The notes under the pieces were generated by a model that was not told the DNA's origin, did not search any database, and saw only the letters and a program-made list of their open reading frames with translations. A stretch of 41,055 nt of DNA from Eubacteriales bacterium. Lineage in GTDB: Bacteria > Bacillota > Clostridia > Lachnospirales > Lachnospiraceae. The translations under genes were made by a program, and so were the position numbers. Of the stretch, positions 1 to 41,055 are shown in pieces (position 1 is the stretch's first letter; the number at the start of each line of letters is the position of its first letter). The stretch spans positions 1-41,055 of the forward strand of contig JAUNGB010000044.1 of assembly GCA_030524715.1 (NCBI GenBank), written 5' to 3'.

Positions 1-48
1 ACGGTAACGTATGGAGCTGACTGCTACTAATCGGTCGAGGGCTTGACC
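1..48 (+). rRNA. 23S ribosomal RNA, 3' end only
   Basis: The first ~48 bases match the conserved 3' terminus of bacterial 23S rRNA, with the typical GGAGCTGACTG..ACTAAT.GGTCGAGGGCTTGACC ending that closes helix 1 of the large subunit RNA. Only the tail is present; the rest lies upstream of the window. The exact 3' end is uncertain by a few bases. Confidence 0.9.
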
Positions 49-310
49 AAACAGCGAGAAAGCGGTCAGGACAAGGCAGGAGCATCTGGGAGCAAGCTTG
101 CTTGCGGACAGATGGTCATGGGTTGGCCTGGACATTTGCGAGCAAATGACACTGAGCGACGGAGTCGCGAAGTGACCGCTCGAGCGTACGGTGGAAATCC
201 GTGGCACGCAAACTCAGCTTTTTCACAATCGCAAGGCAATATGATTATCATAAAGGCAAGAAAATGTCAACATGTATGTAGTTTTGAAGGTGCAAACCTT
301 ATATTTATAA
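49..310 (+). other. Post-23S spacer with inverted repeats; no 5S gene seen
   Basis: This 262-base stretch lies between the 23S tail and tRNA-Trp. It contains a perfect 8-bp inverted repeat (AGCGGTCA at 61-68 and TGACCGCT at 173-180) that could form part of an rRNA processing stem. Inside it are short hairpins around GCAAGCTTGC (~94-103) and ATTTGC-GA-GCAAAT (~134-147). I searched for the conserved 5S rRNA core (the GAAGTTAAGC-like and CCGAACAC-like blocks) and did not find it. An open frame across this spacer is rRNA-spacer noise and not a gene. Confidence 0.55.
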
Positions 311-381
311 AGGGGATTGGTCAAATGGTATGATAGGGGTCTCCAAAACCTTTGGTGGGAGTTCGATTCTCTCATCCCCTG
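311..381 (+). tRNA. tRNA-Trp (anticodon CCA)
   Basis: The sequence folds as a tRNA. The acceptor stem is AGGGGAT (311-317) pairing with ATCCCCT (374-380), followed by discriminator G381. The D-arm is GTCA/TGAT. The anticodon stem GGGGT/ACCTT encloses the loop CTCCAAA with anticodon CCA, and the T-arm is GGGAG-TTCGATT-CTCTC. The CCA tail is not encoded. It sits ~260 bases after the 23S end and may be co-transcribed with the rRNA operon. Confidence 0.93.
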
Positions 382-577
382 TTCACTGTATCGCTAAGAT
401 TTCAGTATTTTACTTAACTTTAAGGCTTTTAACTTTTACATCATAAATTCCTTTAATTGCTTTGCAAGCCGGGATATATTCACTGTTTCCTGTCTGTGGA
501 ATGTTCTACACTTCAAACTTTTCAGCATTTTTTCTACTACCTCAAAAACATAAGTTATACATATCTGTTATTTACAT

Positions 578-597
578 TAGAGCGTGTTTGAAATTTG
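578..597 (+). repeat. Isolated MITE end (partial copy)
   Basis: TAGAGCGTGTTTGAAATTTG closely matches the terminal inverted repeat of the 166-bp element at 12455-12620 and the solo end at 27162-27190. No second end is visible close by, so this is an eroded fragment. The surrounding stretch 382-763 is AT-rich and holds no recognisable gene. Confidence 0.5.
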
Positions 598-627
598 ATT
601 TATCTCTTTGATGTTTTTGTATCATAA

Positions 628-719
628 TATATAACCCCATATATAAACAAAACTACTAAATATGTCTACATATATTTGTATAATTTTATATATCCCCATA
701 TATGAAATTGTGGTATACT
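628..719 (+). promoter_or_regulatory. Extended -10 promoter with two TATAT..CCCCATATAT operator-like repeats
   Basis: Two near-identical palindrome-like blocks, TATATAACCCCATATATA (628-645) and TATATATCCCCATATATG (687-704), lie just upstream of an extended -10 element TGGTATACT (711-719). No good -35 is visible at 17 bp. The arrangement resembles the operators that ribbon-helix-helix or MqsA-like antitoxins bind upstream of their own genes. This fits the remnant antitoxin-like reading frames immediately downstream. The operator role is an inference. Confidence 0.4.
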
Positions 720-763
720 CATCTTTAGCAGATAACTCGTAGTTCTAATTTCTGGTAGTATAT

Positions 764-868
764 ATGACCGTTGCCCAAAATGCCGGAATGAGTTTAAATG
801 CTTACATTATTCAGGCGATAAACGAAAAAATAGAAAGAGAGGCGGGAGTCATCCCACATCAGATATAA
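764..868 (+). pseudogene. Remnant of ribbon-helix-helix (CopG/HicB-tail-like) antitoxin
   Basis: A 34-residue frame contains AGMSLNAYIIQAINEKIERE, the typical second helix pair of Arc/CopG-type ribbon-helix-helix DNA-binding proteins, as found at the end of HicB-type antitoxins. The N-terminal beta strand and first helix are missing: an in-frame TAA lies 15 bases upstream of the ATG. No ribosome-binding site is obvious. I read it as a decayed fragment and not as a working gene. Confidence 0.5.
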
Positions 869-908
869 AGTTTATGGATGATCTCAGAACAAGAAGGGAG
901 CGGGAAAA

Positions 909-1139
909 ATGAAATGTATGAGCTGTAAAACAGGAGAAATGAAGCCATCAACAACAACATATTTTGCACAATTAAATAATTGCTATGTTATTATTGAAAA
1001 TGTACCGTGTTTAAAATGCGAACAGTGCGGGGAAGAGTTCTTAAATATGTCAGTGGCCGAAAAAATAGATGATATCCTGGATGGTATCGAAAAGATCGTA
1101 GGCAAAATTTTTATTTTGGATTATACGGCGGCGGCATAA
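909..1139 (+). CDS. YgiT-type zinc-finger protein (MqsA N-terminal domain-like), orphan
   Basis: The 76-residue product starts MKCMSCKTGEM and has two cysteine knuckles: C-x2-C at residues 3-6 and a VPCLKCEQCGEEF block near residues 34-44. A short helical tail (VAEKIDDILDGIEKIV) follows. This is the YgiT-type zinc-finger architecture, corresponding to the zinc-binding N-terminal half of the antitoxin MqsA. Such short proteins usually sit behind a DUF4258 or MqsR-like RNase toxin. Here no toxin gene is visible upstream, only a ribbon-helix-helix remnant, so it is probably an orphan antitoxin. The SD is GGGAGCGGG 5-12 bases before the ATG. Only the family assignment is well supported. Confidence 0.75.
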   Translation: MKCMSCKTGEMKPSTTTYFAQLNNCYVIIENVPCLKCEQCGEEFLNMSVAEKIDDILDGIEKIVGKIFILDYTAAA

Positions 1140-1257
1140 CCCAACGCTAATGGGCCGGGATTTCTCCCGGCTTGTTGAAATGCACGGGAGTGTTGTATTT
1201 TTGCGTATTTTTTGGAATAATATACCATAAGACCAGAAATTAGTGTGAATTATGTGA

Positions 1258-1500
1258 TTGCGTATAATGTTGAAGTATGGTATGATATCCGGTGACGGTT
1301 TATGCCAAAAGATAAGCGAGTCTTAAACAGATGCGCAGGGATTCCGTTTAGAATTATGTCAATGCAGTTGGTCTGAATCCCGCGTCAGGACTTGTTGGCG
1401 AGCCTTGAATCATATAATTTACGATTGGAAGGATGAAAAAAATGGATAAAGTGCGTGTGCTTGTACCAGCAGGTCATAATCGGGATTGGGAGAGAAGCAT
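1258..1500 (+). promoter_or_regulatory. Promoter and ~210-nt structured leader of the surface-polymer operon
   Basis: A plausible sigma-A promoter is TTGCGT (1258-1263), 17 bp, TATGAT (1281-1286) with an extended TGG. About 210 nt of leader follow. It contains a stem CGC-A-GGGATTC (1334-1344) pairing with GAATCCC-GCG (1375-1384) around a 30-nt loop. A 20-codon frame begins at ATG 1442 and ends at the TGA that overlaps the next gene's ATG. Long leaders before exopolysaccharide operons in Firmicutes can carry antitermination signals (LoaP/NusG-paralogue type); that role here is inference. No U-tract follows the stem. Confidence 0.45.
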
Positions 1501-3897
1501 ATGAAACTTTTAAAGAAATATTTAAAAAAAATCCGAACATGTATTCTTATGTCTTGGTATGTTTTGTTTTATTATCAGTTCGGATTAAAAGAACTTTGGA
1601 TTTTGATCGATTCTAAGAATGGTAAGGATTTAGGCAGCAATCTTCTTCGGATAGCAGAGGAGCTGACAAATAATTCCGAGTACAGGAAGTATCATATTTT
1701 TATGTCCTGTAATAAAGATAAAAAAGCAATGATGAAAAACATGATAGATCAATATCATCTAAAGGGAGTTACCCTTATCAGGGAAAATGGATTTCGATAT
1801 ACAAGAATTGCAGCTTTGGCGAAGTATTTATTTACAGATACTTCTTTTCCGGTATGGTTTACTAAAAAAGAAGGGCAGATCATAACGAATACCTGGCATG
1901 GAACTCCTTTGAAAAAAATGGGAAAAGATGTAAAGAACAGATCCTATGATATGGGAAATGTTCAGAAGAACCATTTGATCGCAGATTATCTGTTATATCC
2001 AAGCGATTATATGAAGGATATTATGATATCTGCATATTTCCTTGAAAATTCTTACCAGGGAAAGGTATTGTGTTCCGGTTATCCGAGAAATGCGGTGTTT
2101 TTTGATAAGGAGAGAAGCAAACGGCTCCGCACGGAATTAGGCCTGGACGGCAAACGCTTATATGGATATATGCCTACCTGGAGAGGGGTTTTGAAACAGA
2201 TTGATTCACAGAAAATCACGAATCAATTGGAGTATTACCTGGTATATCTGGATCAGAAGCTTACGGATGATGAAATATTCTTTGTTCGTCTCCATCCGTT
2301 TATCAGTAATACCATTGACTATTCCAGATATCGTCATATTAAACCCTTTCCTGATAAGTATGAACCATATGATATTTTAAATATCTGCGATTGTATGGTC
2401 ACGGATTATTCAAGCGTGTTGTTTGATTATGCCAACAGCCGGAATAAGATCATACTTTTCGTGTACGACCGGGAATTATATATGGATGAGAGAGGCGTGT
2501 ATGTGTCTATTGATTCCTTTCCGTTTCCACAGGTCCGCACCGCGCAGGAGCTTCTGGACGAAATGCGCCGTCCCAAGGACTATGACGATACGGAATTCTG
2601 TGAGAAATTCTGCACTTATGATGAGTCTGACACTGCCGAAAAGCTGTGCCGCCACATCATTAAGGGTGAAAAAATATACGAGGAATACTCTGCCGGAGGC
2701 AACGGAAAAGAGAATGTGGTCATTTATTCAGGCTCTCTGGCTAAAAGCGGGCTGACGACAGCGCTTCTGAACCTTCTGGCAAACGCGGATATGGATAAAA
2801 GAAATTATTATATTACCTTCCGTTCCGCATCCCTCAGAAAATTTCCGGAGCGGGTAATGATGCTCCCGGATAACGTGAGTTTTCTGCCTATTCCCTCTAT
2901 GGAATATCAATCTCTTGGCGAGAAACTGGCTATTTCACGCTATTATAGAAAAAATAAGATATCCAGATGGTCACAGAAAAAGATAGACAGATTTTTCAGC
3001 AGGCTATATCGGAGGAATTTTGGACAGTGTAACGCCAAATATGCCATTCATTATGCCGGATATGAAAAAAATGTGATAAACATGTTTTTACAGGCCGATG
3101 TAAAAAATATGATATTTGTACATAACGATATGGTAAATGAAATTAAACAAAAAGGGAATCAGCATGAACCCACCCTCAGAAGGGCGTACCATGATTATTA
3201 CAGGGTAGCCCCTGTTACTGCAGATATCTATCCGTCTACTTTGGAGCTGGGACAAAATAAAGATAATATACAGATCGTAAACAATTGCCATGATTATCAG
3301 GCTGTATTAAAGAAAGCTGAACAGGGTATTGAGTTTCAGAAAGATACCATGTGCAGTGTATCTCTGGAGAGACTGGAAGAGATTTTAAACGGAAAATCCA
3401 GAAAGATCATCAATATCGGCAGGTTTTCTCCGGAAAAAGGACATGAGATGCTGATCCAGGCATTTGACCAGTATCATAAAGAGAAAGAGGACAGCTATCT
3501 GATAATTATCGGAGGTTACGGAGATCTTTATAGCCGAACTGTGGATTTAGCCGCAGGTATGGCTTCCGGAAAAAATATTGTCATTATCAAGTCAATTGCT
3601 AATCCAATGCCGATCCTGAAAAAATGCGATCTGTTTGTGCTGTCTTCTTTATATGAAGGGCTGGGACTGGTACTGTTAGAGGCAGATACTCTTGGGGTAC
3701 CGGTGATATCGACGGATATCGTAGGCCCGAGAGGATTTATGAAGGAGCATGGAGGGTATCTTGTCCCTCTTAGTGTGGACGGTATTTGCCAGGGACTGGA
3801 AGCCTTTGACCAGGGGCGTATAAAGGCTATGAACGTTGACTATGAAAAGTTCAATCAGGAGTCAGTGCGTCAGTTTGAAAAACTATTTGAAGGATAA
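1501..3897 (+). CDS. Fusion of CDP-glycerol glycerophosphotransferase (TagB/TagF type) and GT4 glycosyltransferase
   Basis: This 798-residue protein joins two polymer-building enzymes. Residues ~45-400 are a TagF/TagB-like glycerophosphotransferase (Pfam Glyphos_transf), with NTWHGTPLKKMGK (catalytic His near residue 133) and TDYSSVLFDYA (from residue 301). These are the motifs used to move glycerol phosphate from CDP-glycerol. Residues ~415-798 are a GT-B family 4 glycosyltransferase with INIGRFSPEKG (~640) and the E-x7-E nucleotide-sugar motif at E719 and E727. I chose ATG 1501, preceded by GGGAGAG, over an in-frame TTG at 1486. It has no clear membrane segment and is probably a cytoplasmic-face enzyme. 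TagD two genes downstream would supply CDP-glycerol, so a glycerol-phosphate-decorated surface glycan is the likely product; the acceptor is unknown. Confidence 0.85.
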   Translation: MKLLKKYLKKIRTCILMSWYVLFYYQFGLKELWILIDSKNGKDLGSNLLRIAEELTNNSEYRKYHIFMSCNKDKKAMMKNMIDQYHLKGVTLIRENGFRYTRIAALAKYLFTDTSFPVWFTKKEGQIITNTWHGTPLKKMGKDVKNRSYDMGNVQKNHLIADYLLYPSDYMKDIMISAYFLENSYQGKVLCSGYPRNAVFFDKERSKRLRTELGLDGKRLYGYMPTWRGVLKQIDSQKITNQLEYYLVYLDQKLTDDEIFFVRLHPFISNTIDYSRYRHIKPFPDKYEPYDILNICDCMVTDYSSVLFDYANSRNKIILFVYDRELYMDERGVYVSIDSFPFPQVRTAQELLDEMRRPKDYDDTEFCEKFCTYDESDTAEKLCRHIIKGEKIYEEYSAGGNGKENVVIYSGSLAKSGLTTALLNLLANADMDKRNYYITFRSASLRKFPERVMMLPDNVSFLPIPSMEYQSLGEKLAISRYYRKNKISRWSQKKIDRFFSRLYRRNFGQCNAKYAIHYAGYEKNVINMFLQADVKNMIFVHNDMVNEIKQKGNQHEPTLRRAYHDYYRVAPVTADIYPSTLELGQNKDNIQIVNNCHDYQAVLKKAEQGIEFQKDTMCSVSLERLEEILNGKSRKIINIGRFSPEKGHEMLIQAFDQYHKEKEDSYLIIIGGYGDLYSRTVDLAAGMASGKNIVIIKSIANPMPILKKCDLFVLSSLYEGLGLVLLEADTLGVPVISTDIVGPRGFMKEHGGYLVPLSVDGICQGLEAFDQGRIKAMNVDYEKFNQESVRQFEKLFEG

Positions 3898-3919
3898 GTA
3901 TGAGAAGGAGAAATATGAA

Positions 3920-6202
3920 ATGAAAATAGGGATCGTTACTTTTCATAGCGCTCATAATTACGGGGCGGTTCTCCAGGCGTGGTCCTTACAGGAGTATCTC
4001 ACACAGCAAGGCCATGAGGTGGAGATCATTAATCTGCGGCTGCCTGTAATTGATAAGCTGTACAGATTGGCGTATAAGACAAATCGCAGGATATGCAGAT
4101 TTGACGCGGTAAATAAATGCGCCAACGGTTTGTATTATCTGGCGCGTTCCTCCGGCAATCTTGTGGTTAATCCGGGCAAAATCGGAAAATATTTCAGGTT
4201 CGAGCATTTTATTAAACATAAGCTTCCGGTTACAAAACCCTTTTACAGCCTGAAGGAGCTGCAGCAGGAAAAGCTTCAGTATGATGTTTTGATTTCCGGC
4301 AGCGATCAGGTCTGGAACGCGACGATGATGACCGGAATCAATCCTGCGTATTTTCTGCAGTTTGCAAATCCTGACGCAATTCGGGTTTCCTATGCGGCAA
4401 GTATTGGAACGGAGGAGATACCGCCCAAGTATCAGTTGTTGTTTAAACGGTATCTGAGAGATTTTGACGCCATATCTGTCAGAGAAAAAAAGGCGAAGGA
4501 ACAGGTACAGCTTCTGACCGATAAAGAGGTGGAGCTGGTGGCCGACCCGACATTTCTGCTGAAGAGAGAAGATTTTGATAAACTCAGGAAAAAATCGTCT
4601 TTTCATGGCAAATATATTTACGTCCATAACGTCCATCTGAAACGTGTGGATGAAGCGCTGAACAGCGTGGCTGAGGAAATGTCTGAAAGACTTGGGCTAC
4701 CCATTATCCATAACTGGAAGAAGAAGGTATATAAAAATGAGGCAGGCCATTTTACCGGGGGAGTAGAGGAATTTTTAAGCCTGGTTTCCGGCGCGGAATA
4801 TGTGATTACCAATTCCTTCCACTGTACGGTCTTTTCCATTATTTATCAGAAGAATTTTATTACGGTTCCTCATTTTAAGCATCCTGACCGTATGAAAAAT
4901 CTTTTGGAGGAATTGGGAGTTCCGGAACATTTGATTGAAACAGGCGATAAGATCCCCAGAAATCTGGAAGAGCTTACCATTGACTATGATTCCGTAGAGA
5001 AGCGCAGAGCATTAATGGGGCTTCATGCACAGGAATTTCTGGAAAAAGCAATACACCTGATCAAAACAGAAGACAGGCGCTCCTATCTGGAAATTGAGGA
5101 TAAGTTCCGCTGCTATGGGTGCGGCGTCTGTAAGGAAGCATGTCCCCAAAAAGCAATCCGCATGGAGCCGGATGAAGAGGGATTTTTATATCCTGTTGTG
5201 GATAAAGCGTTGTGCGTCCAGTGCGGAAAATGCAAAGAGGCGTGTATTTACCAGGCCGATACAAAGGAGAAGGTTGTTTCGGAATGGCATCCGGAGATCT
5301 TTCTTGCCAATGCAAAGGATATGGAGGTACGGAAAAGCAGCGCCGGAAGCGGAATCTTTACTCTTATGTACCGTGCGGCCCTGAAACAGGGCGGTAAGGT
5401 AGTCGGAGTATGCTTTGACGGCCATTGGAATGTTCTTTATGATATTGCGGATAAAGAAGAGGATTGTAAAAAATTCTGCGGGTTTAAGTACGTGGATGCT
5501 GAATCCGGGGATATCAAACAGAGGGTACAGGAAATTTTGAAAAAGGGCGAATCGGTCTTATTTTCAGGAACACCCTGCCAGATTGCCGGTTTGAAGAAAT
5601 TTTTGGGCAGGGATTACCCGAATCTGTGCACCGTGGAGATGATCTGTCAGGGAGCGGCGTCTCCTAAGGCTTATGGGAAATATCTTGACTATATGGAAGA
5701 ACTTTATAAATCCAAAATAGTCAGACTGGAATTCTGGAATAAATTTAAAGGGCCTGATACTCCGTTTATCCTTACGGAGTTTGAATCAAAGAGTGTAGAT
5801 GTGGAATTAGTATCAACAAATAATTTTACAAGAGCATATTTGAACCATAATATCCAGCGTCCTTCCTGTTATACCTGTGAATATGCGGGGAGTCCGGAAG
5901 GGACGGCAGACATTTCCATCGGCAGGTATTGCGGTGAGAAGCTGCCGGAATTCGGCGAAGACTGTGCAGTTTCGATTTTAAAGATCAATACTCCCAGAGG
6001 AAAAGATTTTTTTGAGTTGTGGAAGGAGGAAGCGGAGGTACGGGCAAGCACTTTTGATGAAGCATATGCCAATACCCAAACGGGACCTCTTACGCTTTTC
6101 GGAACAAGAGGACGTCTGATGTATTATCTGGACGAGCAGCCGTTTGAAGAACTGTTCAGGACATTTAACCGGTTTAAAAAGGGCAGAATAAAAGGTATTT
6201 GA
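3920..6202 (+). CDS. Fusion of polysaccharide pyruvyl transferase and FrhB-like iron-sulfur/flavin domain
   Basis: This 760-residue protein begins MKIGIVTFHSAHNYGAVLQA, the standard start of the WcaK/CsaB polysaccharide pyruvyl transferase family (residues ~1-340; DQVWNATM and NSFHCTVFSIIY are typical). It continues with two [4Fe-4S] ferredoxin motifs, C398-x2-C401-x2-C404-x3-C408 and C432-x2-C435-x2-C438-x3-C442. It ends with an FrhB-type coenzyme F420 hydrogenase beta-subunit domain (SGTPCQIAGLKKFL, ICQGAASPKAYGKYL). The start is ATG 3920 behind AGAAGGAG; upstream in-frame starts lie inside the previous gene. Pyruvyl transferases add PEP-derived pyruvate ketals to sugars. FrhB-like partners occur in many glycan loci, but their reaction is not known to me. 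Confidence 0.83.
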   Translation: MKIGIVTFHSAHNYGAVLQAWSLQEYLTQQGHEVEIINLRLPVIDKLYRLAYKTNRRICRFDAVNKCANGLYYLARSSGNLVVNPGKIGKYFRFEHFIKHKLPVTKPFYSLKELQQEKLQYDVLISGSDQVWNATMMTGINPAYFLQFANPDAIRVSYAASIGTEEIPPKYQLLFKRYLRDFDAISVREKKAKEQVQLLTDKEVELVADPTFLLKREDFDKLRKKSSFHGKYIYVHNVHLKRVDEALNSVAEEMSERLGLPIIHNWKKKVYKNEAGHFTGGVEEFLSLVSGAEYVITNSFHCTVFSIIYQKNFITVPHFKHPDRMKNLLEELGVPEHLIETGDKIPRNLEELTIDYDSVEKRRALMGLHAQEFLEKAIHLIKTEDRRSYLEIEDKFRCYGCGVCKEACPQKAIRMEPDEEGFLYPVVDKALCVQCGKCKEACIYQADTKEKVVSEWHPEIFLANAKDMEVRKSSAGSGIFTLMYRAALKQGGKVVGVCFDGHWNVLYDIADKEEDCKKFCGFKYVDAESGDIKQRVQEILKKGESVLFSGTPCQIAGLKKFLGRDYPNLCTVEMICQGAASPKAYGKYLDYMEELYKSKIVRLEFWNKFKGPDTPFILTEFESKSVDVELVSTNNFTRAYLNHNIQRPSCYTCEYAGSPEGTADISIGRYCGEKLPEFGEDCAVSILKINTPRGKDFFELWKEEAEVRASTFDEAYANTQTGPLTLFGTRGRLMYYLDEQPFEELFRTFNRFKKGRIKGI

Positions 6203-6227
6203 TTTTAAGAAGGAGAAGGAGCGGGAA

Positions 6228-6620
6228 ATGAAACGTGTTATCACTTATGGAACTTTTGATCTGCTGCATTACGGACATATTAACTTGCTTCAGCGCGCAA
6301 AGCAGCAGGGGGATTATCTGATCGTTGCTCTTTCCACAGATGAATTTAACTGGAAAGAAAAACAGAAAAAATGCTATTTCCCCTATGAAGTGCGAAAACA
6401 GCTTCTGGAGGCCATCCGGTATGTGGATCTGGTAATTCCGGAGGAAAGCTGGGAGCAGAAGCGTACAGATGTAAAAGAATATCACGTAGATACCTTTGTG
6501 ATCGGAGACGACTGGAAGGGAAAATTTGATTTTTTGAAGGAAGAAGGCTGTGAAGTAGTATATCTTCCAAGAACGCCGGAAATTTCCACAACCCAGATCA
6601 AGAAGGATCTGAAGAAATAA
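6228..6620 (+). CDS. tagD: Glycerol-3-phosphate cytidylyltransferase
   Basis: The 130-residue product matches TagD/TarD in length and motifs: YGTFDLLHYGH at residues 7-17 (the HxGH nucleotidyl-transfer signature) and RTPEISTTQIK at 115-125 (the RTxGISTT equivalent). It converts CTP and sn-glycerol 3-phosphate into CDP-glycerol in the cytoplasm. CDP-glycerol is the donor for the TagF-like domain encoded at 1501-3897. It starts 25 bases after the preceding stop with a strong AAGGAGAAGGAG ribosome site. In many Firmicutes this enzyme serves teichoic acid synthesis; here the neighbours point to decoration of a glycan. Confidence 0.93.
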   Translation: MKRVITYGTFDLLHYGHINLLQRAKQQGDYLIVALSTDEFNWKEKQKKCYFPYEVRKQLLEAIRYVDLVIPEESWEQKRTDVKEYHVDTFVIGDDWKGKFDFLKEEGCEVVYLPRTPEISTTQIKKDLKK

Positions 6621-6663
6621 TTAGCGGATAACAGACAGGCCGAAAACAAAGGGAGGAAATGCT

Positions 6664-7272
6664 ATGTCTTTTTTTAGAAAAGATAAGACTCAAAAGGAAA
6701 GCGAAATGCTCCTGCGCAGGGTAGAGGAAAAGCTGCATGCCATGGAACAGGCAGAACAAGCCAGACAGGAGAAAGACGAGTCGTTTCAGCAGGAACTGCA
6801 GAAATTAGAAAAAGAAGTAAAAAAGCACAATATGACAATAGAAGATCTGTTGGATGTTCTGGAAGAGCAGCAGGAAGAAAAAGAGACTGCCAGAAGGAAG
6901 GAACAGGAATATAAAACAGAATGCGAAAAGCTTCTTTCTGTATTTGAAGCCTATCAGGAGCAGTTTTGGCAGATAAAAAAGCATTTAGACGGAAACGGGA
7001 CATGGAAGCAGATGTTCGCGCTTATGGAAGAGGAACAGGCAAAGGAGCAGATGCTGTGCGGAATCTCTTTGATCGGAAGGCCGGGAGAAAAGGTGGACTA
7101 TAGCCTGCATGAAGTGATCGAGGCAGTCGATACTGAAGAACAGGGGAAGGATAAACAGATTGCAAATGTTTACAGCCCCGGTTATTTATATCAGGGAAAG
7201 GTACGGAAAAAGGCAAGGGTTTCTGCATATCGTGCTGCAGCGCAGAATGAAGAACAAAAGGAGGGAAGATGA
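6664..7272 (+). CDS. GrpE-like nucleotide exchange factor of an accessory Hsp70 system
   Basis: The 202-residue product has a long charged coiled coil (residues ~10-115, rich in Glu, Lys and Gln). A C-terminal part reads YSLHEVIEAVDTEEQGKDKQIANVYSPGYLYQGKVRKKARV, written here only as the region ~138-190. This corresponds to the GrpE beta domain, where the canonical form runs D-P-x-x-H-E-A-V ... GY-x-x-x-x-R-V-L-R-P-A-R-V. GrpE dimers release ADP from DnaK. The stop overlaps the start of the DnaK-like gene, so coupling is likely. Similarity to housekeeping GrpE is partial, and I see this as a divergent paralogue. The SD GGGAGG is well placed before ATG 6664. Confidence 0.7.
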   Translation: MSFFRKDKTQKESEMLLRRVEEKLHAMEQAEQARQEKDESFQQELQKLEKEVKKHNMTIEDLLDVLEEQQEEKETARRKEQEYKTECEKLLSVFEAYQEQFWQIKKHLDGNGTWKQMFALMEEEQAKEQMLCGISLIGRPGEKVDYSLHEVIEAVDTEEQGKDKQIANVYSPGYLYQGKVRKKARVSAYRAAAQNEEQKEGR

Positions 7273-8966
7273 TGAGTACAATCATTGGTATTGATCTTGG
7301 GACGTCTACGACAGAAGCGGCAGTAATCCAGGCCGGCGAGCCAATCATGGTCACAAATGACCGGCAGCAGGTGGTAATACCGTCTGTAGTGGGAATAGAC
7401 AAAAACGGGAAATTTGTGACAGGAGAGGATGCGAAGGCGCAGTTCCTTCTGGAACCGCAGAACACAGCTATCGAGATAAAACGAAGCATGGGCACGGATG
7501 AAAAAATCTGTCTTGGAAATAAAGCCTATACTCCGGAGGAGCTTTCCGCGGTTCTTTTGAAATATGTGAAAAAATATGTTTCTGAATATCTGGGAGAGGA
7601 AATCGACAGGGCGGTTATTTCTGTTCCGGCATACTTTGACGACCTGCAGAGACAGGCAACGGTAGAAGCCGGACGCCTGGCGGGATTTAAGGTAGAACGC
7701 ATTATCAATGAACCGACCGCCGCTGCTCTTGGCTATGGCCTTGGGCATATGGATGAGGAAAGCCATATTCTTGTTTATGATCTGGGCGGAGGAACCTTTG
7801 ACGTTACCCTTTTGGAGATGTTCGGCGGGGTTTTGGAGGTAAAGGCCAGCAGCGGCGACAATATGCTGGGCGGCAAGGATTTCGACGAACGGATCATAGA
7901 TTGGATGCTGCGTCAATTTAAAGGGAAATACGGTATAAATCTGCGCAAGGACGTATATGCGATGGTAAAGCTGAAGGAAAAGGCGGAATGGTGTAAAAAG
8001 GAACTGAGTACGCAGCCTTCATGCCATATAGTGATTCCTTTTATTGCTGAGAAAAACGGGGAACCGCTGGCTTTTGACGAGACATTGACGGTCGGGCAGT
8101 TTGAAGAGATGATCAGCGACCTGATAGCGAGGACGCATCATCCTATAGATGTGGTTCTTGCGGACAGCGGTGTGATGGCGTCCGAGATCGATCAGGTTCT
8201 GCTGGTAGGGGGCTCTACCAGAATTCCCATAGTGCAGAGCGATATTGAAGATTATCTGGGAATCACCCCATCTCTTGCCGTCAATCCGGATTATGCGGTT
8301 GCGGAGGGGGCGGCTGTTCAGGCAGGGATCCTCTCCGGCAGTATACGCAGCGAGGACAGCCTGGTCATGACAGATGTAAATCCCTATACACTGGGCGTCA
8401 GGATATGCGACGGCTTTACAGACGACTGTATGAGTGTAGTGATTCCGAGAAATGTGACAATTCCGGTTGTCAGGAAGGAAATTTATACTACCGCCGGCGA
8501 CGGGCAGGTCAGTGCAAGGATAGAGGTTTATCAGGGAGAATCTCAGGTAGCGACCAGTAATCATTTCCTTGGAGAGTTTATGATTCATGGGATTCCCCCA
8601 AGAAAAGCAAGAGAAGAGCAGGTTGAGGTTCAATTTTCCTATGATCTGAACGGTATGCTGGAGGTAAGCGCGGTAATTGTGAGTACCGGGGCGAAGGCTT
8701 CGATTGAGATCAATATGCTTAAGGAACAGGAAGAAGAGCAGCGGATAGATGTAAGCGGCTGGAAGGAGGCACCCGGGGCAGACAGGTTCCGCGCCGTTAT
8801 CCGTAAAGCTGAGCGTATTCTGAAAAAGCAGGGAACAGACGATCTCGCTTTTTATTATGAAGATCTGGAAGAATGCGTATATCTTTTGAAAAAAGCGCTG
8901 ATAGAGAATGATATGGATGCGGCGGGCGAAATGGAAGAGGAACTTCTGGATCTGCTGGAGGAATGA
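7272..8966 (+). CDS. Hsp70 family chaperone, short DnaK paralogue
   Basis: The 564-residue product carries the complete actin-like ATPase: IIGIDLGTSTTEA at the N terminus, INEPTAAALGYGLG, YDLGGGTFDVTLLE (~168-181) and LLVGGSTRIP (~311). A beta-sandwich substrate domain follows (~residues 365-485). The alpha-helical lid is short, ~75 residues, compared with a total of ~610-640 for housekeeping DnaK. It is therefore an accessory Hsp70, like HscC-type or other DnaK2 proteins. ATG 7272 is preferred over ATG 7269 because AGGAGGG (7259-7265) is 6 bases away from it. It lies between a GrpE-like and a J-domain gene with overlap or 3-bp spacing. The client is unknown; the glycan enzymes upstream in the same operon are candidates. 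Confidence 0.88.
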   Translation: MSTIIGIDLGTSTTEAAVIQAGEPIMVTNDRQQVVIPSVVGIDKNGKFVTGEDAKAQFLLEPQNTAIEIKRSMGTDEKICLGNKAYTPEELSAVLLKYVKKYVSEYLGEEIDRAVISVPAYFDDLQRQATVEAGRLAGFKVERIINEPTAAALGYGLGHMDEESHILVYDLGGGTFDVTLLEMFGGVLEVKASSGDNMLGGKDFDERIIDWMLRQFKGKYGINLRKDVYAMVKLKEKAEWCKKELSTQPSCHIVIPFIAEKNGEPLAFDETLTVGQFEEMISDLIARTHHPIDVVLADSGVMASEIDQVLLVGGSTRIPIVQSDIEDYLGITPSLAVNPDYAVAEGAAVQAGILSGSIRSEDSLVMTDVNPYTLGVRICDGFTDDCMSVVIPRNVTIPVVRKEIYTTAGDGQVSARIEVYQGESQVATSNHFLGEFMIHGIPPRKAREEQVEVQFSYDLNGMLEVSAVIVSTGAKASIEINMLKEQEEEQRIDVSGWKEAPGADRFRAVIRKAERILKKQGTDDLAFYYEDLEECVYLLKKALIENDMDAAGEMEEELLDLLEE

Positions 8967-8969
8967 TAC

Positions 8970-10352
8970 ATGACAGATTATTATAAGGTGTTAGGAGTAG
9001 AGCCGGGCGCGACTCCCCAACAGATAAAAAAGGCATACTTTTCGCTGGTTCGGACCTATTCTCCGGAAAAGGATCCGGAAAAATTCAGGGAGATCAGGGA
9101 AGCCTACGAAAATCTGCAGAAGCCGTCAGGAGAAACAGGTCCCAGCTTTCCGGAAATGACAGATCCCTATGCTGTTATGATGCTGAAGGCAATCGTGAAA
9201 AACAGCCGCGCGGGAAACAAAGCGATAGTAAGGAATATGTGTGAGGAAGCTCATAATAAGTTTCCTGATGAGATACAGTTTTTGTATCTTACGGCGATCG
9301 CTCAGCGCAAGGCCGGCAATACAGGGAAGGCTGTCAAAAGCTGCGAGCTTTTAGTTAAAAAAGAACCGGAAAACAAATGGTTCTGGAGAGAACTGGCCAT
9401 TTCTTATATTGAGCGCGGATTTAAGCAAAAGGCATTTTCAGCCTGTGAAAAAGCCTATGAACTGGGCTGCAGGGACAATGACTTTATTTTGATGTTTTCC
9501 ATCAACTGTAATGATTATGAGGAATATGATACCGGATGCAAAATTTTATTGGAACTGGTACGCCAAAACAGAAAATGGGACAGAAATGAGATTCCGGAGG
9601 TTCTCGAGGCTTACAGCGGCCTGCTGGTAATGGATCTGTTGGGAGGACTGGGGAATTTGAAGGAAATCCTGGAACTCCTGTGCGGTTTTGTAAAGAAATA
9701 TTCTATTTATATAGACGAAAATATGGAACTGCTGTCAACTATGATCGCCCTTCTGGCAATAAAAAGGCACTGCAGCCTGGATGAGATGAAGGAAATAGAT
9801 AAGCTGGTGGCGATAATGGAGCAGACGAGCCGTTCCCTGAAAAGCAGACAGTTATGTAAAGCATTAAAAGAAACCTGCCTGATTCAGTTTATGGAGAAAG
9901 ATGAACGTCTGTCAAACTTAATTTTCGACTTGGCGGACGCAGTATTTGGAATGTCCGGGATGGATTCGCAGTTAAAGAAATATGCTCTGCTGGATGCAAA
10001 GCTGTGCATGATCGCAGAGCGTCAGGAGATTTTGCCGCAGCTTGAAATCCTGAGGACGGATTATCCGTATTTTTATGATGCGGTCAGGGAGTTCGCTGAA
10101 CAGCTTCAGTCCGGCAAAAATCTTGAAAACCTGAAGACGTCTTTGTTAAAACAATATGTTCGCCTTTCCGAAAGTGTTGACGGCGGCTATTATTTTAAAA
10201 AGTATCCGGAAGAAAAAAAACGCTTCTATGGAAAGCTTATTTACGAAAGTACAGAGGATGTGCCGTATGTAAGGAGTGAGAAAAAGGTTGGCAGGAATGA
10301 TCCCTGTCCATGCGGAAGCGGAAAAAAATATAAGCACTGCTGCGGGCGGTAG
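8970..10352 (+). CDS. J-domain protein with TPR-like repeats and C-terminal SEC-C motif
   Basis: The 460-residue product starts with a J-domain (residues 3-50: [20 protein letters not shown], then [11 protein letters not shown]). The invariant HPD tripeptide that triggers Hsp70 ATPase activity is replaced by S31-P32-E33. Residues ~60-400 are helical with TPR-like repeats (for example the segments near 95-165). The protein ends with a SEC-C zinc motif, [18 protein letters not shown], as in the SecA tail. It follows the DnaK-like gene by 3 bases with a GGAGG site. It probably presents clients to, or scaffolds, the adjacent Hsp70. Whether it can still stimulate ATPase without HPD is open. Confidence 0.83.
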
Positions 10353-10407
10353 ATGCAGAGCAGCCGGAGATATATCAGATATGCAGAGATTTGGTTTGAA
10401 CGCTTTT

Positions 10408-10434
10408 GCCAGTGGGAGTTTAAGAGCCCACTGA
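10408..10434 (+). other. Perfect hairpin between convergent genes
   Basis: CAGTGGG (10410-10416) and CCCACTG (10427-10433) form a 7-bp perfect stem with a 10-base loop, 56 bases after the J-domain gene's stop. No U-tract follows on either strand, so a terminator role is uncertain. It directly precedes the first copy of a short dispersed repeat and may belong to it. Confidence 0.4.
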
Positions 10435-10448
10435 CATAAGCGCAGCGA

Positions 10449-10487
10449 CCTGCGTTCATGAGCATGCAGCAAAGCGGAATATGAATG
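10449..10487 (+). repeat. Short dispersed repeat, copy A
   Basis: CCTGCGTTCATGAGCATGCA (first 20 bases), followed by GCAAAGCGGAATATGAATG, recurs at 10522-10564 and 18486-18536 with a few substitutions. All three copies are on the plus strand and all lie in intergenic DNA just after a gene's 3' end. No coding function is evident. Confidence 0.6.
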
Positions 10488-10521
10488 AAGTGCAGGCCGC
10501 AGGTGCATGACAGGTACAATG

Positions 10522-10564
10522 GCGTTCATGAGCATGCAGCAGAGCGGAATGTGAATGTCTGCTT
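10522..10564 (+). repeat. Short dispersed repeat, copy B
   Basis: GCGTTCATGAGCATGCAGCA followed by GAGCGGAATGTGAATGTCTGCTT repeats copy A 73 bases later. It reaches the stop codon of the minus-strand deacetylase gene. Copies A and B form an imperfect direct repeat inside the 210-base space between the convergent genes. Confidence 0.6.
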
Positions 10565-11430
10565 TACGTTATGTCAGTTATCAGTTCCTGCAGTGTTTTA
10601 AACTGATATCCCATTTCCTCCCATTTGGTGAGCAGCTCATCCATGATCTCTCCGTTGGTGGAAGAGGTATTATGAAGGAGTACGACAGCTCCGGGGTGGA
10701 TGCGGCCAAGAAGCTTGTCGAAGGCTTCCTCATGGGACGGCTGTTTATCCTGATACCAGTCCACGTAAGCAAGGCTCCAGAAGAAAGTACTGTAGCCAAG
10801 CTCTTTAGCCATAGCCAGGTTGGCTGTGCTGTAGATTCCCTGTGGCGGGCGGTAAAATTTAGCCATAGGGGTTCCGGTGATTTCTTCATAAAGTGCTTCT
10901 ACACCCTGAAGTTCTTCAGCAAAGGCTTCTTTAGTGGAGATTTTGGACATATTTGGGTGGGTCAGCGTATGATTACCTACGGTATGCCCTTCAGCAACCA
11001 TTCTTTTTATTAAATCAGGATTGTCTTTTACGAAATTCCCTACAACAAAAAAAGTGGCGGATGCGTTGTGTTTTTTTAAAGCATCCAGAATGGCGGGAGT
11101 ATTTCCGTTTTCGTAGCCGGCGTCAAAGGTGAGATACAGAACCTTTTCGTCGGTATCTTCAGCATAATAGGCATTATATTCTTTCAGTTCCTCGATCGTT
11201 GCGTTGGCAACGGGCTTTTTGCCTTCTTCCTGAAAGCTGAGTCCCCAGTTGGAGGATTCGGCGGAGGTTTCTATAGTATCCTGATTGTTTTCACTGAGAA
11301 AGACGGACGCTTTACCTGCAAAGGCGCCGAGAAGAAAGGCGCCTGCAAGAATGGCAGGAAGCCTGAAAAAGTGAAGGTGGGATTGTGATAATCTGGATAT
11401 GTATTTCAGATTCCGTTTCATAAAATTCAT
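10564..11430 (-). CDS. PdaA-like peptidoglycan/polysaccharide deacetylase
   Basis: The 288-residue product has an N-terminal membrane anchor or signal (~residues 24-44: LPAILAGAFLLGAF) and a carbohydrate esterase 4 (NodB) domain from ~90. Motifs seen are LTFDAGYENGNT (catalytic Asp plus metal-binding Asp), NHTLTHP (metal-binding His pair) and YRPPQGIYS; HPGAVVLLHNTS is the fifth CE4 motif. The layout matches PdaA, which removes acetyl from N-acetylmuramic acid to prepare muramic delta-lactam in spore cortex. Other Lachnospiraceae deacetylases look similar, so the spore role is likely but unproved. It is transcribed toward the chaperone operon. GGGG sits ~7 bases before ATG 11430; a second in-frame ATG is at 11421. 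Confidence 0.85.
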   Translation of the reverse strand: MNFMKRNLKYISRLSQSHLHFFRLPAILAGAFLLGAFAGKASVFLSENNQDTIETSAESSNWGLSFQEEGKKPVANATIEELKEYNAYYAEDTDEKVLYLTFDAGYENGNTPAILDALKKHNASATFFVVGNFVKDNPDLIKRMVAEGHTVGNHTLTHPNMSKISTKEAFAEELQGVEALYEEITGTPMAKFYRPPQGIYSTANLAMAKELGYSTFFWSLAYVDWYQDKQPSHEEAFDKLLGRIHPGAVVLLHNTSSTNGEIMDELLTKWEEMGYQFKTLQELITDIT

Positions 11431-11559
11431 AAAAGCCCCGGCATATGATTTCTTTCTCTATACATATTGCGGCGGAATTGAAAATATGTGAAAAATATCT
11501 ATATAAAAATATCTGCAAAAAAAGGAGCACTGTGCCGGAATAGAAACTTTTAAAATGTG

Positions 11560-11602
11560 CAATTAAAAAGAGCCATCAGATTCTGTTTTTCTGGTGGCTC
11601 TT
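11560..11602 (-). terminator. Intrinsic terminator of the tandem-repeat RNA
   Basis: Read on the minus strand, AAGAGCCACCAG (11602-11591) pairs with CTGATGGCTCTT (11579-11568) with one G-U pair, closing an 11-base loop. It is followed by a run CTTTTTAATT. The plus strand has no U-tract after the same stem, so the terminator works for leftward transcription, that is, for the repeat array. Confidence 0.85.
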
Positions 11603-11617
11603 ATAAATGTTCATTGT

Positions 11618-12255
11618 CCAATGGTCGTTACCTTCCTTTCATTAAATTATAGGGTAAATCTTTAACGTTTCATTGGTCCTTACCGTCCTTATTCAGTTTA
11701 TTATTGAATGATTTGGGTTAAAGCCTTTAAGTTCCCATTGGTCCTTACCGTCCTTCTTCAATATTGATTATGAATGATTAGGGTGAAACCTTAACTGTTC
11801 ATTGGTCTATACCTTCCTTATTTAAAATTGATTATGAATGATTGGGATAAAACTTTAATTGTTCATTGGTCTATACCTTCCTTATCCATAATGACTATAA
11901 AAGATTAGGGATAAAACCTTAACTGTTCATCGGTCTGTACCTTCCTTATTCAGTTTTATAAGAAATAATTGGGGCAAAGCCTTAAGTTCTCATTGGTCCT
12001 TACCATCCTTTGTTGAATTTTGTAATGAATCATTTGAGATAAAACGTTAATATTTCATTGGACCGTACCTCTCTTGCTTTTTTATAAAACGTAATTGGGA
12101 TTTTTGATTATGTTCTTGGGGGTCTGTACCTCCGTTTCTTAAAGTATGATAACAGCTATCTGTTTAAAAATTTATGCTTCTGGTGGTCTGTACCTTCCTT
12201 TCTTAATTTATGAGGAATTACTTTATGTTTTCGGTGGTCTCACTCCTTTTCTTTA
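11618..12255 (-). repeat. Eleven tandem units, ~64-bp period
   Basis: The plus-strand anchor GGTC (GGAC in one unit) occurs at 11623, 11675, 11740, 11804, 11868, 11932, 11995, 12060, 12121, 12185 and 12236. The spacings are 52, 65, 64, 64, 64, 63, 65, 61, 64 and 51 bases. The intervening DNA is also related between units (for example the ATTGATTATGAATGATT block after units 3 and 4). This is a homologous tandem array, unlike a repeat-spacer array. The constant period despite base divergence suggests that unit length is maintained. Confidence 0.9.
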
Positions 12256-12285
12256 TTTTTTAAGTCCCTTTTGTTTTATGAACTT

Positions 12286-12314
12286 ACTATAACAGATAAT
12301 AATTGAAATGTCAA
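12286..12314 (-). promoter_or_regulatory. Consensus sigma-A promoter for the repeat RNA
   Basis: On the minus strand TTGACA (12314-12309) is followed by a 17-base spacer and TATAGT (12291-12286), one base from full consensus. The expected start is near 12279, ~40 bases before the first repeat unit. The DNA from 12300 to 12450 is otherwise very AT-rich and holds no gene. Confidence 0.85.
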
Positions 12315-12454
12315 GAATAAAATTGAAAAAATAAAAATAAATTTTATAATAACAATTAAAAACAAATAAAACATATGAATATTCTGAAAATATATCAATA
12401 TATCGAACGTGAGATAATTCCGGGATTGACATGGAAATCCGCTTATGATAAGGT

Positions 12455-12620
12455 CTAGAGTATGTTTAAAAATTCATTTCCGCAATCTGTACTCCCCACT
12501 TTGCGGTATATTTGCCCCGCATTCGGTCGCCGTAGCCCGCTACGCCTCCCTCATTTGTGGCAAATCTCCCACAAACTGGGAAGCACATCTTACGAAAAGC
12601 AATTTTCAAACACACTCTAG
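12455..12620 (+). mobile_element. MITE-like element, 166 bp, with ~26-bp terminal inverted repeats
   Basis: The left end is CTAGAGTATGTTTAAAAATT and the right end, reverse-complemented, is CTAGAGTGTGTTTGAAAATT; the similarity continues for ~6 more bases. The interior has no convincing gene. Matching solo ends occur at 578-597 and 27162-27190, so the family is present several times in this genome. There is no transposase here, so it is presumably mobilised in trans. A target-site duplication is not obvious. Confidence 0.72.
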
Positions 12621-12689
12621 CAAACGACAGTGTGAAGAACGGATTTATTTGGTAATAATCTTCAAAAAAACTTTGGCAGGGGGTAAGTG

Positions 12690-12971
12690 ATGAATATAAT
12701 GCCAATTTCGGAATTAATTGACAAAGTTGCATTAATTTGCAGGAAAAATGGTGTGAAGCGTTTGGATCTGTTCGGCTCTTTTGCCACAGGTACGGCTGTT
12801 CCGACCAGTGATATAGATTTTGTTGTGTATGGGTGCAAGGACATACTGCAATTAGAAGAGGAACTGGAGGAAATAGATACGCTTCGAAAAATAGATATTT
12901 TTGATTACGATAGTATTCATAATACATTTTTATTGGAGGACATAAAGAAATATGGAAAGCAAATCTATTAA
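12690..12971 (+). CDS. MntA-type minimal nucleotidyltransferase antitoxin
   Basis: The 93-residue product is a minimal nucleotidyltransferase (MNT). It contains G29-S30, ten residues, then D41-I-D43, the exact G-S-x10-D-x-D active-site signature of MntA. In characterised pairs MntA adds AMP units to a tyrosine of its HEPN partner HepT and so silences it. The gene overlaps the downstream HEPN gene by 20 bases, which supports co-translation. ATG 12690 follows AGGGGG by 6 bases; an in-frame GTG at 12687 is less likely. It sits just after a MITE, in line with a mobile or accessory origin. Confidence 0.85.
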   Translation: MNIMPISELIDKVALICRKNGVKRLDLFGSFATGTAVPTSDIDFVVYGCKDILQLEEELEEIDTLRKIDIFDYDSIHNTFLLEDIKKYGKQIY

Positions 12972-13353
12972 TCGTTACAATACGTTCTGCAAAAGTCTGA
13001 AAAATCTTGAAAAAAGCAGAAAGGCTGATCCAAAGGCAGATTTTGTATTGGAAGGGACGGTACTGAATTTTAATCTTACTTTTGATATTTCCTGGAAGGT
13101 AATGAAGGACATATTGATAAAGCAACTTGGGGTCCTTGATTTTGCTATTGGGTCGCCCAGGGAGACATTGCAGCAGGCTTTTACAAATGGGATTATTGAT
13201 GATGAACAGTGGATGAAGATGCTTCGTGTCAGGAATCAACTGGCCCACGACTATGACGGAACTTTTGCGGCGGAGAAATTCCAGGATATTATTAAGATAT
13301 ATTACCCGTTATTTGAGAAATTAAAGAATGCGGTTGAAAAGTATTACAGGTGA
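12952..13353 (+). CDS. HepT-type HEPN ribonuclease toxin (HI0074 family)
   Basis: The 133-residue all-helical protein belongs to the nucleotidyltransferase-substrate-binding/HEPN group. R94-x4-H99-x-Y101 (RNQLAHDY) is the R-x4-H-x-Y motif: Arg and His form the RNase site in HEPN dimers, and Tyr is the residue that MntA AMPylates. TFDISWKVMKD is typical of HI0074-like members. The start has a good TTGGAGG site inside the antitoxin gene. Together with 12690-12971 it forms a type VII-like toxin-antitoxin pair; activity is inferred from motifs. Confidence 0.83.
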   Translation: MESKSINRYNTFCKSLKNLEKSRKADPKADFVLEGTVLNFNLTFDISWKVMKDILIKQLGVLDFAIGSPRETLQQAFTNGIIDDEQWMKMLRVRNQLAHDYDGTFAAEKFQDIIKIYYPLFEKLKNAVEKYYR

Positions 13354-13474
13354 CGAAGAGATTCTTGGTTTATGAAGTGATCATCAATGAGGGATCAGTG
13401 AAGAAAATCAAATAGTATAAAAATCGTTTCTTTGGGAAATTCTATCTTCATAAAGCTTTTTAGGAGGTAGAAAT

Positions 13475-14800
13475 ATGCTGCGTTATCTTCCCATCAGAAA
13501 AGTTCACGCAAGACAAGTATTGGATTCCCGGGGCAATCCTACGGTAGAGGTAGAAGTGACCGTAGGAGAAGGCGTTGTGGGGATTAATGGATATACAGCA
13601 AGAGCGATGGTACCGTCAGGAGCATCCACCGGCAAATTCGAGGCAGTGGAGCTTCGGGACGGGGATAAAGGAAATTATGTAGGCTTAAGTGTACAGAAAG
13701 CAGTAAATAATGTAAATACAAAGCTTGCGGAAGCAATCCTTGGAGAAAATGCCTTGAATCAGTCACAGATCGATGCGATCCTTATTGAAACGGACGGCAC
13801 GGACAACAAAAGCAGTGTAGGGGCAAACGCCACATTGGGCGTTTCCATGGCGGTAGCCCGTGCGGCCGCCATGGCGCTCCGGATCCCGTTATATCAGTAT
13901 TTAGGAGGATGTCATACGACACGGATGCCTGTTCCTATGATGAATATTTTGAACGGAGGAAAGCATGCGGATAATACGGTGGATCTGCAGGAATTTATGA
14001 TCATGCCTGTGGGCGCCGGATGCCTGGCAGAGGGTATCCGCATGTGTGCGGAGATATATCAGTTCCTGAAAATCATACTGAAAGAAAAGAAACTGTCCAC
14101 CGCAGTCGGTGATGAAGGCGGATTTGCGCCGGACTTGGCTGAAGCCGGGGACGTGCTGAGCCTGATCATAGAAGCTGTTAAGCGTGCGGGATATGAGCCG
14201 GGCAGGGATATCGGCATTGCCATTGACGCGGCTGCCAGCGAGTTGTATGATGAAGAACTGGGAGTTTATTATTTCCCCGGGGAAAGCCAGATGAAGGGTG
14301 AAGAGATATTACGGGACTCTGCAGAAATGGTTTCCTACTATGAAAAGCTGATCGACGAGTTTCCAATCGTTTCTATTGAAGACGGACTTCAGGAGGACGA
14401 CTGGGAGGGCTGGAAAGTTCTGACGGAACGTCTGGGCAGCCGCGTACAGCTTGTGGGAGACGATTTGTTTGTCACAAATATCAAGAGACTTGCCTGCGGA
14501 ATCAAGCTTGGAGCGGCAAACGCGATCCTTGTAAAGGTTAACCAGATCGGAACCCTGAGCGAGGCCATGGACGCTGTGCAGATGGCGCAGCACGCCGGAT
14601 ACCGGGCTGTGATCTCCCATCGGTCGGGAGAGACAGAGGATGCGTTTATTGCAGACCTTGCCGTTGCTGCAGGAGCCGGACAGATTAAGACAGGCGCGCC
14701 CTGCCGTTCGGACAGAAACGCAAAATACAATCAGCTTCTTCGGATCCATGAGTATCTGGGAGAACTGACGGTTTATGAGAATCCGTTTGTCAAAGAATAG
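13475..14800 (+). CDS. eno: Enolase
   Basis: The 441-residue product is phosphopyruvate hydratase, the glycolytic enzyme interconverting 2-phosphoglycerate and phosphoenolpyruvate. It shows [17 protein letters not shown] at the start, [18 protein letters not shown], the metal and catalytic segment [17 protein letters not shown] (metal Glu-Asp), [11 protein letters not shown], and near the end [17 protein letters not shown] and [20 protein letters not shown]. Length is normal for the family. A strong TAGGAGGT site precedes ATG 13475. A -10-like TATAAA lies near 13418, but no clear -35 is visible. The order eno-secG-rnr-smpB is conserved in Firmicutes. Confidence 0.97.
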
Positions 14801-14865
14801 TGAAAAAAATAGAAAATAAGACAGAAAATCAGGCAGAAAATAAGATGGAAAATGAATAAAAAAGC

Positions 14866-14900
14866 AAAATAGCTGAGGCCGGAAGGTACTCAGCTATTTT
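14866..14900. terminator. Bidirectional terminator after eno
   Basis: AAAATAGCTGAG (14866-14877) and CTCAGCTATTTT (14889-14900) form a 12-bp stem with an 11-base loop. For rightward eno transcription the stem ends in UUUU. For leftward transcription it is followed by GCTTTTTTATTC, which is an even better U-tract and could end the small minus-strand unit at 14910-14984. Confidence 0.8.
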
Positions 14901-14909
14901 AGAGTATCC

Positions 14910-14984
14910 TTATGTAGTTGAACTGCTTAAATCATGAATAACTGTAAGAATATGTTCCCGTTTCTTCGAATCCATGGACTGCAA
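14910..14984 (-). CDS. Possible 24-residue peptide or small RNA unit
   Basis: On the minus strand GGGAG lies 7 bases before TTG 14984. That opens a 24-codon frame (MQSMDSKKREHILTVIHDLS, then SSTT) with an internal ATG at 14975, ending 10 bases before the terminator stem at 14866-14900, which has a good leftward U-tract. The peptide resembles the charged tail of a small regulator, but I cannot assign a family. The rest of the 14801-15169 gap holds the eno terminator, the secG promoter, and a weak plus-strand 32-codon TTG frame starting near 15053. Confidence 0.3.
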   Translation of the reverse strand: MQSMDSKKREHILTVIHDLSSSTT

Positions 14985-15110
14985 TTTTTCACTCCCATCC
15001 CTCACTATTCTGCTATACTGACAGCAAACTATAGGAAGGGAGTGAATACACATTGAAAATTATTGGGAAATTCAGAAAAAAGATATTTTCAATAATAACA
15101 ACAAAAACAG

Positions 15111-15139
15111 TTGAAATCCCGGAAACCCTATGTTACAAT
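15111..15139 (+). promoter_or_regulatory. Promoter for secG-rnr-smpB
   Basis: TTGAAA (15111-15116), a 17-base spacer and TACAAT (15134-15139) form a good sigma-A promoter. It lies 31 bases before the secG start codon and just upstream of its AGGAGGT site. Confidence 0.75.
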
Positions 15140-15169
15140 AATCAGAGTTGATTAGGAGGTGTAACGGCA

Positions 15170-15406
15170 GTGGAAATTCTGAGAATTATTTTGACAGTGA
15201 TTTTTGTGATAGATTGTATTGCACTTACAGTAGTAGTATTAATGCAGGAAGGAAAGCAGCAGGGGCTTGGCTCGATTGCTGGCGCCGCAGATACCTACTG
15301 GGGTAAGAACAGAGGACGTTCCATGGAAGGCGGCCTGGTGAAGGCTACTACTGCAATGGCAGTTCTGTTCTTTGCTCTGGCAATCGTACTGAACCTTAAT
15401 TTTTAA
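15170..15406 (+). CDS. secG: Preprotein translocase subunit SecG
   Basis: The 78-residue protein has two membrane helices (residues ~4-23 and ~58-76) around the conserved cytoplasmic loop VLMQEGKQQGLGSI-G-A-D-TYWGKN. This is the SecG signature. SecG assists SecYE and SecA in moving preproteins across the membrane. The start codon is GTG 15170, 10 bases after AGGAGGT. A terminator follows at 15459-15490, yet rnr begins shortly after, so partial readthrough is likely. Confidence 0.95.
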   Translation: MEILRIILTVIFVIDCIALTVVVLMQEGKQQGLGSIAGAADTYWGKNRGRSMEGGLVKATTAMAVLFFALAIVLNLNF

Positions 15407-15458
15407 GATGTGCAGGCAAGGTTCATACACACATCAGGATTATTTTTCTGTGAAAGGG

Positions 15459-15490
15459 AAACACTCTTGTATAATCGCAAGAGTGTTTTT
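15459..15490 (+). terminator. Intrinsic terminator between secG and rnr
   Basis: AACACTCTTG and CAAGAGTGTT form a 10-bp stem with an 8-base loop, followed by a run of T (to ~15492). It may attenuate readthrough from secG into rnr. Confidence 0.85.
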
Positions 15491-15530
15491 TATATCATAG
15501 GAAACTTTAAAGGAGAAAAGTTGAGAAAAG

Positions 15531-17801
15531 GTGAAGAATAAACAAGTTTTTGAGAAAAGAAAAAAATTTATCATGGAGCTTTTAAGCGACCCGCTGTATA
15601 AGCCGATGCGCCTGCGGGAGCTTGGAACGCTCCTTAGTCTTAAGAAACCGGAACGGAAAGAGTTATTTGACATTCTGGAAGAGCTTTCTCTGGAGGGAAA
15701 AGTTTCCATGGATGCTAAGGGACGGTACAGTAAGGTAAGCGGGAAATATGGCAGAAAGATTTATGGCAATGAACGAAACACAGAAGGACCTCTGGAAAAG
15801 AAGGAATATCGGCCGGGAAGAAATGAGAAGTATTCAGAAAAAAAATCCGGGAAAAAGAATCCCGAAATAGAGGGAACGATAAAGGAAGGCGTTTTTATCG
15901 GGCATCCCAAGGGCTTTGGTTTTGTAGAAATAGAGGGAGAGGACGAGGATGTTTTTATCCCTGAAGAGGATACGGGAACCGCTATGCATCAGGACCGTGT
16001 CCGGATTGTCATAAAAGACGGCGGTAAGGATGGAAAGCGCCGGGAGGGAATTGTGACGAAGGTTCTGGAACGGGGAATGACGGAGATCGTGGGAACCTTC
16101 CAGTCCAATCGGGATTATGGCTTTGTCGTCAGCGACAATCCCAAGTTTTCCAGGGATATTTTTATTCCAAGAAAGGAATCCAAAGGAGTTCGCAACGGGG
16201 ATAAGGTGATCGCTGCTGTCACGGATTACGGAAGCAAAAATAAAAGCCCTGAGGGCAGGATTACAGAAATTCTCGGAAATATCCGCACGCCGGGAACGGA
16301 TATTCTGGCAATTGTAAAGAGCTTTGGCATTCCGTGCGAGTTTCCGGAAAAGGTACTTAATCAGGCGATGAGGGTACCGGATCATGTGCTGGATGCGGAC
16401 AGGAACGGAAGGCTGGATCTATGCCATCTCCAGACAGTCACCATTGACGGGGAGGATGCAAAGGATCTGGATGATGCCATATCCCTGACAAAAGAAAACG
16501 GGCATTATCATCTGGGCGTGCACATTGCAGATGTGAGTAATTACGTTCAGGGAGGCAGCGCCCTTGACAGAGAGGCATTGAAGCGGGGAACCAGCGTATA
16601 TCTGGCGGATCGTGTCATCCCCATGCTTCCGGAGAGGCTTTCCAACGGTATCTGCTCCCTGAATCAGGGAGAGGACAGGCTTGCTTTGAGCTGCCTGATG
16701 GAGATCGATGAGAGCGGTGCGGTGGTAGACCACAAAATTGCGGAAACAGTCATCCGCGTGGATGAGCGCATGAGCTATACAGATGTAAAAAATATTCTGG
16801 AGGATACGGATCCTCAGGCAAAAGCACGATATGAAGAACTGGTTCCCATGTTCTTTCTGATGAAGGAATTATCGGAGCTTATCCGCAGCAGCCGCCACAG
16901 CAGAGGCTCTATTGATTTTGATTTTCCGGAGAGCAAAATTATCCTGAATGCCGCCGGAAGGGCGATTGATGTGAAGCCGTATGAGGCGAACGCGGCAACC
17001 AGAATTATTGAAGATTTCATGCTTCTTGCCAATGAAACTGTGGCGAAGGAATACTGCAAAGGTGAGTATCCTTTTGTATACCGGACCCATGAGAATCCGG
17101 ATTCGGAGAAGGTAGAGAGCCTGCTGACTTTAATCCGTAATCAGGGAATCCCGGTGCAGAAGTCAGGAAAGGAGATTTCCCCCAAGGAGATTCAGGAGAT
17201 TCTGGAAAAAATCCAGGGACTTCCCAACGAACCCATGCTCAGCCGCCTGATCCTGCGCACCATGAAGCAGGCAAGGTATACGACAGAATGCAGCGGACAT
17301 TTTGGGCTGGCGGCGAAGTACTATTGCCACTTTACGTCCCCTATCCGCCGTTATCCGGATCTGCAGATCCACAGGATCATAAAGGATAACCTGCGGGGAA
17401 GGCTCGAAAGGGAAGGAAAGACCGAGCATTACCGGGAAATCCTGGACGAGGTGGCACGTCAGTCCAGCGTATGCGAAAGACGTGCGGATGAAGCGGAACG
17501 GGAGTCCGATAAGCTGAAAAAAGCAGAGTATATGTCCTATCATCTTGGAGAGACCTTTGAGGGGATCATTTCCGGCGTTACGGGATGGGGATTTTATGTG
17601 GAACTGCCGAATACGGTAGAGGGGCTGGTGCATGTAAATACCCTGTGGGACGACTATTATACCTTTGACCAGGGGAACTGCGAGCTGCGGGGAGATATGA
17701 CCGGAAAGGTATATCGTCTCGGACAGAAGGTGCGGGTACGTGTGGAGGATGCGGATCCGCTTATGAAGACAATTGACTTTGTGATAGAGCGTGATTTTTA
17801 A
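15531..17801 (+). CDS. rnr: Ribonuclease R (RNB family 3'-5' exoribonuclease)
   Basis: The 756-residue product has an N-terminal winged-helix part, two cold-shock-like RNA-binding segments (GVFIGHPKGFGFVEIEGEDE and GTFQSNRDYGFVVSDNPKF), the RNB catalytic domain with DGEDAKDLDDAI (~305-316, metal-binding Asp residues), and a C-terminal S1 domain (EGIISGVTGWGFYVELPN). It degrades structured RNA processively and works with SmpB/tmRNA in quality control, consistent with smpB lying next to it. The start is GTG 15531; the SD AAAGGAG is somewhat far (15 bases) and no better in-frame start is present. Length is normal. Confidence 0.96.
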   Translation: MKNKQVFEKRKKFIMELLSDPLYKPMRLRELGTLLSLKKPERKELFDILEELSLEGKVSMDAKGRYSKVSGKYGRKIYGNERNTEGPLEKKEYRPGRNEKYSEKKSGKKNPEIEGTIKEGVFIGHPKGFGFVEIEGEDEDVFIPEEDTGTAMHQDRVRIVIKDGGKDGKRREGIVTKVLERGMTEIVGTFQSNRDYGFVVSDNPKFSRDIFIPRKESKGVRNGDKVIAAVTDYGSKNKSPEGRITEILGNIRTPGTDILAIVKSFGIPCEFPEKVLNQAMRVPDHVLDADRNGRLDLCHLQTVTIDGEDAKDLDDAISLTKENGHYHLGVHIADVSNYVQGGSALDREALKRGTSVYLADRVIPMLPERLSNGICSLNQGEDRLALSCLMEIDESGAVVDHKIAETVIRVDERMSYTDVKNILEDTDPQAKARYEELVPMFFLMKELSELIRSSRHSRGSIDFDFPESKIILNAAGRAIDVKPYEANAATRIIEDFMLLANETVAKEYCKGEYPFVYRTHENPDSEKVESLLTLIRNQGIPVQKSGKEISPKEIQEILEKIQGLPNEPMLSRLILRTMKQARYTTECSGHFGLAAKYYCHFTSPIRRYPDLQIHRIIKDNLRGRLEREGKTEHYREILDEVARQSSVCERRADEAERESDKLKKAEYMSYHLGETFEGIISGVTGWGFYVELPNTVEGLVHVNTLWDDYYTFDQGNCELRGDMTGKVYRLGQKVRVRVEDADPLMKTIDFVIERDF

Positions 17802-17932
17802 AGAATAGAAGAAATCCGCGTAGCTTTAGATGCGCGGTCCAGGAAACTTATATCGGGATGGGCGGAGGGAAAATAGAAGAGAGACAGATAATCGGGCGAG
17901 GATAAAACAGAAAGCAGGAAGGGGAGAATATC

Positions 17933-18403
17933 ATGGCAAAAAAATCCGGCATCAAGCTGATCGCCAACAATAAAAAAGCATTTCATGACTATTTTATCGA
18001 GGATACCTACGAAGCGGGAATTTCTCTTGCAGGGACAGAGGTAAAGTCCCTGCGTATGGGCAAATGCAGCATTAAGGAATCCTTTGTGCGTATAGAGAAC
18101 GGGGAGCTGTTTATTTACGGAATGCATATCAGTCCTTATGAAAAGGGCAATATTTTCAATAAGGATCCGTTACGTGTCCGCAAGCTTCTCCTGCACAGGT
18201 ATGAGATCAACAAGATCGAAGGGAAGCTGAAGGAGAAAGGGCTGACCTTGGTGCCGCTGAAGGTTTATTTCAAGGACAGCCTGGTAAAGGTGGAGATTGG
18301 TACTGCCCGGGGCAAAAAACTCTATGACAAGCGTCAGGATATCGCCAAAAAGGATCAGCGCCGTGAGGCGGAACGGGACTTTAAGGTGAAGAATCTGTAT
18401 TGA
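17933..18403 (+). CDS. smpB: SsrA-binding protein SmpB
   Basis: The 156-residue protein shows the SmpB fold motifs: [38 protein letters not shown], and the C-terminal basic tail [20 protein letters not shown]. It binds tmRNA and brings it to stalled ribosomes for trans-translation. GAAGGGGAG lies 7 bases before ATG 17933. The tmRNA gene itself (ssrA) is not visible in the 164 bases that follow, where a dispersed repeat lies instead. Confidence 0.97.
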
Positions 18404-18485
18404 CCTTGCGCCGGGATGCGGTTATACTTAAAGGAAGCAGCGGCTATGAAGGCTGCAGGAGAGACAGGGCAGCGAGTGTGTGAAG

Positions 18486-18536
18486 GCCTGCGTTTATGAG
18501 TATACAGCAAAGTGGAATGCGAATGCCCGCTTTGCC
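18486..18536 (+). repeat. Short dispersed repeat, copy C
   Basis: GCCTGCGTTTATGAGTATAC followed by AGCAAAGTGGAATGCGAATGCCCGCTTTGCC matches copies A and B near 10450-10564 with scattered C/T and A/G changes. As there, it lies in the non-coding space after a gene (smpB). The 18404-18567 gap holds nothing else I can support. Confidence 0.6.
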
Positions 18537-18567
18537 GACTGAATGTCTGCTTGAAGGGGGAAAGGGT

Positions 18568-19086
18568 ATGAGTGAAAATTCGCGTCTGATAAAAAAGGTG
18601 GAGGATTCCAGAACGGAACAGGTGCATCTGGTCATGCGGCAGCATCTGAATGCCGGAGGGAGGCTGTTCGGCGGGATGCTGATGCAGTGGATCGACGAGG
18701 TGGCCAGTGTGGTCGCCATGCGCCATGCGGGAACAGATAAAGTGACTACGGCTGCTGTGGATAACCTGCATTTTAAAGAAGCTACCTACGAAGGAGAACT
18801 GCTGGTTCTGATCGGTTATGTGACCTGGGTGGGGAATTCTTCTATGGAAGTGGAAGTGGACACGTATGTGGAACGCTCAGACGGAATGCGTTATTCGGTC
18901 AACCGTGCCTTTCTGGTGATGGTGGCTATGGACAGCCAGGAAAAACCTCTTTGCGTGCCGAAGCTGGATATCCGGACAGAGGCGGAAAAGGGCAGGTATG
19001 AAGCCGGCCTGATGCGTAAATCCATGCGAAAAAGACGTAACAGCTTTTCGGAAGCGGAGGGTATAACTGCCACTAAAAAGTCTTAA
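18568..19086 (+). CDS. Acyl-CoA thioesterase, hot-dog fold (YciA/YkhA type)
   Basis: The 172-residue product contains HLVMRQHLNAGGRLFGGML followed by QWIDE. This is the conserved N-x-x-G-x-x-F-G-G-x-x-x-x-W-x-D pattern of BFIT/BACH-type acyl-CoA hydrolases. The strand block YEGELLVLIGYVTWVGNSSM is also typical. It hydrolyses acyl-CoA to free acid and CoA in the cytoplasm; chain-length preference cannot be read from sequence. ATG 18568 follows GAAGGGGG; an upstream in-frame ATG at 18496 falls inside the dispersed repeat and is less likely. The basic C-terminal tail (RKSMRKRRNSF) is probably unstructured. Confidence 0.88.
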   Translation: MSENSRLIKKVEDSRTEQVHLVMRQHLNAGGRLFGGMLMQWIDEVASVVAMRHAGTDKVTTAAVDNLHFKEATYEGELLVLIGYVTWVGNSSMEVEVDTYVERSDGMRYSVNRAFLVMVAMDSQEKPLCVPKLDIRTEAEKGRYEAGLMRKSMRKRRNSFSEAEGITATKKS

Positions 19087-19113
19087 ATTTATATGAAATC
19101 CTGTGACGTTCGG

Positions 19114-19288
19114 TTGACAAGAGGTGGATACTCTGTATAATGAGGAAGAGAGAAGCTTTTATTTGGGTGGGCGGAGCGAATCTGGTAGCCCATCCGACAG
19201 TGATTGATCCGCGCCGGCACTATCCTGTGCCGCGCTCCGTGAATTACCGGGCGTGGATGGAAACCATGATTATGGGAGGAAATATATT
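19114..19288 (+). promoter_or_regulatory. Consensus promoter and structured leader of the lipoprotein gene
   Basis: TTGACA (19114-19119), a 16-base spacer and TATAAT (19136-19141) match consensus on both hexamers. The ~140-base leader contains two stable hairpins: GGGTGGGC/GCCCATCC around a 15-base loop (~19164-19194), and GCGCCGGCAC/GTGCCGCGC with a one-base bulge (~19211-19236). No known riboswitch class was recognised. Confidence 0.75.
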
Positions 19289-20278
19289 ATGAAGAAAAGA
19301 TATTTGGCGCTTGCGGGAATCCTTGTGCTTAGCCTTACGGCTGCCGGATGCGGCAAGAAGGATGAGGAAGAGCCTGAGCAGACGGCGCAGGCTACTGTGG
19401 CGCCAGTGAACGAGAATGCCGGAGACGGAGATCTTGTGGATATGAAGGCAACTACAGAAGAGACGATCACCAATGTGATCGGCAGTAAGACGGCAACCGC
19501 TTCCCAGATCGTCCTTATTAACAAAACAGGCGATGAGATCGGCTCTATCTATATCCGCCCCAATACGGATGAGGATGACGAATGGGGAGACGAGCTGGTT
19601 CAGGGCGCTTTCACTTTGAAGGACGGCGAGAAGGCCGCTTATTATTTTGAAAAGGGAGCCAAGGATGAAGAGGGAAATACGATTTCCCTTTATGATATCC
19701 GTATCAGCTATACAGACGAAGAAAAGAATGAATGCTTTTTCCGGAAGCTTCCGCTGGATACCATTACCCAGATTACTCTCTGCATGGACGGCACAGGCGA
19801 GGACGCCATTCCGTATGCAAGGTATTTAACCGGAGACAGTCAGAAGGAGACTTCCACTTTAAAAGAAGTAAAACAGCGTCTTGGACTTCTGGATGACGAT
19901 GAAAGCGAAGATGAGGACGAAAATACTGACGAGGACAGCACCGATACAGATACTCAGGACAGCACAGACGATGGCGGAAACACTTCCTCCGATACGCCTC
20001 AGGATCCGGAGCCTACGCAGGATCCCGATGCACAGGATCCGGAAGATCCCGGCCAGAATCCTGGTACCAGCGATCAGCCGGAGGATCCTGTGAAGCTTGC
20101 GGAGAGCTGTATCGGCAAGTCTCTGGATGAACTGTTTAATGTGTGCGGACAGCCCAACAGCAACAGCTATGAGAATGAGCCGGAAACAGGAGAGACAGGT
20201 TATCATTACTATGACAATTTTACGGTATCCACCACTGTTGATGAAGCCGGAAACGAAGTGGTCGCCGGCGTATGGTAA
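19289..20278 (+). CDS. Lipoprotein with acidic low-complexity linker and small C-terminal domain
   Basis: The 329-residue protein begins MKKRYLALAGILVLSLTAAG followed by C21, a lipoprotein signal with the cysteine at the lipobox. A beta-rich domain spans ~50-195 (VLINKTGDEIGSIYIRPN). A long linker of Asp, Glu, Thr, Gln and Pro follows (~205-275). The last ~50 residues read CIGKSLDELFNVCGQPNSNS and YHYYDNFTVSTTVDE, resembling a small BamE/SmpA-like fold seen at the end of Gram-positive lipoproteins. It is probably surface-exposed on the outer leaflet of the membrane. The start ATG 19289 follows GGGAGG; an in-frame upstream ATG at 19253 would bury the signal. Its function is unknown. Confidence 0.72.
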   Translation: MKKRYLALAGILVLSLTAAGCGKKDEEEPEQTAQATVAPVNENAGDGDLVDMKATTEETITNVIGSKTATASQIVLINKTGDEIGSIYIRPNTDEDDEWGDELVQGAFTLKDGEKAAYYFEKGAKDEEGNTISLYDIRISYTDEEKNECFFRKLPLDTITQITLCMDGTGEDAIPYARYLTGDSQKETSTLKEVKQRLGLLDDDESEDEDENTDEDSTDTDTQDSTDDGGNTSSDTPQDPEPTQDPDAQDPEDPGQNPGTSDQPEDPVKLAESCIGKSLDELFNVCGQPNSNSYENEPETGETGYHYYDNFTVSTTVDEAGNEVVAGVW

Positions 20279-20364
20279 CCCGGGCGATTTACGGCAGTTG
20301 TCAAATGGACAGAAAGCTCCATAAAAATCCATAAAAATAATTTACAGAAACCGGGGGAAAGAAC

Positions 20365-21060
20365 ATGAAGCGAGTATTACTGAAATTAAGCGGAGAGGCC
20401 CTTGCAGGAGGGAAAAAGACAGGATTTGACGAGGCGACCGTTATTGCGGTGGCGAAGCAGATCCGCGGGATCGTGGAAGATGGAATGGAAGTAGGGATCG
20501 TTATCGGCGGCGGGAATTTCTGGCGGGGACGTACCAGCGAGACCATTAACCGCAGCAAGGCGGATCAGATCGGAATGCTTGCAACGGTCATGAATTGTAT
20601 TTATGTATCGGACATCTGCCGCTATGTGGGGCTTAAGACAGAAATTTATACTCCGTTTGTCTGCGGGGCTTTTACAAAGCTGTATTCCAAGGATGAGACG
20701 GAGGCTGCGTTTGCCGAAGGCAAGGTGGTGTTCTTTGCCGGCGGAACAGGACATCCGTATTTTTCCACTGATACGGCAACTGTGCTCCGTGCGGTTGAAA
20801 TCGAGGCGGAAGCCATTCTTCTGGCGAAGGCAGTGGACGGTATTTATGACAAGGATCCCAAGAAGTATCCGGATGCGGTCAAATATGACGAGATCACCAT
20901 CCAGGAGGTTGTGGAGAAGAAGCTGGCCGCAATGGACCTGACCGCTTCCATTATGTGTATGGAGCAGAAAATGCCGATGCTGGTATTCGGGCTTGAGGAA
21001 GAAAACAGTATCATCAATGCAGTACAGGGGAAATTCTCCGGCACCAGAGTGACAGTCTGA
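20365..21060 (+). CDS. pyrH: UMP kinase
   Basis: The 231-residue product is a bacterial-type uridylate kinase of the amino-acid-kinase fold: KRVLLKLSGEAL at the start, VIGGGNFWRGR, FAGGTGHPYFSTDTATVLRA and AKAVDGIYDKDPKKYPDA. It phosphorylates UMP to UDP with ATP, usually under GTP/UTP control as a hexamer. Length is normal. CGGGGGAAAG provides the SD. The pyrH-frr order, with 52 bases between them, is near-universal in bacteria. Confidence 0.97.
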   Translation: MKRVLLKLSGEALAGGKKTGFDEATVIAVAKQIRGIVEDGMEVGIVIGGGNFWRGRTSETINRSKADQIGMLATVMNCIYVSDICRYVGLKTEIYTPFVCGAFTKLYSKDETEAAFAEGKVVFFAGGTGHPYFSTDTATVLRAVEIEAEAILLAKAVDGIYDKDPKKYPDAVKYDEITIQEVVEKKLAAMDLTASIMCMEQKMPMLVFGLEEENSIINAVQGKFSGTRVTV

Positions 21061-21112
21061 GCGCTCTTGTGACCGTGCGGAATAAAAGAAAACCAGAGAG
21101 GGAGATTGAAAC

Positions 21113-21664
21113 ATGGATGAAAGAGTTCAGAAATATGAAAACAAAATGAAAAAAACCTTAAGCGGATTTGAAGCTGAGCTGGCGACGATCCGTGCGGGAC
21201 GTGCAAATCCGCATATTCTTGATAAACTTGTCGTAGACTATTACGGAAGCCCGACTCCTATTCAGCAGGTTGCGAATGTAACTGTGCCGGAGGCACGTAT
21301 GATCCAGATCCAGCCATGGGAACCCAAACTGATCAAAGCCATCGAGAAAGCGATCCTGACCTCTGATCTCAGTCTGAATCCAAGCAACGACGGCAAGCTG
21401 ATCCGTCTGGTACTTCCGGAGCTTACGGAAGAGCGCCGTAAGGATCTGGTTAAGGACGTAAAGAAAAAGGGAGAGGCAGCCAAGGTTGCGGTCCGTAATA
21501 TCCGCCGTGATGCCAACGACGCATTTAAGAAGCTGACCAAGCAGGACGTTTCAGAGGATGAAGTGAAGGACTTAAGCGATAAGGTTCAGAAGCTGACAGA
21601 TAAATATATCAAGGATATTGATGCGGCGGTTGATAAGAAATCCAAGGAAATCCTGACCGTATAA
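21113..21664 (+). CDS. frr: Ribosome recycling factor
   Basis: The 183-residue product carries the RRF hallmarks: KYENKMKKTLSGFEAELATI, RAGRANPHILDKLVVDYYG, SPTPIQQVANVTVPEARM and RLVLPELTEERRKDLVKDV. Together with EF-G it splits the 70S ribosome after termination. An AGAGGGAGA site precedes ATG 21113. A weak hairpin at 21682-21704 separates it from uppS. Confidence 0.98.
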   Translation: MDERVQKYENKMKKTLSGFEAELATIRAGRANPHILDKLVVDYYGSPTPIQQVANVTVPEARMIQIQPWEPKLIKAIEKAILTSDLSLNPSNDGKLIRLVLPELTEERRKDLVKDVKKKGEAAKVAVRNIRRDANDAFKKLTKQDVSEDEVKDLSDKVQKLTDKYIKDIDAAVDKKSKEILTV

Positions 21665-21681
21665 TTGAGGAGCGATATCGG

Positions 21682-21704
21682 AGAGAGCCGTAATAAGGCT
21701 CTCT
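21682..21704 (+). terminator. Weak hairpin after frr
   Basis: AGAGAGCC (21682-21689) and GGCTCTCT (21697-21704) form an 8-bp stem with a 7-base loop followed only by TTG. It may be a leaky terminator or a processing site within the pyrH-to-rseP transcript. Confidence 0.45.
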
Positions 21705-21749
21705 TTGCGCGTAATTTGAGCAAAAAATCTGTTTTGAAAAGGAGATACC

Positions 21750-22457
21750 ATGAACGTACCGAATCATATAGCGATCATCCTGGACGGAAACGGACGATGG
21801 GCGAAAGCGAAGGGGATGCCCAGAAGCTACGGGCACGTAAAGGGCTGTGCCAATCTGGAGACGATCTGCGACGATATGAAGGAACTGGGAGTGAAATACC
21901 TGACTGTGTACGCTTTTTCCACAGAGAACTGGAAGCGTTCCAGGGAAGAGGTGGAGGGGCTGATGAAGCTGTTCCGCAGCTACCTGAAGAAATGTCTTAA
22001 GATTGCAGAGAGAAATCAGATGCGGGTGAAGGTCATCGGAGATATTTCCGCCTTTGACGAGGATATCCAGCGGAAGGTCATCGAGCTGGAGGAATTTTCC
22101 AAAGATTTCACAGAGCTTCATTTTCAAATTGCCTTAAATTACGGAGCCCGGGACGAGATCGTCCGGGGAATGCGCCGCCTTGCCCGGGACGCTGTTGACG
22201 GTAAAGTAAAGCCGGAGGAGATCGACGAGGCAATGATCGGCAGTTATCTGGATACTGCCGGCATTCCGGATCCGGATCTTATGATACGGACCAGCGGAGA
22301 GCTTCGTCTTTCCAATTATCTGCTGTGGCAGATGGCATATACGGAATTTTATTTTACGGATGTGGCATGGCCGGATTTTAATAAGGCGGAGCTTATCAAG
22401 GCCATTGAGAAATATAATGAGAGAGACAGAAGATACGGCGGTACAAAGGAGGAATAA
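21750..22457 (+). CDS. uppS: Isoprenyl transferase (undecaprenyl diphosphate synthase)
   Basis: The 235-residue product is a cis-prenyltransferase: HIAIILDGNGRWAKAKGMPR (catalytic Asp in DGNGRWA), YAFSTENWKRS, and IRTSGELRLSNYLLWQMAYTEF near the C terminus. It elongates farnesyl diphosphate with isopentenyl diphosphate to form the C55 carrier lipid for wall glycans. AAAGGAGA precedes ATG 21750. cdsA starts 3 bases after its stop. Confidence 0.96.
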   Translation: MNVPNHIAIILDGNGRWAKAKGMPRSYGHVKGCANLETICDDMKELGVKYLTVYAFSTENWKRSREEVEGLMKLFRSYLKKCLKIAERNQMRVKVIGDISAFDEDIQRKVIELEEFSKDFTELHFQIALNYGARDEIVRGMRRLARDAVDGKVKPEEIDEAMIGSYLDTAGIPDPDLMIRTSGELRLSNYLLWQMAYTEFYFTDVAWPDFNKAELIKAIEKYNERDRRYGGTKEE

Positions 22458-22459
22458 GG

Positions 22460-23254
22460 ATGTTTAAGACCAGGCTCTTGAGCGGGATCCTGCTGGTGGC
22501 TATCGCGCTTGTGACGATCATAAGCGGCGGATATGTTCTGCTGTTTACTCTGGCATGTGTTTCTGTTATCGGAATGCAGGAGCTATACCGGGCGATGAAG
22601 GTCCGGGAGGAAAAATTTGAACTGCTGGAGCTTGCAGGATATCTGGGCGCTGCCCTGTATTACGGGGCAGTGGTTGCAGACTTCGAAAAATACGGAACAA
22701 TGGCGATCCTGCTGTCCCTTGTTATGATGATGTTTGTTTATGTGTTTACTTATCCTAAATACAACGCGCATCAGGTTATGGCAGCCTTTTTCGGAGTGGT
22801 TTATGTAGCGGTGATGCTGTCCTTTATCCTGCTGACCAGAAACCTGGAAGGCGGGAAATATATAGTTTGGCTGATCTTCCTGTGTTCCTGGGGCTGCGAT
22901 ACCTGCGCTTACTGTGTGGGAATGCTGATCGGCAGGCATAAGATGGCGCCTGTTTTAAGCCCGAAGAAGTCTGTGGAGGGCGCTGTGGGCGGCGTTGTGG
23001 GAGCCGCTGTCCTGGGGGCCGTCTATGCTGCGGCAACTGGCGGCAGGCCGGTGGAATATGCGGTGATCTGTACGGTGGGAGCGTTGATTTCCATGGTGGG
23101 GGATCTTGCTGCTTCCGCCATCAAGAGAAATCAGGAAATCAAGGACTATGGAAAGCTGATACCGGGACACGGCGGGATTCTGGACCGCTTTGACAGCGTG
23201 ATCTTTACGGCGCCTGTCATTTATTATCTGGCAAAGCTCGTTCTGGGACTTTAG
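22460..23254 (+). CDS. cdsA: Phosphatidate cytidylyltransferase
   Basis: The 264-residue integral membrane protein has about eight hydrophobic segments, the CdsA pattern CSWGCDTCAYCVGMLIGRHK followed by SPKKSVEGAVGG, and the C-terminal signature PGHGGILDRFDSV. It makes CDP-diacylglycerol from CTP and phosphatidic acid. The start is ATG 22460, with the AAGGAGG site inside the end of uppS, which suggests translational coupling. Confidence 0.96.
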   Translation: MFKTRLLSGILLVAIALVTIISGGYVLLFTLACVSVIGMQELYRAMKVREEKFELLELAGYLGAALYYGAVVADFEKYGTMAILLSLVMMMFVYVFTYPKYNAHQVMAAFFGVVYVAVMLSFILLTRNLEGGKYIVWLIFLCSWGCDTCAYCVGMLIGRHKMAPVLSPKKSVEGAVGGVVGAAVLGAVYAAATGGRPVEYAVICTVGALISMVGDLAASAIKRNQEIKDYGKLIPGHGGILDRFDSVIFTAPVIYYLAKLVLGL

Positions 23255-23267
23255 GAAGGGATAAAGG

Positions 23268-24410
23268 ATGAAGAAGATTGCGATTTTAGGCTCTACAGGC
23301 TCCATCGGAACACAGACTCTGGAGGTTGTGCGGGCCAATAAAGATATTCAGGTTTTGGGGATCAGTGCAGGACATAACGTACATAAGCTGGAAGAGCAGG
23401 TACGGGAGTTCCGCCCAAAGCTTGCGGCAGTTTTTGATGAGAAGGCGGCAAGGGATCTGGCTGAGCGTATCCGGGATACGGATACAAAGGTGGTGTCCGG
23501 GATGGAGGGGCTTCTGGAGCTTTCCGGGATGCCTGAGACGGAAATCCTGGTAACCGCTATTGTAGGGATGCTTGGCATCCGTCCCACCATGGAGGCTATC
23601 CGCGCAGGCAAGGATATTGCTCTTGCCAATAAAGAGACTCTGGTAACGGCAGGACATCTGATCATGCCTATGGCAGAGAAATATGGCGTACGTATTTTGC
23701 CTGTGGACAGCGAGCACAGCGCGATTTTTCAGGCACTAAACGGGGAACATAAGGAAGAGATCCATAAGCTTCTGATCACCGCATCCGGAGGGCCTTTCCG
23801 GGGAAGGAAACGGGCGGAACTGGAAAAAGTGACCCTTGCAGATACCTTAAAGCATCCCAACTGGGTTATGGGACAGAAGATAACCGTGGATTCCGCAACT
23901 CTTGTCAATAAGGGCCTTGAGGTTATGGAGGCACGATGGCTTTTTGATATGGATCTTGATTATATTCAGGTGGTGGTGCAGCCTCAGAGCGTGATCCATT
24001 CGATGATCGAATTTAAGGACGGAGGGATCATGGCGCAGCTTGGAACGCCGGATATGCGCCTGCCTATCCAGTATGCCCTTTATTATCCTCACAGAAGGTA
24101 TCTTGACGGCATGCGGCTGGATTTTGCGAAACTTCGCCAGATTACCTTTGAAGAGCCGGATATGGAAACGTTCCTGGGGCTTCCTATGGCCATAGAAGCG
24201 TCAAAGGCGGGAGGCACCATGCCTACGGTCTTTAATGCGGCTAACGAGCTGGCCGTACGTAAATTTTTGCATGAGGAAATCCGTTTTCTGGATATTTATG
24301 AGATTATCGGGCAGTCTATGGGCAGGCATACAAAGAGTGAAAGCCCGGATCTGGATGAGATCCTGGCAGTAGAGCAGGAAACCTATCAATGGATTGAAAG
24401 CAGGTGGTAA
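23268..24410 (+). CDS. dxr: 1-deoxy-D-xylulose-5-phosphate reductoisomerase
   Basis: The 380-residue product has the NADPH-binding start KIAILGSTGSIGTQTLEVV, ALANKETLVTAGHLIM, PVDSEHSAIFQAL (metal-binding Asp/Glu), TASGGPFRGR and KHPNWVMGQKITVDSATLVN. It carries out the second step of the MEP isoprenoid pathway, making 2-C-methyl-D-erythritol 4-phosphate. This feeds the adjacent UppS. GAAGGGATAAAGG precedes ATG 23268. Length is normal. Confidence 0.97.
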   Translation: MKKIAILGSTGSIGTQTLEVVRANKDIQVLGISAGHNVHKLEEQVREFRPKLAAVFDEKAARDLAERIRDTDTKVVSGMEGLLELSGMPETEILVTAIVGMLGIRPTMEAIRAGKDIALANKETLVTAGHLIMPMAEKYGVRILPVDSEHSAIFQALNGEHKEEIHKLLITASGGPFRGRKRAELEKVTLADTLKHPNWVMGQKITVDSATLVNKGLEVMEARWLFDMDLDYIQVVVQPQSVIHSMIEFKDGGIMAQLGTPDMRLPIQYALYYPHRRYLDGMRLDFAKLRQITFEEPDMETFLGLPMAIEASKAGGTMPTVFNAANELAVRKFLHEEIRFLDIYEIIGQSMGRHTKSESPDLDEILAVEQETYQWIESRW

Positions 24411-24411
24411 A

Positions 24412-25698
24412 TTGAAAATTTTAATTGCAGTTCTGATATTCAGTGCGGTTGTATTGATACATGAGCTTGGACATTTCCTGTTGGCCAAGAAGAACGGCAT
24501 TGTGGTGACGGAATTTTCTTTGGGGATGGGACCGAGACTGGTCAGTACTGTAAGGGGAGAAACCAGATATTCTGTGAAGCTGTTCCCCATAGGAGGCTCG
24601 TGCGCCATGCTGGGCGAGGATACCGGCGAGGATCAGGAGCCGGGGACTTTTAACGCGGCTCCTGTCTGGGGAAGGATCTCCGTGGTGGCGGCAGGCCCGG
24701 TATTTAACTTTTTGCTGGCCTTTGTGCTGTCGGTGATTATTGTGGGCTTTGTGGGCTATGACCCGGCGGAGGTCATGCAGGTGGAGGAAGGCTCTGCGGC
24801 AGAGGCGGCGGGCCTCCAAAAAGGTGATATCATCAAAGAATATCAGGGTTATTCCATTGACCTGGGTAAAGACCTGTATGTTTATACCTATCTCAATGAA
24901 CCAACGGAGGATCCCGTTTCTCTTGTTGTGGAGAGAGACGGCCAGGAAATGAAGATTTCATATATTCCGGATGTGGATGTGCGGTATCTTCTGGGCTTGA
25001 ACCGTAAGGATGCTGAGTCCATGGAGGTAGCCTCCCTGATTCCGGGAATGCCTCTGGAGGAAGCCGGCGTGGAACCGGGAGACGTGATCACCTCGATCAA
25101 TGGAGTGGAAACGCCGGACGGAGCGGCATATGACGCCTATATTGAAGAGCATCCGCTGTCAGATGAGCCGGTTACCATTACTTATATGCGCGAAGGCCTG
25201 GAATATGAGGCGACCTTTACCCCGAGAGAATACCGTACGCCGATGCTCGGCTTTTCTTATAATGTAGGCTGCGTAAAGGCTGAGGGATTTGATATCCTGA
25301 AATACGGGGCCATTGAAGTGAAATATATGATCCGCACCACGCTTCTGAGTCTTAAAGAACTGTTTACCGGAGGTCTGGGCGTGGACGATCTGAGCGGCCC
25401 GGTAGGTGTGGTGGATGCCATCGGCGATACCTATGAGCAGAGCAAGAGCGAAGGTACCATGATGGTTTGGATGAATATGCTGAATATGGCGGTGCTTTTG
25501 TCCGCGAACCTGGGTGTAATGAACCTTCTTCCGTTCCCGGCGCTGGATGGGGGACGTCTGGTGTTCCTGATCGTTGAGGCCATCCGGAGAAAGCCGGTGA
25601 ACCGCCAGCTTGAGGGAATGATCCATTTTGCGGGACTGATGCTATTGATGGTTCTTATGGTAGTCGTCATGTACCATGATATTATAAAGATTTTTTAG
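24412..25698 (+). CDS. rseP: RIP metalloprotease RseP (site-2 protease family)
   Basis: The 428-residue membrane protease has the zinc motif HELGH at residues 17-21 in the first membrane helix, NAAPVWGRISVVAAGPVFNF in the second, two PDZ-like regions (~115-190 and ~195-280), and the C-terminal NLLPFPALDGGRLVF (third metal ligand). It cuts membrane-embedded substrates such as anti-sigma factors or signal peptides. I prefer TTG 24412, placed 4 bases after AGGTGG, over an in-frame TTG at 24394 that lies inside dxr. A terminator follows, closing the envelope gene group. Confidence 0.94.
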   Translation: MKILIAVLIFSAVVLIHELGHFLLAKKNGIVVTEFSLGMGPRLVSTVRGETRYSVKLFPIGGSCAMLGEDTGEDQEPGTFNAAPVWGRISVVAAGPVFNFLLAFVLSVIIVGFVGYDPAEVMQVEEGSAAEAAGLQKGDIIKEYQGYSIDLGKDLYVYTYLNEPTEDPVSLVVERDGQEMKISYIPDVDVRYLLGLNRKDAESMEVASLIPGMPLEEAGVEPGDVITSINGVETPDGAAYDAYIEEHPLSDEPVTITYMREGLEYEATFTPREYRTPMLGFSYNVGCVKAEGFDILKYGAIEVKYMIRTTLLSLKELFTGGLGVDDLSGPVGVVDAIGDTYEQSKSEGTMMVWMNMLNMAVLLSANLGVMNLLPFPALDGGRLVFLIVEAIRRKPVNRQLEGMIHFAGLMLLMVLMVVVMYHDIIKIF

Positions 25699-25704
25699 AT
25701 TAGA

Positions 25705-25732
25705 GGGCTGCCTGGAAACAGGCGGCCCTTTT
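25705..25732 (+). terminator. Intrinsic terminator after rseP
   Basis: GGGCTGCCTG (25705-25714) pairs with CAGGCGGCCC (25719-25728) around GAAA with one G-U pair, followed by TTTT. This is a strong intrinsic terminator ending the pyrH-to-rseP cluster. Confidence 0.9.
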
Positions 25733-25832
25733 GAATCAACACTTATTCGCAGTGCAGAAACCTGATGATCGATCAGTTAAATATTAAGCTTATTGAAAAA
25801 GATCCCTGTAAATGAAATTATAAATAAAATAA

Positions 25833-25884
25833 TACATTGACATTATTAATTGAAAAATATATACTAAAAAATGATAAGTATATA
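25833..25884 (+). promoter_or_regulatory. Promoter of the ROK regulator with overlapping inverted repeat
   Basis: TTGACA (25837-25842), 17 bases and TATACT (25860-25865) form the promoter. An inverted repeat TATATACT (25858-25865) and AGTATATA (25877-25884) covers the -10 and the start region. The block TACATTGACATTATTA (25833-25848) is identical to the one at the downstream operon promoter (27352-27367). A leader hairpin GGACTCG-TAAG-CGAGTCC follows near 25925-25942. The 25733-25981 gap holds nothing else I can support. Confidence 0.7.
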
Positions 25885-25981
25885 CAAGTCAGTCCGCAGG
25901 TGGTAAAGGACGATATCAGATGTGGGACTCGTAAGCGAGTCCTGAACTGTGGAATGACACTATTGAAACGAGAGGAAAAGT

Positions 25982-27136
25982 ATGGCTGCGTTAGGTGTAA
26001 ATCGAGATTATTTAAAGAAAAAAAACAGAGGTCTGGTATTGAAACTGATTTCGACGAAAAGATGTTCATCCAGAATTGAACTTTCCAGAGAAACCGGGCT
26101 GACAAAAACGGCTATTTCGGCAATTGTAAATGAATTAATAGAAAAAAAATATCTTGCGGAGGCAGAGCGAGAAGTGACCGGAGATCTGGGAAGAAATCCG
26201 GTTGGGCTTGTGGTGGCTCCTGAGTCTCCAAGGTATGCGGGAATCCTGATCCAGAGAGGATATATAGAGGCTGTTCTATGTGACATGAACCTGAAAATAT
26301 ACAAATATGAACGGGTGGAACAGGACTGGAAAGATAAAGACGGGCTTATGAATTCTATATACAGGTCGCTGGATCATATGCTGGAGAATGAGAACCGGAT
26401 TATTGGAATTGGAGTATCGAGTATCGGCCCCATTGATATTAAAGCTGGAAAAATTGTTGATCCGGGATATTTTGACGGAATACAGGACGTTGAGATAACC
26501 GTACCTTTATCAGAACGTTACAAGCTTCCGATATGCTTTGACCATGATAATCAGAGCGCGGCTCTGGTGGAACAGTTATATGGAAACGGAAAAGACTATC
26601 AGGATCTGCTGATGATCGGCATTGGAAAAGGAGTAGGATGCGGAATCATCATGGGCGGGCAGCGTTATCAGAGCAACAGCGGCTATTCTCCTGAAATCGG
26701 ACATGTATCCATTGATCATCACGGAAAAAAATGCAGATGCGGAAATACCGGCTGTCTTGAAATGTATATTGGTTCTCATTATGTGTCACAAAAGGTTTAC
26801 GAAAAGACAGGCAAAAGGATTGAGTATTCTGAGTTCTGCAAAAAAGAGGATGACCCTGTTATCAGGGAGATTATGGAAGAACTGATAGATAATCTTGCGG
26901 CGGCAGTGATCAGTCTTCTGAATATGTTTCATTTTGAAGCAATATTGCTAGGGATGGACAGCGTATACTGGCCGGATACTTATGTGGAAATGCTGGAAGA
27001 CCAGATCAATGAAAAAAAATTTTCAAATAAAAATGACCGGACAGTTGCCAAAAAAGTGTCCTTTCTGGAAAAAACACAGGTTCTGGGTGCCGTATGTAAC
27101 GCAATTAATTGTACCTTTGAAGGGGAGTTATTGTAG
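25982..27136 (+). CDS. ROK-family transcriptional repressor
   Basis: The 384-residue product has an N-terminal winged helix-turn-helix (SRIELSRETGLTKTAISAIV, ~30-55) and a ROK sugar-kinase-like domain. The zinc motif reads KCRCGNTGCLEMYIG, and the ATP-domain-like stretch is IGIGKGVGCGIIMGG. Proteins of this XylR/NagC type repress sugar operons until a sugar binds. It lies immediately upstream of, and in the same direction as, the rare-sugar operon, with its own promoter and terminator. The shared promoter block at 25833 and 27352 suggests that it controls both itself and the operon. GAGAGGAAAAG precedes ATG 25982. Confidence 0.9.
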   Translation: MAALGVNRDYLKKKNRGLVLKLISTKRCSSRIELSRETGLTKTAISAIVNELIEKKYLAEAEREVTGDLGRNPVGLVVAPESPRYAGILIQRGYIEAVLCDMNLKIYKYERVEQDWKDKDGLMNSIYRSLDHMLENENRIIGIGVSSIGPIDIKAGKIVDPGYFDGIQDVEITVPLSERYKLPICFDHDNQSAALVEQLYGNGKDYQDLLMIGIGKGVGCGIIMGGQRYQSNSGYSPEIGHVSIDHHGKKCRCGNTGCLEMYIGSHYVSQKVYEKTGKRIEYSEFCKKEDDPVIREIMEELIDNLAAAVISLLNMFHFEAILLGMDSVYWPDTYVEMLEDQINEKKFSNKNDRTVAKKVSFLEKTQVLGAVCNAINCTFEGELL

Positions 27137-27161
27137 AAGACTGACGGATATTCGTAGTCTT

Positions 27162-27190
27162 GCAGAAAGCAATTTTCAAACACGCTCCAG
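27162..27190 (+). repeat. Solo MITE end
   Basis: GCAGAAAGCAATTTTCAAAC followed by ACGCTCCAG corresponds to the right end of the MITE at 12455-12620 (GAAAAGCAATTTTCAAACAC and ACTCTAG). No matching left end is visible; the ROK gene ends 25 bases before. It is probably a fragment left by an internal deletion or a decayed insertion. Confidence 0.55.
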
Positions 27191-27252
27191 GCATTTCAGG
27201 ATGTAAAATTAATTAATTCTATATATAATAATGTGAAAGAACTAAAAAAGAA

Positions 27253-27295
27253 GGCTTTATTTGATTAAATAAAATCAAATAAAGCCCTCTTTTGT
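27253..27295 (+). terminator. Intrinsic terminator after ROK gene
   Basis: GGCTTTATTTGATT (27253-27266) and AATCAAATAAAGCC (27273-27286) form a perfect 14-bp stem with a 6-base loop, followed by CTCTTTTG. It separates the regulator from the sugar operon. Confidence 0.88.
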
Positions 27296-27351
27296 TTATT
27301 ATATACAAAAAAGGAACGCTGATTTTGGGAGAATATACGAAAAATAGAAAG

Positions 27352-27415
27352 TACATTGACATTATTATAATGTTGATATATAATCAAACTATCAAATAAG
27401 TAATGTTAAATTACT
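27352..27415 (+). promoter_or_regulatory. Sugar-operon promoter with candidate operator
   Basis: TTGACA (27356-27361), a 17-base spacer and TATAAT (27379-27384) are full consensus. The 16-nt block TACATTGACATTATTA (27352-27367) repeats that of the ROK promoter. Downstream, AGTAAT-GTTAA-ATTACT (27399-27415) is an inverted repeat placed over the early transcribed region, a good repressor site. A strong promoter combined with an operator fits ROK repression and induction by the sugar. Confidence 0.75.
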
Positions 27416-27469
27416 AAATACGAATAGCCAATAGGTAATACTGAAAAACGAACAAATAAGGAGGGAATC

Positions 27470-28420
27470 ATGTTAGACATATACAGCATTGGTGAGATGG
27501 TAATAGATTTTATTCCGGGCAATGAAAAGGATAGTTATATCAAAAAAGCCGGCGGAGCTCCTGCCAATGTAGCGATCGCAATGCAGAAGAATCACCTGAA
27601 TGCAGGAATGTGCTGCAAGGTCGGGGATGATGATTTTGGATACTTTCTGTTGAAAACTCTGAAAGATAACCAGGTTGTTCCCTTATGTAAAGAGTTATGT
27701 ACGCAGGCTGTCACAACTATGGCGTTTGTTACACTTGCAGAAAACGGGGAACGTACTTTTACCTTTGCGCGAAAACCTGGCGCAGATATGTTTCTTTCGG
27801 AGGAAGATGTGGAAGAAGAGGCAATAAAGGATTCTGTGATCATTCATGCAGGCTCATGTTCTCTGTCGGCAGAGCCGGTTGCTTCCGCCACATCAAAAGC
27901 ATTGAGGCTGGGACAGGAGTATGGCAGGATTGTCAGCTTTGATGTGAATTATCGAAATCTGATGTGGAACGACAGTCAGACAGCCTGTACAGAAAAAGTA
28001 CTGGAAAATCTTCCTTTTGTGGATCTGCTGAAGATATCAGAAGAAGAGGTGGGGATGTTCGGAGGAGAGGAAGCGATTCCGGATCTGATGAAGAAATATA
28101 AGATTACTGTTGTTGTTGAAACTCTGGGAAAGAATGGAGCAGACGTATATTTTGGAAATGAGGTGATACATGCAGATGGACGGAAAACCCGTGCGGTGGA
28201 TGCCACAGGTGCAGGGGACGCTTTCTGGGGAGGCTTTCTTTCAAGCCTCAGAATCCAGGGAATTGAAACCGTTTGCCAGCTTACAAAAGAAAAACTGAAA
28301 AAAGCGCTGGATTATGGAAATGCGGCAGGCTTCCTGTGCGTACAGCAGAAAGGCGCTATTGATTCCCTGCCTGGCAGAGAAAAAATTGAGCAGGTTCTTA
28401 AAATGAAGGAGGAAATATGA
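27470..28420 (+). CDS. PfkB-family carbohydrate kinase
   Basis: The 316-residue product is a ribokinase/fructokinase-type enzyme. It has GEMVIDFIPG at the start, the sugar-binding GGAPANVAIAM, and the signature DATGAGDAFWGGFLSSL (catalytic Asp and anion hole). It phosphorylates a ketose or related sugar with ATP in the cytoplasm. It is the first gene of the operon, with AAGGAGGG before ATG 27470, and its stop overlaps the next start. Fructokinase, ribokinase and allulokinase specificities cannot be separated by eye. Confidence 0.92.
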   Translation: MLDIYSIGEMVIDFIPGNEKDSYIKKAGGAPANVAIAMQKNHLNAGMCCKVGDDDFGYFLLKTLKDNQVVPLCKELCTQAVTTMAFVTLAENGERTFTFARKPGADMFLSEEDVEEEAIKDSVIIHAGSCSLSAEPVASATSKALRLGQEYGRIVSFDVNYRNLMWNDSQTACTEKVLENLPFVDLLKISEEEVGMFGGEEAIPDLMKKYKITVVVETLGKNGADVYFGNEVIHADGRKTRAVDATGAGDAFWGGFLSSLRIQGIETVCQLTKEKLKKALDYGNAAGFLCVQQKGAIDSLPGREKIEQVLKMKEEI

Positions 28421-29118
28421 TGAGGACCATATGGAATGAAAAATGTATCATTTCACCGTCACTGATCTGTCTGGATATGTGTAATCTGGAGCAACAGATC
28501 AGGATACTGGAAAAATCAGGAATCAGGATGCTTCATGTGGACATTCTGGACGGTCATTTCAGTCCAAGCATGCCGTTGGGACTTGAAACTGTAAGACAGT
28601 TGAGAAAACTGACAGATCTGCAGTTTGACTGCCACGTAATGACTTCGGAGCAGGATTATTTCGTAGATGAGCTTCTGGACATTGGAGTGGAGCAGATCAT
28701 ATTCCATGCAGAGACACAAAGCCATATCGACGGGATGTTGAACAGGATCCATGCAAAAGGAGTAAAGGCAGGGGTAGCACTGAAGCCTGCAACGCCTTTA
28801 ACTGAGTTAGAGTATGTACTGGAAAAATGCGATACAGTGATGCTGATGCTGATCAATCCCGGCTATGCTTTTGTAAAAGGCGAACAACAGGTGGTTTACG
28901 CGGACAGAAAAATCCGTGAGCTTCGTAAGATGATCGGGGACAAGTCGCTGGAAACAAAAATTGAAGTGGACGGAAGGATATCTCCGGATAACATGAAAGC
29001 CTATGGAAACGGCATAGTTGATATATTTGTTGCCGGAAGCACCTGTTTCAAAAAAGACAATATGGAAAACAGCCTTCGGGAGCTGATGGAACTGAGAAAT
29101 CAGATTATTAGCAGATAA
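28417..29118 (+). CDS. Ribulose-phosphate/allulose-6-phosphate 3-epimerase family protein
   Basis: The 233-residue TIM-barrel protein shows SPSLICLDMCNLEQQI, LHVDILDGHFSPSMPLG (metal His and catalytic Asp), FDCHVM, GVALKPATPL, MLINPGYAF and the C-terminal EVDGRISPDN. In the Rpe/AlsE family it inverts C3 of a ketose phosphate. The LKPATPL and NPGYAF forms are closer to AlsE-like sugar-operon enzymes than to a housekeeping Rpe; this is a judgement from memory. ATG 28417 overlaps the kinase stop, so translation is coupled. Confidence 0.87.
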   Translation: MMRTIWNEKCIISPSLICLDMCNLEQQIRILEKSGIRMLHVDILDGHFSPSMPLGLETVRQLRKLTDLQFDCHVMTSEQDYFVDELLDIGVEQIIFHAETQSHIDGMLNRIHAKGVKAGVALKPATPLTELEYVLEKCDTVMLMLINPGYAFVKGEQQVVYADRKIRELRKMIGDKSLETKIEVDGRISPDNMKAYGNGIVDIFVAGSTCFKKDNMENSLRELMELRNQIISR

Positions 29119-29130
29119 GGAGAACAGATT

Positions 29131-29706
29131 ATGAGTGAATTTAAAACAGAGTATAACAAATCTTCAGAAGAGGTTCTGGCGGAACTGAAAAAAACTCTGA
29201 ACAGTATTGATGATGCGTCACTGCAGCGTCTGGTTCAGGATATCCTTTCGGCAGAACAGGTCTTTTTTGTAGGAGTGGGGAGAGTCATGCTGACGCTGGA
29301 GTGTGTCTGCAAGCGTCTGGCTCATTTGGGAATCAAAGCACATTATGTAGGAGAAATCACAGAGCCGGCAATTACCGAAAAGGACTTACTGATCGTAGGA
29401 TCCGGCTCCGGGGCATCCTTATTTCCTCTGGGAATCGCCAAAAAAGCAAGAAATACAGTAAATTGCAGGATTGTACATATTGGCTCCAATCCAAACAGCG
29501 AGATGAAAAATATCTGCGATTATATGGTGAGGATCCCGGTAAGAACAAAGTTCTATCTGGAAGACGAGATCGATTCCTGTCAGCCTATGACGTCTTTATT
29601 TGAACAAACACTGCTGTTATTAGGAGACATTCTTGCCAAGATGATCATTGAACAGAAGGGGCTGGATATGAAATCCCTCTGGCAGTATCATGCGAACCTG
29701 GAATAA
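29131..29706 (+). CDS. SIS-domain sugar-phosphate isomerase, 6-phospho-3-hexuloisomerase-like
   Basis: The 191-residue protein is a single SIS domain with FFVGVGRVMLTLECVCKRLAHLG, LLIVGSGSGASLF and a C-terminal DEIDSCQPMTSLFEQTLLLL. This matches HxlB (PHI) proteins in length and order. HxlB interconverts D-arabino-3-hexulose 6-phosphate and fructose 6-phosphate. The HxlA synthase partner is not present, so a role in rare-hexose breakdown and not formaldehyde fixation is more likely. TAAGGAGAAC precedes ATG 29131. Confidence 0.83.
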   Translation: MSEFKTEYNKSSEEVLAELKKTLNSIDDASLQRLVQDILSAEQVFFVGVGRVMLTLECVCKRLAHLGIKAHYVGEITEPAITEKDLLIVGSGSGASLFPLGIAKKARNTVNCRIVHIGSNPNSEMKNICDYMVRIPVRTKFYLEDEIDSCQPMTSLFEQTLLLLGDILAKMIIEQKGLDMKSLWQYHANLE

Positions 29707-29788
29707 GGTTAAAAAACAAGAGGGTCATTTCATACAGGTTGAAGCATTTGCCGCTGAGGCCGTGTAAAAGTGGTTGGGGGAACGAACG

Positions 29789-30856
29789 ATGGAAAAAGCA
29801 GAATTATTTAAACGGACAGGCAGTATGCAGCAGGTGGCATATATCAGACCTGTAGAATATCAGGAAGGAAGAAGTGCAGGGCTTCGGGCATGGCAGGTCA
29901 AAAACGGACAGCTTTTTTATCAGGTTATGGCAGGAAAGTGCCTGGACATGGCAGAGCTTTCCTATAAGGGAATCAATATGAGCTTTCTTTCCAAGCCCGG
30001 ACTGCAGGGGCGCAATCATTATGATACTAATGGTGAAGAAGCCCTTCGGAGCATTATGGGAGGATTTTTCTTCACAGCCGGACTGGAAAATATCTGTGCG
30101 CCCTGCAGCAGTGGAGGAAAAGATTATCCCATGCATGGAAGAATCCGTACCACGCCGGGAGAGCATCTGGCAGCATCCTGCAGCTGGGAAAATGATAATT
30201 ATGTTATGAGGGTATCCGGGGAGATGAGAGAAGCGGAACTGTTTGGAGAAAACATGGTTTTGCGAAGAAGCATTGAAACGGTATACGGGGAGAACAAAAT
30301 CGTGGTTGAGGATGAAATCGAAAATGAAGGATTCCGGGAAGAACCATTTATGATTCTCTATCATATCAATCTGGGATATCCGTTTTTGGATGAACATACA
30401 AAACTGTATATACCTGCAGGTCAGGTAAGGGCTCGGGATAAAGCTGCGGAAGGCCATGAAAAGGATTATGACAGAATGGATTCTCCCAAAGAGAATGAAA
30501 CGGAGTATGTTTTTATCCATGAACTGGAGAATCCTTCTACAGAAGGCGGAGAAAATATGATAACAGTGCTGGTTATTAATGAAATGCTGCAGATCGGTCT
30601 GAAGCTGGAATATGACAGAAGAAATCTTCCTTATTTTATGGAATGGAAATCCATAGCGGCCGGGGATTATGTGATCGGACTGGAGCCATCTAATTCCAGT
30701 GTTTATGGCAGGCTGTTTCATGAGAAAGAAAAAACACTGCATAAACTGAAACCGTTTGCAAAGGAAATGATCCGTCTGGAATTTACGGTACTGGATGGAA
30801 CGGCAGAAATTGAAAAAGAAATTAAAAAATATAAAGAACAATATCAGGAGGTATGA
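29789..30856 (+). CDS. Aldose 1-epimerase-like protein, DUF4432 family
   Basis: The 355-residue product has the galactose-mutarotase-like beta-sandwich pattern of DUF4432: KNGQLFYQVMAGKCLDMAEL, FFFTAGLENICAPC, YPMHGRIRTTPGEH (probable active-site His) and MILYHINLGYPFLDE. These proteins accompany sugar isomerases in catabolic operons and probably interconvert anomers or related sugar forms; the exact reaction is not established. ATG 29789 follows GGTTGGGGGA; an in-frame GTG at 29774 is less likely. A long antisense frame here is a shadow. Confidence 0.83.
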   Translation: MEKAELFKRTGSMQQVAYIRPVEYQEGRSAGLRAWQVKNGQLFYQVMAGKCLDMAELSYKGINMSFLSKPGLQGRNHYDTNGEEALRSIMGGFFFTAGLENICAPCSSGGKDYPMHGRIRTTPGEHLAASCSWENDNYVMRVSGEMREAELFGENMVLRRSIETVYGENKIVVEDEIENEGFREEPFMILYHINLGYPFLDEHTKLYIPAGQVRARDKAAEGHEKDYDRMDSPKENETEYVFIHELENPSTEGGENMITVLVINEMLQIGLKLEYDRRNLPYFMEWKSIAAGDYVIGLEPSNSSVYGRLFHEKEKTLHKLKPFAKEMIRLEFTVLDGTAEIEKEIKKYKEQYQEV

Positions 30857-30861
30857 GTACG

Positions 30862-31548
30862 ATGAAACGTTCAGAAATCAATGCTATTATTAAAAGGTTT
30901 GAAAAGTTACTGGAGGAACATTGTTTTGAACTTCCGGATTTTCTGAAATTCACACCGGAAGAGTGGAAGGAAAAGGGGCACGAATACGATGAAATCCGTG
31001 ACAACATGCTTGGCTGGGATGTGACAGATTATGGTATGGGAGATTACGCACATTTAGGGCTGGCCCTGATCACTCTGAGAAACGGAAATGTACATAGAGA
31101 AGAATATACGAAAACCTATGCAGAAAAGATCATGATGTGTGATCCGGGGCAGGTTTCACCTATGCACTTTCACTGGAACAAGATGGAAGATATTATCAAC
31201 CGCGGCGGCGGAGACATTCGGTTTACTTTATATAATGCCACCAGGGATGAACAGCTGGACAAAGAGAACGATGTACTGATCTGTCAGGACGGAAGACGTT
31301 ATATGGCAAAGCCGGGTGAGCCGATTATCCTGAAGCCGGGCCAGAGTCTTTCTTTATATCCGTATTATTATCATGAATTTATTATTCCGGAGGATTCCTC
31401 ATCCGTTCTGATCGGAGAAGTATCCATGTGCAATGATGACAATACAGATAACAGATTCCTGAATCCCCTTGGGCGTTTTCCGGTTATTGAAGAGGATGAG
31501 CCGCCATACAGACTGCTCTGCAATGAATATCCTGCCGCTAAAGACTGA
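30862..31548 (+). CDS. D-lyxose/D-mannose-type sugar isomerase (cupin)
   Basis: The 228-residue cupin shows SPMHFHWNKMEDIINRGGG (metal ligands His, His and Glu in the H-x-H-x5-E arrangement), a later LYPYYYHEFIIPE (fourth ligand His) and GEVSMCNDDNTDNRFLNP. This is the D-lyxose ketol-isomerase family (YdaE-like), which interconverts D-lyxose and D-xylulose, or D-mannose and D-fructose. I chose ATG 30862, 10 bases after AGGAGG, because ATG 30853 would sit only 1 base from it. Substrate in this operon is open. Confidence 0.87.
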   Translation: MKRSEINAIIKRFEKLLEEHCFELPDFLKFTPEEWKEKGHEYDEIRDNMLGWDVTDYGMGDYAHLGLALITLRNGNVHREEYTKTYAEKIMMCDPGQVSPMHFHWNKMEDIINRGGGDIRFTLYNATRDEQLDKENDVLICQDGRRYMAKPGEPIILKPGQSLSLYPYYYHEFIIPEDSSSVLIGEVSMCNDDNTDNRFLNPLGRFPVIEEDEPPYRLLCNEYPAAKD

Positions 31549-31568
31549 TTCAAGATGGGGGTAAAGCA

Positions 31569-33077
31569 ATGAGTGAATATGTTGTTTCTATGGAGCATAT
31601 ATCCAAGAGCTTTCCGGGTGTAAAGGCTCTGGATGATGTGCAGCTTCATTTAAGACCCGGTGAGGTTATGGCGCTGTTGGGAGAGAACGGTGCCGGAAAA
31701 TCTACATTGATGAAGATTTTATCAGGGGTTTATACAAAAGATTCCGGTGATATGGAAATACAGGGACAAAAAATAGAGGGAAATTTTGATACGAAAAAGG
31801 CGCAGGCGCTTGGAGTGGCGATCATTCATCAGGAACTGAATATGTGTCAGCACCTTACTGTTGCCGCAAATATGTTCCTGGGAAGAGAAATTATGAAGGG
31901 CGGAAAGCTTGATAGAAAAGAAATGAATCGCCAGGCTGTGGAGCAGCTGGCCAAGCTTGGGATCCATGACCTGAATCCGGATACGGTTATGGAAAATCTG
32001 CCGGTGGGAAGGCAGCAGATGATTGAAATAGCAAAGGCGCTTCTGATCAATGCAAAGGTTCTGGTAATGGATGAACCGTCTTCCTCCCTGACAAATGCTG
32101 AGATTACGGAAATGTTCAGAATTGTAAGGGAACTGAAAGCAATGGGAACTGCAATTGTTTATATCAGCCACCGCCTTCAGGAGCTTCATCATATTGTTGA
32201 CCGGGTAACGATCATGAGGGATGGCAGATATATTACAGAAGGCAAATTTACAGATTTTACCATGGAGCAGATGATCGCAAACATGGTGGGACGTGAGATT
32301 ACAAATCAATTTCCGAGGGAAGATGTGCCAAGAGGAAAGAAGATTCTTGAGGTCAGAAACTTAAAAGCAGGAAAACTGGTGCGGAATGTGAGTTTTGATG
32401 TATATGAAGGCGAAGTGTTGGGCTTTTCCGGACTGGTAGGAGCCGGACGTACAGAAACCATGAGAGCAATTTTTGGTGTGGATCCTATAGAATCAGGTAC
32501 TGTTTTGCTGGATGGCAAAGAGCTGAAGATCACGGATCCGGAAAGTGCGATCAATCAGGGTATCGTTCTTGTTCCTGAAGACCGTAAAAAAGAGGGACTT
32601 TGCACAAAACTGTCCATTCGCGATAATATTGCGCTTCCAAACCTGGATATCATCTGCAGTAAGAGCGGACACATTAATAAAAAAGTCGAAAGGGAAATGA
32701 TTGAGAAAGGAAAAAACTCTCTCACTATTAAAATGGCAGGACCGGATGTACAGGCAGGAAGCCTGTCAGGAGGAAACCAGCAGAAGGTGGTAGTGGCAAA
32801 GTGGCTTGCACGGGATTCCCGGGTAGTGATCTTTGATGAACCCACAAGAGGTATTGATGTTGCTGCAAAGGTAGAAATATATGAGATCATCAATGACCTG
32901 AAGAAACGCGGCATCGGAGTCATTGTAGTATCTTCTGAAATGCCGGAAGTAATGGGGATTTCAGACAGGATCATCGTTATGTGTAATGGAAGGATTACCG
33001 GTGAGGTAGATGCCAGGGAAGTTTCAGAGGAAGCGATCATGACCTGTGCAACACAATTTGGCGATAATGCAAAATAG
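31569..33077 (+). CDS. Sugar ABC transporter ATP-binding protein (RbsA/XylG type)
   Basis: The 502-residue protein has two fused ATPase halves, as in carbohydrate CUT2 importers. The N-terminal half has GENGAGKSTLMK, LPVGRQQMIEIAKAL and VLVMDEPSSSLT. The C-terminal half has the degenerate P-loop GLVGAGRTETMR, then LSGGNQQKVVVAKWL and VIFDEPTRGID. It powers uptake by the permease and binding protein that follow. The start is 21 bases after the isomerase stop with GGGGGT upstream. Confidence 0.95.
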   Translation: MSEYVVSMEHISKSFPGVKALDDVQLHLRPGEVMALLGENGAGKSTLMKILSGVYTKDSGDMEIQGQKIEGNFDTKKAQALGVAIIHQELNMCQHLTVAANMFLGREIMKGGKLDRKEMNRQAVEQLAKLGIHDLNPDTVMENLPVGRQQMIEIAKALLINAKVLVMDEPSSSLTNAEITEMFRIVRELKAMGTAIVYISHRLQELHHIVDRVTIMRDGRYITEGKFTDFTMEQMIANMVGREITNQFPREDVPRGKKILEVRNLKAGKLVRNVSFDVYEGEVLGFSGLVGAGRTETMRAIFGVDPIESGTVLLDGKELKITDPESAINQGIVLVPEDRKKEGLCTKLSIRDNIALPNLDIICSKSGHINKKVEREMIEKGKNSLTIKMAGPDVQAGSLSGGNQQKVVVAKWLARDSRVVIFDEPTRGIDVAAKVEIYEIINDLKKRGIGVIVVSSEMPEVMGISDRIIVMCNGRITGEVDAREVSEEAIMTCATQFGDNAK

Positions 33078-33104
33078 TTTATAGAGATAAAGGAGATTTT
33101 GATT

Positions 33105-34103
33105 ATGAATAACGAAAAAAAGAGAAGCATTCTTTCTGCTCCTGGTATGGCATCTGTTCTTACTGCATATGCAGGCGTGGTGATACTGCTCATTATCTTT
33201 ACAATTATGAACCCGAATTTTATTAAACCAACAAACCTGATGCCTCTGATCCGTTCCATCTGCCCGTATCTGCTTGTAGGTATTGGCCAGGGTATCGTAT
33301 GTATTACCGGAAATATCGATCTTTCCATTGGTTCAGTGATCGGTATGTCCACAATGATTTCTGCTACTTTGGTTTGCAATGGAATGAACATTATTCTGGC
33401 TCTTGTCATTGACCTGGTCGTATGCATGGCAGTGGGACTGATCAATGGAGTTTTGGTCGGCAAGTTTAAACTTCCACCGTTTATCGGGACTCTTGGCACT
33501 ATGACCATCGGAAGAGGAATCGCGCAGTTGGTAAATGGAAACTATAACACAGGCGACATAGGAACAGAGGGAATGGTTACCTGGTTCAGAAATGTTTTCT
33601 ATTATAAAAGAATCGGATTTCTGTACTACAGTGTAATTATTACATTCCTGATCTGGTTCATATTCAACTATTTGATGAACTATACAAAATATGGCCGCCA
33701 TATTTATGCGATCGGTTCTAATCAGGATGCGGCAAGATTTTCAGGTGTAAATGTTTTTAAAACCACCACGATTGCCTATTTGATCTCCGCATTCTGCTCC
33801 TTTATTGTAGGCCTGATCATGACGGCACAGGCAGGTATGGGGAATATGCAGGCAGGTCTTTCCTACGAAATGTACGGCGTAGCTGCTGCTGTTATCGGCG
33901 GTATTTCTACATTAGGCGGAAGCGGCCTTCTGGTAGGTACGATTGCAGGCGCATCTGTCTGGGCAATCCTGCAGAACGGCCTTACCATGGCAAACGTACC
34001 GGCTGCTCTTAGAAATATCATCATTGGAATCATCGTTGTTGCGTGTGTTCTGATCGATATTGCCCGCCGCAATGGTATGATCGGTAAAAAGAAAGAAGCA
34101 TAA
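33105..34103 (+). CDS. Sugar ABC transporter permease (RbsC type)
   Basis: The 332-residue membrane protein has about eight to ten hydrophobic segments and the CUT2 permease features: GIVCITGNIDLSIGSVIGMS, LPPFIGTLGTMTIGRGIAQL, YAIGSNQDAARFSGVNV and AVIGGISTLGGSGLLVGT. It forms the channel of the importer. ATG 33105 follows AAGGAG by 9 bases; a TTG at 33099 is less likely. Confidence 0.95.
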   Translation: MNNEKKRSILSAPGMASVLTAYAGVVILLIIFTIMNPNFIKPTNLMPLIRSICPYLLVGIGQGIVCITGNIDLSIGSVIGMSTMISATLVCNGMNIILALVIDLVVCMAVGLINGVLVGKFKLPPFIGTLGTMTIGRGIAQLVNGNYNTGDIGTEGMVTWFRNVFYYKRIGFLYYSVIITFLIWFIFNYLMNYTKYGRHIYAIGSNQDAARFSGVNVFKTTTIAYLISAFCSFIVGLIMTAQAGMGNMQAGLSYEMYGVAAAVIGGISTLGGSGLLVGTIAGASVWAILQNGLTMANVPAALRNIIIGIIVVACVLIDIARRNGMIGKKKEA

Positions 34104-34232
34104 AAAGCAAGTATAAAATCGGATTGCGGATATCCGTTTGGCACGGAATTTACCGGAACTCTGAGGGGATTCGGAAATTTATAAAAAACTCCGGAAACAT
34201 CCGGAAATATAATAATCAGGAGGAAAACAAAA

Positions 34233-35180
34233 ATGAAGAAAAAACTTATGGCAATGGCAATGGCAGGTGCAATGATGGCTGCAATGGTAACCGCAGTTTA
34301 TGCGGAGGAACCGGTTGAGACTAAAGTGGGCCTTATTACCATGGACTCTATGGATGTTCACTGGGTACGTCTGGAGGAAGCTGCCGAAAACAAAGTAGCT
34401 GAACTGAATGAGGCAGGAAACAAAATCGAGATGAACTGGTATGCACCAGAAACAAAAGACAATGCACAGCAGATTGAAAAAATCAATGCCGCGATTTCTG
34501 ATGGATGTAACTACATTATTATCGCATGTAATGATGCCACATCCGCGAATATGACCCTTCAGGAAGCTATGGATCAGGGAATTAAAGTAATCTACGTAGA
34601 TTCACCGTCATCTTTGGAAGGTGAGGTCACATTTGCGACAGACAACTATGCAGGTGGCGTGCAGGCAGGCGAATATCTGTTGAATGCACTTACAGAAGCC
34701 GGTATTACAGAAGGAACCATCGGTATTGTGGACGCACAGGCCGGTGTTGACTCCTGCCAGAATCGTTATGATGGTTTTGCGTCTGTATTCGAAGAAACAG
34801 ATTTTGAACTCGGTGAAAGACAATATTCCGAAGGAGACAACTCCAAGGCACAGGAGCTTGCAAATACTTTGATCGCAAATGGAGCGGTTGCGATTTACGG
34901 AACAAACGATGGCGCTACAAATGGAGCGGCGGCAGCCGTAGCCGATGCTGTAAATAATGGACAGACAGTATATTGTGTAGGGTGGGATAAATCCGATACA
35001 AATATTGCCTATGTCGAAAAAGGTTCGCTTCTTGCATTTATGGCTCAGAATCCAAATGTCATGGGCGAAAAAGCAATCGAAGCAGTAGTTTCTATTGAAA
35101 ACGGCGAAGATTTCGAGGGCGAAGTTGTGGATACAGGTGTTTCCACAGTGGATGCATCCAATGTAGCAGATTTCAAATAA
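34233..35180 (+). CDS. Sugar-binding protein of the ABC importer (RbsB type) without lipobox
   Basis: The 315-residue product is a periplasmic-binding-protein type 1 fold: VGLITMDSMDVHWVRLEEAA, AISDGCNYIIIACNDATS and TIGIVDAQAGVDSCQNRYDG. Its signal is MKKKLMAMAMAGAMMAAMVT followed by AVYA, with predicted cleavage before EEP. There is no cysteine at the expected lipoprotein position, whereas binding proteins of Gram-positive importers normally are lipid-anchored. It may be secreted, held by the permease, or retained through an uncleaved signal. The SD is AGGAGG. The 129-base gap upstream has no terminator. Confidence 0.92.
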   Translation: MKKKLMAMAMAGAMMAAMVTAVYAEEPVETKVGLITMDSMDVHWVRLEEAAENKVAELNEAGNKIEMNWYAPETKDNAQQIEKINAAISDGCNYIIIACNDATSANMTLQEAMDQGIKVIYVDSPSSLEGEVTFATDNYAGGVQAGEYLLNALTEAGITEGTIGIVDAQAGVDSCQNRYDGFASVFEETDFELGERQYSEGDNSKAQELANTLIANGAVAIYGTNDGATNGAAAAVADAVNNGQTVYCVGWDKSDTNIAYVEKGSLLAFMAQNPNVMGEKAIEAVVSIENGEDFEGEVVDTGVSTVDASNVADFK

Positions 35181-35233
35181 TTAACTTTTTATCAAAGTAC
35201 AGCCATAAGCTGCAAAACTCTGCAGCATCATTC

Positions 35234-35315
35234 AGCCGGAAGCCCGACTGTTCTCATTAAGAATACGGATCCTGTTTGTAAGCGTATTCCAGAGACAGCA
35301 GCTTCCGGCTTCTGT
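35234..35315 (+). terminator. Long-stem terminator ending the sugar operon
   Basis: AGCCGGAAGC (35234-35243) pairs with GCTTCCGGCT (35301-35310), enclosing an inner stem GAATACG/CGTATTC (35261-35267 and 35283-35289). The outer stem is followed by TCTGTTTTCC. The size and the nested structure are larger than usual, but a terminator is the simplest reading. Confidence 0.6.
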
Positions 35316-35420
35316 TTTCCTGAAAATTTAGAAAATACAGAAAATACATCATGGGCGTATGACTTGATAAATCCAACTTTCTGTGGTAGCATAGAAAACA
35401 GAAACAGGAGGTGCTTGAAG

Positions 35421-35666
35421 ATGTGTTATCTAATTGCGAAGGATCGTGATGCTCACGGTTGCTATGCGTTGAAAACAAAGCACGGGCAACATCTGGTAGA
35501 AATGAAGAAAGAACTTAATAAGGCGGTTGGTTATAAAGGAGTGCAGCTTGTAACAATCAGCAGACCGACAGCGTATGGTGAATATGCTCCTTACCATTTT
35601 ATTGACACGGAGCAAGAATTTAAAACACTTGTGAAAGCTATGCGTCATGAGGAAAACGGAGATTGA
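35421..35666 (+). CDS. Small conserved protein, possibly DUF6718 family
   Basis: The 81-residue soluble protein begins MCYLIAKDRDAHGCYALKTK and contains VQLVTISRPTAYGEYAPYHF. I recall this pattern from a widespread small family in Clostridia (annotated as DUF6718), but its role is unknown and the name is from memory. There are no membrane segments and no catalytic motif I can recognise. ACAGGAGGT lies 9 bases before ATG 35421; a more upstream in-frame start at 35364 has no ribosome site. Confidence 0.6.
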   Translation: MCYLIAKDRDAHGCYALKTKHGQHLVEMKKELNKAVGYKGVQLVTISRPTAYGEYAPYHFIDTEQEFKTLVKAMRHEENGD

Positions 35667-35679
35667 TGAGTGGTGTTGA

Positions 35680-35910
35680 AATTGTGAAGCAGCGGCTCAC
35701 ATCGGTATCAGCCTAACTGAATACATAGGTTTTATTTTGCTTATTACCGGAGTAATACTTTCTTATAGAGATTATATTAGTTTGCAAGAACATCCGGAAT
35801 GGAGTGCACCGTTATATGTGGTTCTTGTTAAATTTGTTGCTTTTCTGGCGCTTTCTATTATAGTTTATTTCATTCTTTCTTTTATTAAAAAATCATTTAA
35901 AGGAAGGTAA
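35680..35910 (+). pseudogene. Decayed small two-helix membrane protein
   Basis: An open frame without a start codon encodes ISLTEYIGFILLITGVILSY, a short loop (YISLQEHPEWSAPLY), a second membrane helix (KFVAFLALSIIVYFILSFI) and a basic tail. In-frame TGA precedes it at 35677, and neither ATG, GTG nor TTG is available before the first helix. It is therefore probably 5'-truncated or frame-shifted. The rest of the 35911-36047 gap has only short broken frames. Confidence 0.45.
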
Positions 35911-36047
35911 TTGGATGAAGAAGATTTTATCAATATAACAATATAAAAAAGGCAAAGGGCTACAAATGTCTGCTTTATTGGAAGGGTAAAATCAAATAAT
36001 AGTGGATATGCATCCGGGAGTGCAGCTTCGGAAGGGGTGTGTAGTGA

Positions 36048-37643
36048 ATGGGAATGTTTGTTAATTCAGGAAACGGGGCGTTTCAGGTTGCGCTTAATTC
36101 AGAAATATATGTAGATAAAACAGGACTGATAAAATATACCAACAGAGTTATGAACACGCTGCAGGGGTATATCTGCAACAGCCGTCCGAGGCGTTTTGGA
36201 AAATCAATTACAGCCAATATGCTGACGGCTTACTATAGCAGGGGCTGTGATTCTGAGGAAATGTTCTCGAATCTTGAAATCAGCAAGAGTCCGGATTTCA
36301 GGAAGCACCTGAATAAATATGATGTGATCCATCTTGATATTCAATGGTGCCTTGAGCCTGCGGGCGGCGCAGGACGTGTGGTATCCTACATCACGGAGAA
36401 AACGATTGAAGAATTAAGAGAATACTATCCGGGTGAACTGCCGGAAGGAATCAATTCTCTGCCGGAAGCCTTGTCCCGTATCAATACGTTGACCGGGAAG
36501 AAGTTCATTGTGATTATTGATGAATGGGATGTCCTGATCCGGGATGAAGCAGGCAACACCAAAGTGCAGGAAGATTATATCAATTTCCTGAGAGCTATGT
36601 TTAAGGGGACAGAACCAACAAAATATATTCAGTTGGGATATTTGACCGGCATTCTTCCTATTAAAAAAGAAAAGACACAATCGGCACTGAATAATTTTAA
36701 AGACTATTCTATGGTGAATGCCGGGCCGCTTGCACCGTATGTTGGTTTCACAGAGAGCGAAGTGCGGGGGTTATGTGAAACGTATCGTCAGGACTTTGAT
36801 GAAGTTCGGAGATGGTATGATGGCTATCAGCTTGGAAAATATCATGTTTATAATCCAAATGCGGTTGTGAATCTGATGTTTGAAGGGGATTTTCAAAGTT
36901 TCTGGTCGGGAACTGCATCCTATGAGGCTATTGTACCCTTCATCAACATGGATTTCGATGGCCTGAAGAGTGCAATTATTGAGATGCTTTCGGGTAATCG
37001 TGTTTCTGTAGATGTGACTTCATTCCAAAACGATATAACGAACTTTGCAAACAAAGATGATGTCCTCACATACCTGATTCACCTTGGATATCTTGGGTAT
37101 GACCAGAAAATAAGAACCGCTTTCGTTCCCAACGAGGAAATCAGGCAGGAGTTGATCAGGGCAACTAAGCGAAAGACGTGGAATGAACTTGTTGTATTCC
37201 AGCAGAAATCGGAGGAATTGCTTAATCAAACACTTTCCATGGATGGAGATGCGGTAGCAAGGGGTATCGAAATGATACACAGAGAATATGTTTCTTCCTT
37301 ACAGTATAATAATGAGAACTCTTTAAGCAGCGTTCTGTCAATCGCATATCTGAGTACGATGCAGTATTATTTCAAGCCGATTAGAGAACTGCCCACGGGT
37401 CTTGGATTTGCGGATTTAGTGTTTATCCCGAAACCGGAATACAGCCCTTCTTATCCACTACTGATAGTAGAACTGAAATGGAACAAGTCGGCTCAGACCG
37501 CGCTGCAGCAAATTAAAAATAAAAAGTATCCGGATTCTATCATGAGTTATACAGGTAATGTTCTTTTGGTCGGTATTAGCTATAATAAAAAATCAAAGAT
37601 TCATGAGTGCAGAATCGAAAGATACGAAAGAACTGACACTTGA
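36048..37643 (+). CDS. AAA-like ATPase with C-terminal PD-(D/E)XK nuclease domain (first of two)
   Basis: The 531-residue product belongs to the AAA-ATPase_like/DUF1703 family. The N-terminal half has the unusual P-loop RPRRFGKS (46-53) and IIDEWDVLIR (Walker-B-like). The last ~90 residues carry a PD-(D/E)XK nuclease-like core with GFADLVF (D456), VELKW (E475 and K477) and QIKNKKY. Such proteins are expanded in Clostridia and Bacteroides; their role (defence, mobile-element or regulatory) is not settled. GAAGGGGTG precedes ATG 36048 by 8 bases. A paralogue follows in tandem. Confidence 0.85.
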   Translation: MGMFVNSGNGAFQVALNSEIYVDKTGLIKYTNRVMNTLQGYICNSRPRRFGKSITANMLTAYYSRGCDSEEMFSNLEISKSPDFRKHLNKYDVIHLDIQWCLEPAGGAGRVVSYITEKTIEELREYYPGELPEGINSLPEALSRINTLTGKKFIVIIDEWDVLIRDEAGNTKVQEDYINFLRAMFKGTEPTKYIQLGYLTGILPIKKEKTQSALNNFKDYSMVNAGPLAPYVGFTESEVRGLCETYRQDFDEVRRWYDGYQLGKYHVYNPNAVVNLMFEGDFQSFWSGTASYEAIVPFINMDFDGLKSAIIEMLSGNRVSVDVTSFQNDITNFANKDDVLTYLIHLGYLGYDQKIRTAFVPNEEIRQELIRATKRKTWNELVVFQQKSEELLNQTLSMDGDAVARGIEMIHREYVSSLQYNNENSLSSVLSIAYLSTMQYYFKPIRELPTGLGFADLVFIPKPEYSPSYPLLIVELKWNKSAQTALQQIKNKKYPDSIMSYTGNVLLVGISYNKKSKIHECRIERYERTDT

Positions 37644-37697
37644 GAGCACAAAATTAATACGATGGTTTTTTTGATTTTTTTCAAAACCGGAGTTTGC

Positions 37698-37728
37698 TAT
37701 AATGGGAATATCAGAAAGAGGTGCGGAA
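37698..37728 (+). promoter_or_regulatory. -10 element before the second AAA-like gene
   Basis: TATAAT (37698-37703) with TTGC just upstream lies after a T-rich stretch (~37666-37682); the -35 is weak. The hexamer overlaps the first in-frame ATG at 37702. Transcription from it would start after that codon, so ATG 37729, preceded by AGAGG, is the real start. Confidence 0.5.
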
Positions 37729-39354
37729 ATGGGAATATATTTAAATAGTAACGCATCCTATTTTTTATATAAAAGCGAATCGGACAGCGCATATTTTGTG
37801 GATAAATCTTTACTTTTAACAGAGTTATTTCCTCTGCTGGAAGTCGGAAACAGACATATTTGCATTACACGTCCGCGAAGATTCGGAAAGACGGTCATGG
37901 CAAATATGATCGGAGCATTTTTTGGCAAAGGCACAGATTCCGGCGGGATATTTGACAGACTGTTGATTTCCGGAAAAACGGGTTACCGAAAGCATTTGAA
38001 TCAGCATAATGTGATTTATATTGATTTCAGCGTAATGGATGATGAATGTGCCAGCTACAAGGAATATATGGACGCCATCAAGGAAACGCTGAAATCGGAT
38101 TTAAGTCATGCCTATCCGGATATTTCATTCCGGGAAAATGGATCCGTCCGGGAATATCTGATGCGGATCTTTTCAGAGAAAAATGAAAAGTTTTTATTTG
38201 TATTTGATGAATGGGATGCGGTATTCAATATGCCGTTTGTGACGGAAAACGATAAGAGATCCTATCTCTTGTTTCTGAAAGGACTATTGAAGGATAAGCC
38301 ATATGTTTCTCTTGCCTATATGACCGGCATTTTGCCCATTGCGAAATATTCCAGCGGTTCAGAGTTAAATATGTTTATTGAATACAGTATGGCGGCAGAG
38401 TCAAAATTTGCTGGGTACTTTGGGTTCTCGGAATCCGAAACAGACATGCTTTACCAGCGGTATTGCAAAAACTGTGAAAGACAGGAAAAAGAGGCTGCTG
38501 TTACAAGAGAAGGGCTTCGTATCTGGTACGATGGGTATTATACAAAAACAGGAGAGCGGATTTATAATCCACGTTCCGTAGTAGCCGCCCTGACCAATAA
38601 TAATCTTGGAAGTTACTGGACCAGTTCCGGTCCATATGATGAAATTTTTTACTATATCCGGCACAATGTCGATGGTGTGCGCAAGGATCTTGCGTTGATG
38701 GTATCCGGTGAGGGAGTACAGGCGAAAATCCAGGAATATGCGGCAACCTCCATGAATCTTACGACCAGGGAGGAAGTTTTATCCGCTATGGTTGTATATG
38801 GTTTCTTGAGTTTTTACAAGGGAAAGGTATACATTCCAAATAAAGAACTGATGGATAAATTTGACGAAATCCTCCAGAAGGAACCTTCGTTGGGATATGT
38901 GTATAATCTGGCGAAGGAATCGGAACGTATGCTCCAGGCAACCCTTCTGGGCGATACGGACGTCATGGAGGAGATATTGTCCTATGTACACAATACGGAG
39001 ACGTCCATTCTTTCTTATAATAACGAGGTAGAATTATCCGCAGTGGTGAATCTGGTTTATTTATCGGCGAGGGATCGGTATCGTATTGAGAGAGAGGATA
39101 AGGCGGGAGAAGGATTTGCGGATTTCATTTTTTATCCGGAGGATAAAGGGGATACCTGCATAATCCTGGAATTGAAAATCGACCATACGCCGGAAGAGGC
39201 GATCCGGCAAATTAAAGAGAAACAGTATATCCTGAGATTCAAAGGAAAACTGGGCGAAAAACCCAAATATACCGGAAAAATTCTGGCAGTGGGAATCGGC
39301 TATGACAAAACGACGAAGGTTCACAGATGCAGGATTGAGGAAATGGAATCATAA
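37729..39354 (+). CDS. AAA-like ATPase with C-terminal PD-(D/E)XK nuclease domain (second of two)
   Basis: This 541-residue paralogue of the preceding protein keeps the same order: YFVDKSLLLTEL, the P-loop RPRRFGKT (from residue 48), FVFDEWDAVFN, YMTGILPIAKY, and a C-terminal GEGFADFIF (D465) with ILELKI (E481 and K483). The two differ throughout, so the duplication is old or the genes arrived separately. The start is set by the promoter and SD described at 37698. A hairpin terminator follows at 39405. Confidence 0.85.
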   Translation: MGIYLNSNASYFLYKSESDSAYFVDKSLLLTELFPLLEVGNRHICITRPRRFGKTVMANMIGAFFGKGTDSGGIFDRLLISGKTGYRKHLNQHNVIYIDFSVMDDECASYKEYMDAIKETLKSDLSHAYPDISFRENGSVREYLMRIFSEKNEKFLFVFDEWDAVFNMPFVTENDKRSYLLFLKGLLKDKPYVSLAYMTGILPIAKYSSGSELNMFIEYSMAAESKFAGYFGFSESETDMLYQRYCKNCERQEKEAAVTREGLRIWYDGYYTKTGERIYNPRSVVAALTNNNLGSYWTSSGPYDEIFYYIRHNVDGVRKDLALMVSGEGVQAKIQEYAATSMNLTTREEVLSAMVVYGFLSFYKGKVYIPNKELMDKFDEILQKEPSLGYVYNLAKESERMLQATLLGDTDVMEEILSYVHNTETSILSYNNEVELSAVVNLVYLSARDRYRIEREDKAGEGFADFIFYPEDKGDTCIILELKIDHTPEEAIRQIKEKQYILRFKGKLGEKPKYTGKILAVGIGYDKTTKVHRCRIEEMES

Positions 39355-39404
39355 GAATGGAAGCATAAGAATATAAGCGTTGCAGAAAAGATGGGAAGCT
39401 CCCC

Positions 39405-39470
39405 AAAAAGCTGTCTCACGCAGAAGTCCGTGCTTTTTGGCATGGATTCTTCTGTCTGAGATAGCTTTTT
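39405..39470 (+). terminator. Large palindromic terminator
   Basis: AAAAAGCTGTCTCA pairs with TGAGATAGCTTTTT (one G-U pair), enclosing CAGAAG/CTTCTG and an inner TCC-TGC/GCA-GGA stem, and ends in a T-run. It is symmetrical enough to work on both strands. The remaining gap to 39661 is AT-rich; an extended -10 TGGTATAAT (~39588-39596) probably starts transcription of the next gene. Confidence 0.75.
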
Positions 39471-39661
39471 GTATATTAAAGAAAATATTCCGTTTGGTTC
39501 TGTGAATTTTTTGGAAAAAATGGCTCAAAATGAGTTGTGAATACGAAAGACTATACTTTTGGATAGTGGCTTTTTGAAATTTTCTTTGGTATAATGCTGT
39601 TGAAGTCAGAAAATACATACACAGCAGAAAGACATGACAGAATGAAACGGGAGGATGTTTT

Positions 39662-40282
39662 ATGACAAAGAGGAAAAAGATTCTGGCTGTACTTACGGCA
39701 GGGGCGCTTGGCTTAATGACGCCCGTAAGCAGCTTTGCTTCGGATACCAGCCCCAAGGAGATCACATCGACAGAGGCAGGCAGCAACGCCGCGCAATTTG
39801 AAGCGACTGGAAGCTATACAGGAAATACCGTACAGACAAAGTACCGGGTGGAAATCACCTGGGGCAGTATGGAATTTGATTATGCGGCTCCGTCATCCGT
39901 CTGGGACGCCGATACGCTTACTTATAAGACAGAAGGGACAGGCAGCTTTTCGCCGAAGCAGGCCGGAGTCAGCAATAAGTTTTCCATAACCAATCATTCA
40001 AATGCCGAAATTGGAGCTTTGGGTAATTTTTATGGAACTGAGGCGGATGGGAACAACATCAGCGAGTCAATTCAGGGATTGATTACGGATGAGAATGGTT
40101 ATAAGTATACTATTGGTATGTCTACGTCGCTTTCGTCAGCAGCGATGGGTATAGAGCCAAACGATACGGATTCAGTGGGAAGAGCGCAAAGTCTAAGCTA
40201 CCTGCTGAAGATTACAGGCGGAGCGCTGACAAAAAGCGATACTCCGGTAAGTCTGGGGACACTTACCATTACTATAAGCTGA
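39662..40282 (+). CDS. Secreted protein of unknown function
   Basis: The 206-residue product has a cleavable signal (MTKRKKILAVLTAGALGLMT, then PVSSFA before SD). The mature part is rich in Ser, Thr and Gly with beta-strand patterns (KYRVEITWGSMEFDYAAPSS, NKFSITNHSNAEIGALG, SLGTLTITIS). It has no anchor, lipobox or cysteines. The pattern resembles WxL-like or pilin-like cell-surface subunits, but I cannot assign a family. ACGGGAGGA precedes ATG 39662. The next gene also encodes an exported-domain protein, so the two may form a surface module. Confidence 0.65.
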   Translation: MTKRKKILAVLTAGALGLMTPVSSFASDTSPKEITSTEAGSNAAQFEATGSYTGNTVQTKYRVEITWGSMEFDYAAPSSVWDADTLTYKTEGTGSFSPKQAGVSNKFSITNHSNAEIGALGNFYGTEADGNNISESIQGLITDENGYKYTIGMSTSLSSAAMGIEPNDTDSVGRAQSLSYLLKITGGALTKSDTPVSLGTLTITIS

Positions 40283-40371
40283 AATGTCAGGTATGAAATA
40301 TGAGATATGCCGCGCCGCATCCGTTGGCAGGCGGCAAAGTGCAGAGAGTAGAGGCAGGGAGGAGTTTATCC

Positions 40372-40962
40372 ATGGATAAGGAAAAGGAACAGAAGGAGAA
40401 TGCGCTGCAGGGCTCCGGGCCGAAAAAGCAAAAAAAGAGTCGGCTCGTCATTCTCCTGGCGGCGTTGGTGATAGCCGTAATCGCAGCGGCAGTGCTTCTG
40501 TGGGCGCGCTTTTTCCGGTATACGCCTCCGGTACTGGCGCCTGATCAGGCTCCCGCGGCGGAGGAAAACGCCGAAGATATGGAAGGGGAGCAGGATACGG
40601 ATAAGATGGAAGCCGAGGAAGGCGGCGGGGCCGTGACGATCAGCTACGAAAAAGAAGTTTTGATTTCTCTTTCGGATCAGACGGCGTCTCTGGTGTTCCA
40701 GAATCCCACCAGATCCGTCAACGATATGGTGCTGCAGCTTGCAATCGTCAGTGAAGACGGAACGGAAACCGTGATCGCCCAGTCCGGGACGCTGCATCCG
40801 GGCAAAGAGCTGAATGAGCTGGTTCTGATCGAAGACGCGGCAGTTCTCTCGGAGGGCGTTTATAACGGAGAATTTATCATCCTCTACTACGACCCGGATA
40901 CGGGAGAAAAGGCGATGGTAAATACAAAGATTACGGGCATTGAAATCAGCGTAAATGAATAA
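40372..40962 (+). CDS. Membrane-anchored protein with extracellular beta domain, unknown function
   Basis: The 196-residue product has a basic cytoplasmic N terminus, one membrane helix (RLVILLAALVIAVIAAAVLL), an acidic low-complexity stalk (EENAEDMEGEQDTDKMEAEE) and a C-terminal domain of about 100 residues (VLISLSDQTASLVFQNPTRS; a Ig-like or DUF-type beta sandwich is possible). ATG 40372 follows AGGGAGGAG by 8 bases; an earlier in-frame ATG at 40300 lacks a ribosome site. It is likely co-transcribed with the secreted protein before it (89-base gap). Confidence 0.65.
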   Translation: MDKEKEQKENALQGSGPKKQKKSRLVILLAALVIAVIAAAVLLWARFFRYTPPVLAPDQAPAAEENAEDMEGEQDTDKMEAEEGGGAVTISYEKEVLISLSDQTASLVFQNPTRSVNDMVLQLAIVSEDGTETVIAQSGTLHPGKELNELVLIEDAAVLSEGVYNGEFIILYYDPDTGEKAMVNTKITGIEISVNE

Positions 40963-41055
40963 GGTGAAAAAGAACGCCCAGGGAGAACAGGACGGGCACA
41001 GAAACAGGAACATACAACAGGAATACATAACAAAGACACATAACAGGAATACATA
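40955..41055 (+). CDS. Possible start of a further gene, truncated by window end
   Basis: ATG 40955 overlaps the preceding stop, and GTG 40964 is in the same frame. The frame stays open to the window edge (MNKVKKNAQGEQDGHRNRNI as first residues). No ribosome site is convincing, and the last part is a 13-bp tandem repeat, so this may be noise. It cannot be decided without downstream sequence. Confidence 0.25.
   Translation, partial: MNKVKKNAQGEQDGHRNRNIQQEYITKTHNRNT
41003..41055 (+). repeat. 13-bp tandem repeat at window edge
   Basis: Four successive units read AACAGGAACATAC, AACAGGAATACAT, AACAAAGACACAT and AACAGGAATACAT. The array continues out of the window. The 13-base period is not a multiple of three, so copy changes would shift any reading frame that runs through it. 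Confidence 0.75.

What the first reader, a model, noticed from the sequence alone, without database searches (positions are those of the whole stretch)
11560..12320. A promoter-driven, terminator-closed ~720-nt RNA built from eleven 64-nt repeats
Seen directly: minus-strand TTGACA-17-TATAGT, then eleven diverged tandem units with a 61-65-base period (51-52 at both ends), then a hairpin with a U-run. There is no long ORF. Every unit keeps a purine-rich GGA motif and a GGTA..ACC element, while filler sequence drifts but keeps its length. This looks like an expressed multi-site RNA. I know no family with this design; candidate roles are a protein sponge, a ribosome or anti-SD decoy, or a multi-target small RNA.
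Basis: partly seen in the sequence, partly recalled or inferred. Interest (0 to 1): 0.88.

Follow-up and report, generated by a model that had tools for sequence, protein, structure and literature searches.

The report
Tandem ribosome-binding-site RNA in gut bacteria
A gut bacterium carries a small RNA gene that looks like a row of ribosome-binding sites, most with no start codon or with a two- or three-codon mini-gene, ending in a conserved mini-gene for a peptide of five or six amino acids; relatives share the design, no described RNA family matched it, and it may hold ribosomes in a row.

Summary
Homologues of the 11-unit minus-strand array occur in 37 of 64 same-genus (Blautia) genomes and in many Lachnospiraceae genera (130 of 396 genomes at E<=1e-3; weak hits uncertain). 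They share a near-consensus promoter (61 of 88 arrays, 0.9 expected) and a terminator. Rfam has no match.

Units almost never lie closer than 45 nt. The last unit is usually a 5-6-codon ORF (M-D-x-E/I-x) whose stop abuts the terminator (54 of 85 arrays, 2 of 80 control hairpins), with synonymous changes. No elaborate fold is conserved besides the terminator.

Best reading: an RNA that loads ribosomes or 30S subunits side by side and holds or cycles them. Pieces resemble STAB-SD elements and toxic minigenes; I found no described family of this design. Transcription, binding and function are inferred.

The parts
12286..12314 (-). Promoter TTGACA-17-TATAGT with TG before the -10
   Evidence: 11-12 of 12 consensus promoter within 190 nt upstream of the first detected unit in 61 of 88 arrays
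12265..12280 (-). Conserved leader CATAAAACAAAAGGGA; its ATAAAAC (12273-12279) can pair with GTTTTAT after U3 (12084-12090)
   Evidence: the pair hardly varies, so covariation says nothing for or against it; GTTTTAT also occurs at three other places in the array
12223..12250 (-). Unit U1: SD-like purines, CCG at the start-codon position, TAA three codons on
12172..12201 (-). Unit U2: AAAGG(A)AGGT bulged 16S complement, CCA at the start position, TAA
12108..12137 (-). Unit U3: SD, CCA at the start position, TAA; followed by conserved GTTTTATAA
12047..12075 (-). Unit U4: SD, ATG AAA TAT TAA
11982..12011 (-). Unit U5: SD, ATG AGA ACT TAA
11919..11947 (-). Unit U6: SD, ATG AAC AGT TAA
11855..11883 (-). 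Unit U7: SD, ATG AAC AAT TAA
11791..11819 (-). Unit U8: SD, ATG AAC AGT TAA
11727..11755 (-). Unit U9: SD, ATG GGA ACT TAA
11662..11690 (-). Unit U10: SD, ATG AAA CGT TAA
11601..11639 (-). Last unit U11: SD, then terminal mini-ORF TTG GAC AAT GAA CAT TTA TAA (MDNEHL), stop codon overlapping the terminator base
11568..11602 (-). Intrinsic terminator hairpin AAGAGCCACCAG...CTGATGGCTCTT followed by T-run
   Evidence: in 18 short-form relatives the stem is kept with a few broken outer or inner pairs, and 5 of its pairs changed on both sides in one sequence each

Best explanation
It is the gene of a stand-alone, largely unfolded RNA that is a string of ribosome-binding sites. Each unit offers the 16S rRNA 3' tail a long, often one-base-bulged, anti-SD complement. 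At start distance stands either AUG (a two- or three-codon minigene) or a codon that does not normally start translation (mostly CCR, also AAG, AUC, ACA). The string usually ends in a minigene for a 5-6 residue, mostly acidic peptide whose stop codon touches the terminator. Inferred action: 30S subunits or ribosomes settle side by side, one per unit about 50-64 nt apart, and are held (non-start units) or cycled through initiation and immediate termination (AUG units). The RNA thus ties up a share of the initiating ribosomes, and the bound ribosomes shield it from decay. Shown from sequence: architecture, conservation, promoter and terminator signals, 16S complementarity, mini-ORFs, spacing limit, coding-like conservation of the last ORF. 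Inferred: transcription, ribosome binding, the sink function and its physiological purpose.
For: Homologues in 37 of 64 genus genomes and in many family genera. Promoter upstream of 61 of 88 arrays against 0.9 expected from shuffles and 0 of 94 control regions. Predicted anti-SD duplex means: CCN units -13.4 (n=135), last units -12.3 (n=40), middle start-codon units -10.5 (n=93), 32 window ORFs at their best start -11.0, random 25-mers -5.6 kcal/mol. SD as a 16S complement with one extra base: 86 of 142 CCN, 41 of 94 middle start-codon, 19 of 40 last and 14 of 60 other units, against 1 of 29 window ORFs. Stop at codon 3 in 72 of 93 middle ATG units, and in 14 more at codon 2 using TAA, TAG and TGA. 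Unit spacing, n=247: none at 30-44 nt, mode 50-55. Terminal ORF at 54 of 85 array terminators against 2 of 80 control hairpins, or 71 of 85 against 10 of 80 with a looser SD rule; residue 2 D in 45 of 54, with GAC 29 and GAT 16; MDSIV encoded by four DNA versions in four genomes. No excess folding: mean z -0.13, n=79 arrays; unit z 0.21 and 0.02. Of 35 arrays viewed, 31 have a downstream ORF of 90 aa or more, on the opposite strand in 16, so it is not a leader of one gene.
Against: No expression or ribosome-profiling data were available. The CCN units also keep the +3 stop (116 of 152), which a pure 30S trap does not need and which could mean an RNA-level motif; the RRAACNTAA after the start position occurs in both unit types in Blautia. 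ATG-unit duplexes are no stronger than those of ordinary ORFs. The SD octamer is predicted slightly less open than the array average, 0.43 against 0.55, and 8 of 79 arrays fold with z below -2. Sequestering ribosomes would need high abundance, which is unknown. 27 of 64 genus genomes, 8 of 34 good ones among them, gave no match (only up to 8 candidates per genome were scored).
Confidence: 0.5

Rival explanations
1. Cis-acting delivery RNA. The tandem non-start SDs act as repeated STAB-SD elements (30S roadblocks against RNase J), making an exceptionally stable mRNA whose only purpose is high output of the terminal 5-6 residue peptide.
For: Non-start SDs with strong 16S complementarity match the STAB-SD idea (PMC4113751, passages). 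The terminal ORF shows amino-acid-level conservation and its stop sits on the terminator in most arrays (71 of 85 with the looser rule).
Against: Middle units often carry their own AUG minigenes (93 ATG units), which a pure roadblock does not need. The number of detected units varies widely (2 to 11). The peptide is tiny and varies between genera.
Confidence: 0.2
2. Minigene-type translational toxin or brake: repeated initiation on very short ORFs with strong SD and UAA causes peptidyl-tRNA drop-off and depletes free tRNA, as with toxic minigenes and CreT RNAs. The acidic terminal peptide may add nascent-chain ribosome destabilisation.
For: Strong SD, AUG, one or two further codons, UAA and frequent Thr third codon (31 of 93 ATG units) match features listed for toxic minigenes (PMC8708949 passages). 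CreT precedent (PMC8501985 passages). D/E-rich N-termini destabilise ribosomes (PMC9718836 passages).
Against: Many units have no start codon (152 CCN against 96 start-codon units away from the terminator). Sense codons vary between genera (TAC, TTC, GCT, AAA, AGA), so one tRNA is unlikely to be the target. No antitoxin partner was seen in the window ORFs scanned; relatives were not searched for one. The ribosome-destabilisation work used far longer acidic runs than here.
Confidence: 0.15
3. The motif is bound by a protein or pairs with mRNAs as a multi-site regulatory RNA; the resemblance to SD plus mini-ORF is by-product.
For: A motif of about 24 nt including GGUACRGWCCA...RRAACNUAA is kept in units with and without a start codon.
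Against: Stop codons are exchanged (TAA/TAG/TGA) and shift in frame in ATG units. The variable extra base inside an otherwise exact 16S complement and the synonymous changes in the last ORF are not expected of a protein-binding motif.
Confidence: 0.12

Closest known systems
STAB-SD of Bacillus thuringiensis cry3A (30S-binding SD without start codon that blocks RNase J1; PMC4113751, passages seen)
   Same: SD-like sequence complementary to the 16S 3' end that does not direct initiation; like U1-U3
   Different: Single element in the 5' UTR of a protein gene; here up to 11 tandem sites in a free-standing terminated RNA, many with AUG minigenes
Toxic minigenes and CreT RNA toxins (PMC8708949, PMC8501985, PMC10097628; passages seen)
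   Same: Short mini-ORF with efficient initiation signals (usually a strong SD) and, in CreT, a stem-loop
   Different: Single mini-ORF, in the archaeal CreTs with a rare-codon pair, guarded by CRISPR creA; here a tandem series with variable codons, non-start units and a conserved terminal peptide
Macrolide-resistance E-peptides (recalled, not looked up)
   Same: Functional pentapeptide mini-ORFs acting on the ribosome
   Different: Single ORFs; recalled consensus differs from M-D-x-E/I-x
CsrB/RsmZ-type sponge RNAs (recalled)
   Same: Many GGA-containing sites in one RNA
   Different: Sites there lie in hairpins bound by CsrA; no selected hairpins here

Membership tests
Any Rfam 15 family | Covariance-model score above the gathering threshold | tested here: not met
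   Only a tRNA elsewhere in the window; permissive scan of 11450-12420 gave best E 3.6
STAB-SD element | SD complementary to the 16S 3' end without a usable start codon | tested here: met
   CCN units: mean predicted duplex -13.4 kcal/mol, n=135; CCA/CCG at the start position
STAB-SD element | Lies in the 5' UTR of a protein gene that it stabilises | tested here: not met
   Own terminator; downstream ORF on the opposite strand in 16 of 31
STAB-SD element | Binds 30S and blocks RNase J1 | not testable with these tools
   Needs toeprinting and decay assays
Toxic minigene / CreT | Strong SD, AUG, very short ORF, stop | tested here: met
   86 of 93 middle ATG units have a stop at codon 2 or 3; not met by the non-start units
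Toxic minigene / CreT | Pair of rare codons that sequester one tRNA | tested here: inconclusive
   Codon 2 varies (AAA 26, TAC 15, AGA 14, GGA 10 of 93); codon rarity not computed
Toxic minigene / CreT | Adjacent creA and CRISPR-Cas | tested here: inconclusive
   No cas family among the 10 of 100 listed window ORFs scanned with Pfam; relatives not searched for cas genes
CRISPR array | Near-identical repeats with unrelated spacers | tested here: not met
   Copies 60-76% alike over 66-80 nt at the 64-nt period, spacers included
CsrB/RsmZ sponge | GGA motifs in stable hairpin loops | tested here: not met
   Consensus fold shows the terminator, a leader/U3 pair and 2-3-bp GGU/ACC pairs only; unit fold z about 0

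The most novel reading that the evidence does not exclude
A new RNA class: a polysome-like, non-message RNA of Lachnospiraceae that evolved to hold or cycle ribosomes on tandem initiation sites with 'dead' start sites or two- to three-codon ORFs. It would set the pool of free 30S subunits, and its terminal pentapeptide minigene would be an integral working part.
Probability: 0.4. Interest if true: 0.95.

Novelty: categorically new. Interest (0 to 1): 0.85.

Why it matters
If ribosomes do load on it, this would be a natural RNA built to compete for ribosomes in common human gut bacteria (Blautia, Roseburia, Anaerobutyricum). It would give a direct handle on how such bacteria tune free ribosome supply, and a very short conserved terminal ORF (five or six residues) to study. 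Even if only the STAB-SD reading holds, it would be an unusually elaborate natural RNA-stabilising array.

Tried and rejected
Conserved secondary structure: RNAalifold on 18 short forms gave the terminator, an AT-rich leader/U3 pair that hardly varies, and 2-3-bp GGU/ACC hairpins within units, with almost no covariation energy; arrays and units fold no better than shuffles, so I dropped a structured-RNA reading. SD masking by downstream ACC/UCC motifs was tested and rejected (z 0.21 and 0.02), although ACCC, TACC, TTCC and CCCA are enriched in spacers for reasons unknown. Extended pairing of GWCCA to 16S UGGAU was noticed in duplex predictions but would invade helix 45 (recalled), so I make no claim. 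Mobile or phage origin: no match by distant blastn in phages and plasmids or by exact patterns in viral contigs. Leader of the downstream polysaccharide deacetylase: rejected because L016 and L017 of the same genus have other downstream DNA by eye and other genera have other downstream ORFs, often antisense. U1 as a GTG-start ORF: rejected because GTG would overlap the SD and is absent in L033-L035. Spread outside the family: the class sample gave 3 genomes outside at E<=1e-3, of which L091 and L095 look real and L098 does not; a looser pattern scan added only chance-like hits among the six new places printed (the print of L155 failed, and a few others were not viewed).

Limits of the counts. 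Of the 40 next-best family hits fetched, 19 failed my two-unit test, and several dozen still weaker hits were not looked at, so 130 of 396 is an upper figure. 109 of 138 loci passed the array score; that set holds some false chains (for example L057), repeated loci of the same genome, and a few terminal units counted as middle ones (L041, L069). In one search, frame 2 also often has a stop before the stem (30 of 46), because ANTGAA is conserved. Neighbours are ORFs compared by eye, not by family search; within a genus they can be shared (Roseburia loci L071, L075, L085). A lower spacing limit of about 48 nt, my first figure, is corrected to 45.

Papers: 10 searches listed no paper on such an array; I saw listings with abstract starts, several of them off-topic, and only openly licensed PMC papers are held. 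Passages only were read of PMC8501985, PMC10097628, PMC8708949, PMC4113751 and PMC9718836.

Full report
OBSERVATION. A DNA search of the own genome found this one place. Rfam gives nothing at the gathering threshold, and nothing better than E 3.6 permissively.

CONSERVATION. A DNA search of 64 same-genus genomes found it in 37, and in 26 of 34 good-quality ones. Contigs of the same length in named records show the genus to be Blautia. Most well-covered copies share one plan: strong promoter, leader CATAAAACAAAAGGRA, U1, U2, U3, zero to seven middle units, a special last unit, terminator; a few deviate (L034 and L035 lack U3, L033 has a long stretch without units, L009 has one first unit fewer). 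A sequence-only model of U1-U3 matched 130 of 396 family genomes in 107 of 307 genera at E<=1e-3. Of the 40 next-best hits that I fetched, 21 passed my stricter two-unit test and 19 did not; the weakest hits were not looked at. Named holders include Roseburia inulinivorans, Anaerobutyricum hallii and Diplocloster. In a class-wide sample of 393 genomes, 15 matched: 12 in the own family (the window's genome included) and 3 outside, of which two (L091, L095) are arrays by eye. No match was found in phages, plasmids or viral contigs.

AN INDEPENDENT RNA GENE. Within 190 nt upstream of the first detected unit, 61 of 88 arrays have a promoter matching 11-12 of 12 consensus bases; composition shuffles predict 0.9, and 0 of 94 control regions reach that. 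Of 35 arrays viewed, 31 have a downstream ORF of at least 90 aa, on the same strand in 15 and the opposite strand in 16. It is therefore not a leader of one gene.

EACH UNIT RESEMBLES AN INITIATION SITE. I located units by a core upstream of the start position (RGGTANRNWCCR, up to 2 mismatches, purine-rich before it), so that start and stop codons were not used. This gave 352 distinct units. The 16S 3' tail of a same-genus genome is GGATCACCTCCTTTCT. Predicted duplexes with that tail average -13.4 kcal/mol for units with CCN at the start position (n=135), -12.3 for last units (n=40) and -10.5 for middle start-codon units (n=93), against -11.0 for 32 window ORFs at their best start and -5.6 for random 25-mers. 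Many units are an exact complement with one extra base (AAGG-N-AGGT or AAG-N-GAGGT): 86 of 142 CCN, 41 of 94 middle start-codon, 19 of 40 last and 14 of 60 other units, against 1 of 29 window ORFs. The extra base is mostly A but also C, G and T.

At start-codon distance, away from the terminator, stand CCA (108), ATG (93), CCG (40), AAG (18), ATC (11), ACA (9), with TTG 3 times and GTG never. Of 93 middle ATG units, 72 have an in-frame stop at codon 3 and 14 at codon 2; the latter use TAA, TAG and TGA. Of 152 CCN units, 116 also have a stop at codon 3. In one array, neighbouring ATC units carry TAA, TAG and TGA at the same place (L120). The stop thus seems to matter as a stop even where the start codon is weak. 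For CCR units this remains unexplained and counts against the simplest 30S-trap reading.

THE LAST UNIT ENCODES A PEPTIDE. Of 46 distinct last units found near a hairpin, 42 have TTG or ATG at the start position. Under a strict automatic rule, 54 of 85 array terminators are preceded by an SD-led ORF whose stop lies at the stem base, against 2 of 80 control hairpins from the flanks of the same loci. Allowing one pyrimidine in the SD hexamer gives 71 of 85 against 10 of 80. Of the 54, length is 5 codons in 35 and 6 in 13; residue 2 is Asp in 45 (GAC 29, GAT 16) and Glu in 3; residue 4 is Glu in 29 and Ile in 14. MDSIV is encoded by four DNA versions in four genomes, with different start and stop codons; MDNQVH, MDSEVH, MDTEH and MDNEQ have two versions each. 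This is what protein-level conservation of a five- or six-residue peptide looks like; no tree-based test was made.

SPACING AND STRUCTURE. Of 247 unit-to-unit spacings, none lies at 30-44 nt, 8 at 45-49, 86 at 50-54 and 55 at 55-59; 4 under 30 are probably overlapping detections. That fits one ribosome per unit; a 30S protects about 54 nt of mRNA in older footprinting work (recalled). The RNA is not selected to fold: mean z -0.13 over 79 arrays, 8 of them below -2, unit z 0.21 and 0.02, and little covariation: five terminator pairs changed on both sides in one sequence each. The SD octamers are predicted slightly less open than the rest (0.43 against 0.55), which speaks mildly against easy ribosome access.

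MECHANISM. I commit to a ribosome-loading RNA: tandem sites bind 30S subunits or ribosomes, hold them where no start exists, and cycle them through minimal ORFs where AUG exists. The last minigene seats a terminating ribosome on the terminator base, which may protect the 3' end. Whether the benefit is in trans (a sink for initiating ribosomes) or in cis (extreme RNA stability, peptide output) is open; I favour trans at about 0.5. All of these steps are inferred from sequence.

KNOWN RELATIVES. The non-start units work like STAB-SD (PMC4113751 passages) but are not members by context. The AUG units are like toxic minigenes and CreT (PMC8708949, PMC8501985, PMC10097628 passages) but without an evident fixed codon pair or a seen CRISPR partner. 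D/E-rich N-termini destabilise ribosomes (PMC9718836 passages), a possible role for the terminal peptide, though the runs studied there are longer. Ten paper searches listed no description of such an array; the library is limited to openly licensed papers.

Going back over the calls I corrected the window spacings, the lower spacing limit, the statement on the consensus fold, the 'all copies' statement and the neighbour counts, and added.

Noticed in passing
12455-12621: Palindrome-ended element (CTAGAGTATGTTTAAAAATT ... AATTTTCAAACACACTCTAG). An ORF across it (12466-13248 minus) hits Pfam DUF6783 at its C-terminal end, so DUF6783 may be a translated repeat element and not a protein family.
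   Followed up: partly
12687-13353 +: Two small genes: the first matches PADLOC PDC-S09, the second the nucleotidyltransferase substrate-binding family PF08780. Looks like an MNT/HEPN-type toxin-antitoxin pair (label recalled) next to the array.
   Followed up: partly
L069, L071, L075, L085, L087: In Roseburia arrays a purine-rich stretch of about 200-300 nt without recognised units lies between the first units and the terminal MDEIV/MDEII ORF; its role is unknown.
   Followed up: no
spacers between units, 278 distinct: Spacers are enriched in ACCC, TACC, TTCC and CCCA, e.g. TAACGATTTACCCCA in several genera, without forming hairpins with the SD.
   Followed up: partly
L007 and L011, between U3 and the middle units: A-rich insertion of roughly 130-200 nt inside the array in two genomes.
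   Followed up: no
terminator 3' arm, A1 columns 301-310: In most of 18 relatives the 3' arm reads CTGATGGCTC even at a position where the 5' arm varies freely and is mismatched, so it may have a second role.
   Followed up: no
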